Origin: Aeromicrobium sp. Root472D3
GTDB taxonomy: Bacteria; Actinomycetota; Actinomycetes; Propionibacteriales; Nocardioidaceae
Direction: 5' to 3'
DNA: 64,000 bases
NCBI RefSeq assembly: GCF_001426485.1
Contig: NZ_LMET01000001.1
Span: 1,669,609 to 1,733,608 of the forward strand
Shown here: positions 1-64,000 of the stretch, piece after piece
Position numbering within the stretch: position 1 is the first letter of the stretch
Layout of the letters: every line of letters begins with the position of its first letter
Translations under genes and position numbers: made by a program
The notes under the pieces: model-generated
Seen by the model: the letters and a program-made list of their open reading frames with translations, nothing else
What the model was told of the DNA's origin: nothing
The model's database searches: none

Positions 1-5
1 AGTGA

Positions 6-1471
<1,466 letters not shown>

Positions 1472-1472
<1 letters not shown>

Positions 1473-1864
1473 TGGCGTCGTCGGATCAGAGCAAGGCTCT
1501 GCAGATCGAGCTCGTCGCGGCCGACCGCGTCGTGTGGTCCGGACAGGCCCGGGAGGTCCTCGCGCGCACCGTCGCCGGAGACCTCGGGGTCCTGTCGGGC
1601 CACGCCCCGCTGCTCTCGCTGCTCGTGCCCGGCGTGGTCGAGATCAGGCCGCTCGAGGGGTCCGAGATCGTCCGCGTCGCGGTCGGTGACGGCTTCCTGT
1701 CGGTCTCGGACAACCACGTGTCGATCCTGAGCGAGGACGCGTTCCTGGCCTCCGAGATCGACGCCGCGGCGGTCAAGGCCGACATCGAGACGGCTCGCGC
1801 CGAGGGTGACACCGAGGCCGAGCGCCGCGCCGAGGCCAAGCTGCGCCTCGTCGACAAGACATAG
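1472..1864 (+). CDS. atpC: F1F0 ATP synthase subunit epsilon
   Basis: Epsilon subunit of the F1 central stalk, 130 residues, which couples rotation to catalysis and restrains ATP hydrolysis. The N-terminal beta-sandwich is recognisable from ELVAADRVVWSGQAREV and the GDLGVLSGHAPLLSLL segment, followed by the C-terminal helical hairpin rich in Glu and Ala. The ATG shares its first base with the last base of the atpD stop (TGATG), the usual arrangement at the end of an actinobacterial atp operon. Confidence 0.95.
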
Positions 1865-1896
1865 CACTTCACGGGGCCTGAGACGGCGGGAGGGAG

Positions 1897-2349
1897 ATGG
1901 GCGTGCCGCTGTGGTGGTGGTTGCTCGACTCCCTGCTGTTCGTCGTGGTCCTGCTGGTGCTGCTGCTGGTCGGGCTGCTCGTGCGCGGGCGCCTGCTGGC
2001 GCGGTCGGGCGGCGCGTTCGACATGAGCGTGACGCGCGGTGCCGACGCGCAGGCCCGCGGCTGGATGCACGGTCTGGCAGTCTACGGCGACACCGAGCTG
2101 CGCTGGTTCCGGACGTTCTCGCTGTCGTGGCGGCCGCGGTACCGGTTCGTGCGCGGTGACGTGCAGATCGACGGGCGCCGCGAGCCGCGGGGCGACGAGG
2201 TGCACGCGATCCACCCGGGTCACCTGATCGTGGGCACCGCCTTCGCCTCGGACGTGCGCCAGTTCGCGATGAGCCCGGACGCGCTGACGGGGCTGCTGTC
2301 GTGGCTCGAGTCGTCGCCCCCGGGCCAGCGGGTCAACAACGTCCTGTAG
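1897..2349 (+). CDS. DUF2550 family membrane protein
   Basis: Short protein of 150 residues with one strong hydrophobic N-terminal segment (about residues 5-29) and a soluble domain rich in Arg and aromatic residues (GDTELRWFRTFSLSWRPRYRF). This is the pattern of the actinobacterial DUF2550 family, which is regularly found directly after atpC; no function is established. A purine-rich GGGAGGGAG lies immediately before the ATG at 1897; the GTG at 1903 would have a better Shine-Dalgarno spacing and is an alternative start. It lies 32 bases after atpC and is probably read through from the atp operon. Confidence 0.8.
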   Translation: MGVPLWWWLLDSLLFVVVLLVLLLVGLLVRGRLLARSGGAFDMSVTRGADAQARGWMHGLAVYGDTELRWFRTFSLSWRPRYRFVRGDVQIDGRREPRGDEVHAIHPGHLIVGTAFASDVRQFAMSPDALTGLLSWLESSPPGQRVNNVL

Positions 2350-2461
2350 GCGCCGGCGATCCGGCCGAAGTGGTTGACGCCCCGCGACCCAGCGGCGAGA
2401 ATCGACAGACGTTCTCCGGGCCGATCGGCCCGTCCCCCTGGAACCGAAGGTGTCTGACGTG

Positions 2462-2665
2462 ATGAAGCGACTCGTTGTCGGTGTGTTCGTGTCGGCCGTG
2501 GCGGTGGTCGGGATCGCTCCCGTCGCATCGGCCGCGACGTCGAGCGACACCACCGCCGTGGCCAAGGCCAAGGTCAAGAAGCCCAAGGCCCCGAAGGTCA
2601 TCGACTGGGACGCCCCGGCACCCGTCTCCGGTGGCTACACGACCCAGCGCATCGACTGGGACTGA
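2462..2665 (+). CDS. small secreted peptide with repeated IDWD motif
   Basis: Unrecognised 67-residue protein. It begins MKRLVVGVFVSAVAVVGIAPVASAA, a clear Sec signal peptide with an AxA cleavage site near residue 25. The mature part of about 42 residues has a Lys/Ala/Pro-rich segment (AKAKVKKPKAPK) and two copies of the tetrapeptide IDWD, one mid-chain and one at the extreme C-terminus. The start is the ATG at 2462, 11 bases after a GAAGG; a GTG at 2459 directly before it is possible. It has no cysteine and no transmembrane helix after cleavage, so release to the medium is expected. Three palindromic repeats follow the stop codon. Confidence 0.6.
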   Translation: MKRLVVGVFVSAVAVVGIAPVASAATSSDTTAVAKAKVKKPKAPKVIDWDAPAPVSGGYTTQRIDWD

Positions 2666-2689
2666 GCGCCACCCCTTCGTCCCTGGGCT

Positions 2690-2764
2690 CGCCTCACCCG
2701 TTCGCCGGTGAGGCCGCCTCACCCGGTCGCCAGTGAGCTCGCCTCACCCGTTCGCCAGTGAGGC
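2690..2764. repeat. three tandem 25-bp palindromic repeats
   Basis: Three head-to-tail units with a period of exactly 25 bp start at 2690, 2715 and 2740. Each unit has the form GCCTCACC-N8-GGTGAGGC (unit 2 ends GTGAGCT instead), so each can fold into an 8-bp hairpin. They sit between the small secreted peptide and the convergent adenosyltransferase gene. They could act as a bidirectional terminator or be a mobile REP-like element. The rest of 2666-2924 is GC-rich and shows no convincing gene. Confidence 0.75.
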
Positions 2765-2924
2765 CGCCCACGGCCGAACGTGAGGGCGAAGCCCGAGGCG
2801 AAGCTCAGTGGGTGCGCGGGCTCGAGCGAGCCTGATCGCGCACCTGGCTTCGCTGCTGGGCGGCTTGCCGCGCGGCCGCTCACGCTGCGCCAGCCCGGCG
2901 AGCGCGTTCGGGCGCGGTGCGCCC

Positions 2925-3497
2925 TCAGCGCTCGCCGCCCGGCACCCAGAGGGTGTCGCCGGTCTCGCGGTTGGCGTACCGACCGAGGATGAACAGCAGG
3001 TCGCTGAGCCGGTTGAGGTACTTCGCGGTCAGGATGTTCATCGTCTCGCCGTGCTCCTCGAGCGCGGCCCAGGCCGACCGCTCCGCGCGTCGCACCACGG
3101 TGCACGCGACGTGCACGGACGCCGCAGCGGGCGTGCCGCCGCGCAGGATGAACGACCGCAGCTTGGGCACCTGCTCGTTGTAGTGGTCGCACCACGCCTC
3201 GAGACGGTCGACGTACGCGGGCTCGACGCGCAGGGGCGGGTACTCGGGGTTCTCGACCACCGGGCACGACAGGTCGGCACCGACGTCGAACAGATCGTTC
3301 TGCACGTGCGTCAGCACGGCCGCGACGTCGTCGTCGAGCGTCCCGAACGACAGGGCCAGGCCGATCTGTGCATTGGCCTCGTCGACGTCGGCGTAGGCGG
3401 CCAGACGCAGGTCGAGCTTGCTGGTCGTGCTCATGTCGCCCAGGTTCGTCGTGCCGTCGTCGCCGGTTCGGGTGTAGATCCGCGTGAGGTTGACCAT
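2925..3497 (-). CDS. PduO-type ATP:cob(I)alamin adenosyltransferase
   Basis: Makes adenosylcobalamin by transferring adenosyl from ATP to cob(I)alamin. The 190-residue protein begins with the family's N-terminal ATP-binding motif (RIYTRTGDDGTTNLG), has the RGGTPAAASVHVACTVVRRAER core helix and ends with NRLSDLLFILGRYANRE, all standard for the PduO class. It is read away from meaA, whose product needs this cofactor, so the two divergent genes make a functional pair. The start ATG lies six bases after a TAGGAT hexamer, without a Shine-Dalgarno sequence, which suggests a leaderless message. Confidence 0.92.
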   Translation of the reverse strand: MVNLTRIYTRTGDDGTTNLGDMSTTSKLDLRLAAYADVDEANAQIGLALSFGTLDDDVAAVLTHVQNDLFDVGADLSCPVVENPEYPPLRVEPAYVDRLEAWCDHYNEQVPKLRSFILRGGTPAAASVHVACTVVRRAERSAWAALEEHGETMNILTAKYLNRLSDLLFILGRYANRETGDTLWVPGGER

Positions 3498-3503
3498 GCG
3501 CCG

Positions 3504-3509
3504 ATCCTA
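3504..3509 (-). promoter_or_regulatory. -10 hexamer of leaderless adenosyltransferase gene
   Basis: On the minus strand TAGGAT stands six bases before the ATG at 3497. This matches the TAnnnT -10 consensus of actinobacterial housekeeping promoters and would place the transcription start at or next to the start codon. Confidence 0.5.
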
Positions 3510-3547
3510 GGCGGCGGGTGGATGTGATCCACGCCGCACTCTGTCCT

Positions 3548-3575
3548 CAGCAGGTTACGGACAGGTAACCTGCTG
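3548..3575. promoter_or_regulatory. palindromic operator overlapping the meaA -10 box
   Basis: Perfect inverted repeat with 11-bp arms, CAGCAGGTTAC and GTAACCTGCTG, separated by six bases. The right arm contains TAACCT (3566-3571), a TAnnnT -10 hexamer seven bases before the meaA ATG, so a bound protein would cover the promoter. The same core (TTAC, six bases, GTAA) occurs at the promoters of ccr and of the acetyl-CoA acetyltransferase gene in this window. A shared transcriptional repressor of the ethylmalonyl-CoA genes is inferred; its identity is unknown. Confidence 0.75.
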
Positions 3576-3578
3576 GCT

Positions 3579-5552
3579 ATGCCTGACAAGCCCTGGGTGA
3601 TGCGGACCTACGCCGGACACAGCTCGGCCGCAGAATCGAACGCTCTCTACCGTCGCAATCTCGCGAAGGGCCAGACCGGTCTCTCGGTCGCCTTCGACCT
3701 GCCCACGCAGACGGGCTACGACCCCGATCACGAGCTGAGCAGGGGAGAGGTCGGCAAGGTCGGTGTGCCGATCCCGCACCTCGGCGCGATGCGCCGGCTG
3801 TTCCAGGACATCCCGCTCGACACCATGAACACCTCGATGACGATCAACGCCACCGCGATGTGGCTGCTGGCGATGTACCAGGTCGCCGCCGAGGAGCAGG
3901 GTGTCGACCCGTCGTCGCTGTCGGGGACGACCCAGAACGACATCATCAAGGAGTACCTGTCGCGCGGCACGTACGTGTTCGGGCCCGCGCCGTCGCTGCG
4001 GCTGACGACCGACATGATCGCGTACACCGTCAGCACGATCCCGCGGTGGAATCCGCTCAACATCTGCAGCTACCACCTGCAGGAGGCCGGCGCGACGCCC
4101 ACGCAGGAGCTCGCCTACGCCCTGACGACCGCGATCGCGGTGCTCGACTCGGTGCGCGACTCCGGCCAGGTGCCGCCCAAGGAGTTCGAGAAGGTCGTCG
4201 GCCGCATCTCGTTCTTCGTCAACGCCGGCGTGCGCTTCGTCGAGGAGATGTGCAAGATGCGCGCCTTCGGGCGTCTGTGGGACGAGATCACCCGCGAGCG
4301 CTACGGCGTCCAGGACCCCAAGATGCGGCGTCTGCGCTACGGCGTGCAGGTCAACTCGCTGGGCCTGACCGAGGCGCAGCCCGAGAACAACGTGCAGCGC
4401 ATCGTGCTCGAGATGCTCGGCGTCACGCTGAGCAAGGACGCCCGGGCGCGCGCCGTCCAGCTGCCCGCCTGGAACGAGGCGCTGGGTCTGCCGCGGCCGT
4501 GGGACCAGCAGTGGTCGCTGCGGCTCCAGCAGGTGCTGGCCTTCGAGTCCGACCTGCTCGAGTACGACGACATCTTCGAGGGATCGGTCGTCATCGAGGC
4601 CAAGGTCGCCGAGCTGATCGAGGGCGCCAAGGCCGAGATCGACCGCGTCCAGGCGATGGGCGGGGCCGTCGCGGCCGTCGAGTCCGGCTACATGAAGCAG
4701 GCCCTGGTGGGCTCGCACAGCGAGCGCCGCGCCCGCATCGAGAGCGGAGAGATGAAGGTCGTGGGCGTCAACTCGTACGTCGAGACCGAGCCGTCGCCGC
4801 TGACCGCCGACCTCGACGGCGCGATCATGACGGCCGACCCCGAGGCCGAGCGCAACGCGATCGCCGACGTGCGGGCCTGGCGCGAGCAGCGCGACCAGGG
4901 CGCCGTCGACGAGGCCCTGCAGCGGCTGCAGCGCGAGGCCAAGACCGAGGCCAACCTGATGCAGGCCACGCTCGAGGCCGTGCGGGCCGGGGCGACGGTC
5001 GGGGAGTGGGCCGGCGCGCTGCGCGAGGTGTTCGGCGAGTACCGCGCGCCCACGGGCGTCAGCGGGGTCGCGAGCGTCGCCGAGGCCGGGGCCGAGCTGA
5101 CGGCCGTCCGTGAGCGCGTGCGGGCGACGGGCGACGAGCTGGGCACCCGCCTGCGGTTCCTGGTCGGCAAGCCGGGCCTCGACGGGCACTCCAACGGGGC
5201 CGAGCAGATCGCGGTGCGGGCCCGCGACGCCGGCTTCGAGGTCGTGTACCAGGGCATCCGCCTGACGCCGGCGCAGATCGTCGCGGCGGCGGTGGCCGAG
5301 GACGTCCACGCCGTCGGCCTGTCGATCCTGTCGGGCTCGCACATGGAGCTCGTCCCCGACGTGCAGAAGGCCATGCAGGACGCCGGCATCGGCGACGTCC
5401 CGCTGATCGTCGGCGGCATCATCCCGGAGTCGGACGCCCGTCGCATGGAGGCCGCCGGCGTCGCCGCCGTCTTCACGCCCAAGGACTTCGGCATGACCAC
5501 GATCATGGACCGCATCGTCGACGAGATCCGCCGCGCCAACGACCTGACCTGA
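3579..5552 (+). CDS. meaA: ethylmalonyl-CoA mutase (MeaA)
   Basis: B12-dependent mutase converting (2R)-ethylmalonyl-CoA to methylsuccinyl-CoA in the ethylmalonyl-CoA pathway. The 657-residue product carries the methylmalonyl-CoA-mutase-type barrel (RTYAGHSSAAESNALYRRNL near the N-terminus, TGLSVAFDLPTQTGYD) and a C-terminal cobalamin-binding domain with D535-x-H537-x-x-G540 (KPGLDGHSNG). It is shorter than ordinary MCM large subunits and close to Streptomyces MeaA along its whole length, as I remember that sequence, which favours ethylmalonyl-CoA over methylmalonyl-CoA as substrate. There is no Shine-Dalgarno; the -10 hexamer inside the operator lies seven bases before the ATG. A strong hairpin follows the stop. 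Confidence 0.9.
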   Translation: MPDKPWVMRTYAGHSSAAESNALYRRNLAKGQTGLSVAFDLPTQTGYDPDHELSRGEVGKVGVPIPHLGAMRRLFQDIPLDTMNTSMTINATAMWLLAMYQVAAEEQGVDPSSLSGTTQNDIIKEYLSRGTYVFGPAPSLRLTTDMIAYTVSTIPRWNPLNICSYHLQEAGATPTQELAYALTTAIAVLDSVRDSGQVPPKEFEKVVGRISFFVNAGVRFVEEMCKMRAFGRLWDEITRERYGVQDPKMRRLRYGVQVNSLGLTEAQPENNVQRIVLEMLGVTLSKDARARAVQLPAWNEALGLPRPWDQQWSLRLQQVLAFESDLLEYDDIFEGSVVIEAKVAELIEGAKAEIDRVQAMGGAVAAVESGYMKQALVGSHSERRARIESGEMKVVGVNSYVETEPSPLTADLDGAIMTADPEAERNAIADVRAWREQRDQGAVDEALQRLQREAKTEANLMQATLEAVRAGATVGEWAGALREVFGEYRAPTGVSGVASVAEAGAELTAVRERVRATGDELGTRLRFLVGKPGLDGHSNGAEQIAVRARDAGFEVVYQGIRLTPAQIVAAAVAEDVHAVGLSILSGSHMELVPDVQKAMQDAGIGDVPLIVGGIIPESDARRMEAAGVAAVFTPKDFGMTTIMDRIVDEIRRANDLT

Positions 5553-5553
5553 C

Positions 5554-5600
5554 GCTCGCGCGCCACCCTCCCACCCACGGGTGAGGGGTGGCTCGCGAGC
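5554..5600. terminator. bidirectional hairpin between meaA and lyase gene
   Basis: A long hairpin begins two bases after the meaA stop: outer arms GCTCGCG/CGCGAGC (5554-5560, 5594-5600), then GCCACCC/GGGTGGC, with a further pairing inside. It lies between two convergent genes and can serve both. There is no marked T-tract. Confidence 0.65.
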
Positions 5601-5607
5601 CGATGGG

Positions 5608-6384
5608 TCAGTTGAGACCGCGGAAGTCCTCCGGCAGGCCGCCGCCGGCGACGATGTCGGCCGTCAGGTCCTGCAGGGCCATGAGGGCGACCGACTGGCT
5701 CGTGGGCCCGTACGACACCCGTGCGACGCCGAGCTCCTCGAGGCGCGCCAGCGGCAGCGATCCCGGCACGCCGATGACGGTCAGCTTCTGCGGGCCCCAC
5801 GCGTCGACGAAGGCGTTGACGTCGTCCTCGGTGAGCCGGCCGGGAACGAACACGACGGGCGCGCCCGCCGCGAGGTAGGCCGAGCCGCGCTCGATCGCGT
5901 CGGCGAGGACGTCGGCGTGCGGGCGGTCGCCGGCCTTGACGAACGCGTCGGTGCGGGCGTTCAGGACGAAGTCGATGCCCTCGGCGTGACCGGCCGCGAG
6001 CACGGCCTCGACCGCGGCGACCGAGTCGGCGAGCGGCTTCATCTGGTCCTCCAGGTTCGCGCCGACGACGCCGACCTGGATCGCCCGGCGGGCGGTGTCG
6101 CCCGGGTTGCTGTAGCCGGCCTCGAGATCGGCCGTGACGGGCAGCTCGGTGGCCGACACGATCGTGCCGACCGCCTCGATCATGAGCTCGACGGGGATGT
6201 TCTCGCCGTCCTCGTAGCCGTACGACGCGGCGATCGAGTGACTGGCGGTCGCGAGGGCGTGGATGCCCTCGACGTCGGAGACGACGCGGGCGCTGATGGC
6301 GTCCCACACGTTGACGACCTTGAGCAGCTCGGGGGCCGCGTGCAGGTCGAGGAGGGTCCGGGACTGGGCTTGGATGTCGGTCAT
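5608..6384 (-). CDS. isocitrate lyase/PEP mutase family protein
   Basis: 258-residue TIM-barrel protein of the isocitrate lyase/phosphoenolpyruvate mutase superfamily. The opening VNVWDAISARVV, the metal-binding segment TADLEAGYSNP and GANLEDQM match that family. The KKCGH loop with catalytic cysteine of true isocitrate and methylisocitrate lyases is not visible, so the substrate cannot be assigned; oxaloacetate decarboxylation, carboxyphosphonoenolpyruvate-type chemistry or C-C lysis remain possible. It converges on meaA, with no evidence of a metabolic link. The ATG at 6384 lies seven bases after a TACCGT hexamer and lacks a Shine-Dalgarno, so it is probably leaderless. Confidence 0.8.
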   Translation of the reverse strand: MTDIQAQSRTLLDLHAAPELLKVVNVWDAISARVVSDVEGIHALATASHSIAASYGYEDGENIPVELMIEAVGTIVSATELPVTADLEAGYSNPGDTARRAIQVGVVGANLEDQMKPLADSVAAVEAVLAAGHAEGIDFVLNARTDAFVKAGDRPHADVLADAIERGSAYLAAGAPVVFVPGRLTEDDVNAFVDAWGPQKLTVIGVPGSLPLARLEELGVARVSYGPTSQSVALMALQDLTADIVAGGGLPEDFRGLN

Positions 6385-6391
6385 GCCATCC

Positions 6392-6397
6392 ACGGTA
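6392..6397 (-). promoter_or_regulatory. -10 hexamer of leaderless lyase-family gene
   Basis: TACCGT on the minus strand, seven bases before the ATG at 6384; same TAnnnT arrangement as many other genes in this window. Confidence 0.45.
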
Positions 6398-6422
6398 GGA
6401 GCCCCGTCCCGGACCCGCAGCC

Positions 6423-8864
6423 TCAGTCGGCCACCAGACCCGCCGCGGGTGCGATCCGGGCCGCGCGGCGAGCCGGCAGGACGCAGGCGACCAGACCCGC
6501 GAGCGCGGCGACGAGCAGGATCAGACCGATCTGCCCCCACGGCACCGTGAGCCCGGGCGCCGTCCTGAAGACGCCGACCGAGGCCGTCCGGACACCGAAC
6601 CACGCGTACGCCGTCCCGAGGGCGACGCCCAGCACCGCGGCGACGCCGGCCATCAGGAGCGCCTCGATCGCGAGCATCGCGCGCAGCCCCGACCACTCGA
6701 GCCCGAGCGCCCGCAGCAGCGAGTTCTCACGGACCCGTTCGAGCACCGAGAGGCTGAGCGTGTTGCCGACGCCGATCAGCGCGATCAGCACCGCGATCGC
6801 GAGCAGGCCGATCGTGACGCTGAGCATGACGTCGAGCACCTTCACGACGTCGGCCCGGTCCGGCAGCCCGCCGGAGACGTCGAGGTCGGCGGTGCGGGCG
6901 ACGGCCGTGACGTCCGCCGTGACGTCCCCCGGATCGGCCGAGGCGGCGGCCCGCACCCACACCGCGCGGGTGCCGTCGGACGTCGCGCCGATCGCGTCGA
7001 GCGTCCGTCGGCTCACCAGGGGCGACTCGCCGAAGCCGGTGCCGTAGGCGACGGTCATGTCGCGTGTCTCGCCGGCGATCGTGACCGCGACGGTCTCGCC
7101 CGAGGGTGACAGCTCGGCCGACGTCATGCCGGACGGCAGGACGATCGTGCCGGGGGAGAGCGGGGAGAACGTCGGGGTGCCGTGGACGAGGTCCAGCGCC
7201 GCGTCGTCGACGCCCAGCACCTCGACGTCCTGACCGCCGACCCGCGCGGCGACGCCGGGCAGCTCGGCGACCCCGGCGACGCCGTCGACGCCCGCGATGT
7301 CGTCGGCGACCCGACCGGGGATCGTCCCGGACGACGTCGCCGTCAGGTCGATCGGGTTGTTGACGTCGAGGGAGGTGCTGACCTTGTGCGAGATCGAGGC
7401 CGATCCGACCACGACGGCCGTGATGAGCGTGACGCCGATCAGCAGGGCCGTCGACGTCGCCGCGGTGCGCCGGGGGTTGCGCAGCGAGTTCACGTGCGCG
7501 AGGCGCCCGGCCAGGCCGAGACGACGTGCGAGCGGGCCGGCGGCCCGGATCGCGGCCGGGACGATGACGGGGGTCAGCAGCAGCACGCCGATGAACGACA
7601 GCATCCCGCCGAGCATCCCGACGAGCAGCGATCCCGCCAGACCTGCTGCGAGCCCGGCCCCGCCCGTCGCGAGCAGTGCCGCGGCGACGACGAGGCGGAG
7701 GGCCCCCGAGCGGGTGCGCAGCTCGACGACGTCGTGGTGCTGCAGCGCCGCGAGCGGCGACTGCGCACCGGCGCGCTGCGCAGGCAGGTACGCGCCCGCG
7801 GCGGTGACGGCGACGCCCAGGAGCACGGGCACCGCGACGGACGCGAGGGTCAGCGACGGCGATCCCATCGGCGTCGTGGGGGAGAGGTGCCCGATCAGCG
7901 CCGCTCCGGCGACGGCGACGCCGAGTCCCAGCAGCACGCCGGCGATCGAGCCGACCACGCCGAGCAGCACGCCCTCGACCACGACCGAGCGGGCCACCTG
8001 CGACCGGACGGCGCCGATGCATCGCAGCAGGGCGAGGTCGCGGGCGCGCTGGGCCAGCAGGATCGTGAACGTGTTGGCGATGACGAGCGCGCCGACGAAC
8101 AGCGAGATGCCGGCGAACACGTAGATGAGCTTCTGGAACACGTCGATGCCCCGGGTGGCGTCGAGCCGCAGGGTCTCCCGGTACGCGGCACCGTCGACGA
8201 CCACGGCGTCGCCGGCCGCCGCCTGGACGCTGGTGCGCGCCGCCGACGCGTCGCCTCGCGTCGCCACGACGGCGTCGACCGGTCCCGCGACGTCGCCCAG
8301 CGACGCGAACGCCTTCTCGGGGAGGTAGACGGCGGCCGACAGCGGGCCGTCCTGGTCGTCGACCGTGCCGGTCACGGTCATCCGACGGTCGCCGGCGGGC
8401 AGGTCGAGCGTGACGGTGTCACCGGGCGACACGCCGTGACGTCGCGCGTCGGACGTCGACAGCGCGATCTCGTCGCCGGCGTCCGGGGCAGGCAGCCGTC
8501 CGGTCGTCGCCTCCTGCCAGCGCAGCGTCGCCGAGGTGGAGATGCTGCCGAGCGACAGGTCGCGCGGTCCGTCGGGCAGGGTCGCGCCGACGTACGCGGT
8601 CCAGTCGACGGCGACCGCGTCGACGCCGTCGACGGCGGCCACCCGCCGCACGACGTCGGCGAAGCCCTCGAGGTCGCCGGTGCCGGGGATCGCGAGGTCG
8701 GCGCGGCCGTACTGCTGCCCGACCGCCCGGGCGGAGCCGTCGCGAGCGGCGGCGCTGAGCGCGGTGACGGCCACGATGAAGCCCGTGGCGATCACGACGG
8801 CCAGCAGGGCCGCGACGTAGCGACGCGCGTACGTGCGCATCGACGCGAGGATCACGGTGCGCAC
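6423..8864 (-). CDS. MacB/FtsX-type ABC transporter permease
   Basis: 813-residue membrane subunit of an ABC exporter of the LolE/FtsX type. A transmembrane segment near residues 17-40 is followed by an extracellular MacB-like domain to about 240, a first FtsX block with several helices (about 247-450), a second extracellular domain (about 490-680) and a final FtsX block (about 680-805). This two-FtsX layout is common in actinobacterial peptide or lipoprotein exporters. The GTG start at 8864 lies three bases after the stop of the ATPase gene, so translation is coupled. Substrate unknown; the neighbouring two-component system suggests control by envelope or antibiotic stress, as with BceAB-like systems. 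Confidence 0.88.
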   Translation of the reverse strand: MRTVILASMRTYARRYVAALLAVVIATGFIVAVTALSAAARDGSARAVGQQYGRADLAIPGTGDLEGFADVVRRVAAVDGVDAVAVDWTAYVGATLPDGPRDLSLGSISTSATLRWQEATTGRLPAPDAGDEIALSTSDARRHGVSPGDTVTLDLPAGDRRMTVTGTVDDQDGPLSAAVYLPEKAFASLGDVAGPVDAVVATRGDASAARTSVQAAAGDAVVVDGAAYRETLRLDATRGIDVFQKLIYVFAGISLFVGALVIANTFTILLAQRARDLALLRCIGAVRSQVARSVVVEGVLLGVVGSIAGVLLGLGVAVAGAALIGHLSPTTPMGSPSLTLASVAVPVLLGVAVTAAGAYLPAQRAGAQSPLAALQHHDVVELRTRSGALRLVVAAALLATGGAGLAAGLAGSLLVGMLGGMLSFIGVLLLTPVIVPAAIRAAGPLARRLGLAGRLAHVNSLRNPRRTAATSTALLIGVTLITAVVVGSASISHKVSTSLDVNNPIDLTATSSGTIPGRVADDIAGVDGVAGVAELPGVAARVGGQDVEVLGVDDAALDLVHGTPTFSPLSPGTIVLPSGMTSAELSPSGETVAVTIAGETRDMTVAYGTGFGESPLVSRRTLDAIGATSDGTRAVWVRAAASADPGDVTADVTAVARTADLDVSGGLPDRADVVKVLDVMLSVTIGLLAIAVLIALIGVGNTLSLSVLERVRENSLLRALGLEWSGLRAMLAIEALLMAGVAAVLGVALGTAYAWFGVRTASVGVFRTAPGLTVPWGQIGLILLVAALAGLVACVLPARRAARIAPAAGLVAD

Positions 8865-8867
8865 GGC

Positions 8868-9632
8868 TCAGGCCCCCATCGTGCGCAGCGCGTCGAGGAC
8901 GTCGTCCTGCGTCGGGGCGTCGAGCTGGCCCGCGACGCGGCCGTCGGCCACGAGGACGACGCGATCGGCGTACGCCGCGGCCGACGGCTCGTGCGTCACC
9001 ATCACGACGGTCTGCCCGAGCTCGCGCACCGACCGTCGCAGGAAGTCGAGCACCTCCGAGCTGGTGCGGCTGTCGAGGTTGCCGGTCGGCTCGTCGGCGA
9101 AGACGATCTGCGGCCGGCTCATGAGCGCACGGGCCACCGCGACGCGCTGCTGCTGCCCGCCGGACAGCTGCGTGGGCCGGTGGCCCAGGCGGTCGGTCAG
9201 CGCCAGGACGCCGATCAGCTCGTCGAACCACGCCCAGTCGGGGTCGACGCCGGCGAGGTCGAGCGGCAGCAGGATGTTCTGCTTCGCCGTCAGCATCGGC
9301 AGCAGGTTGAAGGCCTGGAAGACGAAGCCGACGTGGTGCCGGCGGAAGCGCGTGAGCTCGTTGTCGGACATCGCGGCGAGCTGCTGGTCGCCCACGACGA
9401 CCTCGCCCGAGGTCGCCTGGTCGAGCCCGGCCAGGCAGTGCATCAACGTCGACTTGCCGGAGCCGGACGGGCCCATGATCGCGGTGAAGCGCCCGCTCTC
9501 GATCGTCAGGTCGACGCCGGCGAGGGCGTGGACCTGCGCCTCGCCGCTGCCGTAGACCTTGGTCAGCCCCGTCGTGCGGGCGGCGACGCCGGGCGATGTC
9601 TGCGGGTGGGTGAGGACGGGGGACGCGCTCAT
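8868..9632 (-). CDS. ABC transporter ATP-binding protein (LolD/MacB type)
   Basis: Energising subunit of the exporter encoded directly downstream. The 254-residue protein has Walker A GPSGSGKST at residues 54-62, the Q-loop region, the signature LSGGQQQR, Walker B IVFADEP and the switch histidine in VMVTHE. The MGPSGSGKSTLMHCLAGLD segment and the GNLDS motif after Walker B are characteristic of the LolD/MacB group. The ATG at 9632 is preceded by AGGAG at good spacing. It lies downstream of the response regulator and kinase genes on the same strand, separated by about 110 bases. Confidence 0.93.
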   Translation of the reverse strand: MSASPVLTHPQTSPGVAARTTGLTKVYGSGEAQVHALAGVDLTIESGRFTAIMGPSGSGKSTLMHCLAGLDQATSGEVVVGDQQLAAMSDNELTRFRRHHVGFVFQAFNLLPMLTAKQNILLPLDLAGVDPDWAWFDELIGVLALTDRLGHRPTQLSGGQQQRVAVARALMSRPQIVFADEPTGNLDSRTSSEVLDFLRRSVRELGQTVVMVTHEPSAAAYADRVVLVADGRVAGQLDAPTQDDVLDALRTMGA

Positions 9633-9744
9633 GGGTGCTCCTGTGCTGGACGATGGGTGCGTCCACCACGCTAGGAAGGATCGAGCGGCCGGTCGTCAGC
9701 CCGAGGGACCCCGCTCGTCCCTCGGCGTACGACCTGGGTATGAC

Positions 9745-10401
9745 TCAGGTGCCGGGGGCGACCAGTCCGGTCTCGTAGCCCAGCACGACGAGCTGGACGC
9801 GATCGCGCGACCCGGTCTTGGCCAGGATGCGACCGACGTGCGTCTTGACGGTCGCCTCGGCGAGGAACAGCTCGGCCGAGATCTCGCGGTTGGACCGCCC
9901 GCGGGCGATCATCCCGAGCACCTCGCGCTCGCGCGCCGTCAGTGGCGCCAGCCGCACGTCGTGGTCGGGATCGGCGGCGGTCGGGTGGCTGAGGAACCGC
10001 TCGAGCATCCGGCGGGTCGCGCTCGGCGCCACGACGGCGTCCCCGGCGTGCACGTCGCGCACCGCCGCGAGCAGGACCTCGGGCGGGGCGTCCTTGAGCA
10101 GGAACGCCGACGCACCCGCCCGCAGGGCGTCGTGGACGTACTCGTCGAGGTCGAACGTCGTCAGCACGACGACGCGCGGACGCTCGCCCCGCGCGGCCAG
10201 GGCGCGGGTGGCCTCGACGCCGTCCATGCGGGGCATGCGGACGTCCATCAGCACGATGTCGGCGGCCGTCGCGGCGAGCCGCTCGACGGCCTCGGCACCG
10301 TCGCCGGCCTCGCCGACGACCTCCATGTCGTCCTGCGACTCGATCAGCATGCGGAAGCCGGCCCGGACGAGCTGCTGGTCGTCGACCAGGAAGACCTTCA
10401 C
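9745..10401 (-). CDS. NarL/LuxR-family response regulator
   Basis: 218-residue DNA-binding response regulator. The receiver domain has the acidic pair D7-D8, phosphoacceptor D53 (IVLMDVRMPRMD) and the conserved lysine in FLLKDAP; the C-terminal LuxR helix-turn-helix is seen in LTAREREVLGMIARGRSNREISAELFLAEATVKTHVGRIL. The GTG start overlaps the stop of the kinase gene by four bases (GTGA), so kinase and regulator are made together. The ABC exporter genes immediately downstream on the same strand are the obvious candidate targets (inference). Confidence 0.93.
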   Translation of the reverse strand: MKVFLVDDQQLVRAGFRMLIESQDDMEVVGEAGDGAEAVERLAATAADIVLMDVRMPRMDGVEATRALAARGERPRVVVLTTFDLDEYVHDALRAGASAFLLKDAPPEVLLAAVRDVHAGDAVVAPSATRRMLERFLSHPTAADPDHDVRLAPLTAREREVLGMIARGRSNREISAELFLAEATVKTHVGRILAKTGSRDRVQLVVLGYETGLVAPGT

Positions 10402-11564
10402 GGGCGCTCCCTCGGCGGCTGCAGGGGCACGACGGCCGTCACGCGGAACCCGCCGCCGGGCCGGGGACCGGCCTCGACCTCTCCCTCGTGGACCGCGATG
10501 CGCTCGCGGATGCCGACGATGCCGTGCCCCTGGCCGTCGTCGGCGGCCGACGAGCCACGTCCGTCGTCGTCGACGCGGATGCGGACCGTGTCGGTCGTGA
10601 CGTGCACCTCGACCGACGCCGACACGTCCGGGCCGGCGTGCTTGAGCGTGTTGGTGAGCGCCTCCTGCACGATGCGGTACGTCGTCAGGCCCGTGGCGAC
10701 GTCGAGGCGCGTCAGGTCGCCCGCGACGTCGAGCTCGACGGGCAGTCCGCTGACGCGCAGCTGGGTGACGAGGTCGGCGAGGTCGCCGGCCCCGGGCACG
10801 GGGGCCAGGGCCGTGTCGGCGGTCTCGTCGCGCAGCAGGCCCAGCAGCTTGCGCATCTCGGTCAGCGACGACCGCCCCGTCGCCGAGATGGTGCGCAGCG
10901 TCTCGACGGCCTGCTCGGGACGACGGCGGGACGCGTAGAGCGCTCCGTCGGCCTGCACGACCATGACCGAGAGGCTGTGGGCGACGACGTCGTGCATCTC
11001 GCGGGCGATGCGGGCACGCTCGGCGGCCGTCGCGATCTGCGCCTGCTGGGCGGCGTCGCGCTCGAGCTGCGCGGCACGCTCCTCCAGGGTCGCGACGTAC
11101 GCGCGGCGCGTGCGCGCCAGGTAGCCCAGCAGCCAGGAGGCGAAGGCGATCGTCGCCAGCGACGTCAGCGAGAAGACGTACGACCGGGCGTCGCTGAACT
11201 CCCCGAGCCAGTCCTCCGTCGCGACGACCGCACCGAGCAGGCCCGTCGCGAGTCCTGCCCACACCGCCCACCGCGGCCCGTACGCGGCGATGGCGTAGAG
11301 CCCGAAGAGCAGGGCCACGTCGCCGTAGAGCGTCGTGTCGGTCAGCAGCACCTGGGCGAGCAGCATCAGGCCGATCGCCGTGAACGAGACGACGGGAGCA
11401 CGTCGGCGCAGCACGAGGGGCGCGACCAGGACGGCGCTGACCAGCAGATCGGCCTGTGACGAGGCAGCCCCGATCACGAGCGGGACGACCAGCAGCACGC
11501 CGACCAGCAGGACGTCGAATCCCACGGAGTCCAGCGCCCGGTGGAGCCGTGACCGTCCGTGCAT
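10398..11564 (-). CDS. sensor histidine kinase (HisKA_3 type)
   Basis: 388-residue membrane sensor kinase, partner of the regulator it overlaps. About five hydrophobic segments lie between residues 15 and 150 with almost no extracytoplasmic loop, as in DesK-like or intramembrane-sensing kinases. A short coiled coil leads into the HisKA_3 dimerisation helix with H191 in AREMHDVVAHSLSVM; the ATPase domain has QEALTNTLKHAG (N box) and RVDDDGRG. The chosen ATG lies seven bases after TAGGCT with no Shine-Dalgarno, so the operon message is probably leaderless. An upstream in-frame start would overlap that hexamer. Confidence 0.9.
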   Translation of the reverse strand: MHGRSRLHRALDSVGFDVLLVGVLLVVPLVIGAASSQADLLVSAVLVAPLVLRRRAPVVSFTAIGLMLLAQVLLTDTTLYGDVALLFGLYAIAAYGPRWAVWAGLATGLLGAVVATEDWLGEFSDARSYVFSLTSLATIAFASWLLGYLARTRRAYVATLEERAAQLERDAAQQAQIATAAERARIAREMHDVVAHSLSVMVVQADGALYASRRRPEQAVETLRTISATGRSSLTEMRKLLGLLRDETADTALAPVPGAGDLADLVTQLRVSGLPVELDVAGDLTRLDVATGLTTYRIVQEALTNTLKHAGPDVSASVEVHVTTDTVRIRVDDDGRGSSAADDGQGHGIVGIRERIAVHEGEVEAGPRPGGGFRVTAVVPLQPPRERP

Positions 11565-11571
11565 GGGGCCC

Positions 11572-11577
11572 AGCCTA
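11572..11577 (-). promoter_or_regulatory. -10 hexamer of the kinase-regulator operon
   Basis: TAGGCT on the minus strand, seven bases before the kinase ATG at 11564. Confidence 0.45.
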
Positions 11578-11654
11578 GTGACGACCCGGCGGCACCGCGT
11601 CCACCCGTGGGATGACCTCACGGGCCGAGCGGGTGCCCTACGCTGGGCACGAGA

Positions 11655-11840
11655 TCAGGCAGCGACCTTCGAGCGCGATTTCGAGGAGGACTTCTTGCCC
11701 TTGCCGTCGACCTTCCCGTCGACCTTGACGAGCCGGCGCTTCTTGACGGTGTAGCCGTCGGGCAGCGTGCCCTCCTTCATCATGCGAAGGGGGCAGCGCT
11801 TGCAGGCGGGCTTGTCGCTGCAGCACTTCTTCTTCGGCAT
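11655..11840 (-). CDS. small Cys-rich basic protein (CC-x5-CxxCP)
   Basis: 61-residue protein starting MPKKKCCSDKPACKRCPLRMM. Four cysteines in the first 17 residues, in the order CC-x5-C-x2-C, could hold zinc or another metal, and the C-terminal half is a run of Lys, Ser and Arg (GKGKKSSSKSRSKVAA). Short proteins with this Cys pattern are common in actinobacteria but have no known role. A GTG at 11849 would add three residues. It is divergent from the ferritin gene, and the iron box between them lies only 28 bases from its ATG, so iron control of this gene is possible. Confidence 0.65.
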   Translation of the reverse strand: MPKKKCCSDKPACKRCPLRMMKEGTLPDGYTVKKRRLVKVDGKVDGKGKKSSSKSRSKVAA

Positions 11841-11867
11841 CTTGGGCACGACACCACGATACCAGCG

Positions 11868-11886
11868 TGAGGTGAGGCTCGCCTTA
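11868..11886. promoter_or_regulatory. IdeR/DtxR-like iron box before ferritin
   Basis: The 19-mer TGAGGTGAGGCTCGCCTTA agrees with the iron-box consensus TTAGGTTAGGCTAACCTAA (from memory) at 14 of 19 positions, with the central AGGCT and CCT halves kept. It ends 17 bases before the ferritin ATG. In mycobacteria IdeR with iron activates ferritin (bfrB); a box this close to the start could also repress, so direction of control is open. Confidence 0.7.
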
Positions 11887-11903
11887 TGCGAGAGACTGGA
11901 GAC

Positions 11904-12437
11904 ATGGGACACATGGCAGCACCAGCATTCGTCGAACGGCTCAACGAGCAGATCGGTCACGAGTTCAGCGCGCACCAGCAGTACGTCGCGATCGCGACGT
12001 ACTACGACGCGCTGACGATGCCGCAGATGGCCGCGCTGTTCTACCGGCAGGCCGAGGAGGAGCGCGACCACGCCATGATGATGGTGCAGTACCTCCTCGA
12101 CGCCGACCAGGTGCCGGTCATCCCGGCCCTCCCGGCGCCCCGCGTCGCGTTCGCCGACGTCGTCGAGCCCGTCGCGACGGCCCTCGCGCAGGAGCAGCGC
12201 GTCACCGAGCAGATCTACGAGCTGACCCGCATCGCCCGTGAGCACAGCGACTTCGCGTCCGACCAGTTCATGCAGTGGTTCATCAAGGAGCAGGTCGAGG
12301 AGGTCTCCTCGATGAGCGACCTGCTGGCGGTCGTCACCCGCTCGAAGCACGACTACGAGCGCATCGAGGACTGGGTCGCCCGTGAGGAGACGGGCGGCGA
12401 GAGCGACCCGACCGCGCCGAGGATCGCCGGTGCGTAG
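11904..12437 (+). CDS. non-haem ferritin (BfrB type)
   Basis: Iron-storage protein of 177 residues that would assemble into a 24-subunit cage and oxidise Fe(II). Ferroxidase residues E20 and E53-x-x-H56 stand in EFSAHQQYVAIATYY and QAEEERDHAMMM, and the later FMQWFIKEQVEEV helix matches mycobacterial BfrB closely from memory. No haem-ligand methionine pattern of bacterioferritin was noted. ATG at 11904 is chosen because 11886 lies in the iron box; ATG 11913 is a further possibility, and the GGAG before them is not ideally spaced for either. The stop overlaps the next gene by eight bases. Confidence 0.92.
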   Translation: MGHMAAPAFVERLNEQIGHEFSAHQQYVAIATYYDALTMPQMAALFYRQAEEERDHAMMMVQYLLDADQVPVIPALPAPRVAFADVVEPVATALAQEQRVTEQIYELTRIAREHSDFASDQFMQWFIKEQVEEVSSMSDLLAVVTRSKHDYERIEDWVAREETGGESDPTAPRIAGA

Positions 12438-12870
12438 GGCAGGCGCCGCACTCGTCGCGGTCGCGGCCCTCGTGTCCCTGGCGGCCTGCGGCTCCGGCAC
12501 CGATGGCGACGGGGACGGGCGAGCGCCCGACGGCGACGCGGCCGCGTCCGGCACGTCGCTGACGATCGAGGTCGTGAGCGGCGAGGGCGCCACGCCGAAG
12601 ACGTACCGCCTGACGTGCGACCCGGCCGGGGGAGACCACCCGCAGCCCGAGCAGGCCTGCGACGCGATCGCGGCGGCCGGAGCATCGGTGTTCGAGCCCG
12701 TCCCGTCCGACCGGTCGTGCACCATGGTCTTCGGCGGCCCGCAGACCGCGACGGTCACGGGCACCTACGAGGGCGCCGACGTCGACGCGAGCTTCAGCCG
12801 TCAGGACGGCTGCGAGATCGACCGCTGGGAGAAGCTCGGCACCACGGTGTTCGACCTGCCGCTGCAGTGA
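12430..12870 (+). CDS. SSI-like lipoprotein
   Basis: 146-residue lipoprotein with lipobox LAAC (VRRAGAALVAVAALVSLAACGS). The body resembles the Streptomyces subtilisin inhibitor fold: LTCDPAGGDHPQPEQACDAI, then SCTMVFGGPQTATVTG, then a conserved Cys near the C-terminus, giving the two disulfide pairs of that family. The CTMV segment aligns with the reactive loop CPMV of SSI, so a methionine may occupy the P1 position. Whether it still inhibits proteases is unknown; many actinobacterial relatives are membrane-anchored and uncharacterised. The GTG start overlaps the end of the ferritin gene, so it is probably cotranscribed with it. Confidence 0.75.
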   Translation: MRRAGAALVAVAALVSLAACGSGTDGDGDGRAPDGDAAASGTSLTIEVVSGEGATPKTYRLTCDPAGGDHPQPEQACDAIAAAGASVFEPVPSDRSCTMVFGGPQTATVTGTYEGADVDASFSRQDGCEIDRWEKLGTTVFDLPLQ

Positions 12871-12874
12871 CGCC

Positions 12875-13552
12875 CTAGAACAGGCGCAGTGACGGGTCGT
12901 CGATGCCGCGCAGCTCGTCGTAGTCGACGACGACGCACTCGATGCCGCGGTCGGTCGCCAGCGTCCGAGCCTGGGGCCTGATCTCCTGGGCCGCGAAGAT
13001 GCCGCGCACGGGTCGCAGGGCGGGATCGCGGTTCATCAGCTCGAGGTAGCGGGTCAGCTGCTCGACGCCGTCGATGTCGCCGCGCCGCTTGATCTCGACG
13101 GCCACGGCGGCGTTGGACGCGTCGCGGCACAGCAGGTCGACCGGGCCGATCGCGGTCATGAACTCGCGGCGCACCAGGCTCATGCCCGGTCCGAGGGCCG
13201 TCGTGTGCTCGGCGAGCAGCTCCTGGAGGTGCTTCTCGACGCCGTCCTTGCGCAGGCCGGGGTCGATGCCGAGGTCGTGCGCCGTGTCCTCGAGCACCTC
13301 CTCGATGAGGATGCGCAGGGTGTCGTCGGTCTTGCCGGCCGTGACGGTCCACTCGACGACGCCCTCGTCGGTGACGCCCTCGCGCAGCGTGCACGGCGGG
13401 CTCATCCAGTTGAGCGGCTTGTACGACCCGCCGTCGGAGTGGATCAGCACCGAGCCGTCGTTCTTGACCATGATGAGGCGGGTGGCCAGGGGGAGGTGCG
13501 CCGCCAGGCGTCCGGCGTAGTCGACCTGGCAGCGGGCGATGACCAGTCTCAC
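12875..13552 (-). CDS. nucS: mismatch-specific endonuclease NucS/EndoMS
   Basis: Endonuclease of the non-canonical mismatch repair of actinobacteria, which lack MutS/MutL; it cuts both strands at a mismatch. The 225-residue protein has the N-terminal dimerisation/DNA-binding half and a RecB-like nuclease core with D139, E153 and K155 ([17 protein letters not shown]). It ends SLRLF, the clamp-binding tail typical of NucS. The GTG start overlaps the stop of the upstream lipoprotein gene by four bases, and it converges on the SSI-like lipoprotein gene with a four-base gap. Confidence 0.95.
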
Positions 13553-13953
13553 TTGAGCCGGGTGGCCGTTCCGAGATTGAACCTCAGCGTGTCGTCGTCG
13601 ACGACCGTGCCCTTGTCGGTGTTGCCGTCGTCGCCGACCAGCGAGACGGTGTCGCCGTCGACCTCGTACTTGCCGGTGCGGAAGTCGATGACGCCCTGGA
13701 AGTCCTCGATGAACGTCCCGTCCTCGACGAGGTGCAGGACGTACTGCTCGGACGGGATCTCCCAGTCACCGCGCAGCGCCACAGCGGCGGGGTCCTGCGG
13801 GTCGACCGACGGGGCCTCGCTGATCGTCGCGGTGGGCGTCGGGGAGGCGGTCGGATCGGCGGCTGCGTCGTCCGAGGAGTCGGAGCCGCACGCGGTCAGC
13901 ACGGTCAGCGCGGCGGCGGTCAGGGCTGTGGCCATCGTCATACGAAGTTTCAT
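13549..13953 (-). CDS. putative lipoprotein
   Basis: Unrecognised 134-residue lipoprotein with lipobox LTAC in [24 protein letters not shown], a Ser/Asp/Pro/Thr-rich linker, and a compact C-terminal domain of beta character ([43 protein letters not shown]) like the small lipocalin-like or Greek-key domains of actinobacterial lipoproteins. A GGGGGAACG before the ATG serves as ribosome site. The stop overlaps the nucS start (GTGA), so nucS is translated from the same message even though no functional connection is apparent. A TAGCGT hexamer on the minus strand near 13986 may be its -10 box. Confidence 0.7.
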
Positions 13954-14022
13954 CGTTCCCCCTAGGGCGGCAGGCAGGGCCACGCTAGTGTGTCACGACC
14001 GCTTTATTACTGAGGAGTAGCC

Positions 14023-15216
<1,194 letters not shown>

Positions 15217-15242
15217 TCCAGCAGCTGCGAGGATCGACTCGA

Positions 15243-15274
15243 CGAGGCCGGTAACCCCAGGGGTACCGGCCTCG
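15243..15274 (+). terminator. terminator after dehydrogenase gene
   Basis: Perfect 11-bp inverted repeat CGAGGCCGGTA/TACCGGCCTCG with a ten-base loop (ACCCCAGGGG), followed by TTGCTG; 26 bases after the stop codon. Confidence 0.75.
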
Positions 15275-15311
15275 TTGCTGTGTGCGGGGGACGTACTCGC
15301 ACAGGAGTCCC

Positions 15312-15659
15312 ATGACGATCAGCAGCCGCGCCCTGCAGGGTGCCCGACTGGTACGGGCCGTGACGCTCGGCGCGGTGCTCGCGCTGCTGGTCGGGCTCGT
15401 CGCCCTCCGCGCCTTCGAGGAGGCGTACGGCCGTGAGGTCACCCGCGTCGTGACGCAGGCCGACGTCATGGGCCTGCCGCTCGCGCGCGCGATCGACCGG
15501 CAGGAGGGGCTGGGCCGCTCGTGCGGCGAGGAGCCGGTGCTCACCGACGTCGTGCTGTACCAGCCGCTCGACTCCGAGGACGTCGTGGTCGTGACGTTCG
15601 ACGAGGCGCTGTCGCGGGCGACGGCCGGGGCCGGGTGGATCCGTCGCTACTGCCGGTGA
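15312..15659 (+). CDS. single-pass membrane protein, unknown
   Basis: 115-residue protein with no recognised family. An N-terminal transmembrane segment (LVRAVTLGAVLALLVGLVALRAF, about residues 13-35) precedes a small extracytoplasmic or cytoplasmic domain with two cysteines (GRSCGEEP and the C-terminal RRYCR) that could form a disulfide. AGGAGTCCC before the ATG is a good ribosome site and fixes the start. It is flanked by a terminator upstream and a separate promoter-like TAGACT downstream, so it is probably its own short transcript. Confidence 0.6.
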   Translation: MTISSRALQGARLVRAVTLGAVLALLVGLVALRAFEEAYGREVTRVVTQADVMGLPLARAIDRQEGLGRSCGEEPVLTDVVLYQPLDSEDVVVVTFDEALSRATAGAGWIRRYCR

Positions 15660-15684
15660 CGTCCGGGCGCCGACCGGGTCGTCC

Positions 15685-15690
15685 TAGACT
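15685..15690 (+). promoter_or_regulatory. -10 hexamer of leaderless gene at 15697
   Basis: TAGACT exactly six bases before the ATG at 15697; no Shine-Dalgarno in between. Confidence 0.5.
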
Positions 15691-15696
15691 GGCGCC

Positions 15697-15963
15697 ATGC
15701 CTCGCCGCCGTGTCGCCCGACCGCCGGCACCCGTGCTGCGGACCAGCTCGGAGGCCCGTGAGCACAAGGCCGACGGCGAGTGGGTCGTCCGCACGCTGCG
15801 CGGCTCATCGACCAAGGAGTACCGCTGCCCGGGCTGCTCGCAGCTGATCCGGGCGGGGCTGCCGCACCTCGTGGTGTGGCCCGTCGAGAAGGCCCTGCTG
15901 AGCGAGGCCGCGATCGACGAACGACGACACTGGCACACCGCCTGCTGGGCGAGGAAGCACTAG
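15697..15963 (+). CDS. small putative zinc-binding protein
   Basis: 88-residue protein common in actinobacteria, where relatives are often labelled ATP/GTP-binding protein without visible reason: no P-loop is present. The visible features are a basic N-terminus, CPGC (residues near 44-47), then HLVVW and a C-terminal RRHWHTACWARKH. The CxxC plus downstream His/Cys could make one zinc site. It ends six bases before the hydrolase start, so the two form an operon, probably driven by the leaderless promoter just before this gene. Confidence 0.7.
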   Translation: MPRRRVARPPAPVLRTSSEAREHKADGEWVVRTLRGSSTKEYRCPGCSQLIRAGLPHLVVWPVEKALLSEAAIDERRHWHTACWARKH

Positions 15964-15969
15964 GACCCC

Positions 15970-16770
15970 ATGACCGAACGCATCCGCGGCAACACCGTCC
16001 TGCCGGCGCGCCGAGAGGCGCTGACGCTCGAGACCGCCGACGGGCTGAGCCTCGTCGGCGAGCTCGCGCTGCCGCTCGACCGTCCGCCCGTCGCGACGAT
16101 GATCTGCCTGCACCCGCTCCCGACGCACGGCGGCATGATGGACAGCCACCTGTTCCGCAAGGCGTCGTACCGCCTGCCCGCGCTGGCCGACATCGCGGTG
16201 CTGCGGTTCAACACGCGCGGCACGTCGAGCGTGCAGGGCACCAGCGAGGGGACGTTCGACAACGGCGTGGGGGAGCGCTTCGACGTCGCCGCGGCCGTCG
16301 AGCACGCCGAGTTCGCCGACCTGCCCGACATCTGGCTGGTCGGCTGGTCGTTCGGCACCGACCTGACGCTGATGTACGGCCTCGAGCCGTCCGTCGCGGG
16401 CATCGTGCTGCTGTCGCCGCCGCTGCGGTACTCGCGTCCCGAGCACCTGGCCGCCTGGGCGGAGTCGGGCAAGCCGGTCACGGCGCTCGTCCCCGAGCAC
16501 GACGACTACCTGCAGCCCGCCGAGGCCCGCGAGCGGTTCGCCGCGATCCCGCAGGCCGAGGTCGTCGGCGTCGACGGCGCCAAGCACCTGTGGGTCGGTG
16601 ACTCCGAGCGGGCGCTCGACGAGATCGTCCACCGGATCGCACCCGACGTCGCGGTGCCCCTGCCGAGCACGTGGGACGGGCCGGTCGAGCGGGCCGACTC
16701 GTCGGCGTACGCCGACCGCACCGTCGCGGCCTTCGCGGACGTGCCGGTGCAGCCGGCGGACCAGCCGTAG
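15970..16770 (+). CDS. alpha/beta hydrolase
   Basis: 266-residue cytoplasmic hydrolase of unknown substrate. The nucleophile elbow is GWSFG with S127; D179 (PEHDDYL) and H206 (AKHLWVG) complete a plausible catalytic triad. HPLPTHGG near residue 48-55 supplies the oxyanion-hole HG region, and RFNTRGT follows the strand order of the fold. The sequence is nearest to the small alpha/beta hydrolases of the dienelactone-hydrolase/UPF0227 sort, which act on esters or thioesters. It shares an operon with the small zinc protein and converges on the DivIVA-like gene. Confidence 0.8.
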   Translation: MTERIRGNTVLPARREALTLETADGLSLVGELALPLDRPPVATMICLHPLPTHGGMMDSHLFRKASYRLPALADIAVLRFNTRGTSSVQGTSEGTFDNGVGERFDVAAAVEHAEFADLPDIWLVGWSFGTDLTLMYGLEPSVAGIVLLSPPLRYSRPEHLAAWAESGKPVTALVPEHDDYLQPAEARERFAAIPQAEVVGVDGAKHLWVGDSERALDEIVHRIAPDVAVPLPSTWDGPVERADSSAYADRTVAAFADVPVQPADQP

Positions 16771-16781
16771 CCGGTCCGCCG
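16754..16781. terminator. hairpin spanning the hydrolase stop
   Basis: Inverted repeat CGGCGGACC/GGTCCGCCG (nine bp, ten-base loop) across the last codons and stop of the hydrolase gene, facing the convergent coiled-coil gene. It could end transcription from both sides; no T-tract. Confidence 0.4.
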
Positions 16782-16792
16782 CCCGCGGGACG

Positions 16793-17959
16793 TCAGCGCG
16801 AGGCGGTCTCGGGCTCGTCGGTGCCGTCGTCGTCCGTGTCGGCGTCGGTGACGTCGGCGCTGGTGTCCGTCTCGTCGTCGTCGTCCGTCTCGTCGTCGGC
16901 GGCGTCACGGCTCGGCGCGGTGCTGGCGGCGTCGGGGGCGAACGTCGCGACGATGTCGCGCAGCTGGCCCATCTGGGCCATGATGCCGTCGCGCTTGCGC
17001 TGCAGCTCCTCGACCTCGGTGCGCAGCGAGCGCGTCTGACGCTCGACGTCGGTCGTGGCACCCAGACGGATCTTCTGTGCCTCGGCGTTGGCGCTCGACA
17101 GCTGCTGGTCGGCCTGGACCTTGGCGTTCTCGAGCAGGCGGGCGGCCTCGGCGGCAGCCGCCTCGCGCGTCGCCGCGGCCTGGGCCATGACGGTGCGGGC
17201 CCGCTCGTCGGCCGCCGCGGCGCGGGTCTCGGAGTCCTGGACGAGCTTGCCGGTCTGCTCCATCGCCGAGGCGTGGTTCTCGGACGCCTCGCGGGCCAGG
17301 CGCTCCTTCTCGACGGCGAGCACGCGGCGCGCCTCGGTGACCTCGCGGTCGGCGGCGGCGCGCGCCTGCTCGACCTCGCGCGTCGCGCCGAGGCGCATGT
17401 TCTGCGCGTCCTGCTCGGCGGCGAGCCGCAGCTGGGCGGCCTCGCGCTCGGCCTGGGCGCGCAGGTCCTCGGTGTGGGCGATCGCGTCGGCGTGCATCGC
17501 CTCGGCGTCCTCGAGCAGCTGCTTGCGCTTCTCCTCGAGCTCGGCGACCGCGCGACCGCGCATCTCCTCGGCGTCGTGGTCGGCGGTGGCGCGCACCATC
17601 GCGGCCTCCTCCTCGGCCTTCTTGAGCAGCTCGTCGGCCTCGCGGGTGGCGCGGTTGCGCACGTCGTCGGCCTCCTGCTCGGCCAGGCCCAGCAGCTGGG
17701 CGGCGTGGTTGCCGAGGCCCGTGTAGCTGGGCGTCTCGACCGCCTCGACGCGCTCGGTCAGCTTCTCGATCGTCTCGCGCAGGTTCTCGTTCTCGCTCTG
17801 GGTCGACCGGATGCTCTCGTGCGCCCGCTGCAGCTCGGCGCTCTGGGTGCGGACCCACGCGTCGACGGCGTCGCTGTCGTAGCCACCGCGGCGCGCCAGC
17901 GGGAACGAGGTGTCGGAGCTGGAGGAGTCGAAGATGGACAGGCCGGGCTGGTCGGACAT
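16793..17959 (-). CDS. DivIVA/FilP-like coiled-coil protein
   Basis: 388-residue cytoskeleton-type protein. The N-terminus (FPLARRGGYDSDAVDAWV, about 19-36) is a DivIVA-like membrane/pole-targeting motif. Residues 40-335 are an almost unbroken Ala/Glu/Arg coiled coil with 51-residue-like periodic elements (repeated AxxMRxxAxxExEQAR patterns), as in Streptomyces Scy and FilP. The tail from about 345 is disordered and strongly acidic (Asp/Thr). A role in polar growth, chromosome positioning or cell-shape control is inferred from family. It is transcribed alone, between a convergent hydrolase and the terminator of ccr. Confidence 0.8.
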   Translation of the reverse strand: MSDQPGLSIFDSSSSDTSFPLARRGGYDSDAVDAWVRTQSAELQRAHESIRSTQSENENLRETIEKLTERVEAVETPSYTGLGNHAAQLLGLAEQEADDVRNRATREADELLKKAEEEAAMVRATADHDAEEMRGRAVAELEEKRKQLLEDAEAMHADAIAHTEDLRAQAEREAAQLRLAAEQDAQNMRLGATREVEQARAAADREVTEARRVLAVEKERLAREASENHASAMEQTGKLVQDSETRAAAADERARTVMAQAAATREAAAAEAARLLENAKVQADQQLSSANAEAQKIRLGATTDVERQTRSLRTEVEELQRKRDGIMAQMGQLRDIVATFAPDAASTAPSRDAADDETDDDDETDTSADVTDADTDDDGTDEPETASR

Positions 17960-18017
17960 GCGGATCCCATTCGTCGCGAGCGGAGGAGAGGTCTGGTGCG
18001 ACCCAGACTACCCGCCG

Positions 18018-18060
18018 AAAAAGGGCGCACGAACGGCTCGTGTCGGCCGTCCGCGCGCCC
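18018..18060 (-). terminator. rho-independent terminator of ccr
   Basis: On the minus strand a near-perfect GC-rich hairpin (GGGCGCGCGGACGGC pairing with GCCGTTCGTGCGCCC, 18023-18060) is followed directly by TTTTT. It lies 26 bases after the ccr stop and is the clearest classical terminator in the window. Confidence 0.85.
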
Positions 18061-18086
18061 CTCCACGGTGCGGGTGCGGTGCTGGG

Positions 18087-19424
18087 TCAGATGCCGCGGA
18101 AGCGGTTGATCTCGGTCAGGTACTTGGCCCGCTTGGCCTCGTCGCGGACGCCCAGGCCCTCCTCGGGGGCCAGGCACAGCACGCCGACCTTGCCCTGGTG
18201 GAGGTTGTGGTGGACGTCGAGCGCGGCCTGCCCGGTCTCCTCGAGCGAGTACACGCGCGACAGCGTCGGGTGCACCAGTCCCTTGTCGATCAGGCGGTTG
18301 GCCTCGAAGGCCTCGCGGTAGTTCGCGAAGTGCGAGCTCTTGATGTTCTTGAGGTTCATCCAGAGGTAGCGGTTGTCGTACTGGTGCATGTAGCCCGAGG
18401 TCGACGCGCAGGTGATGATCGTGCCGCCCTTGCGGGTGACGTAGACCGAGGCGCCGAACGTCTCGCGTCCCGGGTGCTCGAAGACGATGTCGGGGTCCTC
18501 GCCGCCCGTGAGCTCGCGGATCTTCTTGCCGAAGCGCTGCCACTCCTTGGGGTCCTGGGTGTTCTCGTCCTTCCAGAACCTGTACCCCTCGGCGGAGCGG
18601 TCGATGACGTGCTCGGCGCCCAGCGAGCGGACGATCTCGGCCTTCTCGGGCGAGGAGACGACGCACACGGGGATCGCACCGCCGTTCAGCGCCATCTGCG
18701 TCGCGTAGGAGCCGAGGCCGCCGGAGGCACCCCAGATCAGCACGACGTCGCCCTGCTTCATGTGGGCGCCGTTCTTGCTGACGAGCTGGCGGTAGGCGGT
18801 CGCGTTGACCAGGCCCGGGCTGGCGGCCTCCTCCCACGTCAGGTGGTCGGGCTTGGGCAGCAGCTGGTTGGACTTGACGATCGCGAGCTGGGCCAGGCCG
18901 CCGAAGTTGGTCTCGAAGCCCCAGATGCGCTGCTGCGGGTCCATCATCGTGTCGTCGTGGCCGTCGGGGCTCTCGAGCTCGACCGACAGGCAGTGGGCGA
19001 CGACCTCGGCGCCGGGCTTCCAGGCGTTGACGCCGGGGCCGGTGCGCAGCACGACGCCGGCCAGGTCGGAGCCGACGACGTGGTACGGCAGGTCGTGGCG
19101 CTTGGTGTACTCCGACAGGCGGCCGTAGCGCTCGAGGAAGCTGAAGGTCGACACCGGCTCGAAGATCGACGTCCACACGGTGTTGTAGTTGATCGCGCTG
19201 GCCATGACCGCCACGAGCGCCTCGCCGGGTGCGAGCTCGGGCACCGGCACGTCGTCGAGGTGCAGGCTCTTGCGGGGGTCCTTGTCGCGACTCGCGAGCC
19301 CCGCGAACATGTCGACCTCGTCCTTGTGGACGGTGATGCCCTTGTACGTCTCGGGAAGGGGGATGGCCGCGAAGTCCTCAGGGGCGGTGTCGCCGGCGAG
19401 GATGGCATCGAGGATCTGCTGCAC
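18087..19424 (-). CDS. ccrA: crotonyl-CoA carboxylase/reductase
   Basis: Reductive carboxylation of crotonyl-CoA with NADPH and CO2 to (2S)-ethylmalonyl-CoA, the defining step of the ethylmalonyl-CoA pathway. The 445-residue MDR-superfamily protein has the cofactor motif GASGGLGSYA at 232-241. All four residues reported to hold CO2 in the Kitasatospora setae enzyme are found at the same numbers: N81, F170, E171 and H365, so carboxylation and not mere reduction is expected. The GTG start follows GGAGGT with six bases spacing. The operator at 19453-19472 lies within the promoter. Its product feeds the epimerase next to it and MeaA at 3.6 kb. Confidence 0.95.
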   Translation of the reverse strand: MQQILDAILAGDTAPEDFAAIPLPETYKGITVHKDEVDMFAGLASRDKDPRKSLHLDDVPVPELAPGEALVAVMASAINYNTVWTSIFEPVSTFSFLERYGRLSEYTKRHDLPYHVVGSDLAGVVLRTGPGVNAWKPGAEVVAHCLSVELESPDGHDDTMMDPQQRIWGFETNFGGLAQLAIVKSNQLLPKPDHLTWEEAASPGLVNATAYRQLVSKNGAHMKQGDVVLIWGASGGLGSYATQMALNGGAIPVCVVSSPEKAEIVRSLGAEHVIDRSAEGYRFWKDENTQDPKEWQRFGKKIRELTGGEDPDIVFEHPGRETFGASVYVTRKGGTIITCASTSGYMHQYDNRYLWMNLKNIKSSHFANYREAFEANRLIDKGLVHPTLSRVYSLEETGQAALDVHHNLHQGKVGVLCLAPEEGLGVRDEAKRAKYLTEINRFRGI

Positions 19425-19452
19425 GGTGTACCTCCAGGTAGATATTCCGGGA

Positions 19453-19472
19453 AGGTTACCGAGTCGTAACCT
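19453..19472. promoter_or_regulatory. palindromic operator in the ccr promoter
   Basis: Perfect inverted repeat AGGTTAC-N6-GTAACCT. Read on the minus strand, its downstream half contains TAACCT, a -10 hexamer, and GTGACG lies 18 bases upstream of that as a -35 element, so the repeat fills the spacer and the -10 box. Core and spacing equal those of the meaA operator. Confidence 0.75.
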
Positions 19473-19505
19473 CGGGCGTCACCCGTCGTGACTGTGATCC
19501 AGCAC

Positions 19506-19955
19506 TCAGTGCGAGGACGCCGCCGCCGGCTCGACGAGCTCGACCAGGACCCCGCCGGCGTCCTTGGGGTGGACGAAGTTGACCCGCGAGTCGGACGTGC
19601 CGCGCTTCGGCGCGTCGTAGAGCAGGCGGACGCCGCGGTCGCGCAGGGTCGCCGAGACCGCGTCGATGTCGGCGACGCGGTAGGCGAGCTGCTGGATGCC
19701 CTGGCCGTTGCGGGCGATGAACTTCGCGATCGTCGACTCGTCGCTGAGCGGGGCCAGCAGCTGGATGCGGGTGTCGGAGTCGCCGACGGCGAGCATCGCC
19801 TCGCGGACGCCCTGCTCCTCGTTGACCTCCTCGTGCACCGAGTGCAGGCCGAACGTCGACGCGTAGAACTCGAGCGCGTCGTCGAGGTCGGGCACGGCGA
19901 TGCCGACGTGGTCGATGGTCAACAGCAGGTGCGCGGGCACGAGGGGCTCAGTCAT
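19506..19955 (-). CDS. mce: methylmalonyl/ethylmalonyl-CoA epimerase
   Basis: 149-residue vicinal-oxygen-chelate enzyme interconverting the 2S and 2R forms of methylmalonyl-CoA and, in this pathway, ethylmalonyl-CoA. Two beta-alpha-beta-beta-beta modules are visible, starting with [23 protein letters not shown] (metal ligand H) and ending with [19 protein letters not shown] (metal ligand E). Length is normal. It links Ccr, which makes the 2S form, to MeaA, which needs the 2R form. It is divergent from the acetyl-CoA acetyltransferase gene and lies upstream of ccr on the same strand, but the ccr operator between them shows ccr has its own promoter. Confidence 0.93.
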
Positions 19956-20052
19956 GCAGTGCAGCGTAGAGCAGCCTCGCGCGGGATTCAGCCCGAGCGC
20001 GGGCACGCCCGGGACGGGACGCGGGTGATCCAGCGCACACCGCGGTCGCCGG

Positions 20053-20074
20053 CACGTTACCGATGGGTAAAGTG
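20053..20074. promoter_or_regulatory. palindromic operator before acetyl-CoA acetyltransferase gene
   Basis: CACGTTAC-N6-GTAAAGTG: an inverted repeat with one mismatch per arm and the same TTAC-N6-GTAA core as at meaA and ccr. TAAAGT (20068-20073) is a TAnnnT -10 hexamer inside the right arm for the thiolase gene at 20118; a position between two divergent genes means the epimerase gene could be controlled as well. Confidence 0.65.
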
Positions 20075-20117
20075 CGGGACACCGTCTTTCCGAGACTGCC
20101 CCCAAGGAGCCCCTCCC

Positions 20118-21320
20118 ATGAACCAGTCCGCGAACCCGTCCGTCATCGTCGCCGGCGCCCGCACCCCGATCGGTCGCCTGCTGGGCGGCCTGAAGAGCCT
20201 GTCGGGCTCCGACCTGGGTGGCCTGGCCATCAAGGGCGCCCTCGAGAAGGCCGGCGTCTCCGGCGACCAGGTCGACTACGTGATCATGGGCCAGGTGCTG
20301 CAGGCCGGTGCGGGGCAGGTCCCCGCCCGCCAGGCCGCGCACAAGGGCGGCATCCCGCTCGACGTCCCGTCGCTGACGATCAACAAGGTGTGCCTGTCGG
20401 GCATCAACGCGATCGCGCTGGCCGACCAGCTGATCCGCGCCGGCGAGCACGAGATCATCGTCGCGGGTGGCCAGGAGTCGATGACGCAGGCCCCGCACAT
20501 GCTGCTGGGATCGCGCGAGGGCACCAAGTACGGCGACACCAAGCTCGTCGACCACATGGCCGCCGACGGTCTGTGGGACGCCCTGACCGATCAGGCCATG
20601 GGCGGGCTCACCGAGCAGATCAACGCCGACCAGCAGAAGTTCACCCGCGAGGAGCAGGACGCGTTCAGCGCGGCGTCGCACCAGAAGGCTGCGACGGCGC
20701 AGAAGAACGGTGTGTTCGACGAGGAGATCGTCCCGGTCGAGATCCCGACCCGCAAGGGCGACCCGGTCGTCGTCGCGGCCGACGAGGGCGTCCGCGCCGA
20801 CACGACCACCGAGTCGCTCGGCAGGCTGCGTCCGGCCTTCGACAAGAACGGCACCATCACGGCGGGATCGGCCAGCCAGATCTCCGACGGCGCCGCCGCG
20901 GTCGTCGTCATGAGCCGGGCCAAGGCCGAGGAGCTCGGCCTGTCGTGGATCGCCGAGATCGGCGCCGCGGGCGTCGTGGCGGGCCCCGACTCGAGCCTGC
21001 AGGACCAGCCCGCCAACGCGATCGCGCAGGCGTGCCGCAAGGAGGGCATCGCGCCCACCGACCTCGACCTCGTCGAGATCAACGAGGCGTTCGCGGCCGT
21101 CGGCCTGGCCAGCACCGCCGAGCTCGGCATCTCCGGCGACATCGTGAACGTCAACGGCGGTGCGATCGCGCTCGGCCACCCCATCGGTGCCAGCGGTGCC
21201 CGCATCGCGCTGCACCTCGCGCTCGAGCTCGGCCGTCGCGGCGGCGGCGTCGGCGCGGCCGCCCTGTGCGGTGGTGGCGGCCAGGGCGACGCGCTGATCC
21301 TGCGCGTCCCCGCCAAGTAG
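20118..21320 (+). CDS. acetyl-CoA acetyltransferase (thiolase)
   Basis: Condenses two acetyl-CoA to acetoacetyl-CoA, the entry to the ethylmalonyl-CoA pathway and to polyhydroxybutyrate, or runs in reverse in degradation. The 400-residue protein shows C92 in NKVCLSG (acyl-enzyme), H354 in GHPIGASG and C384 in LCGGGGQG, the three catalytic residues of biosynthetic-type thiolases; length is typical. AAGGAG stands at good distance before the ATG. The gene is followed after 22 bases by meaB and shares the operator type of ccr and meaA. Confidence 0.93.
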
Positions 21321-21342
21321 TCGATCGGCGACCGGACCCTCG

Positions 21343-22305
21343 ATGAGCCCCATCAGCCGCGCCACGTCCGTGGCCGACCTCGTGCAGCAGGCACGTGACG
21401 GTCAGCCACGGGCCGTGGCGCGGCTGATCTCGCTGGTCGAGGACCGGTCGCCGTCGCTGGGCGAGGTCAGCGCCGCGCTGACCCCGCTCGTGGGTCACGC
21501 CCACGTCGTCGGCATCACGGGCTCGCCGGGCGTCGGCAAGTCGACGTCGACCTCTGCGCTCGTCACCGCGCTGCGGGCCGCGGGCAGGCGGGTGGGCGTG
21601 CTGGCGGTCGACCCGACGTCCCCGTTCTCGGGTGGCGCGCTGCTGGGCGACCGGGTGCGGATGCAGGACCACGCGCTCGACGACGGCGTCTACATCCGGT
21701 CGATGGCCAGCCGGGGCCACCTCGGCGGCCTGTCGGCCACGGCCCCGCAGGCGCTGCGGGTGCTCGACGCCGCGGGGTGCGACGTCGTCCTGGTCGAGAC
21801 GGTCGGCGTGGGCCAGTCCGAGGTCGAGATCGCGGGCCTGGCCGACACGACGCTCGTGCTGCTGGCGCCCGGCATGGGCGACGGCATCCAGGCCGCGAAG
21901 GCCGGCATCCTCGAGATCGGCGACGTCTTCGTCGTCAACAAGGCCGATCGCGAGGGCGCCCAGTCGACCCGGCGCGAGCTGCGATCGGTGATCGGCATGG
22001 CCGACCGGGGCGACGACGCGTGGCGGCCGCCCGTGCTCCTGACGACCGCGACGACCGGCGACGGCGTCGACGAGGTCGTGCAGGCCGTCGCCGACCACCA
22101 CCGTCACCTCGACGCGTCGGGCGAGCTCGTGCGCCGCCGCCTGGCCCGCACGCGGCGCGAGATCGAGGCGCTGGCGCTGCTCGAGGTCAGCTCGCGGTTC
22201 GCGCACCTGTCGGGCGACGCCCGTCTCGACACGCTGGCGCAGCAGGTGCTGGACGGCGAGTCGGACCCGTTCGCGGCCGCCGCCACGCTGGTCGAGCACC
22301 TCTGA
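21343..22305 (+). CDS. meaB: MeaB-type GTPase, chaperone of B12 mutases
   Basis: G3E-family GTPase that protects acyl-CoA mutases and gates loading of adenosylcobalamin. The 320-residue protein has Walker A GSPGVGKS (residues 60-67), the DPTSPFSGGALLGDRVRM segment diagnostic of MeaB/ArgK, a switch region in VETVGVGQSE and the base-specificity motif NKAD. Length is normal. Its likely client in this window is MeaA; a methylmalonyl-CoA mutase elsewhere in the genome may share it. It forms an operon with the acetyl-CoA acetyltransferase gene. Confidence 0.93.
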   Translation: MSPISRATSVADLVQQARDGQPRAVARLISLVEDRSPSLGEVSAALTPLVGHAHVVGITGSPGVGKSTSTSALVTALRAAGRRVGVLAVDPTSPFSGGALLGDRVRMQDHALDDGVYIRSMASRGHLGGLSATAPQALRVLDAAGCDVVLVETVGVGQSEVEIAGLADTTLVLLAPGMGDGIQAAKAGILEIGDVFVVNKADREGAQSTRRELRSVIGMADRGDDAWRPPVLLTTATTGDGVDEVVQAVADHHRHLDASGELVRRRLARTRREIEALALLEVSSRFAHLSGDARLDTLAQQVLDGESDPFAAAATLVEHL

Positions 22306-22358
22306 CGGCCTCGGCGCGCCTGTCGGGGATCGGACGCGCCGTCGGTCACGATGGGACG

Positions 22359-22517
22359 GTGCTGAAAAAGGTCATCGCGCTGCTCGTCGTCGGGTTCATC
22401 ATCTACTACCTGTTGAACACCCCGGCCAGTGCCGCCGACGCCGTGAGCGACGCCTTCGGCGCGATCATGGACGCCTTCCGGCAGTTCGGCATCTTCTTCA
22501 ACGAGCTCGTCGAGTAG
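22359..22517 (+). CDS. 52-residue membrane protein
   Basis: Starts VLKKVIALLVVGFIIYYLLN, one transmembrane helix preceded by two lysines, followed by a short amphipathic tail (DAVSDAFGAIMDAFRQFGIFFNELVE). No family recognised. The GTG at 22359 follows a weak -10-like CACGAT by six bases, the spacing seen at leaderless genes here. The stop lies seven bases before the PH-domain gene, so the two are probably translated together and may act together at the membrane. Confidence 0.65.
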   Translation: MLKKVIALLVVGFIIYYLLNTPASAADAVSDAFGAIMDAFRQFGIFFNELVE

Positions 22518-22524
22518 TCCTGCC

Positions 22525-23097
22525 ATGATCCGGGCGCTGCTCGACTGGGTCCTGGAGCTGCTGCCCGATCACGACATCGACGGCAACCTGCTCCAGAACC
22601 CCACCGAGCACAAGGTCGGCGAGTACGCGCACCACCCGATCGTCTACGCGCGGGCGCTGGCCGAGCTCGCGGGCGCGCTGCTGCTGGTCGTCCTGGCGGT
22701 CATCGGCCCGGTCAGCATCGGCTGGCTGCCTCTGCTGCTCGCGGCCGGGCTCGCCGGGCACGCGGTCTACCTGTGGCTGCGCGACCGCCGCGACATCTTC
22801 GTGCTGACCGACATGCGCGTGTTCCGCGTGACGGGCATCTTCTCGACCAAGCGGGCGACGGTGCCGATCAACCGCATCCTCGACGTGACGGTCGAGCGTC
22901 CGCTCCTCGGGCGGTGGCCGTTCACGTACGGGCACATGACCTTCGAGTCGGCGGCGCAGGAGCAGGGCGTGCGGCACATCCGCTACATCGCCGACGTCGA
23001 CGTCATCGACCACGCGATCCAGAAGGTCGTGCAGGACGCCGGCCTGCGTGGCCGTCGTCCGCACGACCAGCAGCGCATCATCGACCAGCAGTACTGA
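22525..23097 (+). CDS. PH-domain (bPH2) membrane protein
   Basis: 190-residue protein of the bacterial pleckstrin-homology type 2 group. An N-terminal segment with Asp/His (LLPDHDIDGNLLQNPTEHKVGEYAHHP) is followed by two transmembrane helices (about 42-66 and 68-88) and the PH-like beta domain (RDIFVLTDMRVFRVTGIFSTKRATVPINRILDVTVERPLLGR). Function of these proteins is unknown; they are usually thought to sit at the membrane as scaffolds. It lies directly after the 52-residue membrane protein. Confidence 0.8.
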   Translation: MIRALLDWVLELLPDHDIDGNLLQNPTEHKVGEYAHHPIVYARALAELAGALLLVVLAVIGPVSIGWLPLLLAAGLAGHAVYLWLRDRRDIFVLTDMRVFRVTGIFSTKRATVPINRILDVTVERPLLGRWPFTYGHMTFESAAQEQGVRHIRYIADVDVIDHAIQKVVQDAGLRGRRPHDQQRIIDQQY

Positions 23098-23125
23098 CCG
23101 GGCGCGCGCCCGTGCGGCGGGTTCC

Positions 23126-23131
23126 TAGTAT
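23126..23131 (+). promoter_or_regulatory. -10 hexamer of leaderless gene at 23138
   Basis: TAGTAT six bases before the ATG at 23138, without a Shine-Dalgarno. Confidence 0.5.
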
Positions 23132-23137
23132 GGGGTC

Positions 23138-24055
23138 ATGAACTTCTCGCGCCCCGGTGCCATCGATCTGTCCGCACTGAAGCAGCCCGCCGCGCGTCCG
23201 GCCGCCGCCCAGGGGTCCGGTGACGCCTCCGGCAGCTCCTACGCCGTCGACATCGACGAGACGACGTTCCAGTCGGTCGCCCTCGAGGCCTCGATGTCGT
23301 ACGTCGTGGTGCTGGGCCTGTGGTCGTCGCGCTCGCCGCAGAGCGGGGCGTTCAACGACCTGATCGGCTCGGTCGTCGACTCCTACGGCGGGCAGATCAT
23401 GCTGGCGCGGGTCGACGTCGACGCGAGCCCGCAGATCGCCCAGGCGCTGCAGGCGCAGGGCGTGCCGTACGTCGCCGGGCTCGTCAAGGGCCAGCCCGTG
23501 CCGCTGTTCCAGGGCACCGTCGACGAGGCCGAGATGCGCCGCTACTTCGACGAGCTGGTGCGCATCGCCGCCGAGAACGGGCTGACGGGCCGCGCGCAGC
23601 CGACCGGCGCGGCACCCGACGCCGGCGAGCAGGAGGAGCCCGAGGACCCCCGCTTCGCGGGGGCCGAGGAGGCCTTCATGGCCAGCGACTTCGACACCGC
23701 CGTCGCCGAGTACGAGAAGCTGCGGGTGCAGTACCCGGCCGACGTCGAGGTCGCCGAGCGCCTCGCGCGGGTCAAGTGGCTGTCGCGCACCCACGGCGCC
23801 GACCTGCAGGCGGCGAGGGCTGCGGCCGCCGACCGTCCCGACGACATCGACGCCCAGATGCTGGTCGCCGACCTCGACATCAGCGGTGGCCACGTCGACG
23901 ACGCCTTCGACCGGCTCATCGGCCTGGTGCGCGCGACGTCGGGCGACGATCGCGAGCGCGTCCGCGAGCGGCTGCTCGAGCTGTTCACGGTCGTCGGCAT
24001 CGCCGATCCGTCCGTCATGACCGCGCGGCGGGCCCTCGCCACCGCCCTGTTCTGA
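23138..24055 (+). CDS. thioredoxin-like/TPR protein (CnoX-like), no active-site Cys
   Basis: 305-residue protein with a thioredoxin fold (about 35-155) followed by TPR-like helices (about 165-300; FAGAEEAFMASDFDTAVAEYEKL), the domain order of E. coli CnoX/YbbN, a chaperone-holdase that hands clients to GroEL. The position of WCGPC reads W62-SSRSP, so both redox cysteines are gone and the protein cannot work as a disulfide reductase. The protein is common in actinobacteria in this Cys-less form. The gene is probably leaderless, and an intrinsic terminator follows. Confidence 0.82.
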   Translation: MNFSRPGAIDLSALKQPAARPAAAQGSGDASGSSYAVDIDETTFQSVALEASMSYVVVLGLWSSRSPQSGAFNDLIGSVVDSYGGQIMLARVDVDASPQIAQALQAQGVPYVAGLVKGQPVPLFQGTVDEAEMRRYFDELVRIAAENGLTGRAQPTGAAPDAGEQEEPEDPRFAGAEEAFMASDFDTAVAEYEKLRVQYPADVEVAERLARVKWLSRTHGADLQAARAAAADRPDDIDAQMLVADLDISGGHVDDAFDRLIGLVRATSGDDRERVRERLLELFTVVGIADPSVMTARRALATALF

Positions 24056-24064
24056 GCCCGCGTC

Positions 24065-24090
24065 CCGGGCGGACGCGCCCGGATTCTTTT
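24065..24090 (+). terminator. terminator after CnoX-like gene
   Basis: Stem CCGGGCG/CGCCCGG with loop GACG, followed by ATTCTTTT; starts ten bases after the stop codon. Confidence 0.8.
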
Positions 24091-24190
24091 CGTCCGCCGT
24101 CGTGGTGTCGTCGCACGGGATCGCAGGGCTTCTGAGGGTATGGTCGGGGCGGCGTCACCACCGGCGGTGGCCCGCACAGGAAGAGTGTCG

Positions 24191-25222
24191 ATGCGGACGT
24201 GGTGGGGCTGGGCGCTGTCGGTGCTCGGCGTGCTGCTCGCGGCGGCCGGCGCGGCGGTCATGGTCGTCCTGGGGCCCGACAGCCGGCTCTCGACCGGCCC
24301 GCACGCGATCGAGACCGACGACATCGCGGTCGTGACGGCGCCCGAGGTCATCCGCTGGGCCGACGTCAAGATCGACGTCCGGGCCGAGCTGCCGGCACGC
24401 AAGCCCGTGTTCATCGGCCTCGGCAACACCGTCGACGTGCGGAGCTACCTGGCCGAGACCCGGCGGCTCGAGGTGACGTCGTTCGACCGGCCGTGGACGA
24501 TCACGACCCGCGCCGTCGACGGTGCGCCCGCCCTGCCGGGTGCGCCGACGGCGCTCGACTGGTGGATCGCGACGTCGGAGCCCCGGCTGGGCGGTGCGAC
24601 GCTGAGCGCCCGGCTGCCGGACGAGTCGGTCTCGCTGGCGATCCTGTCGGTCGGCTCGTCGAACCTGGCGGGCCTCGAGGTGACGCTGGCGTACGGCGTC
24701 AACAACGGCTTCCTCAAGGGCGCGTCGACGTCGCTGCTGGGGCTGGCGGTGCTCTGGGTCGGCGTCCTCGCGATCCGCTCGCGACGGCGCGACGAGCCGG
24801 ACGGGGACGACCTCGGCGACGACCTCGAGGAGGAGGTCGTCTACGTGTACGTCGACGACGACGGGGTCGAGCACGAGATCTCCGCCGAGGAGGCCGCCGA
24901 CCTCGAGGTCGTCGACGAGATCGGTGCGGACGACGACCCGCCGCGGCCGGCGCCCGGCGCCGACACCGAGCCGGAGCCGGAGCCGGAGCCGGAGCCCGTG
25001 CCGACCGTGCCGCAGGTCGTCGTTCCGGGCGTGCTGACGGCCGCCGACATCGCCGCCGGCCGCGACCGCCCGCGGCCCGCACCGGACCCCCATCCCGAGC
25101 CCGAGCGCGTCGTCTACGTCTTCGTCGACGAGGACGGCGTCGAGCACGAGGTCGGCGAGGACGAGCTCGCCGAGTTCGAGGTCGTCGACGACGAGACGGA
25201 CGACGGAGGGGGCAGGCCGTGA
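24191..25222 (+). CDS. two-pass membrane protein with acidic C-terminal repeats
   Basis: Unrecognised 343-residue protein. A first helix at about 8-28, an outer domain of beta character (30-175; TDDIAVVTAPEVIRWADVKIDVRAE), and a second helix at 180-196 followed by SRRRDE. The remaining 145 residues should be cytoplasmic and hold two copies of a 28-residue unit, VVYVYVDDDGVEHEISAEEA and VVYVFVDEDGVEHEVGEDEL (starting at 216 and 307), separated by a Pro/Glu linker with PEPEPEPEP. ATG 24191 with GGAAGAG upstream is preferred over an earlier in-frame start. The stop overlaps the lipoprotein gene by four bases. Confidence 0.65.
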   Translation: MRTWWGWALSVLGVLLAAAGAAVMVVLGPDSRLSTGPHAIETDDIAVVTAPEVIRWADVKIDVRAELPARKPVFIGLGNTVDVRSYLAETRRLEVTSFDRPWTITTRAVDGAPALPGAPTALDWWIATSEPRLGGATLSARLPDESVSLAILSVGSSNLAGLEVTLAYGVNNGFLKGASTSLLGLAVLWVGVLAIRSRRRDEPDGDDLGDDLEEEVVYVYVDDDGVEHEISAEEAADLEVVDEIGADDDPPRPAPGADTEPEPEPEPEPVPTVPQVVVPGVLTAADIAAGRDRPRPAPDPHPEPERVVYVFVDEDGVEHEVGEDELAEFEVVDDETDDGGGRP

Positions 25223-26193
25223 GGCGGACGATCGTGGCACTCGCGTGCTCGCTGGCGCTGACGGCCTGCGCCGTCCCGCACGAGCGCGACGACCTGACCC
25301 CGCGCAAGACCGCGGCCAGCACGGACACCGTGACCACGGTGATCGACCGCTACCGCGAGGTGCGCAGCTCGGCTGTCGCGCTGCTCGACCCGAAGCCGCT
25401 GTCGACCGTCGAGACGGGCGCCGTGCTGGCGATCGACTCCGGCTCGTTCGCGGTGTCGCAGGGCTCGTCCACGACGCAGGAGGGCGACACGGCGGACGTC
25501 GAGGTCACCGACGTCGAGGTGCCGCGCTTCACGAAGTACCCGCTGTGGTTCAGCGCCGTGGTGCGCGACCGGCAGCTGGGGGTCAACCGCGTGCAGGTGT
25601 TCGAGCGGGCGTCGTCGGTCGACCCGTGGCTGCTGACCGCGAGCCCCGAGACGCTCTCCGGCACCGAGCTGCCCGCGATCCGCCGCGCCGACGGGGCCGC
25701 CCGCACCGTCGGGGCCGATGACGGCGTCGGCATGGCGATGTCGCCCCAGGAGGCGGCCGACGCCTACGCGGCCGTGCTGGCCGACCCGGGAGCCGAGCAG
25801 TCGGCCACGATCGCGGACGACTCGTTCATCAAGCAGATGCGCACGACCGCCGCGACGAATGCCGATCTCGAGAACGTGACCTTCAGCCAGACGTGGGAGG
25901 CGCAGGACGTCCAGTACGCCCTGCGCACCGGCGACGGGGGAGCCCTGGCGTTCGTGACGCTGCTGCGCAAGGACACCTACACCGTCGCCGACGGGCTGAC
26001 GGTCACGTGGCCCGAGGGCTCGCCGCAGCGCGCGTTCCTGTCGGAGGGCATCTCGGGCTCGGGCACCCTCAGCTACCTGCACCAGGTGCTGCTGTACCTG
26101 CCGGGCGGAGCCGGCGAGCCGCGGGCCCTGGGCCAGTACGGCGGCGTCGTCGGCGGCGAGGGCGGTCAGGGCGGCGGCGGCGCCACCGGCTGA
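25219..26193 (+). CDS. lipoprotein, unknown
   Basis: 324-residue lipoprotein, lipobox LTAC in MRRTIVALACSLALTACAVP (GTG start). The body has a stretch of mixed character (TVIDRYREVRSSAVALLDPKPLSTVETGAVL, later MAMSPQEAADAYAAVLADPGAEQS) and ends in a Gly-rich tail (GGVVGGEGGQGGGGATG). No family assigned. The start overlaps the stop of the two-pass membrane protein gene by GTGA, so the two are made in equal amounts and may form a complex, with the outer domain of the membrane protein facing the lipoprotein. It converges on the GNAT-Nudix gene. Confidence 0.65.
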   Translation: MRRTIVALACSLALTACAVPHERDDLTPRKTAASTDTVTTVIDRYREVRSSAVALLDPKPLSTVETGAVLAIDSGSFAVSQGSSTTQEGDTADVEVTDVEVPRFTKYPLWFSAVVRDRQLGVNRVQVFERASSVDPWLLTASPETLSGTELPAIRRADGAARTVGADDGVGMAMSPQEAADAYAAVLADPGAEQSATIADDSFIKQMRTTAATNADLENVTFSQTWEAQDVQYALRTGDGGALAFVTLLRKDTYTVADGLTVTWPEGSPQRAFLSEGISGSGTLSYLHQVLLYLPGGAGEPRALGQYGGVVGGEGGQGGGGATG

Positions 26194-26214
26194 CGGTCGC
26201 CCCGACGGGTCACG

Positions 26215-27075
26215 TCACTCGGGCTGCTTGGGCGCCTCGCGGTAGACCGGCAGCGAGCCGGCGTCGACGGCCTCGAGCAGCTCGATCGCGGCATCGGTGG
26301 CGCGATCGCGGACGTCGGCGGGGTCGCACCAGTGGACCGCCTTGATCTCGGTGGGCTGCAGCGTCATGCCGTCAGTGATCGTGCTGTCGACGATGCCGAG
26401 GTCGAACAGGAAGATGCACGCGTCGTCCCAGCCGCGCCACGCCGGCAGCCAGTTGACGGTCAGCAGGTCGCGCACCTCGACCGTGGTGCCCAGCTCCTCC
26501 TCGAGCTCGCGCACCAGCCCGACGGACGGCGCCTCGCCGACCTCGATGACGCCGCCGGGCAGGTCCCACTCCTGCTTGTAGGTCAGCTCGCACAGCAGCA
26601 CGCGGCCGCGTTCGTCGCGCACCAGGCCCTGGCTGATGATCCGCTTCGTCGGCAGCCCGGCGTTGAGGATCGCGATGAACCCCTCGCGGGTGTCGGCGGG
26701 CGGGTCGTCGACCAGGCGGGCCATCAGCACGTCGTCGGCGCCGTCGCCGGGGCGTCGCACGATGCCCTCGCGCCGCAGCCCGGCGATCGAGGCGGCCCGC
26801 ACGTCACGCGTGTCGTCGGTCGACAGGCGCACCTCGACCCGGCCGACGTCGAGCGCGTCGAAGGCGTGGGCCACGGCCAGCCGGAGCGCCCGGGCGACCA
26901 CGAACGGCTTCTCGATGCGGGAGTTCCAGCGGATCGACGCGGTGCCCGGGCCCTCGCGGCGCAGGGCCACGGTGCCGAGCCGCTCGCCGCCGAGCACGAT
27001 CGCGAATCCCGTGAACTCGTCGGATCCCGAGGTGGGCTCGAGGGCCAGGTCGTCGTCACGCAGGCTCACGGGCAT
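26215..27075 (-). CDS. GNAT-Nudix fusion protein
   Basis: 286-residue protein. The C-terminal half is a Nudix hydrolase with a complete box G175-x5-E181-x7-R189-E190-x2-E193-E194-x-G196, which binds the metal for hydrolysis of nucleoside diphosphate-X compounds. The N-terminal 120 residues look like a degenerate GNAT acetyltransferase (GGERLGTVALRREGPGTASIRWNSRI, ALRLAVAHAFDALDVGRVEVRLSTDDTRDVRAASIAGLRREGI), with strand and helix order of that fold. Substrate unknown. The ATG is six bases after TAGCCT and has no Shine-Dalgarno, so it is probably leaderless. Confidence 0.78.
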   Translation of the reverse strand: MPVSLRDDDLALEPTSGSDEFTGFAIVLGGERLGTVALRREGPGTASIRWNSRIEKPFVVARALRLAVAHAFDALDVGRVEVRLSTDDTRDVRAASIAGLRREGIVRRPGDGADDVLMARLVDDPPADTREGFIAILNAGLPTKRIISQGLVRDERGRVLLCELTYKQEWDLPGGVIEVGEAPSVGLVRELEEELGTTVEVRDLLTVNWLPAWRGWDDACIFLFDLGIVDSTITDGMTLQPTEIKAVHWCDPADVRDRATDAAIELLEAVDAGSLPVYREAPKQPE

Positions 27076-27081
27076 GCCGTC

Positions 27082-27087
27082 AGGCTA
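27082..27087 (-). promoter_or_regulatory. -10 hexamer of leaderless GNAT-Nudix gene
   Basis: TAGCCT on the minus strand, six bases before the ATG at 27075. Confidence 0.5.
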
Positions 27088-27135
27088 TCGGCCCCGGCCC
27101 GGCACGGCTCGCCCGTGCGTCCGACCCGTGGTCGC

Positions 27136-28344
27136 TCAGCCGATCGGGCCCTCGCCGAGCGTCACGGTCTCGGTGTGGGCCCGACCGGACGGATCGGTCC
27201 ACGCGACCGTCACGCGGTCGCCGACGGCGAGCTCGCCCACCGCGGACGCGAGGGCGTCGGACGACGTCACGGCCCGGCCGCCGAGCGACGTGATCGTGCT
27301 GCCCGCGACGATGCCGGCGTCCGCGGCGGGGGATTCGTCCTGCACCCCGGCGACGAGCGCGCCCGTCACCTCCGCCGACAGCGAGATCCCGAGGTACCCG
27401 TGGTTGCCGATCTGCACGGTGTCGCTCGACGTCCCCGCCTCGATCTGGTCGGCGATCTCCAGCGCCTGGGCGATCGGCACGGCGTATCCCGTGATGTCGG
27501 CCGAGCCGCTGGACGCCGCGGTGCTCATGCCGACGACCTCGCCGTCGTCGTCGTAGAGCGCGCCGCCGGAGTCGCCCGCGATGATGTCGGCGTCGATCTC
27601 GATGAGCCCCGTCAGCCGGCTCGCGTCGCCGCCGGTCTCGCTCGAGACCGTGATCGACTGGTCCACGCCGAGGACCGTGCCGGCCGCGGCACTGGCGGCA
27701 CCGCCGTCGCCGTTGGCGTTGCCCACCGCCGTGACGGAGTCGCCGACCGCCACGGTCTCGGCGGTGTCGGTCGTGACCGTGGCGAGGCCCTGCGCGTCGG
27801 CGAGCTGCAGCACCGCGACGTCGTGCGTCGCGTCGTAGCCGACGACCTCGGCGTCGTACGTCGTGCCGGTCGAGACGACCTCCACGGAGATCGACGTCGC
27901 GCCCTCCACGACGTGGTGGTTGGTCAGGATCTCGCCGTCGGACGTCAGGACCATGCCGGTGCCGGCGGCCTGGCCGGACCCGTAGTCGAGCGTCGTGTCG
28001 ATGTAGACCAGCCCCTTCTCCTGCGTCTCGGAGGCGTCCGTCGTGGTGGTCTGCTGCGTCGAGCCCGACGTGCTCCCGTCACCGCCGGGACCGCCGAGAC
28101 CGCTGCGGCCGTCCGGGAGGGTCGCCGGGCCGCCGAATCCGCCGTAGCCGTACCCCGACGGGGGTGCGGTGAGGGTGCGCTGCTGGGTCGCGACCGACGT
28201 GCCGGTCGAGTCGGCCTGGCCGGCGGTGATGCCGAACGCCGTCATGCCGGCGGCCGCGACGGCCGTGGTGGCCAGGACGGCGATCCGGTGGCGCGGACGG
28301 GGACGGGCGGCGGGCCGTGCGAGGGCGGTGGGCTGGTCGTTCAT
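27136..28344 (-). CDS. HtrA/DegP-type serine protease with PDZ domain
   Basis: 402-residue membrane-anchored or secreted protease for envelope quality control. Arg/Pro-rich cytoplasmic N-terminus, one helix at about 20-41, a Gly/Tyr/Ser/Thr-rich linker (60-108), trypsin-like domain with H144 (TNHHVVEG), D175 (ATHDVAV) and S259 (AGDSGGAL), and a C-terminal PDZ domain (about 315-395). All catalytic residues are present. AGGGAGATCCC precedes the ATG. Relatives in actinobacteria (PepD/HtrA) answer to envelope stress; no regulatory site was seen. It is divergent from the ArsR gene. Confidence 0.88.
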   Translation of the reverse strand: MNDQPTALARPAARPRPRHRIAVLATTAVAAAGMTAFGITAGQADSTGTSVATQQRTLTAPPSGYGYGGFGGPATLPDGRSGLGGPGGDGSTSGSTQQTTTTDASETQEKGLVYIDTTLDYGSGQAAGTGMVLTSDGEILTNHHVVEGATSISVEVVSTGTTYDAEVVGYDATHDVAVLQLADAQGLATVTTDTAETVAVGDSVTAVGNANGDGGAASAAAGTVLGVDQSITVSSETGGDASRLTGLIEIDADIIAGDSGGALYDDDGEVVGMSTAASSGSADITGYAVPIAQALEIADQIEAGTSSDTVQIGNHGYLGISLSAEVTGALVAGVQDESPAADAGIVAGSTITSLGGRAVTSSDALASAVGELAVGDRVTVAWTDPSGRAHTETVTLGEGPIG

Positions 28345-28449
28345 GGGATCTCCCTGGTGGTCGGTGCTGCCAGTCAAGATCGCGAGGCTGGGTGCCGCCT
28401 GTGAGGAGGGTGGGCGTGCGATGAGCGCCGGGCAGACCACGCGGGGGCT

Positions 28450-28479
28450 GCAAAGAACTGTTTGCAAAGAACTCTTTGC
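28450..28479. promoter_or_regulatory. probable ArsR operator
   Basis: Two direct copies of GCAAAGAACT at 28450 and 28464 (14-bp step); the second is also the left half of the palindrome GCAAAG-AACT-CTTTGC (28464-28479), and the first pairs imperfectly with GTTTGC. It ends 17 bases before the regulator ATG. The position and AT-richness inside GC-rich DNA suggest autoregulation by the ArsR-type protein. Confidence 0.6.
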
Positions 28480-28496
28480 GGTTCTATCGTGGGCGC

Positions 28497-29021
28497 ATGG
28501 CACTCACCCGGAAGGTCGTCGACGACCTCGAGACCCTCAAGGCCGTCTCGCACCCCCTGCGGCTCTCGCTGCTCGGCCGTCTCCGCGCCGACGGGCCCGC
28601 GACGGCGTCCGAGCTCGGCCGCGCGCTGGGGGAGTCCAGCGGCTCGACGTCGTACCACCTCCGCCAGCTCGAGCGCTTCGGCTTCGTCGGCGACGACGAC
28701 GAGCAGCCGTCGGGTCGCGAGCGCCGGTGGAGGGCGCTGCACGACGCGACGTCGTTCCCGACCGGCCTCGCCGAGCTCGACGGGGGACGCGAGTTCGTCG
28801 ACGTCGTCCGCCGCCGCCAGGAGGAGCACCTGCGCAACGGCCTCGAGGCGTGGACCGATCACCGTCCGGGCCTCGGGCACAGCGACTACGACCTGCGCCT
28901 CGACCCCGCCGACCTCGAGGCGCTCGGCGACGAGCTGCACGCGCTGGTCGAGCGCTACTCGCACCGGCAGGGCTCCGAGCACGTCGCCCTGCACGTCATC
29001 ACGCTGCCGCAGACGTCGTGA
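28497..29021 (+). CDS. ArsR-family transcriptional regulator
   Basis: 174-residue regulator with an N-terminal winged helix-turn-helix (LKAVSHPLRLSLLGRLRADGPATASELGRALGESSGSTSYHLRQLERFGFV, about 13-65) of ArsR type and a C-terminal ligand or dimerisation region without the metal-binding cysteines of metal sensors. It overlaps the MFS gene by GTGA and probably represses both genes through the repeats directly upstream, releasing when the transporter's substrate is present (inference). Confidence 0.85.
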   Translation: MALTRKVVDDLETLKAVSHPLRLSLLGRLRADGPATASELGRALGESSGSTSYHLRQLERFGFVGDDDEQPSGRERRWRALHDATSFPTGLAELDGGREFVDVVRRRQEEHLRNGLEAWTDHRPGLGHSDYDLRLDPADLEALGDELHALVERYSHRQGSEHVALHVITLPQTS

Positions 29022-30328
29022 GCGTCCGGTCGCGGTTCTGGCTGCTCGCGGCGGTCCGCTGGCTGCCGACCGGGTTGATCGTGCCCGTGATGGCGCTGCT
29101 GCCGCTCGAGAGGGGTCTGTCGGTTGCCGAGCTCGGCGGCGTCCTGGCGGTGCAGGGCGTCGTCGTGCTGCTCCTCGAGCTGCCCACCGGCGGCTTCGCC
29201 GACACGCTCGGACGACGTCCGGTCTGGATCGCGTCGGCGGTCGTGGCCTCCGTGGCGTACGGCCTGTACTCCGTCGCGCAGACGCCGGTGGTGTTCGCGG
29301 CGGCGGTGGCCCTCACCGGCGTGTTCCGCGCGCTCGACAGCGGCCCGCTGAACGCGTGGTTCGTCGACGCGGTCGGCGAGCAGGTGCCCGAGCCGGCTCG
29401 CAGCGCCGAGGTGGCGCGGGGCCTGGCGGGCTACGCGGCGGTCGTGGGCCTGTCGATCGCGGTGGGTGCGCTGCTGTCGGCGGGCCTCGTCGCCTGGGCG
29501 CCGTTCGGCCGGGCCGAGGCGCTGGCGGTGCCCCACCGGGTCGCCTGCGCGCTCGCGGTCGTGCAGGTCGTGGCGGCCTGGGTGCTCATGGACGAGGACC
29601 GCTCGGCCCGCGTGGGAGGCGTCGTCCGCTCGGTGCGGGCCACCCCGCGGGCGATCGCCGACGGCGCGCGTCTGCTGCTGCGCTCACGCGTCCTGCGCGC
29701 CCTCGTGGCGGTCGAGGTGCTGTGGGGCTTCGGCCTGGTCGCGTTCGAGTCGATGACACCGGTCCGGCTGGAGGAGATGCTGGGGGACGGCGACCTCGCG
29801 GCGACCGTCATGGGGCCCGCCTCCGCGGGGGCCTGGGCGGTCTCGGCCGTCGGAGCCGCCGCCGTGCCCTGGCTGCTGCGCCGGTGGAGCCTCGTGGCGG
29901 TGTCGGTCGCGCTCAAGGTCGTGCAGGCCCTCACGGTCGTCGCGATGGGGGTGGCCGCCGGACCCGTCGGGCTCGTGGCGGGTCTGCTCGCGACGTACGC
30001 CGTGCACTCGGCCGCCGGGGCCGTCTACGAGACGTTGCTGCACCAGCAGGCGCGACCCGAGAACCGCGCCACGGTGCTGTCGCTGGCGTCGATGGCGATG
30101 CACCCCGGTGCGGCGGTCGGCGCGGTCGTCCTCGGTGCCGTGGCCACCAGCGCCTCGCCGGGTGCCGCGATCGTGGTCGGCGGGCTGGTGCTGGGCGCGG
30201 CCGCCCCGCTGTTCCTCGTCACGCCGACGCGCGGGGGCGGACGCCCGGCAGGTGCCGCACCTCCTATGCTCGGTCGCGACGGCGGCACGTCGGTCGCCAG
30301 AGACGGTGTGGAGGCACGACATGACTGA
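29018..30328 (+). CDS. MFS transporter
   Basis: 436-residue efflux-type major facilitator with about 12 helices. The cytoplasmic loop after helix 2 reads GGFADTLGRRPVW, the MFS signature. The sequence pattern ELPTGGFADTLGRRPVWIASAV is seen in a large group of actinobacterial drug-exporter-like permeases. The GTG start overlaps the ArsR stop by four bases, and the end overlaps the enoyl-CoA hydratase gene by eight, so the three genes form one operon. The substrate is not known; the regulator suggests an inducible toxic compound. Confidence 0.85.
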   Translation: MSVRSRFWLLAAVRWLPTGLIVPVMALLPLERGLSVAELGGVLAVQGVVVLLLELPTGGFADTLGRRPVWIASAVVASVAYGLYSVAQTPVVFAAAVALTGVFRALDSGPLNAWFVDAVGEQVPEPARSAEVARGLAGYAAVVGLSIAVGALLSAGLVAWAPFGRAEALAVPHRVACALAVVQVVAAWVLMDEDRSARVGGVVRSVRATPRAIADGARLLLRSRVLRALVAVEVLWGFGLVAFESMTPVRLEEMLGDGDLAATVMGPASAGAWAVSAVGAAAVPWLLRRWSLVAVSVALKVVQALTVVAMGVAAGPVGLVAGLLATYAVHSAAGAVYETLLHQQARPENRATVLSLASMAMHPGAAVGAVVLGAVATSASPGAAIVVGGLVLGAAAPLFLVTPTRGGGRPAGAAPPMLGRDGGTSVARDGVEARHD

Positions 30329-31100
30329 ATTCGTCCGGCTCGAGGTCAGCGACGGGGTGGGCACGATCCGCCTCGACCGCCCGAAGATGAACGCCCTGAA
30401 CGCGCAGCTGCAGCGCGAGCTCAGCGAGGTGGCCCGCGAGGCCGACGAGCGCGACGACGTCGCCGCGGTCGTCCTGTTCGGCGGCGAGCGCGTGTTCGCG
30501 GCCGGGGCGGACGTCAAGGAGATGGGCACGATGTCGCACGCCGAGATGGTCAGGCACGCCCACCTGCTGCAGGCCTTCACGCGCGACGTCGCGGCGATCA
30601 GCAAGCCGACCGTCACCGCGATCACGGGCTTCGCCCTCGGCGGCGGGTGCGAGCTGGCGCTGTCGACCGACGTCCGCTTCGCGGCCGACGACGCCACGCT
30701 CGGACAGCCCGAGATCCTGCTGGGCATCATCCCCGGGGCCGGCGGCACGCAGCGCCTCGCGCGGCTCGTCGGCCCGGCCAAGGCCAAGGACCTGATCTTC
30801 ACGGGACGCTTCGTCGACGCCGCCGAGGCGCTCGCGATCGGCCTGGTCGACCAGGTGCACCCCGCCGACGCCGTCTACGGCAAGGCCGTCGAGTGGGCGT
30901 CGCAGTTCGTCGGCGGGCCGCGGCTCGCGCTGCGCGCCGCCAAGAACGCCGTCGACCGCGGTCTCGAGGTCGACCTGCAGACCGGGCTCGAGATCGAGCG
31001 CGTCGAGTTCTCGGGGCTGTTCGCGACCGACGACCGCGTCGCTGGCATGACGTCGTTCGTCGAGAACGGACCCGGCAAGGCGACCTTCACCGGGCGCTGA
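30321..31100 (+). CDS. enoyl-CoA hydratase/isomerase family protein
   Basis: 259-residue crotonase-fold enzyme, likely hydrating 2-enoyl-CoA. Oxyanion-hole segments AAGADVKEM (residues 60-68) and ALGGGCELA are present, and both catalytic glutamates stand at E111 and E131 (GQPEILLGIIPGAGGTQRL), the pair of true hydratases. Best fit is to the short-chain EchA8/PaaF group. GGAGGCACGAC before the ATG is the ribosome site. It sits at the end of the ArsR-MFS operon, a context that does not explain its role. Confidence 0.88.
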   Translation: MTEFVRLEVSDGVGTIRLDRPKMNALNAQLQRELSEVAREADERDDVAAVVLFGGERVFAAGADVKEMGTMSHAEMVRHAHLLQAFTRDVAAISKPTVTAITGFALGGGCELALSTDVRFAADDATLGQPEILLGIIPGAGGTQRLARLVGPAKAKDLIFTGRFVDAAEALAIGLVDQVHPADAVYGKAVEWASQFVGGPRLALRAAKNAVDRGLEVDLQTGLEIERVEFSGLFATDDRVAGMTSFVENGPGKATFTGR

Positions 31101-31188
31101 CCGTCGGCGGCGCCGCGCGGGCGGTGCGGGCGCGAAGGTCACACCGCGTGGATTGGCACCGTCGGGGTCCGTCCGCGATGCTGGTCGC

Positions 31189-33165
31189 GTGCCGCAGACG
31201 ACGTGTCCTCCGAACCTCGCCGAGCTGGCCCGCGCCCACGGCGTCGCGACCGAGTACGAGGGGTCCGACCGCACGCCGGTGCAGGTCGACCCGTCCCTCG
31301 TCGTCGCGGTGCTCGGCATGCTCGACGTCGACGCCACCTCCGACGAGGCCGTCGAGGCGTCGCTCGCCGCGGCGAGAGAGCGTGACCGCACGACGTCGCT
31401 GCCGCCGACCGTCGTGGTCGTCGAGGGACGCCCGACGTCGCTGGACGTCGCGGTGCGCCTCGACCTCGAGGACGGCACGAGCCGCGAGGTCGGGGCGGGG
31501 GAGCCCCTGCCGTCCGACCTGCCGCTCGGCTGGCACACCGCCGTCGCGGACGATCGGACGTCGACCGTGATCGTGGCGCCGGCCCGCATGGACGACATCC
31601 GCCCCACGTGGGGCTGGATGCTGCAGCTGTACGCGCTGCGGTCGGCCGACTCGTGGGGCATGGGCGACTTCGGCGACCTCGCGGAGTTCGCCCGTCGCGC
31701 CGGCACCGAGCAGGGGGCCGGGGTCGTGCTCGTCAACCCCGTCCAGGCCGTCTCGCCGACGCACCCGATCCAGCGCTCGCCGTACTCACCGGCCAGCCGC
31801 CGCTTCGCCAACCCGCTCTACCTGCGGGTCACCGACACCGCCGCGTACCGGTCCGCCGACGCCGCCCTGCAGGCGGCCGTCCTTTCTCTCGCGCCGCGCC
31901 GCGACACCGACGAGATCGAGCACGACGCCGTGTGGGACGCCAAGCTCGCGGCGCTCGAGCTGCTGTGGCCCCATCGGCCCGAGGCCGAACGGTCCGTCGA
32001 GCCCGATGACGCCCTGCGCGACTTCGCGACCTTCTGCGCGCTGGCCGAGCAGCACGGCGGCGACTGGCGCGACTGGCCCACGACGCTGCACGATCCCGCG
32101 GGTCCGGCCGTGACGCAGCTGCGGGTCGAGCTGGCCGACCGGATCGCCTTCCACGTGTGGCTGCAGCACCGGTGCCGCGAACAGCTCGACGCGGCGCGGG
32201 CGGCGGCGCGCGAGGGCGGCATGGGCGTCGGCATCGTCCACGACCTGCCCGTCGGGGTCAGCGCGGGCGGTCCCGACACGTGGTCGCAGCGCGAGGTCTT
32301 CGCACCGTCGGTGCGGGTGGGCTGCCCCGCCGACGCCTTCAACGAGCTGGGCCAGGACTGGGGCCTGCCGCCGTTCCGTCCCGCCGAGCTCGCCGCAGCC
32401 GGCTACCAGCCGTTCCGCGAGGTCGTGCGCAGCGTCCTGCGCCACGCCGACGGCATCCGGATCGACCACATCGCGGGCCTGTGGCGCCTGTGGTGGATCC
32501 CGCCGGGAGAGCCCGCGCACCGTGGCACCTACGTGCACTACGACGCCGACGCGATGCTCGCGGTCGTCGCGCTCGAGGCGCACCGCGCCGGGGCCATCAT
32601 CGTCGGCGAGGACCTCGGGACGGTCGAGGACGTCGTGACCGAGACGATGCACGAGCGCGGCATGCTGAGCTCGGCCGTGCTGTGGTTCGAGCGCGACTGG
32701 GACGCCGACGGCCAGCCGTTCCGGCGTCCCGTCGACTGGGAGCCCGCGACGATGGCGAGCGTCACGACGCACGACCTGCCGACCGCGACGGGATGGCTCG
32801 ACGCCGAGCACGTGCGCCTGCGCGCGTCCCTCGACCTGCTCGACGGTCCGGTCGACGACGCGCTCGCCGAGGCGGCCACCGACCGCGAGGCGCTGATGGC
32901 CCTCGTGCGCGACGAGGGCATCGACGTCACCGACCCGGTCGTCGCGCTGCACGCCGTCATCGCCCGCGCCGCGTCGCGTCTCGTGCTGAGCGCTCCCACC
33001 GACGTCGTCGGCGAGCGCCGCCAGCCCAACCTCCCCGGAACGGTCGACGCGTACCCCAACTGGCGGATCCCGCTGCCCGTGACGCTCGAGCAGTTCTTCG
33101 ACGACGAGCACGTCGCAACGGTCGTCGCGCCGCTGCGCGCCGAGCGTCCGCCGGCGGGCGACTGA
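31189..33165 (+). CDS. malQ: 4-alpha-glucanotransferase (MalQ)
   Basis: GH77 amylomaltase of 658 residues which moves malto-oligosaccharide segments between alpha-1,4-glucans. Catalytic residues D426 (GIRIDHIAGL), E474 (IIVGEDLG) and D529 (TTHDLPTATGW) are all there. The 140-residue N-terminal extension before WGWMLQLYALRSADSWGMGDFGDL is usual in actinobacterial MalQ. The GTG at 31189 is preferred, but an in-frame GTG at 31171 and ATG at 31153 exist and no clear Shine-Dalgarno decides. It opens the glucan/trehalose block, with glgX 52 bases downstream. Confidence 0.93.
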   Translation: MPQTTCPPNLAELARAHGVATEYEGSDRTPVQVDPSLVVAVLGMLDVDATSDEAVEASLAAARERDRTTSLPPTVVVVEGRPTSLDVAVRLDLEDGTSREVGAGEPLPSDLPLGWHTAVADDRTSTVIVAPARMDDIRPTWGWMLQLYALRSADSWGMGDFGDLAEFARRAGTEQGAGVVLVNPVQAVSPTHPIQRSPYSPASRRFANPLYLRVTDTAAYRSADAALQAAVLSLAPRRDTDEIEHDAVWDAKLAALELLWPHRPEAERSVEPDDALRDFATFCALAEQHGGDWRDWPTTLHDPAGPAVTQLRVELADRIAFHVWLQHRCREQLDAARAAAREGGMGVGIVHDLPVGVSAGGPDTWSQREVFAPSVRVGCPADAFNELGQDWGLPPFRPAELAAAGYQPFREVVRSVLRHADGIRIDHIAGLWRLWWIPPGEPAHRGTYVHYDADAMLAVVALEAHRAGAIIVGEDLGTVEDVVTETMHERGMLSSAVLWFERDWDADGQPFRRPVDWEPATMASVTTHDLPTATGWLDAEHVRLRASLDLLDGPVDDALAEAATDREALMALVRDEGIDVTDPVVALHAVIARAASRLVLSAPTDVVGERRQPNLPGTVDAYPNWRIPLPVTLEQFFDDEHVATVVAPLRAERPPAGD

Positions 33166-33217
33166 CCTCACAGCTCCCCACGGGTTGCCCCTGCCGAATG
33201 GGGGTAATCGGTGACAG

Positions 33218-35367
<2,150 letters not shown>

Positions 35368-35371
<4 letters not shown>

Positions 35372-37635
35372 CCACGCCGTCGTCGACGTACCGGCTGCAG
35401 CTGCGGCCGGAGTTCGGCTTCGGCGACGCCCGTGACGTCGTCGACTACCTCGACGCGCTGGGGGTGGGGGCCGTGTACGTGTCGCCCGTGCTCGACGCCA
35501 CGCCGGGATCGACGCACGGCTACGACGTGACCGACCCGCGGGTGGCGCGTCCCGCCCTCGGTGGCGAGGAGGGGCGGCTCGCGCTGGCCGACGCGGTGCG
35601 GGCCGCGGGCCTGGGGCTCGTCGTCGACATCGTGCCGAACCACATGTCGGTCGAGGTGCCCGCCGCCAACCCGTTCTGGTGGGACCTGCTGACCAAGGGG
35701 CGGGCGTCGCAGTTTGCGCACTGGTTCGACGTCGACTGGAGCCGCGACCGCATCCTCGTGCCGGTGCTCGGCTCGGCCGACGACGTCGACGAGCTGACGG
35801 TCGAGGACGACGAGCTCGTGTACTTCGACCACCGCTTCCCGATCACGGGCGACACCGACGGCACGCCGCAGGAGATCCACGACCGCCAGCCCTACGAGCT
35901 GGTCGACTGGCGGCGTGGCAACACCGAGCTGAACTACCGACGCTTCTTCGACATCACGACGCTGGCCGCCGTGCGCGTCGAGCAGCGCGACGTCTTCGAG
36001 ATGGTGCACTCGGCCGTCCTGCGCTGGGTCGCGGACGGTGACGTGACGGGTCTGCGCGTCGACCACCCTGACGGCCTGGCCGACCCCACCGGCTACATGC
36101 GCTGGCTGCGCGACGCCGCGCCCGGGGCGTGGATCGTCGTCGAGAAGATCCTGCACCCGGGGGAGGACCTGCCCGAGAGCTGGCCCGTCGACGGCACGAC
36201 GGGCTACGACGCGCTGGGCGAGATCTTCGGCGTGCTGGTCGACCCGGCCGGCGAGGCGCCGCTGACGTCGCTGGCCGCCGAGCTGGGCCAGGACACCGAC
36301 TACGCCGCGGTCGAGCAGGACGCGCGCCGGCTCGTGACCGACGAGATCCTGGTGGCCGAGGTGCGCCGCATCGCGGCGCTGGTCGATGCAGAAGAGGCCG
36401 ACGCCCGCGCCGCGGTCGCCGAGACCATGATCGCGTTCGACGTCTACCGGTCGTACCTGCCCGACGAGGCCGACCACTGGCGCAGCTCGGTCGCGACGGC
36501 GCGCGAGCGTCGTCCCGACCTCGCCGACGCGCTCGACGCGCTCGACCGCCAGGTCACGGGCGAGCCCGACGGCGAGCTGGCGACCCGCATCCAGCAGACG
36601 TCCGGCATGGTCGTGGCCAAGGGCACCGAGGACACGACGTTCTACCGCTACACGCGCTTCGCGGCGCTCAACGAGGTCGGTGGCTCACCCGACCGCTTCG
36701 GCATCGACGTCGACGAGCTGCACCGCCTCGCCGCTGCACGCGACGGGGGATCGCCCGCGGCGATGACGACGTTGACGACGCACGACACCAAGCGGTCCGA
36801 GGACGTGCGCGCCCGCATGGCGGTGCTGTCGGAGGTCGCCGACGAGTTCGCCGGCCTCGTCCGCACGTGGTCGGCGCGGTGCGGGCTGGGCGAGCCCTCG
36901 CTCGAGCTGCTGGCGTGGCAGACGCTCGTCGGCGCCGCCCCGATCAGCGACGAGCGCCTGGTCGACTACCTGCTCAAGGCCGCGCGCGAGTCCAAGATCC
37001 GCACGACGTGGACCGAGCCCGACGAGGAGTTCGAGCAGCGCATCCGCGACTGGCCCGCCGCCGTGCGTGCCGCGGTCGGCGACGACGTGGACGCCTTCGT
37101 CGAGCGCATCACCGGGCCCGGCTGGACCAACGCGCTGAGCCAGAAGATGCTGCAGCTGACCGCCCCCGGCGTGCCCGACGTCTACCAGGGCACCGAGCTG
37201 TGGGACTTCTCGCTCGTCGACCCCGACAACCGTCGACCCGTCGACTACGCGCTGCGTCGCACGGTCCTCGCGCGCCTCGACGACGGCGAGGTGCCGGCGG
37301 TCGACGAGACGGGCGCCGCCAAGCTGCTGCTGGTGCACCGCGTGCTGACGCTGCGTCGCGACCGCCCCGAGCTGTTCCGGGGCTACCGGCCGATGCGGGC
37401 CGAGGGACCGGCAGCCGATCACGCGGTCGCGTACGGGCGAGGCGACGACCTGGTGGTCGTCGCGACCCGCCTGCCCGTCGGGCTCGGGGAGGCCGGGGGG
37501 TGGCGCGACACGACGCTCGACCTGCCGGCCGGCGAGTGGACCGACGCCCTGACCGGTGAGACGGTCGACGGCTCGTCCGCCCGCCTGGCGTCGCTGCTCG
37601 ACCGCTACCCGGTCGCGCTGCTCGTGCGGGGCTGA
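35368..37635 (+). CDS. treY: maltooligosyl trehalose synthase TreY
   Basis: Turns the reducing-end alpha-1,4 bond of maltodextrin into alpha,alpha-1,1, giving maltooligosyl trehalose. The 755-residue GH13_26 enzyme begins STYRLQLRPEFGFGDARDVVDYL, has nucleophile D232 (GLRVDHPDG), acid E259 (IVVEKIL) and D473 (TTHDTKRSEDVRAR), and the PGVPDVYQGTELWDFSLVDPDNRRPVD motif diagnostic of TreY. Start GTG overlaps the glgX stop, so translation is coupled. The partner gene treZ lies after an intervening lipoprotein gene, an arrangement that breaks the usual treX-treY-treZ order. Confidence 0.95.
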
Positions 37636-37644
37636 TCCGTCGCC

Positions 37645-37650
37645 TACCGT
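37645..37650 (+). promoter_or_regulatory. -10 hexamer of leaderless lipoprotein gene
   Basis: TACCGT six bases before the ATG at 37657, inside the short gap after treY. Confidence 0.45.
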
Positions 37651-37656
37651 GGCCGG

Positions 37657-39255
37657 ATGGGTGACGGGCGGGACAGGGCGCTGGTCGGCCCGGTCGCGTC
37701 CGTCCTCGTCCTCGCCGTCGTGCTGGCGGCGTGCGGGGCGCCGTCGGCCGACACCGGTCCGTTGCAGGCCGGCGGTGTCCAGCCGGCGGCCGTGACGAAG
37801 CTGCCCGGCGGCGGGCGCGTCGCGGTGGGCTCGCCCGACGGCCACGACGTCGTGGTGCAGTGGCAGGCGAAGGGCTCCGACGGCTGGTCCGACCCGCGGA
37901 CGGTCTACACCGAGCCGCAGCAGTTCACGCACGACATCGAGGTCGAGGCAGCCGGTGACACCGTCGTCATCGGCCCCGACTTCTGGACCCAGCGGACGCT
38001 CGACGACGACTACGCCCCGAACCACTCCGCGCAGGTCGTGTGCCGCGACCGCGTCTGCGCGACGGGGCACCGCACGCCCGACGGCGTCCTCAGCAGCACC
38101 GAGCTGAACCGCGACGGGACGTACGCCACGTTCTCCCTCGGCGGTCGCGACCTGCTGGTGTGGGACGACGGCGAGTTCAGCACCGAGAAGGCGGTCGGCC
38201 TGCCGAAGGACGCGACCACCGCGACGCTGCCCGACGGGACGCTCGTCGCCGTCGCGCCGCAGCAGCACCGCACGCTGTGCCGCTTCCGTCTGCTGACGGC
38301 CGCGAAGGGCACCTCGACGTACGTCGAGCGGGCCGTCAGCGGCGACCACCCCGCCCTGCTGCCGTGCTCGGTGTCGGGTGTGGACGTCACCGACGAGAAG
38401 GTGTCGGTGCTGCTCGAGGAGCTGCCCGATCCGATCGACTTTCGGCGCGAGGACGGACGCTGGGTCGCGGACGAGCCCGAGGCACCGTTGAAGGCCTACC
38501 CCGACACCGGCGGCAGGAGCTCGCTCGCCAACGAGGTCGTGAGCCGGTCGGACGGCAGCGACGTGTCGATCGGCTCGCCCGACACGCAGCGGATCATGGC
38601 GCAGTTCCGCGCGAAGGGGGCGACGGAGTGGTCCACGCCGGTGCAGGTCGCCACGGCGCCCCCGGGCACGAGCTGCCGGTTCCAGGACGTCGAGCGCGAC
38701 GACGCCGTCACGACCGACCTGATCGACTGCTTCGACGACGCGAGACCGTTCGTCCTCGGTACGACCGAGCCGGTCGCCGGCATCGCCCTCGCGTCGGCCG
38801 ACGGGCGCACGTGGTCGACCGCGACGCTGCGACGTCCGCACGACGGGGTCACGACCGGCCCCGACCACGCCACGGTCTTCACGGGCGCCGACGCCTCGTA
38901 CCGGTGGACGCCCGACGACGGCATGCGTCGCATCGACCTGCCCGCGGCTCCGCGGGACGTCGTCGTCGCGGTGTCCGCCACGACGGTGGTCCGCGTCGTC
39001 GCCGACGTCACGGGCGGCACGGACTGCCGCCCCGGCCACCAGGTCGCCGACCTCGACGCCACGAGCTGGCCGGCGGCCCGCCCCCTGCCCGGAGCGTCGG
39101 GGCTCGACCTCGACGGCCTCGCGTGCACGCCGTACGTCGACATCCTCGACGGGGAGGTCCGGGTGACGATCGGCGACGAGGACTGGACGGGCACGCTGAG
39201 CCCTCGCGGCGGCGACTGGGTCGCCCGGAAGGTGACGTACCGAGGTCTCCCCTAG
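37657..39255 (+). CDS. lipoprotein inside the trehalose gene block
   Basis: 532-residue lipoprotein with lipobox LAAC (LVLAVVLAACGAPS). The rest is rich in beta strands with repeated W-containing elements such as VVVQWQAKGSDGWSDPRTVYT and IMAQFRAKGATEWSTPVQVAT (about residues 67 and 316), suggesting a beta-propeller or sialidase-like repeat fold. No catalytic motif is evident. It lies between treY and treZ, but both it and treZ have their own leaderless -10 hexamers, so it may be merely inserted in the block. A role in sensing or binding glucan at the surface is possible but unproven. Confidence 0.65.
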   Translation: MGDGRDRALVGPVASVLVLAVVLAACGAPSADTGPLQAGGVQPAAVTKLPGGGRVAVGSPDGHDVVVQWQAKGSDGWSDPRTVYTEPQQFTHDIEVEAAGDTVVIGPDFWTQRTLDDDYAPNHSAQVVCRDRVCATGHRTPDGVLSSTELNRDGTYATFSLGGRDLLVWDDGEFSTEKAVGLPKDATTATLPDGTLVAVAPQQHRTLCRFRLLTAAKGTSTYVERAVSGDHPALLPCSVSGVDVTDEKVSVLLEELPDPIDFRREDGRWVADEPEAPLKAYPDTGGRSSLANEVVSRSDGSDVSIGSPDTQRIMAQFRAKGATEWSTPVQVATAPPGTSCRFQDVERDDAVTTDLIDCFDDARPFVLGTTEPVAGIALASADGRTWSTATLRRPHDGVTTGPDHATVFTGADASYRWTPDDGMRRIDLPAAPRDVVVAVSATTVVRVVADVTGGTDCRPGHQVADLDATSWPAARPLPGASGLDLDGLACTPYVDILDGEVRVTIGDEDWTGTLSPRGGDWVARKVTYRGLP

Positions 39256-39258
39256 GCT
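39253..39258 (+). promoter_or_regulatory. -10 hexamer of leaderless treZ
   Basis: TAGGCT overlaps the stop codon of the preceding gene and stands seven bases before the treZ ATG at 39266; no Shine-Dalgarno is present. Confidence 0.5.
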
Positions 39259-39265
39259 CGGGGCC

Positions 39266-40906
39266 ATGACGTTCACGGTGTGGTGTCCTGACCTCGATCG
39301 AGTGCGTCTGAAGGTCGGCGACACGGTCCACGACATGGAGCCCTGGAGGCGGGGCGGCGCCGGCTGGTGGTGGTCGGACGTCGACGGCCCGCACGGCACC
39401 GACTACGCATTCCTGCTCGGCGACGACGAGACGCCGCTGCCCGACCCGCGCTCCACCTGGCAGCCGGACGGGGTCCACGCCGCGTCCCGGACGTACGACC
39501 ACGCGCGGTTCGAGTGGTCCGACGGCGACTGGGCCGGACGCGCGCTCGCCCGGTCGGTGATCTACGAGCTGCACATCGGGACGTTCACTCCCGGCGGCAC
39601 GTTCGACGCCGCGATCGAGCGGCTCGACCACCTCGTCGACCTGGGCATCGACCTCGTCGAGGTGCTGCCGGTCAACTCGTTCGACGGTCCCCACGGGTGG
39701 GGCTACGACGGCGTGCTGTGGGGCGCCGTGCACGAGCCGTACGGCGGACCCGACGGCTTCAAGCGCTTCGTCGACGCCTGCCACGCCCGCGGCCTGGGCG
39801 TCGTGCTCGACGTCGTCTACAACCACCTCGGCCCGTCGGGCGCCTACCTCGACCGGTTCGGGCCGTACTTCGCCGGCGAGAACGACTGGGGGCCGGGCCT
39901 CAACCTCGACGCCGCGGGATCGGACGAGGTCCGCCGCTACGTGCTCGACAACGCCAGGGCGTGGTTCGAGCACTTCCACGTCGACGGGCTGCGCCTCGAC
40001 GCCGTCCACGCGCTCGCCGACTCCCGGGCCCTGCCGATCCTCGAGGAGCTCTCGGCCGAGACCGAGAGGCTCGCCGAGACGCTCGGACGTCCGCTGACCC
40101 TGATCGCCGAGTCCGACCTGAACGACCCGCGCACCGTCACCCCGCGCGACCGCAACGGCCTCGGCATGGACGCGCAGTGGTCCGACGACCTGCACCACGC
40201 GCTCCACGTCCGGCTCACGGGCGAGACCGACGGCTACTACGCCGACTTCGCGGCCGGGGGCGCGCTCGCCAAGACCCTGCGGGGCGCGTTCTTCCACGAC
40301 GGCACGTGGTCGTCGTTCCGCGGACGCTCGCACGGCCGGCCCGTCGACACCGCGGCCCTGCCCGGCACGGCGTTCCTGGCCTACGTCCAGAACCACGACC
40401 AGATCGGCAATCGCGCGACGGGCGACCGCATCTCGGCGACCGTCTCGCCGGGGCTCCTCGCGTGCGGCGCGGCGATCGTCCTGCTCGGCCCCTACACGCC
40501 GATGCTCTTCATGGGCGAGGAGTGGGCCGCGTCGACGCCGTGGCAGTTCTTCGCCTCGTTCCCCGACCCCGACCTCGCCGACGCCGTCCGCACCGGGCGC
40601 CGCAAGGAGTTCGGCCGCCACGGGTGGGGCGAGTCCGAGGTGCCCGACCCCATGGACGTCGCGACGTTCGAGCGGTCGCGGCTCGACTGGTCCGAGCTCG
40701 CCGACGAGGACCACGCCGACATCCTCGAGCTGCACCGCTCGCTGATCGCGCTGCGGCGCGAGATCCCCGAGCTGTCCGATCCGTCGCTGACCGACTTCCG
40801 GGTCGAGGTCGCCGACGACGACTCGTGGATCGTGATGCACCGCGGGCGCTTCCAGGTGCGGGTCGACTTCGCCGAGGGCGCGATCGACGTGACGTCGACC
40901 GACTGA
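39266..40906 (+). CDS. treZ: maltooligosyl trehalose trehalohydrolase TreZ
   Basis: Releases trehalose from maltooligosyl trehalose made by TreY. The 546-residue GH13_10 protein has the N-terminal CBM48-like domain (FTVWCPDLDRVRLKV), the HIGTFTPGGTFDAAIERLDHL segment typical of TreZ, nucleophile D245 (GLRLDAVH), acid E282 (IAESDLND) and D378 (QNHDQIGN). Length is at the lower end for the family. Together with GlgX and TreY it completes the trehalose-from-glycogen route (TreXYZ) for osmotic and desiccation stress. Confidence 0.95.
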   Translation: MTFTVWCPDLDRVRLKVGDTVHDMEPWRRGGAGWWWSDVDGPHGTDYAFLLGDDETPLPDPRSTWQPDGVHAASRTYDHARFEWSDGDWAGRALARSVIYELHIGTFTPGGTFDAAIERLDHLVDLGIDLVEVLPVNSFDGPHGWGYDGVLWGAVHEPYGGPDGFKRFVDACHARGLGVVLDVVYNHLGPSGAYLDRFGPYFAGENDWGPGLNLDAAGSDEVRRYVLDNARAWFEHFHVDGLRLDAVHALADSRALPILEELSAETERLAETLGRPLTLIAESDLNDPRTVTPRDRNGLGMDAQWSDDLHHALHVRLTGETDGYYADFAAGGALAKTLRGAFFHDGTWSSFRGRSHGRPVDTAALPGTAFLAYVQNHDQIGNRATGDRISATVSPGLLACGAAIVLLGPYTPMLFMGEEWAASTPWQFFASFPDPDLADAVRTGRRKEFGRHGWGESEVPDPMDVATFERSRLDWSELADEDHADILELHRSLIALRREIPELSDPSLTDFRVEVADDDSWIVMHRGRFQVRVDFAEGAIDVTSTD

Positions 40907-40922
40907 CGTCCGGCCCGTCCGG

Positions 40923-41549
40923 CTACGCGAACGTCGGCGGCACGAGGCAGTGCACGACCTCGTGGAACTGGCCGCGCACGTCCTCGGGCAGCCACACGAC
41001 GTGGTTGGACTGCGACGCCATGTCGACGTCCTGCTGCAGCGTCACGACGTCGACGACCTGCCGCGGGTTGTCGCGGTCGCGCTCCTCGAGCTGCAGCAGC
41101 GACACGCGCATCGTGACCCCGAAGTCGTTGGGGTTGACCAGGCCGATGCCCCAGAAGTCCGTCGGGTCGTCGGTCGCCTTCTGGTCGAGGTCGATCATGA
41201 CGGTGCGGGTGTCGTTCTCGAGCGCGGGGTGGTCGGTCTCCTCGACGCTCACGAGCTCGACGTCGACGCCCCTGACCTGGCGCGAGCCCTGGCCGTCGAA
41301 GCGCAGCACCTCGCGCAGCGTGCCGCCGGCGGGCAGGAGCGCGCGGCCGAGGTGCGAGCCGTTGACGCCGAGCGTCGTGACGTGCGGCAGCTCCATGCCG
41401 TACATGCTGCGGGGCGTGAACCGCAGGGTCGGCTGCACCGACACCTCGGTGTTGTTCGTGATGGTCAGCGTCTGGTCGAGCGACCCGTCGGTCGCGACCG
41501 GCACGTAGCGGACCGTGAACGGCTGGGGCGTGCGCTGGCGTCGTCTCAC
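40923..41549 (-). CDS. hypothetical protein, beta-rich
   Basis: 208-residue protein without recognised family. No signal peptide or transmembrane segment. The sequence alternates strands and turns, e.g. LTITNNTEVSVQPTLRFTPRSMYGMELPHVTTLGVNG and DFWGIGLVNPNDFGVTMRVSLLQLEER, suggesting one or two immunoglobulin-like beta domains; it carries a single Cys close to the C-terminus. The GTG at 41549 is chosen as it lies seven bases after the hexamer TAGGGT (leaderless); a GTG at 41558 would overlap that hexamer. Convergent with treZ. Confidence 0.6.
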   Translation of the reverse strand: MRRRQRTPQPFTVRYVPVATDGSLDQTLTITNNTEVSVQPTLRFTPRSMYGMELPHVTTLGVNGSHLGRALLPAGGTLREVLRFDGQGSRQVRGVDVELVSVEETDHPALENDTRTVMIDLDQKATDDPTDFWGIGLVNPNDFGVTMRVSLLQLEERDRDNPRQVVDVVTLQQDVDMASQSNHVVWLPEDVRGQFHEVVHCLVPPTFA

Positions 41550-41556
41550 GGCGCCC

Positions 41557-41562
41557 ACCCTA
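41557..41562 (-). promoter_or_regulatory. -10 hexamer deciding the start at 41549
   Basis: TAGGGT on the minus strand, seven bases before the GTG at 41549; it excludes the GTG at 41558 as a start if the message is leaderless. Confidence 0.45.
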
Positions 41563-41607
41563 GCGAGGCGTCGACGGGACGGTTTCGGTCGCGGTGCGTC
41601 GAGCGCC

Positions 41608-41613
41608 TACCCT
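41608..41613 (+). promoter_or_regulatory. -10 hexamer of leaderless radical SAM gene
   Basis: TACCCT six bases before the ATG at 41620. Confidence 0.45.
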
Positions 41614-41619
41614 TGAGTC

Positions 41620-43551
<1,932 letters not shown>

Positions 43552-43579
43552 CTGCGCGACCGGGTCGACCGCGGCCGCG

Positions 43580-43603
43580 GTTTCCCGGGTTCACCTGGGA
43601 AAC
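43580..43603 (+). terminator. terminator-like hairpin after radical SAM gene
   Basis: Ten-bp stem GTTTCCCGGG/CCTGGGAAAC (one G-T pair) with loop TTCA, 28 bases after the stop. No T-tract. Two copies of GTCTGAGGTAGC follow at about 43623 and 43648 for which I have no explanation; the rest of 43604-43739 shows no gene. Confidence 0.55.
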
Positions 43604-43739
43604 TGCGCGATCGGGGCGGCTGTGTCTGAGGTAGCGGCACGACGTCTGAGGTAGCCCGACGGCGCCCGGATCAGGGCATTCGCCCGATGTGGTGGGCGTG
43701 CCTCAGCGACGAGTGTGGGTGATGTCGAGAGGAGACATC

Positions 43740-43943
43740 ATGTTCACCGAATTCACCGCCCAGGCCCAGGTCCAGCAGCAGGAGCGCGAGCTCACGAGGG
43801 CGCTCGAGCGCCGACGGGTCGCCGCCGAGCGCGCGATCGAGCAGCACGGGGGAGAGCGCCTCGCCCTGATCGCGCACCTGGCCCGCGAGAGCCGCCGCGC
43901 GCGGCCGACGACCGGCGGCGCCCCGCGCCCCGTCGCCGGCTGA
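43740..43943 (+). CDS. small basic helical protein, unknown
   Basis: 67-residue protein: MFTEFTAQAQVQQQERELTRALERRRVAAE, a helix with heptad character, followed by another Arg/Glu helix and a Pro/Arg/Gly tail. No signal or transmembrane segment, no family recognised. GAGAGGAGACATC before the ATG is one of the strongest ribosome sites of the window and supports that it is translated; an in-frame ATG at 43722 is less likely. It lies between two hairpins and is probably its own transcript. Confidence 0.6.
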   Translation: MFTEFTAQAQVQQQERELTRALERRRVAAERAIEQHGGERLALIAHLARESRRARPTTGGAPRPVAG

Positions 43944-43947
43944 GCCT

Positions 43948-43972
43948 CCGGCGGGGTCAGTCGCCCCGCCGG
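43948..43972. terminator. bidirectional hairpin between small gene and MFS gene
   Basis: Stem CCGGCGGGG/CCCCGCCGG with seven-base loop, directly after the small gene's stop and covering the stop of the convergent MFS gene. Confidence 0.6.
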
Positions 43973-45171
43973 GGCCCGAGGGTGTCCTCGAGCATCACGG
44001 GCCGCGCCACGACCGTGCCGCACACCGCGATGACGGCGGCGAGCCCGATCAGGCAGACGAGCGGTGCGGTCCACGAGCCCGTCGCGTCGTGCAGGGCACC
44101 GACGCCGAACGGCCCGAGGCCTGCGATCAGGTAGCCGAAGCCCTGCGTCGCGACCGACAGGGCGGCGGTGCCGGCGGTCGTGCGGGTGCGGCGCGCGATC
44201 ATCGTCAACGACCACGTGAACGCGCCGCCGCCGAGCCCCAGCAGCACGGCCCACGCCCACGGCGTCGTCGCGGGCGCGACCAGCACGCCGAGCCAGCCGA
44301 TCGCCGTCACGGCGGCGAACGCCCACGGCAGGTAGGGGGTGTCGCCCGTCAGGCGCATGAGCCACGGCAGCGACAGCGTCAGGGGGATGCCGACGGCACT
44401 GACGACCGCGAGCAGCGCCCCCGCCGAGCCGTCCGAGATGCCCGCATCGGTCAGGATCTCGGCGAACCAGCCGAACTGCGCGTAGGCGGCGGCCGACTGG
44501 GCCGCGAACAGCAGCACCATGGCCCACACCAGACGCGAGCGCAGCACGACCGACATCGGCAGCCGGTCGTGCGCCTCGGGGGAGCCGTGGACGTCGCGCC
44601 GCAGCATCAGCAGCCACGGCACGAGCGCGACGACCGACAGCACGGCCCACGCCCCGACGCCCTGGCGCCAGCCGCCGAGCGCGTCCGACAGCGGCACCGT
44701 CGCGGCCGAGGCCAGCGACGCGCCCGCCATCAGTGCCGCGCCGTACATCGAGCTGACGAGCGGGATCCGGTCGGGGAAGTGCGCCTTGACCAGCGGCGGC
44801 AGGATCACGTTGCCGACCGCGGCGCCGGCCAGCGCCACGACGCTGCACAGCAGGAACACGACGGTGCTGTCGACCAGCGAGCGCGTGACGATGCCCGTCG
44901 CGACGAGCACCAGCACGGCGGCCGCGGCGCGGTGCAGGCCGGCGCGCCGCACGAGACCGGCGGTGCCGACGCCGAAGACCGCGAAGCACACGACGGGCAG
45001 GGTCGTCAGCACGCCGGCGACCGTCGCGCTCATCGCCAGGTCGTCGCGGATGCTGCCCAGCACGACGCCGATGCTGCCGACCGCGACGCGCAGGTTGGCG
45101 GCGAGCAGCACGATGGCGGCCGCGACGAGCCACCGTCCGCCGGTGGTGGGGGCGGGGGAGGGAGTCGTCAC
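43957..45171 (-). CDS. MFS transporter, CynX/NimT type
   Basis: 404-residue permease with about 12 helices. VLLAANLRVAVGSIGVVLGSIRDDLAMSATVAGVLTTLPVVCFAVFG at the N-terminus is characteristic of the CynX/NimT group (cyanate, nitroimidazole and similar small-molecule transporters); PPLVKAHFPDR in the middle supports this. Substrate not assignable. GTG at 45171 is the first start after the promoter region shared with the divergent gene at 45212, 40 bases away. It separates the two radical-SAM-linked genes, which is unusual. Confidence 0.85.
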   Translation of the reverse strand: MTTPSPAPTTGGRWLVAAAIVLLAANLRVAVGSIGVVLGSIRDDLAMSATVAGVLTTLPVVCFAVFGVGTAGLVRRAGLHRAAAAVLVLVATGIVTRSLVDSTVVFLLCSVVALAGAAVGNVILPPLVKAHFPDRIPLVSSMYGAALMAGASLASAATVPLSDALGGWRQGVGAWAVLSVVALVPWLLMLRRDVHGSPEAHDRLPMSVVLRSRLVWAMVLLFAAQSAAAYAQFGWFAEILTDAGISDGSAGALLAVVSAVGIPLTLSLPWLMRLTGDTPYLPWAFAAVTAIGWLGVLVAPATTPWAWAVLLGLGGGAFTWSLTMIARRTRTTAGTAALSVATQGFGYLIAGLGPFGVGALHDATGSWTAPLVCLIGLAAVIAVCGTVVARPVMLEDTLGPRRGD

Positions 45172-45199
45172 CCGTCCATTGTCCCGGGCGGCCCGCGGG

Positions 45200-45205
45200 T
45201 AGCCT
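45200..45205 (+). promoter_or_regulatory. -10 hexamer of leaderless TIGR03936 gene
   Basis: TAGCCT six bases before the GTG at 45212. Confidence 0.45.
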
Positions 45206-45211
45206 CGACGG

Positions 45212-45976
45212 GTGACGACCCTCGAGGGAACCCCCAATCCCGAAGCGCCGAACCCGCAGCTGCCGATCGTGCAGAAGCTGCGCATCCGCTACGCCAAGCG
45301 CGGACGTCTGCGGTTCACGAGCCACCGCGACTTCGCCCGTGCCTTCGAGCGGGCGGTGCGCCGCGCGGGCATCCCGATCGGCTTCTCGTCGGGCTTCACC
45401 CCGCACCCCAAGATCAGCTACGCGAACGCGTCGCCGACCGGTGCCGCGAGCGAGGCCGAGTACCTCGAGATCGGCATGACGCGCCCCTGCGACGCCGACG
45501 AGGTCCGCGGCCTGCTCGACGCCGCGCTGCCCGAAGGGCTCGACATCGTCGACGTCGTCGTGGCCCGCCCCGGTGCGCTCGCCGACCGTCTGCAGGGCAG
45601 TGCCTGGCAGATCGCGCTGCCCGGCGTGACGGTCGAGCACGCCGCGTCGGCGGTCGAGGGATTCCTCGCCGCCGACGAGGTCCTGATCGAGCGGATGATG
45701 AAGCGCGGGCTCCGCACGCTCGACTGCCGGTCCGCCGTGCTGCGCCTCGCGGCGCGTTCTGACGAGACCCCGTCAGGACCGTGTGCGATACTGGTGGTGG
45801 TTGTGCGACACGACACACCGTCGATACGACCAGACGACGTTCTTGCCGGACTCCGTTCCAGCGGGGGCCTCGAGCTCGAGCAGACGCCCATCGCGACTCG
45901 CTTGGCCCAAGGTCCTCTGGATGCGGGGGACGGCTCGGTGGGCGATCCACTTGCCTTCGACCGCGACGTGCCCTGA
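45212..45976 (+). CDS. TIGR03936 radical SAM-linked protein (DUF2344)
   Basis: 254-residue protein that accompanies the TIGR03960 radical SAM enzyme in many bacteria and is sometimes fused to it. The hallmark RIRYAKRGRLRFTSHRDFARAFERAVRRAGIPIGFSSGFTPHPKISYA is complete. It probably provides substrate binding, perhaps to RNA, for the radical SAM enzyme at 41.6-43.6 kb. The GTG start is six bases after TAGCCT, so the gene is probably leaderless. The last 70 residues (from VVVRHDTPSIRP) are less conserved. Confidence 0.85.
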   Translation: MTTLEGTPNPEAPNPQLPIVQKLRIRYAKRGRLRFTSHRDFARAFERAVRRAGIPIGFSSGFTPHPKISYANASPTGAASEAEYLEIGMTRPCDADEVRGLLDAALPEGLDIVDVVVARPGALADRLQGSAWQIALPGVTVEHAASAVEGFLAADEVLIERMMKRGLRTLDCRSAVLRLAARSDETPSGPCAILVVVVRHDTPSIRPDDVLAGLRSSGGLELEQTPIATRLAQGPLDAGDGSVGDPLAFDRDVP

Positions 45977-46141
45977 TCGGGTGCTGACCGCGGCGGCAGG
46001 TGTGGGAGTCGATGTGACAGACCGGATGACGCCGTCACACCCCCGCGCGTGGCGCAGGGGTTGACCGAACTTCAGGTCCGCAGGCCGGACCGCAGACGAG
46101 CCAGGGGCCGATCCCGATCGGCGCAGGGCGAAGGAGAGCGC
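45977..46141 (+). other. 5-prime leader region of rne
   Basis: 165 bases without a gene. It contains a small hairpin GGTCCG-CAGGC-CGGACC (46075-46091) and a TTGACC (46061-46066) with no fitting -10 element downstream. In other bacteria the RNase E leader folds and feeds back on its own synthesis; whether this leader does so is not visible. Confidence 0.35.
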
Positions 46142-48817
46142 ATGCTCGACGAGAACGAGACACCGACCGACAGCACCACCGCCAGCAGCCCCGCACCGCA
46201 GACGCGCCGCCGCGCGGCCGGGCGTCCCGCGGGCCCGCCCGCGGCCGTCAGCTTCGCGGCTCCCGTCGCGGCCCCCGCGAAGGCCAGGGCGGCGAAGGCT
46301 CCCGCGGCCGCGGAGCCCGTCGACGACGAGCCGGCCGCCCCGGCGGCCCAGGCGCCGGCCAAGAAGGCCGCGAAGAAGGCGCCCGCGCGCCGGGCCACCA
46401 AGAAGGCGTCGGCCCCCGCGCCCGTCGCCGACGTGGTCGACGAGACCGCGGACGACGACGCCGAGTCGGCCGAGGTGCTCGAGGACACCGCCGAGGCCGC
46501 CGCGCCCGTGGCTGCGGTCGCCGCGATGTTCCAGGCTCCCGAGCCCGGCCTCGCCCCGGCCCGACGGTCCCGACCCGAGGTCGAGACGGCCGACGCCGAC
46601 ACCGACACCGACGAGCAGGACGACGCCGAGTCCGACGACGACGACCCCGACGCACCCCGTCGCCGTCGCCGCAGCCGCGGCGGACGTCGCCGCCGCAAGG
46701 GCGAGAGCGACACCGACGAGTCGTCCGACGCCGACGCCGATCAGACCGACGAGTCCGACGACGACGGCAACGGCCCCACGCGCCGCCGTCGCCGTCGTGC
46801 CCGCGCCGGCGAGGGTGCCGACGTGCAGCCCGACGACCCCGAGAACACCGTCGTGCGGGTCCGCAACGGTCGCAGCGCCGAGGACGAGATCACCGGCGTG
46901 CAGGGCTCGACACGCCTCGAGGCCAAGAAGCAGCGTCGCCGCGAGGGCCGTGAGGCCGGACGTCGTCGCGCGCCGATCGTGTCGGAGGCCGAGTTCCTGG
47001 CCCGCCGCGAGTCGGTCAAGCGCGAGATGGTCGTGCGCCAGCGCGACGACTACACGCAGATCGCGGTCATCGAGGACAACGTCCTGGTCGAGCACTACGT
47101 GGCGCGCGAGTCGCAGGTCTCGATCATCGGCAACGTCTACCTCGGCAAGGTGCAGAACGTGCTGCCGAGCATGGAGGCCGCGTTCGTCGACATCGGTGCC
47201 GGGCGCAACGCCGTGCTCTACGCCGGCGAGGTCGACTGGACCACGCTCGGCAACGGCAAGGCCCGCAAGATCGAGGACGCGCTGTCGCCCGGCCAGACGA
47301 TCCTGGTGCAGGTCAGCAAGGACCCGATCGGCCAGAAGGGCGCCCGCCTGACCAGCCAGGTCAGCCTGCCCGGCCGCTTCCTGGTGCTCGTCCCCGGCGG
47401 ACAGACCAGCGGCATCTCGCGCAAGCTGCCCGAGAACGAGCGCGCCCGCCTCAAGACCCTCCTCAAGGAGGTGCTGCCCGAGAACACCGGCGTCATCGTG
47501 CGCACGGCGGCCGAGGGCGCCACGGAGGACCAGCTGACGCGCGACGTCACGGCGCTGTCGGCCCGCTGGGAGGTCATCGAGGGCAAGGTCGCCGCGGGCA
47601 AGGCCCCCGAGCTGCTCTACTCCGAGCCCGACCTGATGATCAAGGTCGTCCGCGACCTGTTCAACGAGGACTTCCACGGTCTCGTCGTCGAGGGTGACGA
47701 CGCCTGGGACATGATCAAGGGCTACATCGACCACGTCGCGCCCGACCTGACCGACCGCGTCAAGCGCTGGGACGACACCGAGGTCGACGCGTTCACGTCG
47801 TACCGCCTCGACGAGCAGATCCACAAGGCGCTCGACCGCAAGGTGTTCCTGCCGTCCGGCGGCTCGCTGGTCATCGACCGCACCGAGGCCATGACGGTCG
47901 TCGACGTCAACACCGGCAAGTACACCGGCTCGGGCGGCAACCTCGAGGAGACCGTCACCAAGAACAACCTCGAGGCCGCCGAGGAGGTCGTGCGCCAGCT
48001 GCGCCTGCGCGACATCGGCGGCATCATCGTCGTCGACTTCATCGACATGGTGCTCGAGAGCAACCGCGACCTCGTGCTGCGACGTCTCGTCGAGTGCCTG
48101 GGGCGCGACCGCACGCGTCACCAGGTCGCCGAGGTCACGTCGCTCGGCCTGGTGCAGATGACGCGCAAGCGCATCGGCACGGGCCTGCTCGAGTCGTTCA
48201 GCCACGAGTGCGACCACTGCCACGGCCGTGGCGTCCTGATCCAGGACGCCCCCGTCGAGCCCAAGCGCGACGAGCCCCGCCGGGGCCAGCGCGGCGGTGG
48301 TGGCCGCGGAGGCAACAGCGGCAACAGCGGCAACGGGAACAACGGCGGCGGCAACAACGGCGGCGGCAACAACGGCAACGGCAACGGTGGCCGCTCCCAC
48401 GGCGGCAACCAGCAGGGCAACGGCGGAGGACGGGGCGGTGCGCCGCGGCCCACCGAGCCCAAGGCCGAGGCCCCCCAGGCCGAGACGCCCAGGCCGCAGC
48501 CGTCGACCCCCGCTGCGCCCGCTGCCGCGGCCGCTGCGGCTCCGCAGACGTCCGAGCAGGCCCCCGCCGAGGTCGTCGCACCTGTGACACCTGACACAGC
48601 GCCGGTCGCGCCGGTCGAGTCCCCGACGTCCGAGGCCCCGGCGGCCGCGAGCGCCGAGCCGGCCGAGAAGCCCGTCACGATCCGGCGTACGGCGCGCAAG
48701 CGCGGTGCGGCGAGCAAGCCGGCCGGTCCTCCGGCACCTGCCGAGCCGCTCCCTTTCGCTGGTGGCGGCGACGGGGGAGATGACCCCGTTTTGACCCGCG
48801 AGGGTCCGGCTACGTAA
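46142..48817 (+). CDS. rne: ribonuclease E/G
   Basis: Endoribonuclease of rRNA/tRNA processing and mRNA decay, 891 residues. Residues 1-290 are disordered Ala/Lys, then Asp/Glu/Arg-rich. The S1 domain is at about 297-390 ([35 protein letters not shown]). Catalytic aspartates lie near 587 ([12 protein letters not shown]) and 632 (IIVVDFIDM); the zinc-link cysteines are C690 and C693 (CDHCHG). From 700 on there is a Gly/Asn-rich block (NNGGGNNGGGNNGNGN) and an Ala/Pro-rich tail. Domain order with the catalytic core in the centre is that of actinobacterial RNase E. GAAGGAGAGCGC is the ribosome site. The rplU promoter lies in its last codons. Confidence 0.93.
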
Positions 48818-48820
48818 ACT
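48791..48820 (+). promoter_or_regulatory. promoter of rplU-rpmA inside the end of rne
   Basis: TTGACC (48791-48796) and TAAACT (48815-48820) are separated by 18 bases, close to the housekeeping sigma consensus. The -10 box overlaps the rne stop codon, so the ribosomal protein operon starts independently of rne with a leader of about 80 nt. No other regulatory fold was recognised in the leader (48821-48909). Confidence 0.75.
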
Positions 48821-48909
48821 GTCCCTTCGGTGCGTCCAGCGCCCCGTTCTTCGCGCGTCCTGCTTGTCGTGGGCCGTGCCCCAGAGTTGAAATGAGTGAG
48901 GATTCCGTG

Positions 48910-49218
48910 GTGTACGCAATCGTGCGCAGTGGCGGCAACCAGCAGAAGGTTGCTGTCGGCGACGTCATCGAGATCGACAAGGTCGTCCAGGCCGAGGGCG
49001 AGACGGTCGCGCTTCCCGCCGTCCTCTTCGTCGACGGCGACACAGTGACGGCCGACGCCGACTCGCTGGCCAAGATCACCGTCACGGCCGAGGTCCTCGG
49101 CCTGACGAAGGGTCCCAAGATCGTGATCCAGAAGTACAAGAACAAGACGGGCTACAAGAAGCGTCAGGGTCACCGTCAGAAGTACACCCAGGTCAAGATC
49201 ACCGAGATCAAGAAGTAG
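48910..49218 (+). CDS. rplU: 50S ribosomal protein L21
   Basis: 102-residue L21, bound to 23S rRNA. It starts [24 protein letters not shown] and has the C-terminal [21 protein letters not shown] basic stretch of the family. GTG at 48910 gives the canonical MYAIVRSGG start and is eight bases after GAGG; a GTG at 48907 and an in-frame ATG at 48892 would add one and six residues. Cotranscribed with rpmA, 12 bases downstream. Confidence 0.95.
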
Positions 49219-49230
49219 AGGACTGAGCAC

Positions 49231-49494
49231 ATGGCACACAAGAAGGGCGCAGCCTCCACCAAGAACGGCCGCGACTCCAACTCACAGCGCCTCGGCGTGA
49301 AGCGCTTCGGCGGTCAGCTCGTCAACGCCGGCGAGATCATCGTCCGCCAGCGTGGCACCCACTTCCACCCCGGCACCAACGTGGGCCGTGGCGGCGACGA
49401 CACGCTCTTCGCGCTGTCGGCGGGTGCGGTCGAGTTCGGCCGTCGTCGTGGACGCAAGGTCGTCAACATCGTCCCGGGCGTTCCTGTCGCGTAA
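49231..49494 (+). CDS. rpmA: 50S ribosomal protein L27
   Basis: 87-residue L27, whose N-terminus reaches the peptidyl-transferase centre. It starts [28 protein letters not shown] with no cleavable N-terminal extension as found in Firmicutes. AGAGGACTGAGCAC precedes the ATG. It ends the two-gene rplU-rpmA operon, closed by a very strong hairpin. Confidence 0.97.
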
Positions 49495-49535
49495 CGCCTG
49501 GAGCAACACCCGTAGAACGCAGTAGAACCAGTGAG

Positions 49536-49567
49536 GTGGGGCGGTCCGCAGCTGCGGACCGCCCCAC
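49536..49567 (+). terminator. terminator of rplU-rpmA
   Basis: Perfect 16+16 palindrome (GTGGGGCGGTCCGCAG and its complement) with no unpaired loop beyond the turn, followed by TCTGCTTTCCCC. It separates the ribosomal protein genes from obgE. Confidence 0.85.
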
Positions 49568-49625
49568 TCTGCTTTCCCCTCATCGATCCACGCCCGCACC
49601 CGGGCCCGTACGGAAGGAGCGGCCG

Positions 49626-51176
49626 ATGGCTGTCCCCAGCTTCGTCGACAAGGTGACGCTCCACGTCGCAGGCGGGTCCGGTGGCGACGGTGTGGCCTCG
49701 GTCCACCGCGAGAAGTTCAAGCCCCTCGGAGGCCCCGACGGCGGCAACGGCGGCAACGGCGGCAGCGTCATCCTGCAGGTCGGCGCCGACGTCACGACGC
49801 TCATCGACTACCACCACGAGCCGCACCGCCGCGGCACCAACGGTGCGCCGGGCGCGGGCAACAACCGCAGCGGCAGCAACGGCGAGGACCTGGTGCTGCG
49901 CGTCCCCGACGGCACGGTGCTCAAGGACTCGTCGGGCGAGGTGCTGGCCGACCTCGTCGGTCCCGGCACCGAGCTCGTCATCGCGGCGGGCGGGCGTGGC
50001 GGCCTGGGCAACTCGGCCCTGGCCTCGTCCAAGCGCAAGGCCCCCGGCTTCGCCCTGAAGGGCGAGCCCGGCGACGAGCTGACCATCACGATGGAGCTCA
50101 AGGTCGTGGCCGACATCGGCCTCATCGGCTTCCCGAGCGCCGGCAAGTCCAGCCTGATCGCCTCGCTGTCGCGGGCCCGGCCCAAGATCGCCGACTACCC
50201 GTTCACGACCCTGGCGCCCAACCTCGGCGTCGTCACGGCCGGCTCGACGACGTTCACGGTCGCCGACGTCCCCGGCCTGATCGAGGGTGCCAGCGAGGGG
50301 CGCGGCCTCGGCCACGACTTCCTGCGCCACGTCGAGCGCTGTGCCGCCCTGGTGCACGTCATCGACTGCGCGACGGTCGATCCCGGCCGCGACCCGCTGA
50401 CCGACCTCGACGTCATCGAGGCCGAGCTCAAGGCCTACTCCGAGGCGACCGGCAGCGACCTGCTCGACCGTCCCCGACTGGTCGCGCTCAACAAGACCGA
50501 CGTGCCGGACGCCAAGGAGATCGCGGGCTTCGTGCGCGACGAGCTCGAGGCGCGCGGCCTCGACGTCTTCGACGTGTCGGCGGCCAGCCACGCCGGCCTG
50601 CGCGAGCTGTCGTTCGCGATGGCCGAGATCGTCGCCTCGCGGCGCGCCGCGGCGCCCGTCGCCGAGATCACCCGCATCGTCCTGCGCCCCAAGGCCGAGG
50701 CCGGGGTCGGTCGCGAGTTCACGATCACGCAGGTCAACGGCCAGTGGGTCGTGCGCGGCGAGAAGCCCAAGCGCTGGGTGCGCCAGACCGACTTCTCCAA
50801 CGACGAGGCGGTCGGCTTCCTGGCCGACCGGCTCAACCGGCTGGGCGTCGAGGACGAGCTGCTCAAGCTCGGCGCGACGGCCGGCGACGACGTCGTCATC
50901 GGCGACGAGGACAACGCCGTGGTCTTCGACTTCGACCCGCAGGTCACGGCCGGTGCCGAGGTGCTGGGCCGCCGCGGCGAGGACCTGCGCATCGACCAGT
51001 CCGACCGTCGCACGAACGTGCAGCGACGCGCGGAGCTCGCGGCCAAGCGGGCCTTCGAGGCCGAGCGGCGCGAGGAGCGCGGCGAGAGCCGCGAGCCCGA
51101 CTGGACCTTCCCCGAGGACGCCGACGACCTGGAGGATGGCGCTCTCGAGGGCGGCGAGGGCGAGGACGTCCGCTAG
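49626..51176 (+). CDS. obgE: GTPase ObgE/CgtA
   Basis: Essential GTPase in 50S assembly and stress control, 516 residues. The Gly-rich Obg fold occupies 1-158 ([33 protein letters not shown]), the G domain follows with GFPSAGKSS at 168-176 and NKTD, and an OCT domain plus charged tail (EGGEGEDVR) ends the protein, as in actinobacterial Obg. GAAGGAGCGGCC precedes the ATG. The stop shares one base with the proB start. Confidence 0.97.
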
Positions 51177-52264
51177 TGGCGCGCGTCGTCGTCAAGGTCG
51201 GGTCGTCGTCGCTGAGCTCGGCCGGCGGCGGCCTCGACGCCGGGCGCGTCGATGCCCTGGTCGACGCCCTCGCGGCCGCGCGCGGCCGCGGTGACGAGAT
51301 CGTCCTGGTCAGCTCGGGAGCCATCGCCGCAGGTCTGGCGCCGCTCGGCCTGTCGCGGCGTCCCCGCGACCTCGCGACCCAGCAGGCCGCCGCCAGCGTC
51401 GGCCAGGGCGCCCTGATCGCCCGCTACGCCGAGCGCTTCTCGCAGCACGGCCTCGTGGTCGGACAGGTGCTGCTGACCGCTGACGACGTCACGCGCCGCA
51501 GCCACTACCGCAACGCGTTCCAGACGTTCGCGCGCCTGCTCGACCTCGGGGTCGTTCCGGTCGTCAACGAGAACGACACCGTCGCGACCAGCGAGATCCG
51601 CTTCGGCGACAACGACCGGCTGGCCGCCCTGGTGTCGCACCTGGTGCACGCCGACCGCCTCGTGCTGCTGTCGGACGTCGACGGCCTGTACGACGGCGAC
51701 CCGTCGCTCGAGGGCACGAGCCTGGTGCCCGACGTGCGCGGCGAGGCCGATCTCGCGGCGCTCGACATCGTGCGGCCCAGCGCGTCCGCGATCGGCACCG
51801 GCGGCATGGTCACCAAGGTCGAGGCCGCCCGCATCGCGACCGGCGCGGGCATCCCGGTGCTGCTGACGTCGGCCGCCAACGCGGCCGCGGCGCTCGCCGG
51901 CGAGGGGGTCGGCACGACGTTCCACGCGACGGGCCGTCGCCGTCCCACCCGTCTGCTGTGGCTCGCGCACGCCAGCACCACCAAGGGGCGCGTGCACCTC
52001 GACGCCGGCGCGGTCCGGGCCCTGACGCTGCGCAAGGCGTCGCTGCTGCCGGCCGGCATCACGGGTGTCGGCGGCACCTTCAGCGCCGGCGACCCGATCG
52101 ACATGGTCGGGCCCGACGACGTCGTGATCGCCCGCGGCATCGTCAACTACGACAGCGCCGAGCTGCCCGCCCTGCTCGGACGGTCGACGCACGAGCTCGC
52201 CGCCGAGCTGGGCGCCGAGTACGAGCGCGAGGTCGTGCACCGCGACGACCTGATGCTCGTCTGA
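51176..52264 (+). CDS. proB: glutamate 5-kinase
   Basis: First step of proline synthesis: phosphorylates glutamate. The 362-residue protein has the amino-acid kinase domain ([33 protein letters not shown]) and a C-terminal PUA domain ([31 protein letters not shown]). The GTG start shares its first base with the obgE stop (TAGTG), so translation is coupled. Confidence 0.96.
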
Positions 52265-52274
52265 CCTGCGCCAG

Positions 52275-52280
52275 TACGAT
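52275..52280 (+). promoter_or_regulatory. -10 hexamer of proA
   Basis: TACGAT seven bases before the proA GTG at 52288, in the 23-base gap after proB; proA may have its own leaderless transcript besides read-through. Confidence 0.45.
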
Positions 52281-52287
52281 CTGGGGC

Positions 52288-53535
52288 GTGAAGGAACTCG
52301 TCCACGACGCCGCCCGCCGCGCTCGCACCGCCGCCGCCACCCTCGCGCTCACCACACGTGCCGACAAGGACGCCGCGCTGCACGCGATGGCCGACGCGCT
52401 GGTCGCCGCGACCGACGCGATCGTCGCGGCCAACGACGTCGACGTCGAGACGGCTCGCGCCGCGGGCACGGGCGAGAACGTCGTCGACCGGCTGCGGCTC
52501 GACGCGTCCCGGGTCGCCGCGTTCGCGCAGGGGCTGCGCGACGTCGCGGGCCTGCCCGACCCGGTCGGCGAGGTCGTGCGCGGCTCGACGCTGGCCAACG
52601 GCCTGCGCATGCAGCAGGTCCGCGTGCCGATGGGCGTCATCGGCATGATCTACGAGGGACGGCCCAACGTCACCGCCGACGCTGCCGGCATCTGCCTCAA
52701 GGCCGGCAGCGCGGCGCTGCTGCGCGGGTCGGCGTCGGCAGCGCGGTCGAACGCGGCGATCGTCGACGTCATGCGCGGCGCCCTCGAGCACGCCGGTCTG
52801 CCGGCCGACTGCGTCCAGCAGATCCCGGCGGACGACCGGTCGTCGGCGACGCACCTCATGCAGGCGCGCGGGCTCGTCGACCTCGTGATCCCCCGGGGAG
52901 GGGCCGGCCTGATCCAGGCGGTCGTCGAGGAGTCCACGGTCCCCGTCATCGAGACGGGTGTCGGCAACTGCCACGTGTACGTCGACGCCGACGCCGATCT
53001 CGACATGGCGCTCGCGATCGTGATGAACGCCAAGACCCACCGCACGAGCGTCTGCAACGCCGCCGAGTCGCTGCTGGTGCACCGCGACGTCGCCGCCGAC
53101 TTCGTGCCGCGGGTCGTCCGGGCGCTGCACGAGGCCGGGGTGACGGTGCACGGCGACGAGACGTTCCGTGCCGCGGGCCCCGCCGTCGTGGCCGCGACCG
53201 ACGACGACCACGCCGCCGAGTACCTGTCGCTCGACATCTCCGCGCGGGTGGTCGAGTCGCTCGACGACGCCGTCGCGCACATCCGCCGGTTCTCGTCGGG
53301 GCACACCGAGGCCATCGTGACGTCGTCGCTGGCCGCGTCCACCAGGTTCACGCGCGGCGTCGACTCCGCCGCGGTCATGGTCAACGCGTCGACGCGCTTC
53401 ACCGACGGGGGAGAGCTGGGCTTCGGGGCCGAGATCGGCATCTCGACGCAGAAGCTGCACGCGCGTGGCCCCATGGGCCTGACCGAGATGACCACCACGA
53501 CGTACGTCGTGACGGGCGACGGCCACGTCCGCTGA
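52288..53535 (+). CDS. proA: glutamate-5-semialdehyde dehydrogenase
   Basis: Second step of proline synthesis, reducing glutamyl 5-phosphate with NADPH. The 415-residue ALDH-fold protein has the catalytic cysteine in [11 protein letters not shown] and the [22 protein letters not shown]-terminus typical of Pro[23 protein letters not shown] is another family signature. GTG start, without obvious Shine-Dalgarno. Confidence 0.96.
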
Positions 53536-53600
53536 GCCACCTCGGTGAGCCGTGGGCGCGGGGCGGGGTCGCTGACGCGTCGCCGTCGGCGGCTCACTGA

Positions 53601-53606
53601 TATCCT
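53601..53606 (+). promoter_or_regulatory. -10 hexamer of leaderless small gene at 53613
   Basis: TATCCT six bases before the ATG at 53613. Confidence 0.5.
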
Positions 53607-53612
53607 CGGCCC

Positions 53613-53765
53613 ATGCATTCGTTCCTCGTCGCCGCCGAAGAGTCCGAGCACCAGCTGCGTGACATCGGCATCAACCCGTACGCGGTCGGCGCGATCGCCC
53701 TCGCGATCCTCGTGGTCCTCGTCCTGGCCCTGCTGGCGTTCGGCAAGGGACGCGAGCACTCCTGA
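53613..53765 (+). CDS. 50-residue single-pass membrane protein
   Basis: [20 protein letters not shown] leads into one strongly hydrophobic helix ([21 protein letters not shown], about 23-43) and a short tail FGKGREHS. Such small proteins between proA and nadD are met in other actinobacteria, but no function is known. The -10 hexamer TATCCT six bases ahead supports the start. It ends five bases before nadD, so it is the first gene of the nadD-rsfS-phosphatase transcript. Confidence 0.7.
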
Positions 53766-53770
53766 CCGGC

Positions 53771-54415
53771 GTGGTCCCCGCCCGCCGGCGCGTCGGCGTC
53801 ATGGGCGGCACGTTCGACCCCATCCACCACGGTCACCTCGTGGCGGCCAGCGAGGTCCAGTCGTGGTTCGACCTCGACGAGGTCGTGTTCGTCCCGACGG
53901 GCCAGCCGTGGCAGAAGGCCGATCGCACGGTCTCCCCGGCCGAGGACCGCTACCTCATGACCGTCATCGCGACGGCCGCCAACCCGCGCTTCAACGTCAG
54001 CCGGGTCGACATCGACCGTCACGGCCCGACGTACACGATCGACACGCTGCGCGAGCTCTCGGCGCTGCACCCCGACGCCGACCTGTACTTCATCACGGGC
54101 GCCGACGCGATGGCCGCGCTGCTGACGTGGCGCGACCACGACGAGCTGTTCGAGCTGGCCCAGTTCGTCGGCGTGACCCGTCCCGGTCACGAGATGGACG
54201 ACGCGACGCTCGACGGCCTGCCCGCCGACCGCATCACGCTCGTCGAGATCCCCGCCCTGGCGATCTCGTCGACCGACTGCCGTCACCGCGTCGAGCGCGA
54301 CGAGCCGGTCTGGTACCTCGTCCCCGACGGCGTCGTCCAGTACATCGGCAAGCACGAGCTCTACCGGGCCCCCACGACCACCGACACCACCGCAGAAGAA
54401 GGCATCCCCACATGA
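53771..54415 (+). CDS. nadD: nicotinate-nucleotide adenylyltransferase
   Basis: Adenylates nicotinate mononucleotide in NAD synthesis, 214 residues. [12 protein letters not shown] (12-23) is the nucleotidyltransferase HxGH motif region and ISSTDCR the second ATP-binding motif. GTG start with the upstream gene's stop five bases away. The stop overlaps rsfS by four bases. Confidence 0.95.
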
Positions 54416-54765
54416 CAGCCACCGACCGCGCGGTCGAGCTGACCCGCGCCGCCGCCGACGCGGCCGGCGACAAGCTCGCGACCGACATCATCGCCTTCGA
54501 CGTCTCCGAGCAGCTCGCCCTGACCGACGTCTTCCTGCTGTGCTCGGCGTCGAGCCAGCGCCAGGTCAAGGCCGTCCAGGACGCCATCGAGGAGCGCATG
54601 ATCGCGCTCGGCGTCAAGGCCGTCCGCCGCGAGGGCGAGCGAGAGGGCCGCTGGGTGCTGCTCGACTTCCAGGACATCGTCGTGCACGTGCAGCACCAGG
54701 AGGAGCGGGTCTTCTACGCCCTCGAGCGACTGTGGAGCGACTGCCCGACCGTCGCCGTCGCGTGA
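54412..54765 (+). CDS. rsfS: ribosome silencing factor RsfS
   Basis: 117-residue protein binding L14 and blocking subunit joining during starvation. [37 protein letters not shown] and [15 protein letters not shown] are the family signatures. ATG overlaps the nadD stop (ATGA); its own stop overlaps the phosphatase start, so all three are translationally coupled. Confidence 0.95.
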
Positions 54766-55421
54766 CGCTGTCACGGTCGCAGCGCCGCATCGTCCTGTGG
54801 CGGCACGGCCGCACCGAGTGGAACCTCGCCGGACGCGTGCAGGGCCAGTCCGACACGCAGCTCGACGACGTGGGCCGCGAGCAGGCCCGCGCGGCAGCGG
54901 CGCGTCTGGCCGCCCTCGAGCCCGATCGCATCGTGAGCTCCGACCTGGTGCGCGCGCACGACACGGCGCGTCAGCTGGCTCGGGTGACGGGGCGTGAGGT
55001 CGAGCTCGACCCGAGGCTGCGCGAGATGAACTTCGGCGAGCGCGAGGGCATGACGTGGCGCGAGGCGTGGGCCGCGTTCCCCGACGGGATGCGCGCCTGG
55101 GTCGAGGGCGACGAGACCCAGATCCCCGGCAGCGAGACGCACCGGCAGGCCGGCGAGCGGTTCGCCGACGCCCTGCGCGACCACCTGGCGCAGCTGCCGG
55201 CCGGGGGGACGCTCGTGGTCGTCGCCCACGGCGCCGTCCTGCGCACCGGCGTCTGCTCCTTCCTGCAGATCCCCGAGACGCACTGGTCGAGCTTGGGCGG
55301 CCTGAGCAACTGCTCGTGGTCGGTCCTGGAGGAGAACCGCAGCGGCGACTGGTCGAAGTGGCGGCTGACCGAGTGGAACGCCGGCACGCTCCCGGAGCCC
55401 GTCCTGTCGGACGAGGAGTGA
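54762..55421 (+). CDS. histidine phosphatase family protein
   Basis: 219-residue phosphoglycerate-mutase-like phosphatase. Phosphohistidine H15 in LWRHGRTEWN, E in LREMNFGEREG and the second His in VVAHGAVLRTG make up the catalytic site. In mycobacteria the gene at this place (after nadD-rsfS) codes for GpgP, glucosyl-3-phosphoglycerate phosphatase of methylglucose lipopolysaccharide synthesis; this assignment by position is likely but not proven. GTG start overlaps rsfS stop. Confidence 0.85.
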   Translation: MTLSRSQRRIVLWRHGRTEWNLAGRVQGQSDTQLDDVGREQARAAAARLAALEPDRIVSSDLVRAHDTARQLARVTGREVELDPRLREMNFGEREGMTWREAWAAFPDGMRAWVEGDETQIPGSETHRQAGERFADALRDHLAQLPAGGTLVVVAHGAVLRTGVCSFLQIPETHWSSLGGLSNCSWSVLEENRSGDWSKWRLTEWNAGTLPEPVLSDEE

Positions 55422-55486
55422 CCCGGTTTGGGGAAGACGGAGGGGACACGCTAGGCTTGGCGAGGCCCTGCTGAGGGGCTCACCGC

Positions 55487-55559
55487 GGGGCATTGGCGCA
55501 GTTGGTAGCGCGCTTCCATGGCATGGAAGAGGTCAGGAGTTCGAATCTCCTATGCTCCA
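55487..55559 (+). tRNA. tRNA-Ala (GGC)
   Basis: Complete 73-nt cloverleaf: acceptor GGGGCAT/ATGCTCC with the G3-U70 wobble pair that marks alanine tRNAs, D arm GCGC/GCGC, anticodon stem CTTCC/GGAAG with loop ATGGCAT (anticodon GGC at 55520-55522), T arm AGGAG-TTCGAAT-CTCCT and discriminator A. The 3-prime CCA is not fully encoded. A strong terminator follows ten bases later. Confidence 0.97.
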
Positions 55560-55568
55560 CCCGGTACG

Positions 55569-55600
55569 ACGAAGGCCCCGCCTGACGGCGGGGCCTTCGT
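55569..55600. terminator. terminator of tRNA-Ala, facing GntP gene
   Basis: Perfect 14-bp stem ACGAAGGCCCCGCC/GGCGGGGCCTTCGT with loop TGAC, then CGTTGT. It can serve both the tRNA and the convergent permease gene. Confidence 0.85.
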
Positions 55601-55624
55601 CGTTGTCGCGGGTGTCCCGGGCGG

Positions 55625-56995
55625 TCAGACCACCAGCGCGATCGCGATGACCATCGGCAGCGAGATGAGCGACGCGATGCTCGTCACGACCGTCATGGTC
55701 TTGAGCGCCCCCTGCGTCGTCAGGTTGAGCAGCGACTTGAACATCCAGAAGAAGTTGCTGTTGACCTGTAGCGCGAACATCGCGCCCGAGGCGATCGCCA
55801 GACCGATCGCGATCGGTGCGACCCCCGTCGAGGCGACGACGGGCGCGATGATGCCCGCGGCGGTGATCGCGGCGACCGACACCGAGCCGATCGCCAGGTG
55901 CAGCAGCGCGGCGATGAACCAGGCGAGCAGCACGCTGACGATGATGGGTGCGCCGGCATCGGCGGAGAACAGGTCCGACAGCGTCTTGTCGAGGCCCGTG
56001 GCCGTGATGACCTCGCCGAGCGAGCCGCCGATGCCGGTGATCAGCAGGATCTCGCCGGTCGTGCTGAAGCCCGACGACAGCGCGCCGTCGGTCGACTCGC
56101 GTCCGGCCGTCGTCCGCGACAGCACGTAGGCCCCCACCAGGCCGATGAACAGCGCGATGTTGGCGTCGCCGAGGAACGCGATCGCCGGGCTCGAGAAGTC
56201 GCCCAGGTCGGCGAAGGCCCCGAACGCGATGAGCAGCAGCGGCACGAGGATCGGCAGCAGCAGGACGCCCAGGGGCAGCCCGCGGTCCGCGCCCTTCTCG
56301 GCGGCGCGGGCGCGCTCGTCGGCGGCCTCGGTGGAGGCGAGCTCGCGCTCGTCGGCCGCACCGCGCTCCTCGTCGTGCTCGGGCTTCCAGTAGCGCGTGC
56401 GCAGCAGCAGCGAGAACAGGAACGTCGTCAGGATCGCCGTCAGGGGGCCGAGCACGATGCCGTAGACGAGCCACGTGCCGAGCGGGATGTCGAGCAGTCC
56501 CGCGATCGAGACCGCGGCGAGCCCGGGGATCACGAACACGTAGCCCGCGAAGATGCCGGTGCCGATCGCGCCGGCCAGCAGCGGGAGCCCGCGACGACCG
56601 ATGTGCGGGGCGGACGAGCGGGCCAGGGGAGCGGCGAGGACGACCTGCACGTCGACGTAGATCGACGGGAAGATCGTCGACAGCGCACCCGTCAGGGCGT
56701 AGGGGAGACGCCCGGGCCCCACCAGCGCCAGCAGGGCGTGCACCAGCTTGGTGAACGTGCCCATCGAGTGCAGGAGGGCCCCGATCAGCACTCCGAACCC
56801 GATCAGCAGGCCCACCTCGGCCATGATGTTGCCGAAGCCCGTCGTGATGGCCGTGACGGTGTCGGCGAAGCCGACGCCGGCAGCCAGCCCCAGGTAGAGC
56901 GACGCGATGATCAGCGAGATCACCGGATCGACCTTGACGACGATGATCAGACCGACCGCCAGGACGATCGCGATCGCGGTGTGCAGGACCTCCAC
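55625..56995 (-). CDS. GntP-family gluconate/organic acid permease
   Basis: 456-residue permease with about 12 helices and an unusually charged central loop (KPEHDDEERGAADERELASTEAADERARAAEKGADRG, near residue 230). VDPVISLIIASLYLGLAAGVG, the SIYVDVQVVLAAPLARSSAP segment and the QVNSNFFWMFKSLLNLT end are characteristic of GntP. Substrate may be gluconate, glycerate or another sugar acid. GTG at 56995 is chosen because GGAGGGGGAAG lies just before it. Stands alone between the tRNA terminator and the divergent DUF5819/HTTM module. Confidence 0.88.
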   Translation of the reverse strand: MEVLHTAIAIVLAVGLIIVVKVDPVISLIIASLYLGLAAGVGFADTVTAITTGFGNIMAEVGLLIGFGVLIGALLHSMGTFTKLVHALLALVGPGRLPYALTGALSTIFPSIYVDVQVVLAAPLARSSAPHIGRRGLPLLAGAIGTGIFAGYVFVIPGLAAVSIAGLLDIPLGTWLVYGIVLGPLTAILTTFLFSLLLRTRYWKPEHDEERGAADERELASTEAADERARAAEKGADRGLPLGVLLLPILVPLLLIAFGAFADLGDFSSPAIAFLGDANIALFIGLVGAYVLSRTTAGRESTDGALSSGFSTTGEILLITGIGGSLGEVITATGLDKTLSDLFSADAGAPIIVSVLLAWFIAALLHLAIGSVSVAAITAAGIIAPVVASTGVAPIAIGLAIASGAMFALQVNSNFFWMFKSLLNLTTQGALKTMTVVTSIASLISLPMVIAIALVV

Positions 56996-57096
56996 AGGAC
57001 TTCCCCCTCCAGCCGAGCCGGCGGGCGCCGCCTCGGCTGTGCACTCTACTGCGACGCACGTCACGTCGACCCCCCTCCCGAGGGGCCGCGCGTTGG

Positions 57097-57102
57097 TAGC
57101 GT
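57097..57102 (+). promoter_or_regulatory. -10 hexamer of first DUF5819/HTTM operon
   Basis: TAGCGT six bases before the GTG at 57109; excludes the in-frame GTG at 57103 if the message is leaderless. Confidence 0.5.
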
Positions 57103-57108
57103 GTGCCC

Positions 57109-57855
57109 GTGCCCCGACCGACCCTGCGATCCGCCTTCATCGCGGTCGTCGTCGCGATCGTGGGCCTGCACCTCGTCGCGGTGACGCTCGCCGCGCTGCC
57201 GCCGAACCGCTACTCCGACGCGACGCGCGGGCAGACGTCGTACCTCGACCCGTACTTCACGCAGAACTGGCGGCTGTTCGCGCCCAACCCGATCTCGGAG
57301 GACCGCAGCCTGCTGTTCCAGGCCGCCTACACCGACGCCGACGGCGACCAGGTGCGCACCGAGTGGGTCGACTGGACGGCCGTCGAGCTCGACCTCGTCC
57401 GGCACCGGCTGATCGGCGGCCGGGCGGGCTACGTCACCAACAAGCTCGTGTCGCCGCTGCAGAGCCGCGCGGCCGCCCTCGACGACTCGCAGGAGGTCGT
57501 CGTGACGAGCTCGCCGCAGACCGACCCGCCGAGCTGGGCCGAGTTGTCGGACGAGCTCGAGTCGGCGGGCGCCTCACCCACGGCACGGCTGGGCTTCCTG
57601 CGCTACGAGCAGGCCGCCACGCAGCTGGCCACCGACGTCCTGCAGGCGCGGTACCCCGACGTCGAGCTGACCGCGGTGCGCTACGCGATCAGGCGTCAGG
57701 GGGTCACGCCGTTCGCCGCCCGTGGCGGCACCGCGGCCGAGCGCCGGGCCGCCCGGCCCGAGGTCGTGCGCGACGTCGGTGGGTGGCGGCGACCGACCCC
57801 GGGCTCGGCGTCCGAGCGGGCGTCCGTCCGCGACTTCGACCGGAGCCACCGGTGA
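57109..57855 (+). CDS. DUF5819-type membrane-anchored protein (copy 1)
   Basis: 248-residue protein with one N-terminal helix (AFIAVVVAIVGLHLVAVTLAALP, about 9-31) and a domain outside the membrane. The signature SYLDPYFTQNWRLFAPNP (about 45-62) is the DUF5819 hallmark, followed by TEWVDWT. The C-terminal 40 residues are basic. Proteins of this type are regularly encoded before an HTTM-domain protein in actinobacteria, and here too the stop overlaps the HTTM start (GTGA). It probably forms a complex with the HTTM protein; its role is unknown. A diverged second copy lies at 60.8 kb. Confidence 0.8.
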   Translation: MPRPTLRSAFIAVVVAIVGLHLVAVTLAALPPNRYSDATRGQTSYLDPYFTQNWRLFAPNPISEDRSLLFQAAYTDADGDQVRTEWVDWTAVELDLVRHRLIGGRAGYVTNKLVSPLQSRAAALDDSQEVVVTSSPQTDPPSWAELSDELESAGASPTARLGFLRYEQAATQLATDVLQARYPDVELTAVRYAIRRQGVTPFAARGGTAAERRAARPEVVRDVGGWRRPTPGSASERASVRDFDRSHR

Positions 57856-58808
57856 TCGCGCGCGCCGCGGCCTGGCTGACCGACGCCAAGCACTCGACGT
57901 ACGGGCTGTCGGTCACCCGCATGATCCTGGGCTTCATCGTCGCGAGCCAGCTGATCGTGAACTGGCCCGACCGGCAGTACACGTGGGGCGACGGGTCGCG
58001 GTGGACCGAGCAGGTGCTGGCCGGCCGCGGCTGGCCGTCGTTCCTCGGCCTGTTCGCGCAGACCGGCGGCGCGTGGTTCGACCTGGCGTACCTGGCCACG
58101 ATCGTGTTCGGCGTGCTGATGATGCTGGGGCTCTACACGCGGGCGTCGTCGTTCATGACGCTGCTGCTGTGGGTGTCGCTGTACGTCAGCAACCCGTTCG
58201 TCGGCTCCGGGGGCGACGCGATCCTGCGCATGGTGCTGCTCTACATGTGCTTCACCGACGCGGGCCGCCACTGGTCGCTCGACGCGCGCAGCCGCCGCCG
58301 GCGGGGCGAGGTGCCGGGCATCGTCCCCGCGTGGATGAGCAACACGCTGCACAACCTCGCGACGATCCTGATCGTCCACCAGGTCGTGATGGTCTACCTC
58401 GGGTCGTCGTTCTGGAAGGTGCAGAGCGCGGTGTGGAAGGACGGCACCGCGGTGTACTACCCGTTGCAGACCGACGCGTACTCGCCGTGGAACGACGTGC
58501 TGCACCCGCTGTACGCGAGCTCGGCGTTCATCGCGGGCGCGACGTACACCGCGATCTTCGTGCAGATGTTCTTCCCGGTGTTCCTGATCTACCGCCCGAC
58601 ACGGTTCGTGGCGCTCCTCGTCGTGACCGCGATGCACCTCGGGATCGGTCTGCTCATGGGGATCATGTACTTCTCGCTGGTCATGATCGCGGTCGACATG
58701 ATCCTCGTCAGCGACACCTCGTGGGTCCGAGCGCGCTCGTGGGTGCACCAGAGGGTCGCGCGGTCATCAGATGAAAGTCCCGGTCGAGATGGGACCAAGG
58801 TCACATAA
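57852..58808 (+). CDS. HTTM-domain (vitamin K carboxylase-like) membrane protein, copy 1
   Basis: 318-residue protein with about six to seven helices, of the HTTM group related to gamma-glutamyl carboxylase (GGCX). YGLSVTRMILGFIVASQLI opens the domain and HWSLDARSRRR is a conserved loop. The segment F187-WKVQSAVWKDGTAVYY carries K189 and W195, which I align from memory with the region of the proposed catalytic Lys218 in human GGCX (KKLDADWVEG). It lacks the C-terminal lumenal part of GGCX. A redox- or oxygen-dependent modification of a partner is possible; substrate unknown. GTG start overlaps the DUF5819 stop. Confidence 0.82.
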   Translation: MIARAAAWLTDAKHSTYGLSVTRMILGFIVASQLIVNWPDRQYTWGDGSRWTEQVLAGRGWPSFLGLFAQTGGAWFDLAYLATIVFGVLMMLGLYTRASSFMTLLLWVSLYVSNPFVGSGGDAILRMVLLYMCFTDAGRHWSLDARSRRRRGEVPGIVPAWMSNTLHNLATILIVHQVVMVYLGSSFWKVQSAVWKDGTAVYYPLQTDAYSPWNDVLHPLYASSAFIAGATYTAIFVQMFFPVFLIYRPTRFVALLVVTAMHLGIGLLMGIMYFSLVMIAVDMILVSDTSWVRARSWVHQRVARSSDESPGRDGTKVT

Positions 58809-58959
58809 CCTGAGCGACACTTTGTTCGTTGCAGTCTTGGAGATGTGCCCAAGATTGTGAGTACAGTACTTCTCAGTAACGTGGCTCATGTCACATGTGC
58901 GGTCCCGAACTCCTGCGTTCGGCATCGGAACCTCATACCTCTAAGGGAGTCCTTTCTCG
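58809..58959 (+). promoter_or_regulatory. leader/promoter region of the surface protein gene
   Basis: 151 bases, markedly less GC-rich than the surroundings. They hold two short palindromic stretches, GAGTACAGTACTTCTC near 58859 and CATGTCACATG near 58889, and end with TAAGGGAGTCC, the ribosome site. A promoter of its own is expected here, but no -35/-10 pair is convincing. The AT-rich leader sets this gene apart from the many leaderless genes in the window. Confidence 0.45.
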
Positions 58960-60744
58960 ATGAACAAGCTTGCCAGGAACACCTTGGCCCTCGGCACGGC
59001 GACGATGATCGTCACCGCCGCGGTGTCGTTCTCCGCCAACGGCGCCGACGCCACCAAGTCGTACTCGACGGGACGGTTCCTGACCGGATCGATCGGCGGC
59101 ACCAACCTCGACTCCCTCGCGCAGCTGCGCGGGGTCACGGCCGCCAACCCCGGCAACGCCGGTGCCAACAAGAACCCGCTCGACCTGACCGTCCTGTCGG
59201 CGCTCCCGATCAACATCCCCGGCGGTCTGAACCTCGACCTCGCCAAGTTCCTGAGCGCCAGCGGTGCCGCCGGCGCGATCAACCAGTACGCGTCGGCCGA
59301 GTCGACCAGCAAGGCGATCGGCGCCTCGGGCGCCGTGAACGACTCCGGTGCCGCCCTGACCACGAACGGCGGCGTCCCCGCCGACGCCAAGGTCTCGCTG
59401 AAGAACGGGCCGCTGTCCGGCATCAACGACAACCTCGCCAGCGTCGACCTGGGCCTCGGCGCCGTCTCGTCCAACACGACCGTCGACAAGGGCAACCCGT
59501 CGCGCAGCTACAAGATCGCGGGCGCCAACCTGCAGGTCGGTGTCCCGCTCATCGGCACGCTCGTCAACCAGCTGTCCACCGCCGTCGCGCCCGTCAAGGC
59601 AGCCGACGACATCACGCTCTCGGCTGCCCAGATCTGCCCGCTGGTCGGCAACACGCTCAACGTCACCACGACGACGCTGCTCGCCCAGCTGGACTCGCTC
59701 GACCTGGGCGCGCTGGCCGACCTGCTCGACCCCATCCTGAACAACCCCGCCGCCCCGATCACGGGCGTCGACCTCTGCGCGGTCAACCCCCTCCTGTCGG
59801 GCGTGCAGGGGCTCACCGCCGGGCTGGACCAGCTCATCAAGGTCCAGGTCACGGGTCTCGACCAGCTCACGACCGGCCTGGCGAACTTCTCCAGCGGTGG
59901 CGTGTCGGTCGACCTCAACACCGGCAAGATCACGCTCGACCTCGAGCAGATCCTGACGGCCGCCGGCGTCAACCTGAACCAGCTGCCGCCCAACACGAAC
60001 CTGCTGCAGTTCATCACGACCGGGCTGATCAGCGAGAAGATCACCTCCGTGCTCGACAAGGCGATCAGCGATCTGGTCACCAACCTGGGCAAGGTCGACG
60101 TCAGTGTCACGCTGGCGGACACCGCGCTGCCGATCAAGCTGACGGACCTGACCGGTCAGCTCGTCCCGCCGCTGGTGCAGGCCCTGACGCAGGCGACGAG
60201 CGCCGTCACGCAGCTGGGAACCCCGATCGACGCCGCGCTGTCGCAGCTCGTCCCGTCGCTCAACAGCCTCGTCGAGCTGACGGCGAACAACCAGTCGCAG
60301 TCCAAGACCCCGACGCTCAGCACCGGCACGGTCAACGCCGGCTCCATCAGCGCGGCCGCGGTGGGCGACTACTACCGCACGTCGGCTTTGAAGATCAACG
60401 TCCTGCGCAGCTCGCTGAACGTCGAGCTGGCCGCGTCGGAGGCTGCGACGCTCGCTGCTGACGTCGTCAGCGACCAGGTCGCCGCCGCCGACGACTCCGA
60501 CGCTCCCGCCGACAACGGTGACGGCAGCGACTCGGTCTCCGACGGTGCCGACGCCAACGCCGACAACGGTGACGACTCCGACACCGTGGCCGACGCCGAC
60601 GCGCAGGCCGACGCCGACGTGACGACGGCACTGCCGTCGACGGGTGCGCCGAACCTGCTCCCGTTCTGGCTGCTGGGCATCGCCCTGCTGCTGTTCGGTG
60701 GTGCGGTGCTCCTCAACGAGAAGCGTCGCCTGAACCAGGTCTGA
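58960..60744 (+). CDS. choice-of-anchor G-type surface protein with LPSTG sorting signal
   Basis: 594-residue secreted protein. Signal peptide with cleavage near ANGADA-TKSYS (about residue 31). The body is rich in Leu, Asn, Thr and Gly with repeated LNQL/LDQL/VTGLDQL-like elements and two cysteines (QICPLVG, VDLCAVNP), resembling the actinobacterial choice-of-anchor G proteins. Residues 505-555 form an Asp/Ala/Asn linker, followed by LPSTG (558-562), a hydrophobic helix and EKRRLNQV, a standard sortase signal. No sortase gene is in the window. It is flanked on both sides by DUF5819-HTTM gene pairs, which suggests that these act on it (inference). Confidence 0.8.
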   Translation: MNKLARNTLALGTATMIVTAAVSFSANGADATKSYSTGRFLTGSIGGTNLDSLAQLRGVTAANPGNAGANKNPLDLTVLSALPINIPGGLNLDLAKFLSASGAAGAINQYASAESTSKAIGASGAVNDSGAALTTNGGVPADAKVSLKNGPLSGINDNLASVDLGLGAVSSNTTVDKGNPSRSYKIAGANLQVGVPLIGTLVNQLSTAVAPVKAADDITLSAAQICPLVGNTLNVTTTTLLAQLDSLDLGALADLLDPILNNPAAPITGVDLCAVNPLLSGVQGLTAGLDQLIKVQVTGLDQLTTGLANFSSGGVSVDLNTGKITLDLEQILTAAGVNLNQLPPNTNLLQFITTGLISEKITSVLDKAISDLVTNLGKVDVSVTLADTALPIKLTDLTGQLVPPLVQALTQATSAVTQLGTPIDAALSQLVPSLNSLVELTANNQSQSKTPTLSTGTVNAGSISAAAVGDYYRTSALKINVLRSSLNVELAASEAATLAADVVSDQVAAADDSDAPADNGDGSDSVSDGADANADNGDDSDTVADADAQADADVTTALPSTGAPNLLPFWLLGIALLLFGGAVLLNEKRRLNQV

Positions 60745-60753
60745 CCGATCCGA

Positions 60754-60793
60754 CACGACTGCCGGTGACCCGCGTGGGTTGCCGGCAGTCGTG
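60754..60793 (+). terminator. terminator of the surface protein gene
   Basis: Twelve-bp stem CACGACTGCCGG/CCGGCAGTCGTG with inner pairing CCC/GGG, ten bases after the stop. It separates the gene from the second DUF5819/HTTM pair. Confidence 0.75.
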
Positions 60794-60818
60794 CGTCCGG
60801 CCCGACCCCGCCCCGACC

Positions 60819-60824
60819 TAGGAT
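60819..60824 (+). promoter_or_regulatory. -10 hexamer of second DUF5819/HTTM operon
   Basis: TAGGAT seven bases before the ATG at 60832. It overlaps the in-frame ATG at 60823, which is therefore not the start. Confidence 0.5.
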
Positions 60825-60831
60825 GACTCGC

Positions 60832-61590
60832 ATGCCGCCAACGCCCGTGGAGGACGCCGTCGAGCGTCCCCGGCACCGGTGGATCGTCGAGCTGCTGCTC
60901 GTCGTGGTCCTGGTGCACTCGGTGGCGCTCGCGCTGTGGCTCGCGCCGTCGAGCCCGATCCGTGACGCCGTCGGCGAGGGACGTCTGGCCAGCTACGTCG
61001 ACCCGTACTTCCAGCAGGGGCGCGACGTCGTCGGCATCGGCACGCAGCAGGTCGACGAGTCGTTCAGCGTCCGTGCCTACGTGGCGCCCGACGCCGGTGG
61101 CAAGGGCGCGGCGACCGAGTGGGTCGACGTGACACGCGACGACAACCGCGCCAACCGCCACGAGCTGGCACCCGAGCGCGCCCACCTGATCGCGCGGAGG
61201 CTCGCCACCAACCTGAACCTCGCGATGTTCAACCTCAGCGAGGCGCAGCGGCGCGTCGTGCGGGGCCTGACCGCCGACGACCTGCCGAGCACCGTCAGGC
61301 CGACCCTCGAGGGCGCCGGCGGACGACCGGAGGCCGTCCGGTTCTTTCAGGCCTACGACCAGATGGCGACGCAGTTCGCGTCGCTGTACGCCGAGGCCAG
61401 GTGGGGCGAGGGCGGACGCATCGTCCAGGTGCAGTTCCGGGTCGGCCGCCGCACCGTGCCGTCGTACGCCGACCGCGCCACCACGTCGCTGGACGACGTC
61501 GCGTTCCGCGACTTCTCGTTCGGGTGGCGCCGGGCCTTCCGGGGCTCGCTCGACGCCCGCGACACCTTCGACTCCTACGTGAAGAAGTGA
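60832..61590 (+). CDS. DUF5819-type protein, diverged (copy 2)
   Basis: 252-residue protein with one N-terminal helix (IVELLLVVVLVHSVALALWLAP) and an extracytoplasmic domain. SYVDPYFQQG and TEWVDVT match copy 1 (SYLDPYFTQN, TEWVDWT), so the two are paralogues. The LFAPNP motif expected after the PYF..Q element is replaced by DVVGIGTQQ, and the C-terminus differs: it ends FRDFSFGWRRAFRGSLDARDTFDSYVKK. The following HTTM gene begins in the stop codon (TGATG). Because the divergence is concentrated in the family's best conserved motif, copy 2 may have another partner or substrate. Confidence 0.72.
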   Translation: MPPTPVEDAVERPRHRWIVELLLVVVLVHSVALALWLAPSSPIRDAVGEGRLASYVDPYFQQGRDVVGIGTQQVDESFSVRAYVAPDAGGKGAATEWVDVTRDDNRANRHELAPERAHLIARRLATNLNLAMFNLSEAQRRVVRGLTADDLPSTVRPTLEGAGGRPEAVRFFQAYDQMATQFASLYAEARWGEGGRIVQVQFRVGRRTVPSYADRATTSLDDVAFRDFSFGWRRAFRGSLDARDTFDSYVKK

Positions 61591-62681
61591 TGATGACGAC
61601 GTTGTGGCGTGGCCTCGTGGGCTCCGTGCAGGGGCTCAGGGCCGGGATCGACGACTGGCTCGTGGGCACGCGGCACGCCGTCCGCGCGGCGGCGGTCTGC
61701 CGCATCGCGACGGGCCTGGCGGTGCTGGGGCTGCTGGCCTCCAACTTCTCGACCCGCGACATGTGGGTCGGGCAGGGCTCGGTGTGGGCCGAGCCGGCGC
61801 GAGCCATCAGCAGCTTCCCGGAGCTGACGCTGCTCGACGGCGTCAGCTCGGACGTGCTGGCGCTGCTGTACGTCGTGACGATGCTCGCGGCCCTCGCGTT
61901 CGTGCTGGGCTGGCACGCCAAGGCCGCCAACGTCGTGACGTTCATCGGGTTCATCGCGGTCGTCGGCCAGAACCCGGTCGTCGGGTCGCCCGGCGACAAC
62001 CTGGTGCGCCTGACGCTGCTGTGGCTGCTGCTGATGCGCGCGTCCGACCACTGGTCGCTCGACGCCGCACGACGCAGCCGCCGTCTCGCCGCGGGCAAGG
62101 AGGCGTCCCGCGAGGAGGACGCGCTGCCGACGTGGCTGTCGGCGGGACTGCACAACGTGGGTCTCGTGGCGCTGGGTGCTCAGACCGTGCTGGCGGCCAT
62201 GGCCGCGGGGCTCGACAAGGTCGCCGACCGGTCGTGGCAGCAGGGCACGGCCCTGTACTCGACGTTGCAGCTGCCCGAGTCGCGGCCGTTCCCGGCGCTG
62301 TCGGACCTGCTCGCCGACCACCGCGTGCTGCTGGCGCTGCTGACGTACGGCGTGCTGCTCTCGCAGCTGTTCTTCGGACCGCTGCTGCTGAACCGGTACA
62401 CGCGTCGACTCGTGATCGTGCTGGCCGTCGTGGTCAACGTGCTGCTCGCGGTCGTCTTCGCGCAGCCGTGGAGCGCGCTCAGCACGCTCGGCGTGACGCT
62501 GCTGTTCGTGTCGGACCGGACGTGGGAGCGCGTCGAGGACGTCGTGCTCGGTGCCGCCCAGCCGGTGACCGACTGGACGGTCGAGCGTGGTTACGACGTG
62601 CTCGACGGCGTCGACGTGGTGCGCTACAACGTCGTGCTGCCGGTCGTCGACTGGGTGCGGTTCACGATCCTGCGGCGCTAG
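61590..62681 (+). CDS. HTTM-domain (vitamin K carboxylase-like) membrane protein, copy 2
   Basis: 363-residue paralogue of the HTTM protein at 57.9 kb with six to seven helices. It keeps HWSLDAARRSRR and the segment G208-LDKVADRSWQQGTALYSTLQ, with K210 and W216 at the places of K189 and W195 of copy 1. It is longer by 45 residues, mainly an N-terminal and a C-terminal cytoplasmic tail (DRTWERVEDVVLGAAQPVTDWTVERGYDVL). Start ATG 61590 shares its base with the stop of copy-2 DUF5819; a GTG at 61587 is an alternative. Its end overlaps the convergent MFS gene by 20 bases. Confidence 0.82.
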   Translation: MMTTLWRGLVGSVQGLRAGIDDWLVGTRHAVRAAAVCRIATGLAVLGLLASNFSTRDMWVGQGSVWAEPARAISSFPELTLLDGVSSDVLALLYVVTMLAALAFVLGWHAKAANVVTFIGFIAVVGQNPVVGSPGDNLVRLTLLWLLLMRASDHWSLDAARRSRRLAAGKEASREEDALPTWLSAGLHNVGLVALGAQTVLAAMAAGLDKVADRSWQQGTALYSTLQLPESRPFPALSDLLADHRVLLALLTYGVLLSQLFFGPLLLNRYTRRLVIVLAVVVNVLLAVVFAQPWSALSTLGVTLLFVSDRTWERVEDVVLGAAQPVTDWTVERGYDVLDGVDVVRYNVVLPVVDWVRFTILRR

Positions 62682-63903
62682 CGGCGTCGGCGGTCCGGGC
62701 GGCGACCCGCCGGCCCGACAGCACCAGCACGACGACCGGGACGACCAGCACCGCCGCGGCGGCGTTGAGCGTGCCGAAGCCGCTGAGGGCCACGACGAGG
62801 CCGGCGAGCAGCCCGCCCGACGCCCCGGCGAGGTTCATCGCGAGGTCGGAGAAGCCCTGCACGAGGGGACGCGCGGACGGATCGACCGAGGTCGTGAGGG
62901 CGGCGGCGCCGGCGATGACCGAGGCCGACCAGCCGATGCCCAGCAGCACGAGCCCGATCGTGATCTGCACCTGCGACTCGCCCGACGTGCCGGCGACCCC
63001 GGCGGCCAGCAGCAGCACCGACTGCCCGAGCAGGATCGTCCGGTCCTGCCCCCAGGCGTCGGCGAGCCAGCCCATGACCGGTGACAGCGCGTACATGCCG
63101 GCGATGTGCAGGCTGATCGTCAGGCCGATGATCTCGAGCGAGGCGCCGTGGTCCTCCATGTGCACGGGCGTCAGCGCCATGACCGCGACCATGACGGCGT
63201 GCGACGACGCGATCGCCCAGATCGCGGTCAGGGTGCGACCGCGGACGTGGGGGAGGGCCGCCCTGACGCCGCGGGCGGCGGGAGCCTGGCCGGCGGCCCG
63301 CGCGACGAGGGGGTCGGGCCGCAGCAGGACGACGGTCAGCAGGCCGGCCACCGCGAAGCCCGTGGCGGAGAACAGCATGGGCCCCGACAGGTCGGGGAGT
63401 CCGAGGGCGTCGGCGACGGCGGCACCGGGACCCGTCAGGTTGGGCCCGATGACCGCGCCGACGGTCGTCGACCAGACGACGACCGAGAGGGAGCGGCCCA
63501 CCTGGGCGGGCGCGGCCCGGTCGACCGCCGCGAACCGTGACTGCAGGTTCGCCGCGGTGCTGCCCCCGAACAGCAGCAGGCCCAGCAGGGCGACGGGCAG
63601 GGACCGGGTCTCGGACCCGACGACCGTCACGAGGGCACCGGCCGCGCCGCTGAGCCAGCCGAGCGTGAGGGCGGGACGTCGTCCGCGCCTGGCCGCCAGC
63701 GACGACAGCGGGATCGTGAAGGCCGCCGCGCCGAGCGTCAGCATCACGACGGCCATGCCGGACCAGCCGGACGACCCGGTGATGTCCTTGATCAGCAGCC
63801 CGCCGACGGCGAGCCCGGCGCCGTTCCCGACACCCCCGACGACCTGCACCACCACGAGCACCGACACGATCCGCCGCTGCACAGGATCAGGACCGGGGTT
63901 CAC
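62662..63903 (-). CDS. MFS transporter
   Basis: 413-residue drug-efflux-like permease with about 12 helices. The loop after helix 2 reads SLAARRGRRPAL, and GWSASVIAGAAALTTSVDPSARPLVQGFSD in the second half is typical of a large actinobacterial MFS group. Substrate not assignable. GTG start six bases after TAGGTT, probably leaderless. The 3-prime end runs 20 bases into the end of the HTTM gene. Confidence 0.85.
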   Translation of the reverse strand: MNPGPDPVQRRIVSVLVVVQVVGGVGNGAGLAVGGLLIKDITGSSGWSGMAVVMLTLGAAAFTIPLSSLAARRGRRPALTLGWLSGAAGALVTVVGSETRSLPVALLGLLLFGGSTAANLQSRFAAVDRAAPAQVGRSLSVVVWSTTVGAVIGPNLTGPGAAVADALGLPDLSGPMLFSATGFAVAGLLTVVLLRPDPLVARAAGQAPAARGVRAALPHVRGRTLTAIWAIASSHAVMVAVMALTPVHMEDHGASLEIIGLTISLHIAGMYALSPVMGWLADAWGQDRTILLGQSVLLLAAGVAGTSGESQVQITIGLVLLGIGWSASVIAGAAALTTSVDPSARPLVQGFSDLAMNLAGASGGLLAGLVVALSGFGTLNAAAAVLVVPVVVLVLSGRRVAARTADAASAAGS

Positions 63904-63909
63904 CCCAGC

Positions 63910-63915
63910 AACCTA
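63910..63915 (-). promoter_or_regulatory. -10 hexamer of leaderless MFS gene
   Basis: TAGGTT on the minus strand, six bases before the GTG at 63903. From 63916 to the window end (64000) I see no gene, only GC-rich sequence. Confidence 0.45.
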
Positions 63916-64000
63916 GTCCAGACCACACGCACCACACGACGCCACCACAGGTCCGAACGAGCGCAGCGAGAGAAGGACAAGCGGCGGCAGCGAGCCCCGG

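Follow-up and report, generated by a model that had tools for sequence, protein, structure and literature searches.

We asked what two DUF5819-HTTM gene pairs might do on either side of a gene for a secreted, LPSTG-bearing surface protein in Aeromicrobium sp. Root472D3. Bacteria commonly carry HTTM genes; to our knowledge, the chemistry of HTTM proteins is settled for animal GGCX only. The window analysed is a stretch of 64,000 nucleotides. Coordinates and profile matches confirmed the gene order read by the initial annotation, DUF5819-1/HTTM1, LPSTG choice-of-anchor G surface protein, DUF5819-2/HTTM2, with all five genes on the + strand:

57109-57855, + strand: DUF5819-1, with an N-terminal TM helix and an extracytoplasmic domain (PF19136, 95.5 bits; gathering cut-off 27.1)
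57852-58808, + strand: HTTM1, GGCX-like membrane domain (PF05090, 51.9 bits; gathering cut-off 27.7)
58809-58959, + strand: intergenic stretch of 151 bp upstream of the surface gene, presumed promoter region, with a local GC dip
58960-60744, + strand: choice-of-anchor G surface protein, presumed substrate (NF033766, 168 bits; cut-off 45)
60754-60793, + strand: intercistronic hairpin (folding: -43.6 kcal/mol, z -4.7)
60823-61590, + strand: DUF5819-2 (PF19136, 99.8 bits)
61590-62681, + strand: HTTM2, probable pseudo-enzyme (PF05090, 59.9 bits)

The proposed translational coupling was borne out by a GTGA overlap at 57852-57855 in pair 1 and by GTGATG at 61587-61592 in pair 2. Both DUF5819 proteins and both HTTM proteins scored above the gathering cut-offs of their families, and the AlphaFold2 model of DUF5819-1 had a mean pLDDT of 90.6. 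GC content is 0.64 around 58809-58959, where a promoter scan found no sigma-70 consensus. The genome was searched for additional DUF5819 or HTTM genes, and none was found beyond the two pairs.

The match of the HTTM profile to GGCX (E 1.2e-19) aligned the family Lys to K218, and the HTTM1 model superposed on GGCX residues 47-328 with a Z of 21.2 (274 residues, rmsd 3.8), the placement of K218 coming from the profile alignment. Both profile and fold place HTTM with the GGCX/VKGC membrane core that carries the catalytic-base Lys218. The element K-V-x4-W-x2-GTA-x-Y is identical letter for letter in both HTTMs, starting at K189 in HTTM1 and K210 in HTTM2, and in the profile alignment its Lys appears to correspond to K218, as had been proposed. 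In the combined HTTM alignment this Lys was present in 163/164 sequences, and the Trp and an Arg in 164/164 each. The roles of the GGCX residues K218, W223 and F299 of the quinone pocket are described in PMC12589487, in which human GGCX co-purified with menaquinone-4. Like GGCX and its one-piece bacterial homologues (PF05090 + PF22777), the HTTM proteins have the membrane core with K218 and W223 equivalents, and the F299 equivalent, which GGCX shares with HTTMs outside copy 2 (the second pair of double cassettes such as ours), is retained almost everywhere there. GGCX, however, is one chain whereas DUF5819-HTTM is two, and it has a Glu-site His and the Asp of a VLDL stretch, whereas the HTTMs appear to have no conserved His at this site and have mostly Q or E for that Asp. 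In register with W-S-x-D, no His is among the letters shown for the column of the Glu-binding His160; a His stands one position after it in 13/69 DUF5819-linked HTTMs, including both HTTMs of the window, and one position before it in 45/83 one-piece homologues.

We found single-chain proteins of the type HTTM-TM-W.MFAP.P (DUF5819-type) in five genomes. Taken as one set with short relatives that stand alone, their C-terminal parts proved homologous to DUF5819 (hhalign P 1e-16 to 1e-18), and the short-type (A5) profile picked up DUF5819-1 of the window at 2e-4. The existence of such single-chain proteins makes the DUF5819-HTTM pair look like a GGCX-shaped enzyme in two pieces, a parallel to SdpA-SdpB. 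When a global profile alignment was forced, the fused proteins matched the one-piece bacterial GGCX homologues from end to end, with W-x-M placed on W-x-M (P 2e-21); a local alignment (P 2e-17) was confined to the membrane part, as was the match of the fused-protein profile to GGCX in the PDB (E 0.44). Relatives were not found in viral contigs.

Sequence comparison did not identify DUF5819 with the GGCX luminal domain: against the set of 83 one-piece homologues, hhalign gave P 0.012-0.26. DUF5819 and the short types gave P 0.05 to 0.61 against five one-piece homologues, and SdpA gave P 0.47; neither HTTM nor DUF5819 proteins matched PF22777 (VKGC luminal domain) at E 0.1, GGCX was absent from the PDB sequence search with DUF5819, and the best Foldseek match of DUF5819 had an E of 0.24. 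Structurally, DUF5819 resembles GGCX weakly, at about 396-495 (Z 2.2-2.7, against 2.8 for an unrelated top row). The short/fused subset reached P 0.0016 against the luminal domain with a score of 26.2, whereas none of 22 decoy profiles scored above 21.9; these decoys are few and may include relatives. The outer domain of DUF5819 shows no significant likeness in sequence to the luminal domain, and homology between the two is unproven.

The initial annotation held that HTTM proteins mostly have no known bacterial function. This is too strong for the superfamily, since processing of SdpC depends on SdpA and SdpB (PMC6818787). Like DUF5819-HTTM, sdpABC of Bacillus subtilis (TIGR04034/TIGR04033/TIGR04032) encodes a small one-TM protein and an HTTM protein, SdpB, with the same Lys and Trp as the HTTMs of the window. 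At an sdpC-sdpA-sdpB locus (L122), whose SdpC scored just under the cut-off, the precursor-A-B order matches that of surface gene, DUF5819 and HTTM. SdpA and DUF5819 both have W-x-x-F-x-x-x-P after the TM, superposed by hhalign in the alignment of DUF5819 with three SdpA sequences, though at P 0.008 only. SdpA differs, however, in having four conserved Cys (3 sequences), whereas DUF5819-1 and DUF5819-2 have none; neither matched PF17418 or TIGR04034 at E 0.1, and HTTM1 and HTTM2 scored 55.7 and 19.6 bits with the SdpB model TIGR04033 (cut-off 178.4). The window also differs in having two pairs and, as presumed substrate, a large protein anchored in the wall. In the literature searched, the papers naming both SdpA and SdpB did not mention HTTM, and no title on bacterial HTTM function was among the matches listed for HTTM or DUF5819.

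We then compared the two pairs with each other. They are 29% identical in HTTM and 32% in DUF5819. The description of a duplicated module stood insofar as two paralogous pairs are present, but they are old paralogues: a branch separates the two lineages in the HTTM tree and again in the DUF5819 tree. A recent tandem duplication was rejected, copy 1 and copy 2 forming separate clades, and copy 2 clustered with single surface-linked pairs of the window's genus; these are quick trees, with long-branch warnings touching copy 2. DUF5819-1 retains the family motif W-R-L-F-A-P-N-P (W54-P61, 57268-57291), whereas DUF5819-2 lacks W-x-x-F-A-P-x-P and has FQQGRDVVGIG from 61009 instead. This motif was present in 59/69 DUF5819 proteins and missing from 10/10 copy-2 proteins; the 69 are what remained of 77 DUF5819-type ORFs without the repeats L083 and L084 and six short-type loci (L102-L105, L115, L116). 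HTTM1 retains K189 (58416-58418, the K218 equivalent), W195 (58434-58436), H262 and F274. HTTM2 keeps K210 (62217-62219) and W216, so the observation that both proteins retain Lys and Trp holds, but the His is replaced by N283 (62436-62438) and the quinone-pocket Phe by S295 (62472-62474); HTTM1 and HTTM2 are therefore probably non-equivalent enzymes. Because 10/10 copy-2 pairs have lost the DUF5819 motif as well as two HTTM residues that are conserved elsewhere, copy 2 is probably catalytically dead. These consistent losses, and the single-chain HTTM-TM-DUF5819-type proteins, are new in this analysis.

We surveyed the gene neighbourhoods of the pairs. The link to surface genes was strong and recurred outside the window's genus. 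Outside the large-genome family f20, 53 pairs were read, and all 52 with a readable flank shared a unit with the gene of a C-anchored surface protein, directly upstream in 34/53 and directly downstream in 10/53; a further 7/53 were the second pair of a tandem behind such a gene, one had a stub of a surface gene at a contig edge (L066), and one was unreadable (L097). Outside f20, co-occurrence was significant by genome (24/4/4/234, Fisher p 4.5e-26) and by genus (7/0/2/95, Fisher p 1.7e-9). Within f20, 12 of the 16 pairs read had no convincing secreted gene upstream, although five of these twelve loci (L085, L093, L107, L119, L120) have a signal-like upstream ORF, judged by eye to be the shadow of an opposite gene. 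An occurrence of pairs mostly without a nearby surface gene, which had been named as evidence against the proposal, was thus found in part, in f20. Of six plasmid pairs examined, one likewise had no convincing secreted gene upstream, and some f20 and plasmid pairs stand after genes for ice-binding proteins or small secreted peptides. No common target site was recognised across the partner protein families, and a plasmid search with the surface protein found no matches. The recurrent pairing with secreted surface proteins suggests an uncharacterised route for finishing proteins outside the cell.

The surface protein consists of a signal peptide, an Asp/Asn-rich stalk, and LPSTG (60631-60645) followed by a TM and RR. 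It is a clear member of the choice-of-anchor G family (NF033766), some members of which lack a DUF5819-HTTM pair: anchor-G proteins without any DUF5819 occurred in 4/28 genomes and, in a separate count, in 6/15 above cut-off. Its C-end, LPSTG..NEKRRLNQV with a hydrophobic stretch, has the features of an LPXTG sortase substrate, and the genome has two sortase genes; no Pfam or TIGR01167 anchor model matched it at E 0.1, whereas the L068 and L094 surface proteins do match an LPXTG anchor model. We found no paper naming DUF5819 or choice-of-anchor G, so a dedicated membrane pair is undescribed in the literature searched. Downstream of the gene, the hairpin has an 18-bp stem (G-U allowed), a 4-nt loop and the core CCGGTGAC; no T-run was listed, and the site scan did not place it among terminator-like sites. 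A strong hairpin lay between surface gene and pair in 14/14 same-genus junctions folded, with outer stems that had changed yet still paired. Such a hairpin 3' of the surface gene may hold pair 2 at a low level while the surface protein stays plentiful.

We favour, with somewhat better than even confidence, a quinol-using, two-chain membrane maturase of the SdpAB/GGCX type that finishes the neighbouring secreted protein. The DUF5819-HTTM pair, presumably a physical complex, would modify the protein encoded next door, here the LPSTG surface protein, or prepare it for cleavage, on the outer face of the membrane and before or during sortase anchoring. HTTM would contribute a membrane core of GGCX type that holds the base Lys and a naphthoquinol pocket, presumably for menaquinol, and DUF5819 would provide a TM and an outer domain that holds the substrate, a task of the C-terminal part of the same chain in GGCX. 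Catalysis would fall to pair 1, with pair 2 as a non-catalytic paralogue acting as scaffold, substrate holder or regulator.

The GGCX fold and the K218 equivalent would also suit a true gamma-carboxylase, which would convert acidic stalk residues to Gla-like, calcium-binding ones and so stiffen the stalk. Most paired stalks are indeed very acidic (DADADA or EVDGTEVDG), and the maximum D+E per 50 residues has a median of 21 in the 34 paired anchor-G proteins and of 10.5 in the 8 unpaired ones (p 0.002). However, L060-L062 have the same cassette, yet their stalks consist of AQAQ or NANAP and contain no Glu and 4 Asp in a stretch of 60 residues, and acidic-stalk carboxylation as a general function was therefore rejected as a rule. 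In the window stalk itself, the 60 residues that precede the anchor include 18 Asp and no Glu, the Glu-site His does not appear to be conserved, and neither the ice-binding nor the small-peptide partners carry a long acidic repeat; we regard a gamma-carboxylase as very unlikely. Disulfide formation as a general function was also rejected: 9/14 paired surface proteins in f21 are listed without Cys, one of the nine being a contig-end fragment.

That the pair might serve as an aid to export, folding or sorting, a chaperone or holder doing no chemistry, agrees with partner folds that are apparently unrelated and have secretion alone in common, and with the retention of copy 2 in 10 double cassettes despite its lost residues. 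A mere holder would not need the Lys, Trp, Arg and quinone-pocket Phe that are near-universal elsewhere, and we consider this reading unlikely. We likewise give little credence to a DoxD/DoxX-like module for quinone or lipid redox or biosynthesis, with a general membrane function and a neighbourhood that reflects regulation only. It would fit a weak, sub-threshold DoxD match of HTTM1, some HTTM genes that adjoin DCC1-like or DUF393 genes, and the lack of a convincing secreted gene at most f20 pairs read. It would not fit the secreted gene that recurs immediately upstream in several bacterial families, where the types of partner are apparently unrelated.

More tentatively, and with a chance well short of even, DUF5819-HTTM, SdpA-SdpB and the single-chain HTTM-W.MFAP.P proteins may form one superfamily of split or fused menaquinol-driven protein modifiers, of which animal GGCX is one branch. 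Their substrates would be secreted bacterial proteins (surface adhesins, ice-binding proteins and small peptides), and the window's genus would combine an active pair with a catalytically dead partner pair. The locus is compact, includes a candidate substrate and offers a natural pair of enzymes, one apparently active and one apparently inactive. It therefore makes it testable whether proteins on bacterial cell surfaces are modified in dependence on vitamin K (menaquinone), and the answer would also bear on how SdpA and SdpB act on SdpC.

The five genes placed here by the initial annotation are all real and correctly positioned, and its claim of translational coupling was borne out by a stop/start overlap in both pairs:

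57109-57855, + strand, DUF5819-1
57852-58808, + strand, HTTM1
58960-60744, + strand, choice-of-anchor G (anchor-G) surface protein of 594 residues, ending in LPSTG, a TM segment and a basic tail
60823-61590, + strand, DUF5819-2
61590-62681, + strand, HTTM2

Genome searches found no further DUF5819 or HTTM gene, and two sortase genes. A tRNA-Ala(GGC) lies upstream of the cassette at 55487-55561, followed by a GntP permease gene on the opposite strand; in two other loci (L068 and L069), the apparently equivalent spot is occupied by a different surface-protein unit.

The element K-V-x4-W-x2-GTA-x-Y is present in both HTTM1 and HTTM2, and its proposed correspondence to the catalytic Lys region of GGCX was upheld: a profile of 72 HTTM sequences matched human GGCX (E 1.2e-19), with the family Lys falling on K218. 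The HTTM1 model (mean pLDDT 94.7) matched GGCX residues 47-328 with Z 21.2 over 274 residues (rmsd 3.8), the best non-GGCX row reaching 5.6. In GGCX, K218 is described as the base, W223 and F299 as part of the naphthoquinol pocket, and menaquinone-4 as co-purifying with the enzyme (PMC12589487). We combined 83 one-piece bacterial GGCX homologues, 6 fusion-locus HTTM proteins, 3 SdpB and 72 HTTM into one alignment of 164 sequences, in which the Lys is found in 163, the Trp and the Arg in 164 each, and the F299 equivalent everywhere except in ten copy-2 HTTMs (those behind the surface gene in double cassettes). No conserved His was found at the GGCX Glu-site in this alignment, and none among the letters shown in the W-S-x-D register; a His stands one residue after that column in 13 of 69 DUF5819-linked HTTMs, including HTTM1 and HTTM2. 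With Lys, Trp and pocket Phe kept and no conserved Glu-site His, the part of the chemistry that involves the quinol looks retained and the substrate side changed, and the cofactor of HTTM would be a quinol. Many phyla have one-piece bacterial GGCX homologues (L134-L213). Of the 511 stretches that were candidates in the genome collection, 449 code for a relative of the query, and 80 were kept.

DUF5819 and HTTM look like two halves of one enzyme. The DUF5819 model consists of a single TM helix and an outer domain. Among 39 genomes of another class, six hold a protein part like that of locus L223; five carry a single chain in the order HTTM, TM, W-x-M-F-A-P-x-P domain, the same layout as GGCX, and in the sixth (L233) an HTTM frame was found without the W-x-M-F-A-P-x-P part. 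Profile comparison showed the fused C-terminal parts, taken with short stand-alone relatives, to be homologs of DUF5819 (hhalign P 1e-16 to 1e-18). When the fused proteins were compared with one-piece GGCX homologues, local alignment was confined to the membrane part (P 2e-17); in forced global mode they aligned end to end, W-x-M over W-x-M (P 2e-21). By sequence, homology to the GGCX luminal domain was not demonstrated (P 0.0016 to 0.61). DUF5819 showed a weak structural likeness to GGCX at about 396-495 (Z 2.2-2.7 in four GGCX chains), in a comparison where 26 of 976 chains reached at least Z 2 and an unrelated chain topped at 2.8. We regard DUF5819 firmly as the positional equivalent of the GGCX luminal domain, and only tentatively as its homolog. 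A further architecture of the superfamily is seen in L102 (6054-7949) and L116 (9346-11253), where an HTTM-like region is fused to a part that by eye resembles an alpha/beta-hydrolase, adjoining a DUF5819-like gene.

We then surveyed gene neighborhoods. DUF5819 is present in 15 of 196 genomes of the order and above cut-off in 58 of 296 of the class. Regions were fetched for every order-level place and a hand-picked subset of class-level places, giving 69 DUF5819-HTTM pairs after 2 repeats and 6 short-type loci were left out; in 60 of them the two genes, as called, share exactly 4 bp. The suggested association with surface protein genes held outside the large-genome family f20. Among 53 non-f20 pairs, 34 directly follow a gene for a surface protein with a C-terminal anchor (mostly LPxTG), 10 are first pairs of window-like double cassettes with the surface gene directly downstream, and 7 stand second in a tandem behind the surface gene (L109 being assigned HTTM instead of 'C-TM' by hand); L066 has a surface-protein stub at a contig end, and L097 starts too near a contig end for its flank to be read. 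By genome, both DUF5819 and anchor-G occurred in 24, DUF5819 only in 4, anchor-G only in 4 and neither in 234 (p 4.5e-26), the 30 f20 genomes removed being those with a match, so that unlisted f20 genomes would count as neither; by genus the counts were 7/0/2/95 (p 1.7e-9). The association is not due to chance. The dependence is one-sided, because anchor-G genes without DUF5819 exist (4 of 28 genomes in one set, 6 of 15 in another). In family f21, six loci (L094, L109-L112, L114) have two pairs in tandem behind a single LPDTG protein, and four (L095, L096, L098, L113) have two consecutive units of surface protein and pair.

Anchor-G proteins are not the only partners. In f20, 12 of 16 pairs read lacked a convincing secreted gene on their upstream side, five of the twelve having a signal-like ORF there that we judged to be a shadow. 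In the other four, the pair is preceded by an ice-binding-like protein (L088; 45% identical to a PF11999 protein across 274 residues) or by the gene of a secreted peptide of 109-128 residues as called, overlapping DUF5819 by 4 bp (L089, L091, L117). An HTTM1 relative also occurs in 17 plasmid records; we opened 6 of them, and in all six DUF5819 immediately precedes HTTM. The partner is a LAFTG surface protein in a Curtobacterium plasmid (53-55% identity to its L070-L072 counterparts), an ice-binding protein in two Streptomyces plasmids and a small secreted peptide in two more; no secreted gene was found upstream of the pair in the B. subtilis plasmid. The partner types look unrelated, their common feature being a secreted protein, usually encoded directly upstream. 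The small peptides (L240 and L242 of Streptomyces plasmids; L089, L091, L117) are Ala-rich and lie just before DUF5819, sometimes overlapping it; with DUF5819-HTTM they possibly form an sdpABC-like peptide system. On the L240 and L242 plasmids, DCC1/DUF393 and serine hydrolase genes lie downstream.

In both HTTM and DUF5819 trees, copies 1 and 2 of the ten double cassettes form separate clades, and copy 2 groups with single surface-linked pairs of the genus. None of the ten copy-2 DUF5819 proteins has the W-x-x-F-A-P-x-P motif, which the remaining 59 of 69 retain. The copy-2 HTTMs, again all ten, carry Asn in place of a His that all other DUF5819-linked HTTMs keep, and Ser or Ala in place of the pocket Phe. 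This simultaneous loss in both partners, while Lys and Trp persist, is consistent with a pair that may have given up catalysis and retained binding. Loci of f21 likewise have two HTTM classes each, but both keep the His and Phe; therefore, two pairs do not imply one dead pair.

A strong hairpin lies at 60754-60793, separating the surface gene from the DUF5819 gene that follows, with counterparts at matching junctions in L055-L072. Of 16 same-genus junctions, 14 were folded (all but L059 and L069), each with z between -4.1 and -7.8; two f21 junctions gave -2.7 and +1.3. The hairpins of double cassettes share an invariant 5' core, CCGGTGAC, and their outer stems vary among loci with pairing maintained; nine of ten have an unbroken stem of 15-19 pairs (G-T allowed), L059 being the exception. 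A site scan did not place it among T-tailed terminator-like sites. The hairpin may be a terminator or stabilizer through which more surface protein than pair 2 is made, or might serve as a binding site.

Curated tests did not assign DUF5819-HTTM to SdpA, SdpB or GGCX. The order surface protein-DUF5819-HTTM is shared with the sdpC-sdpA-sdpB locus (L122), which encodes precursor, one-TM subunit and HTTM subunit. SdpC processing is reported to require SdpA and SdpB (PMC6818787). SdpA and DUF5819 have a common TM-then-W-x-x-F pattern (hhalign P 0.008, short of proof). A narrower alternative, Gla formation on acidic stalks of the surface proteins, is improbable and is weakened by the occurrence of AQAQ and NANAP stalks. 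Taken together, the sdp-like gene order, the role of SdpA and SdpB in SdpC processing and the shared pattern lead us to favor, with some reserve, the reading that DUF5819-HTTM is a GGCX/SdpAB-type maturase of the neighboring secreted protein.
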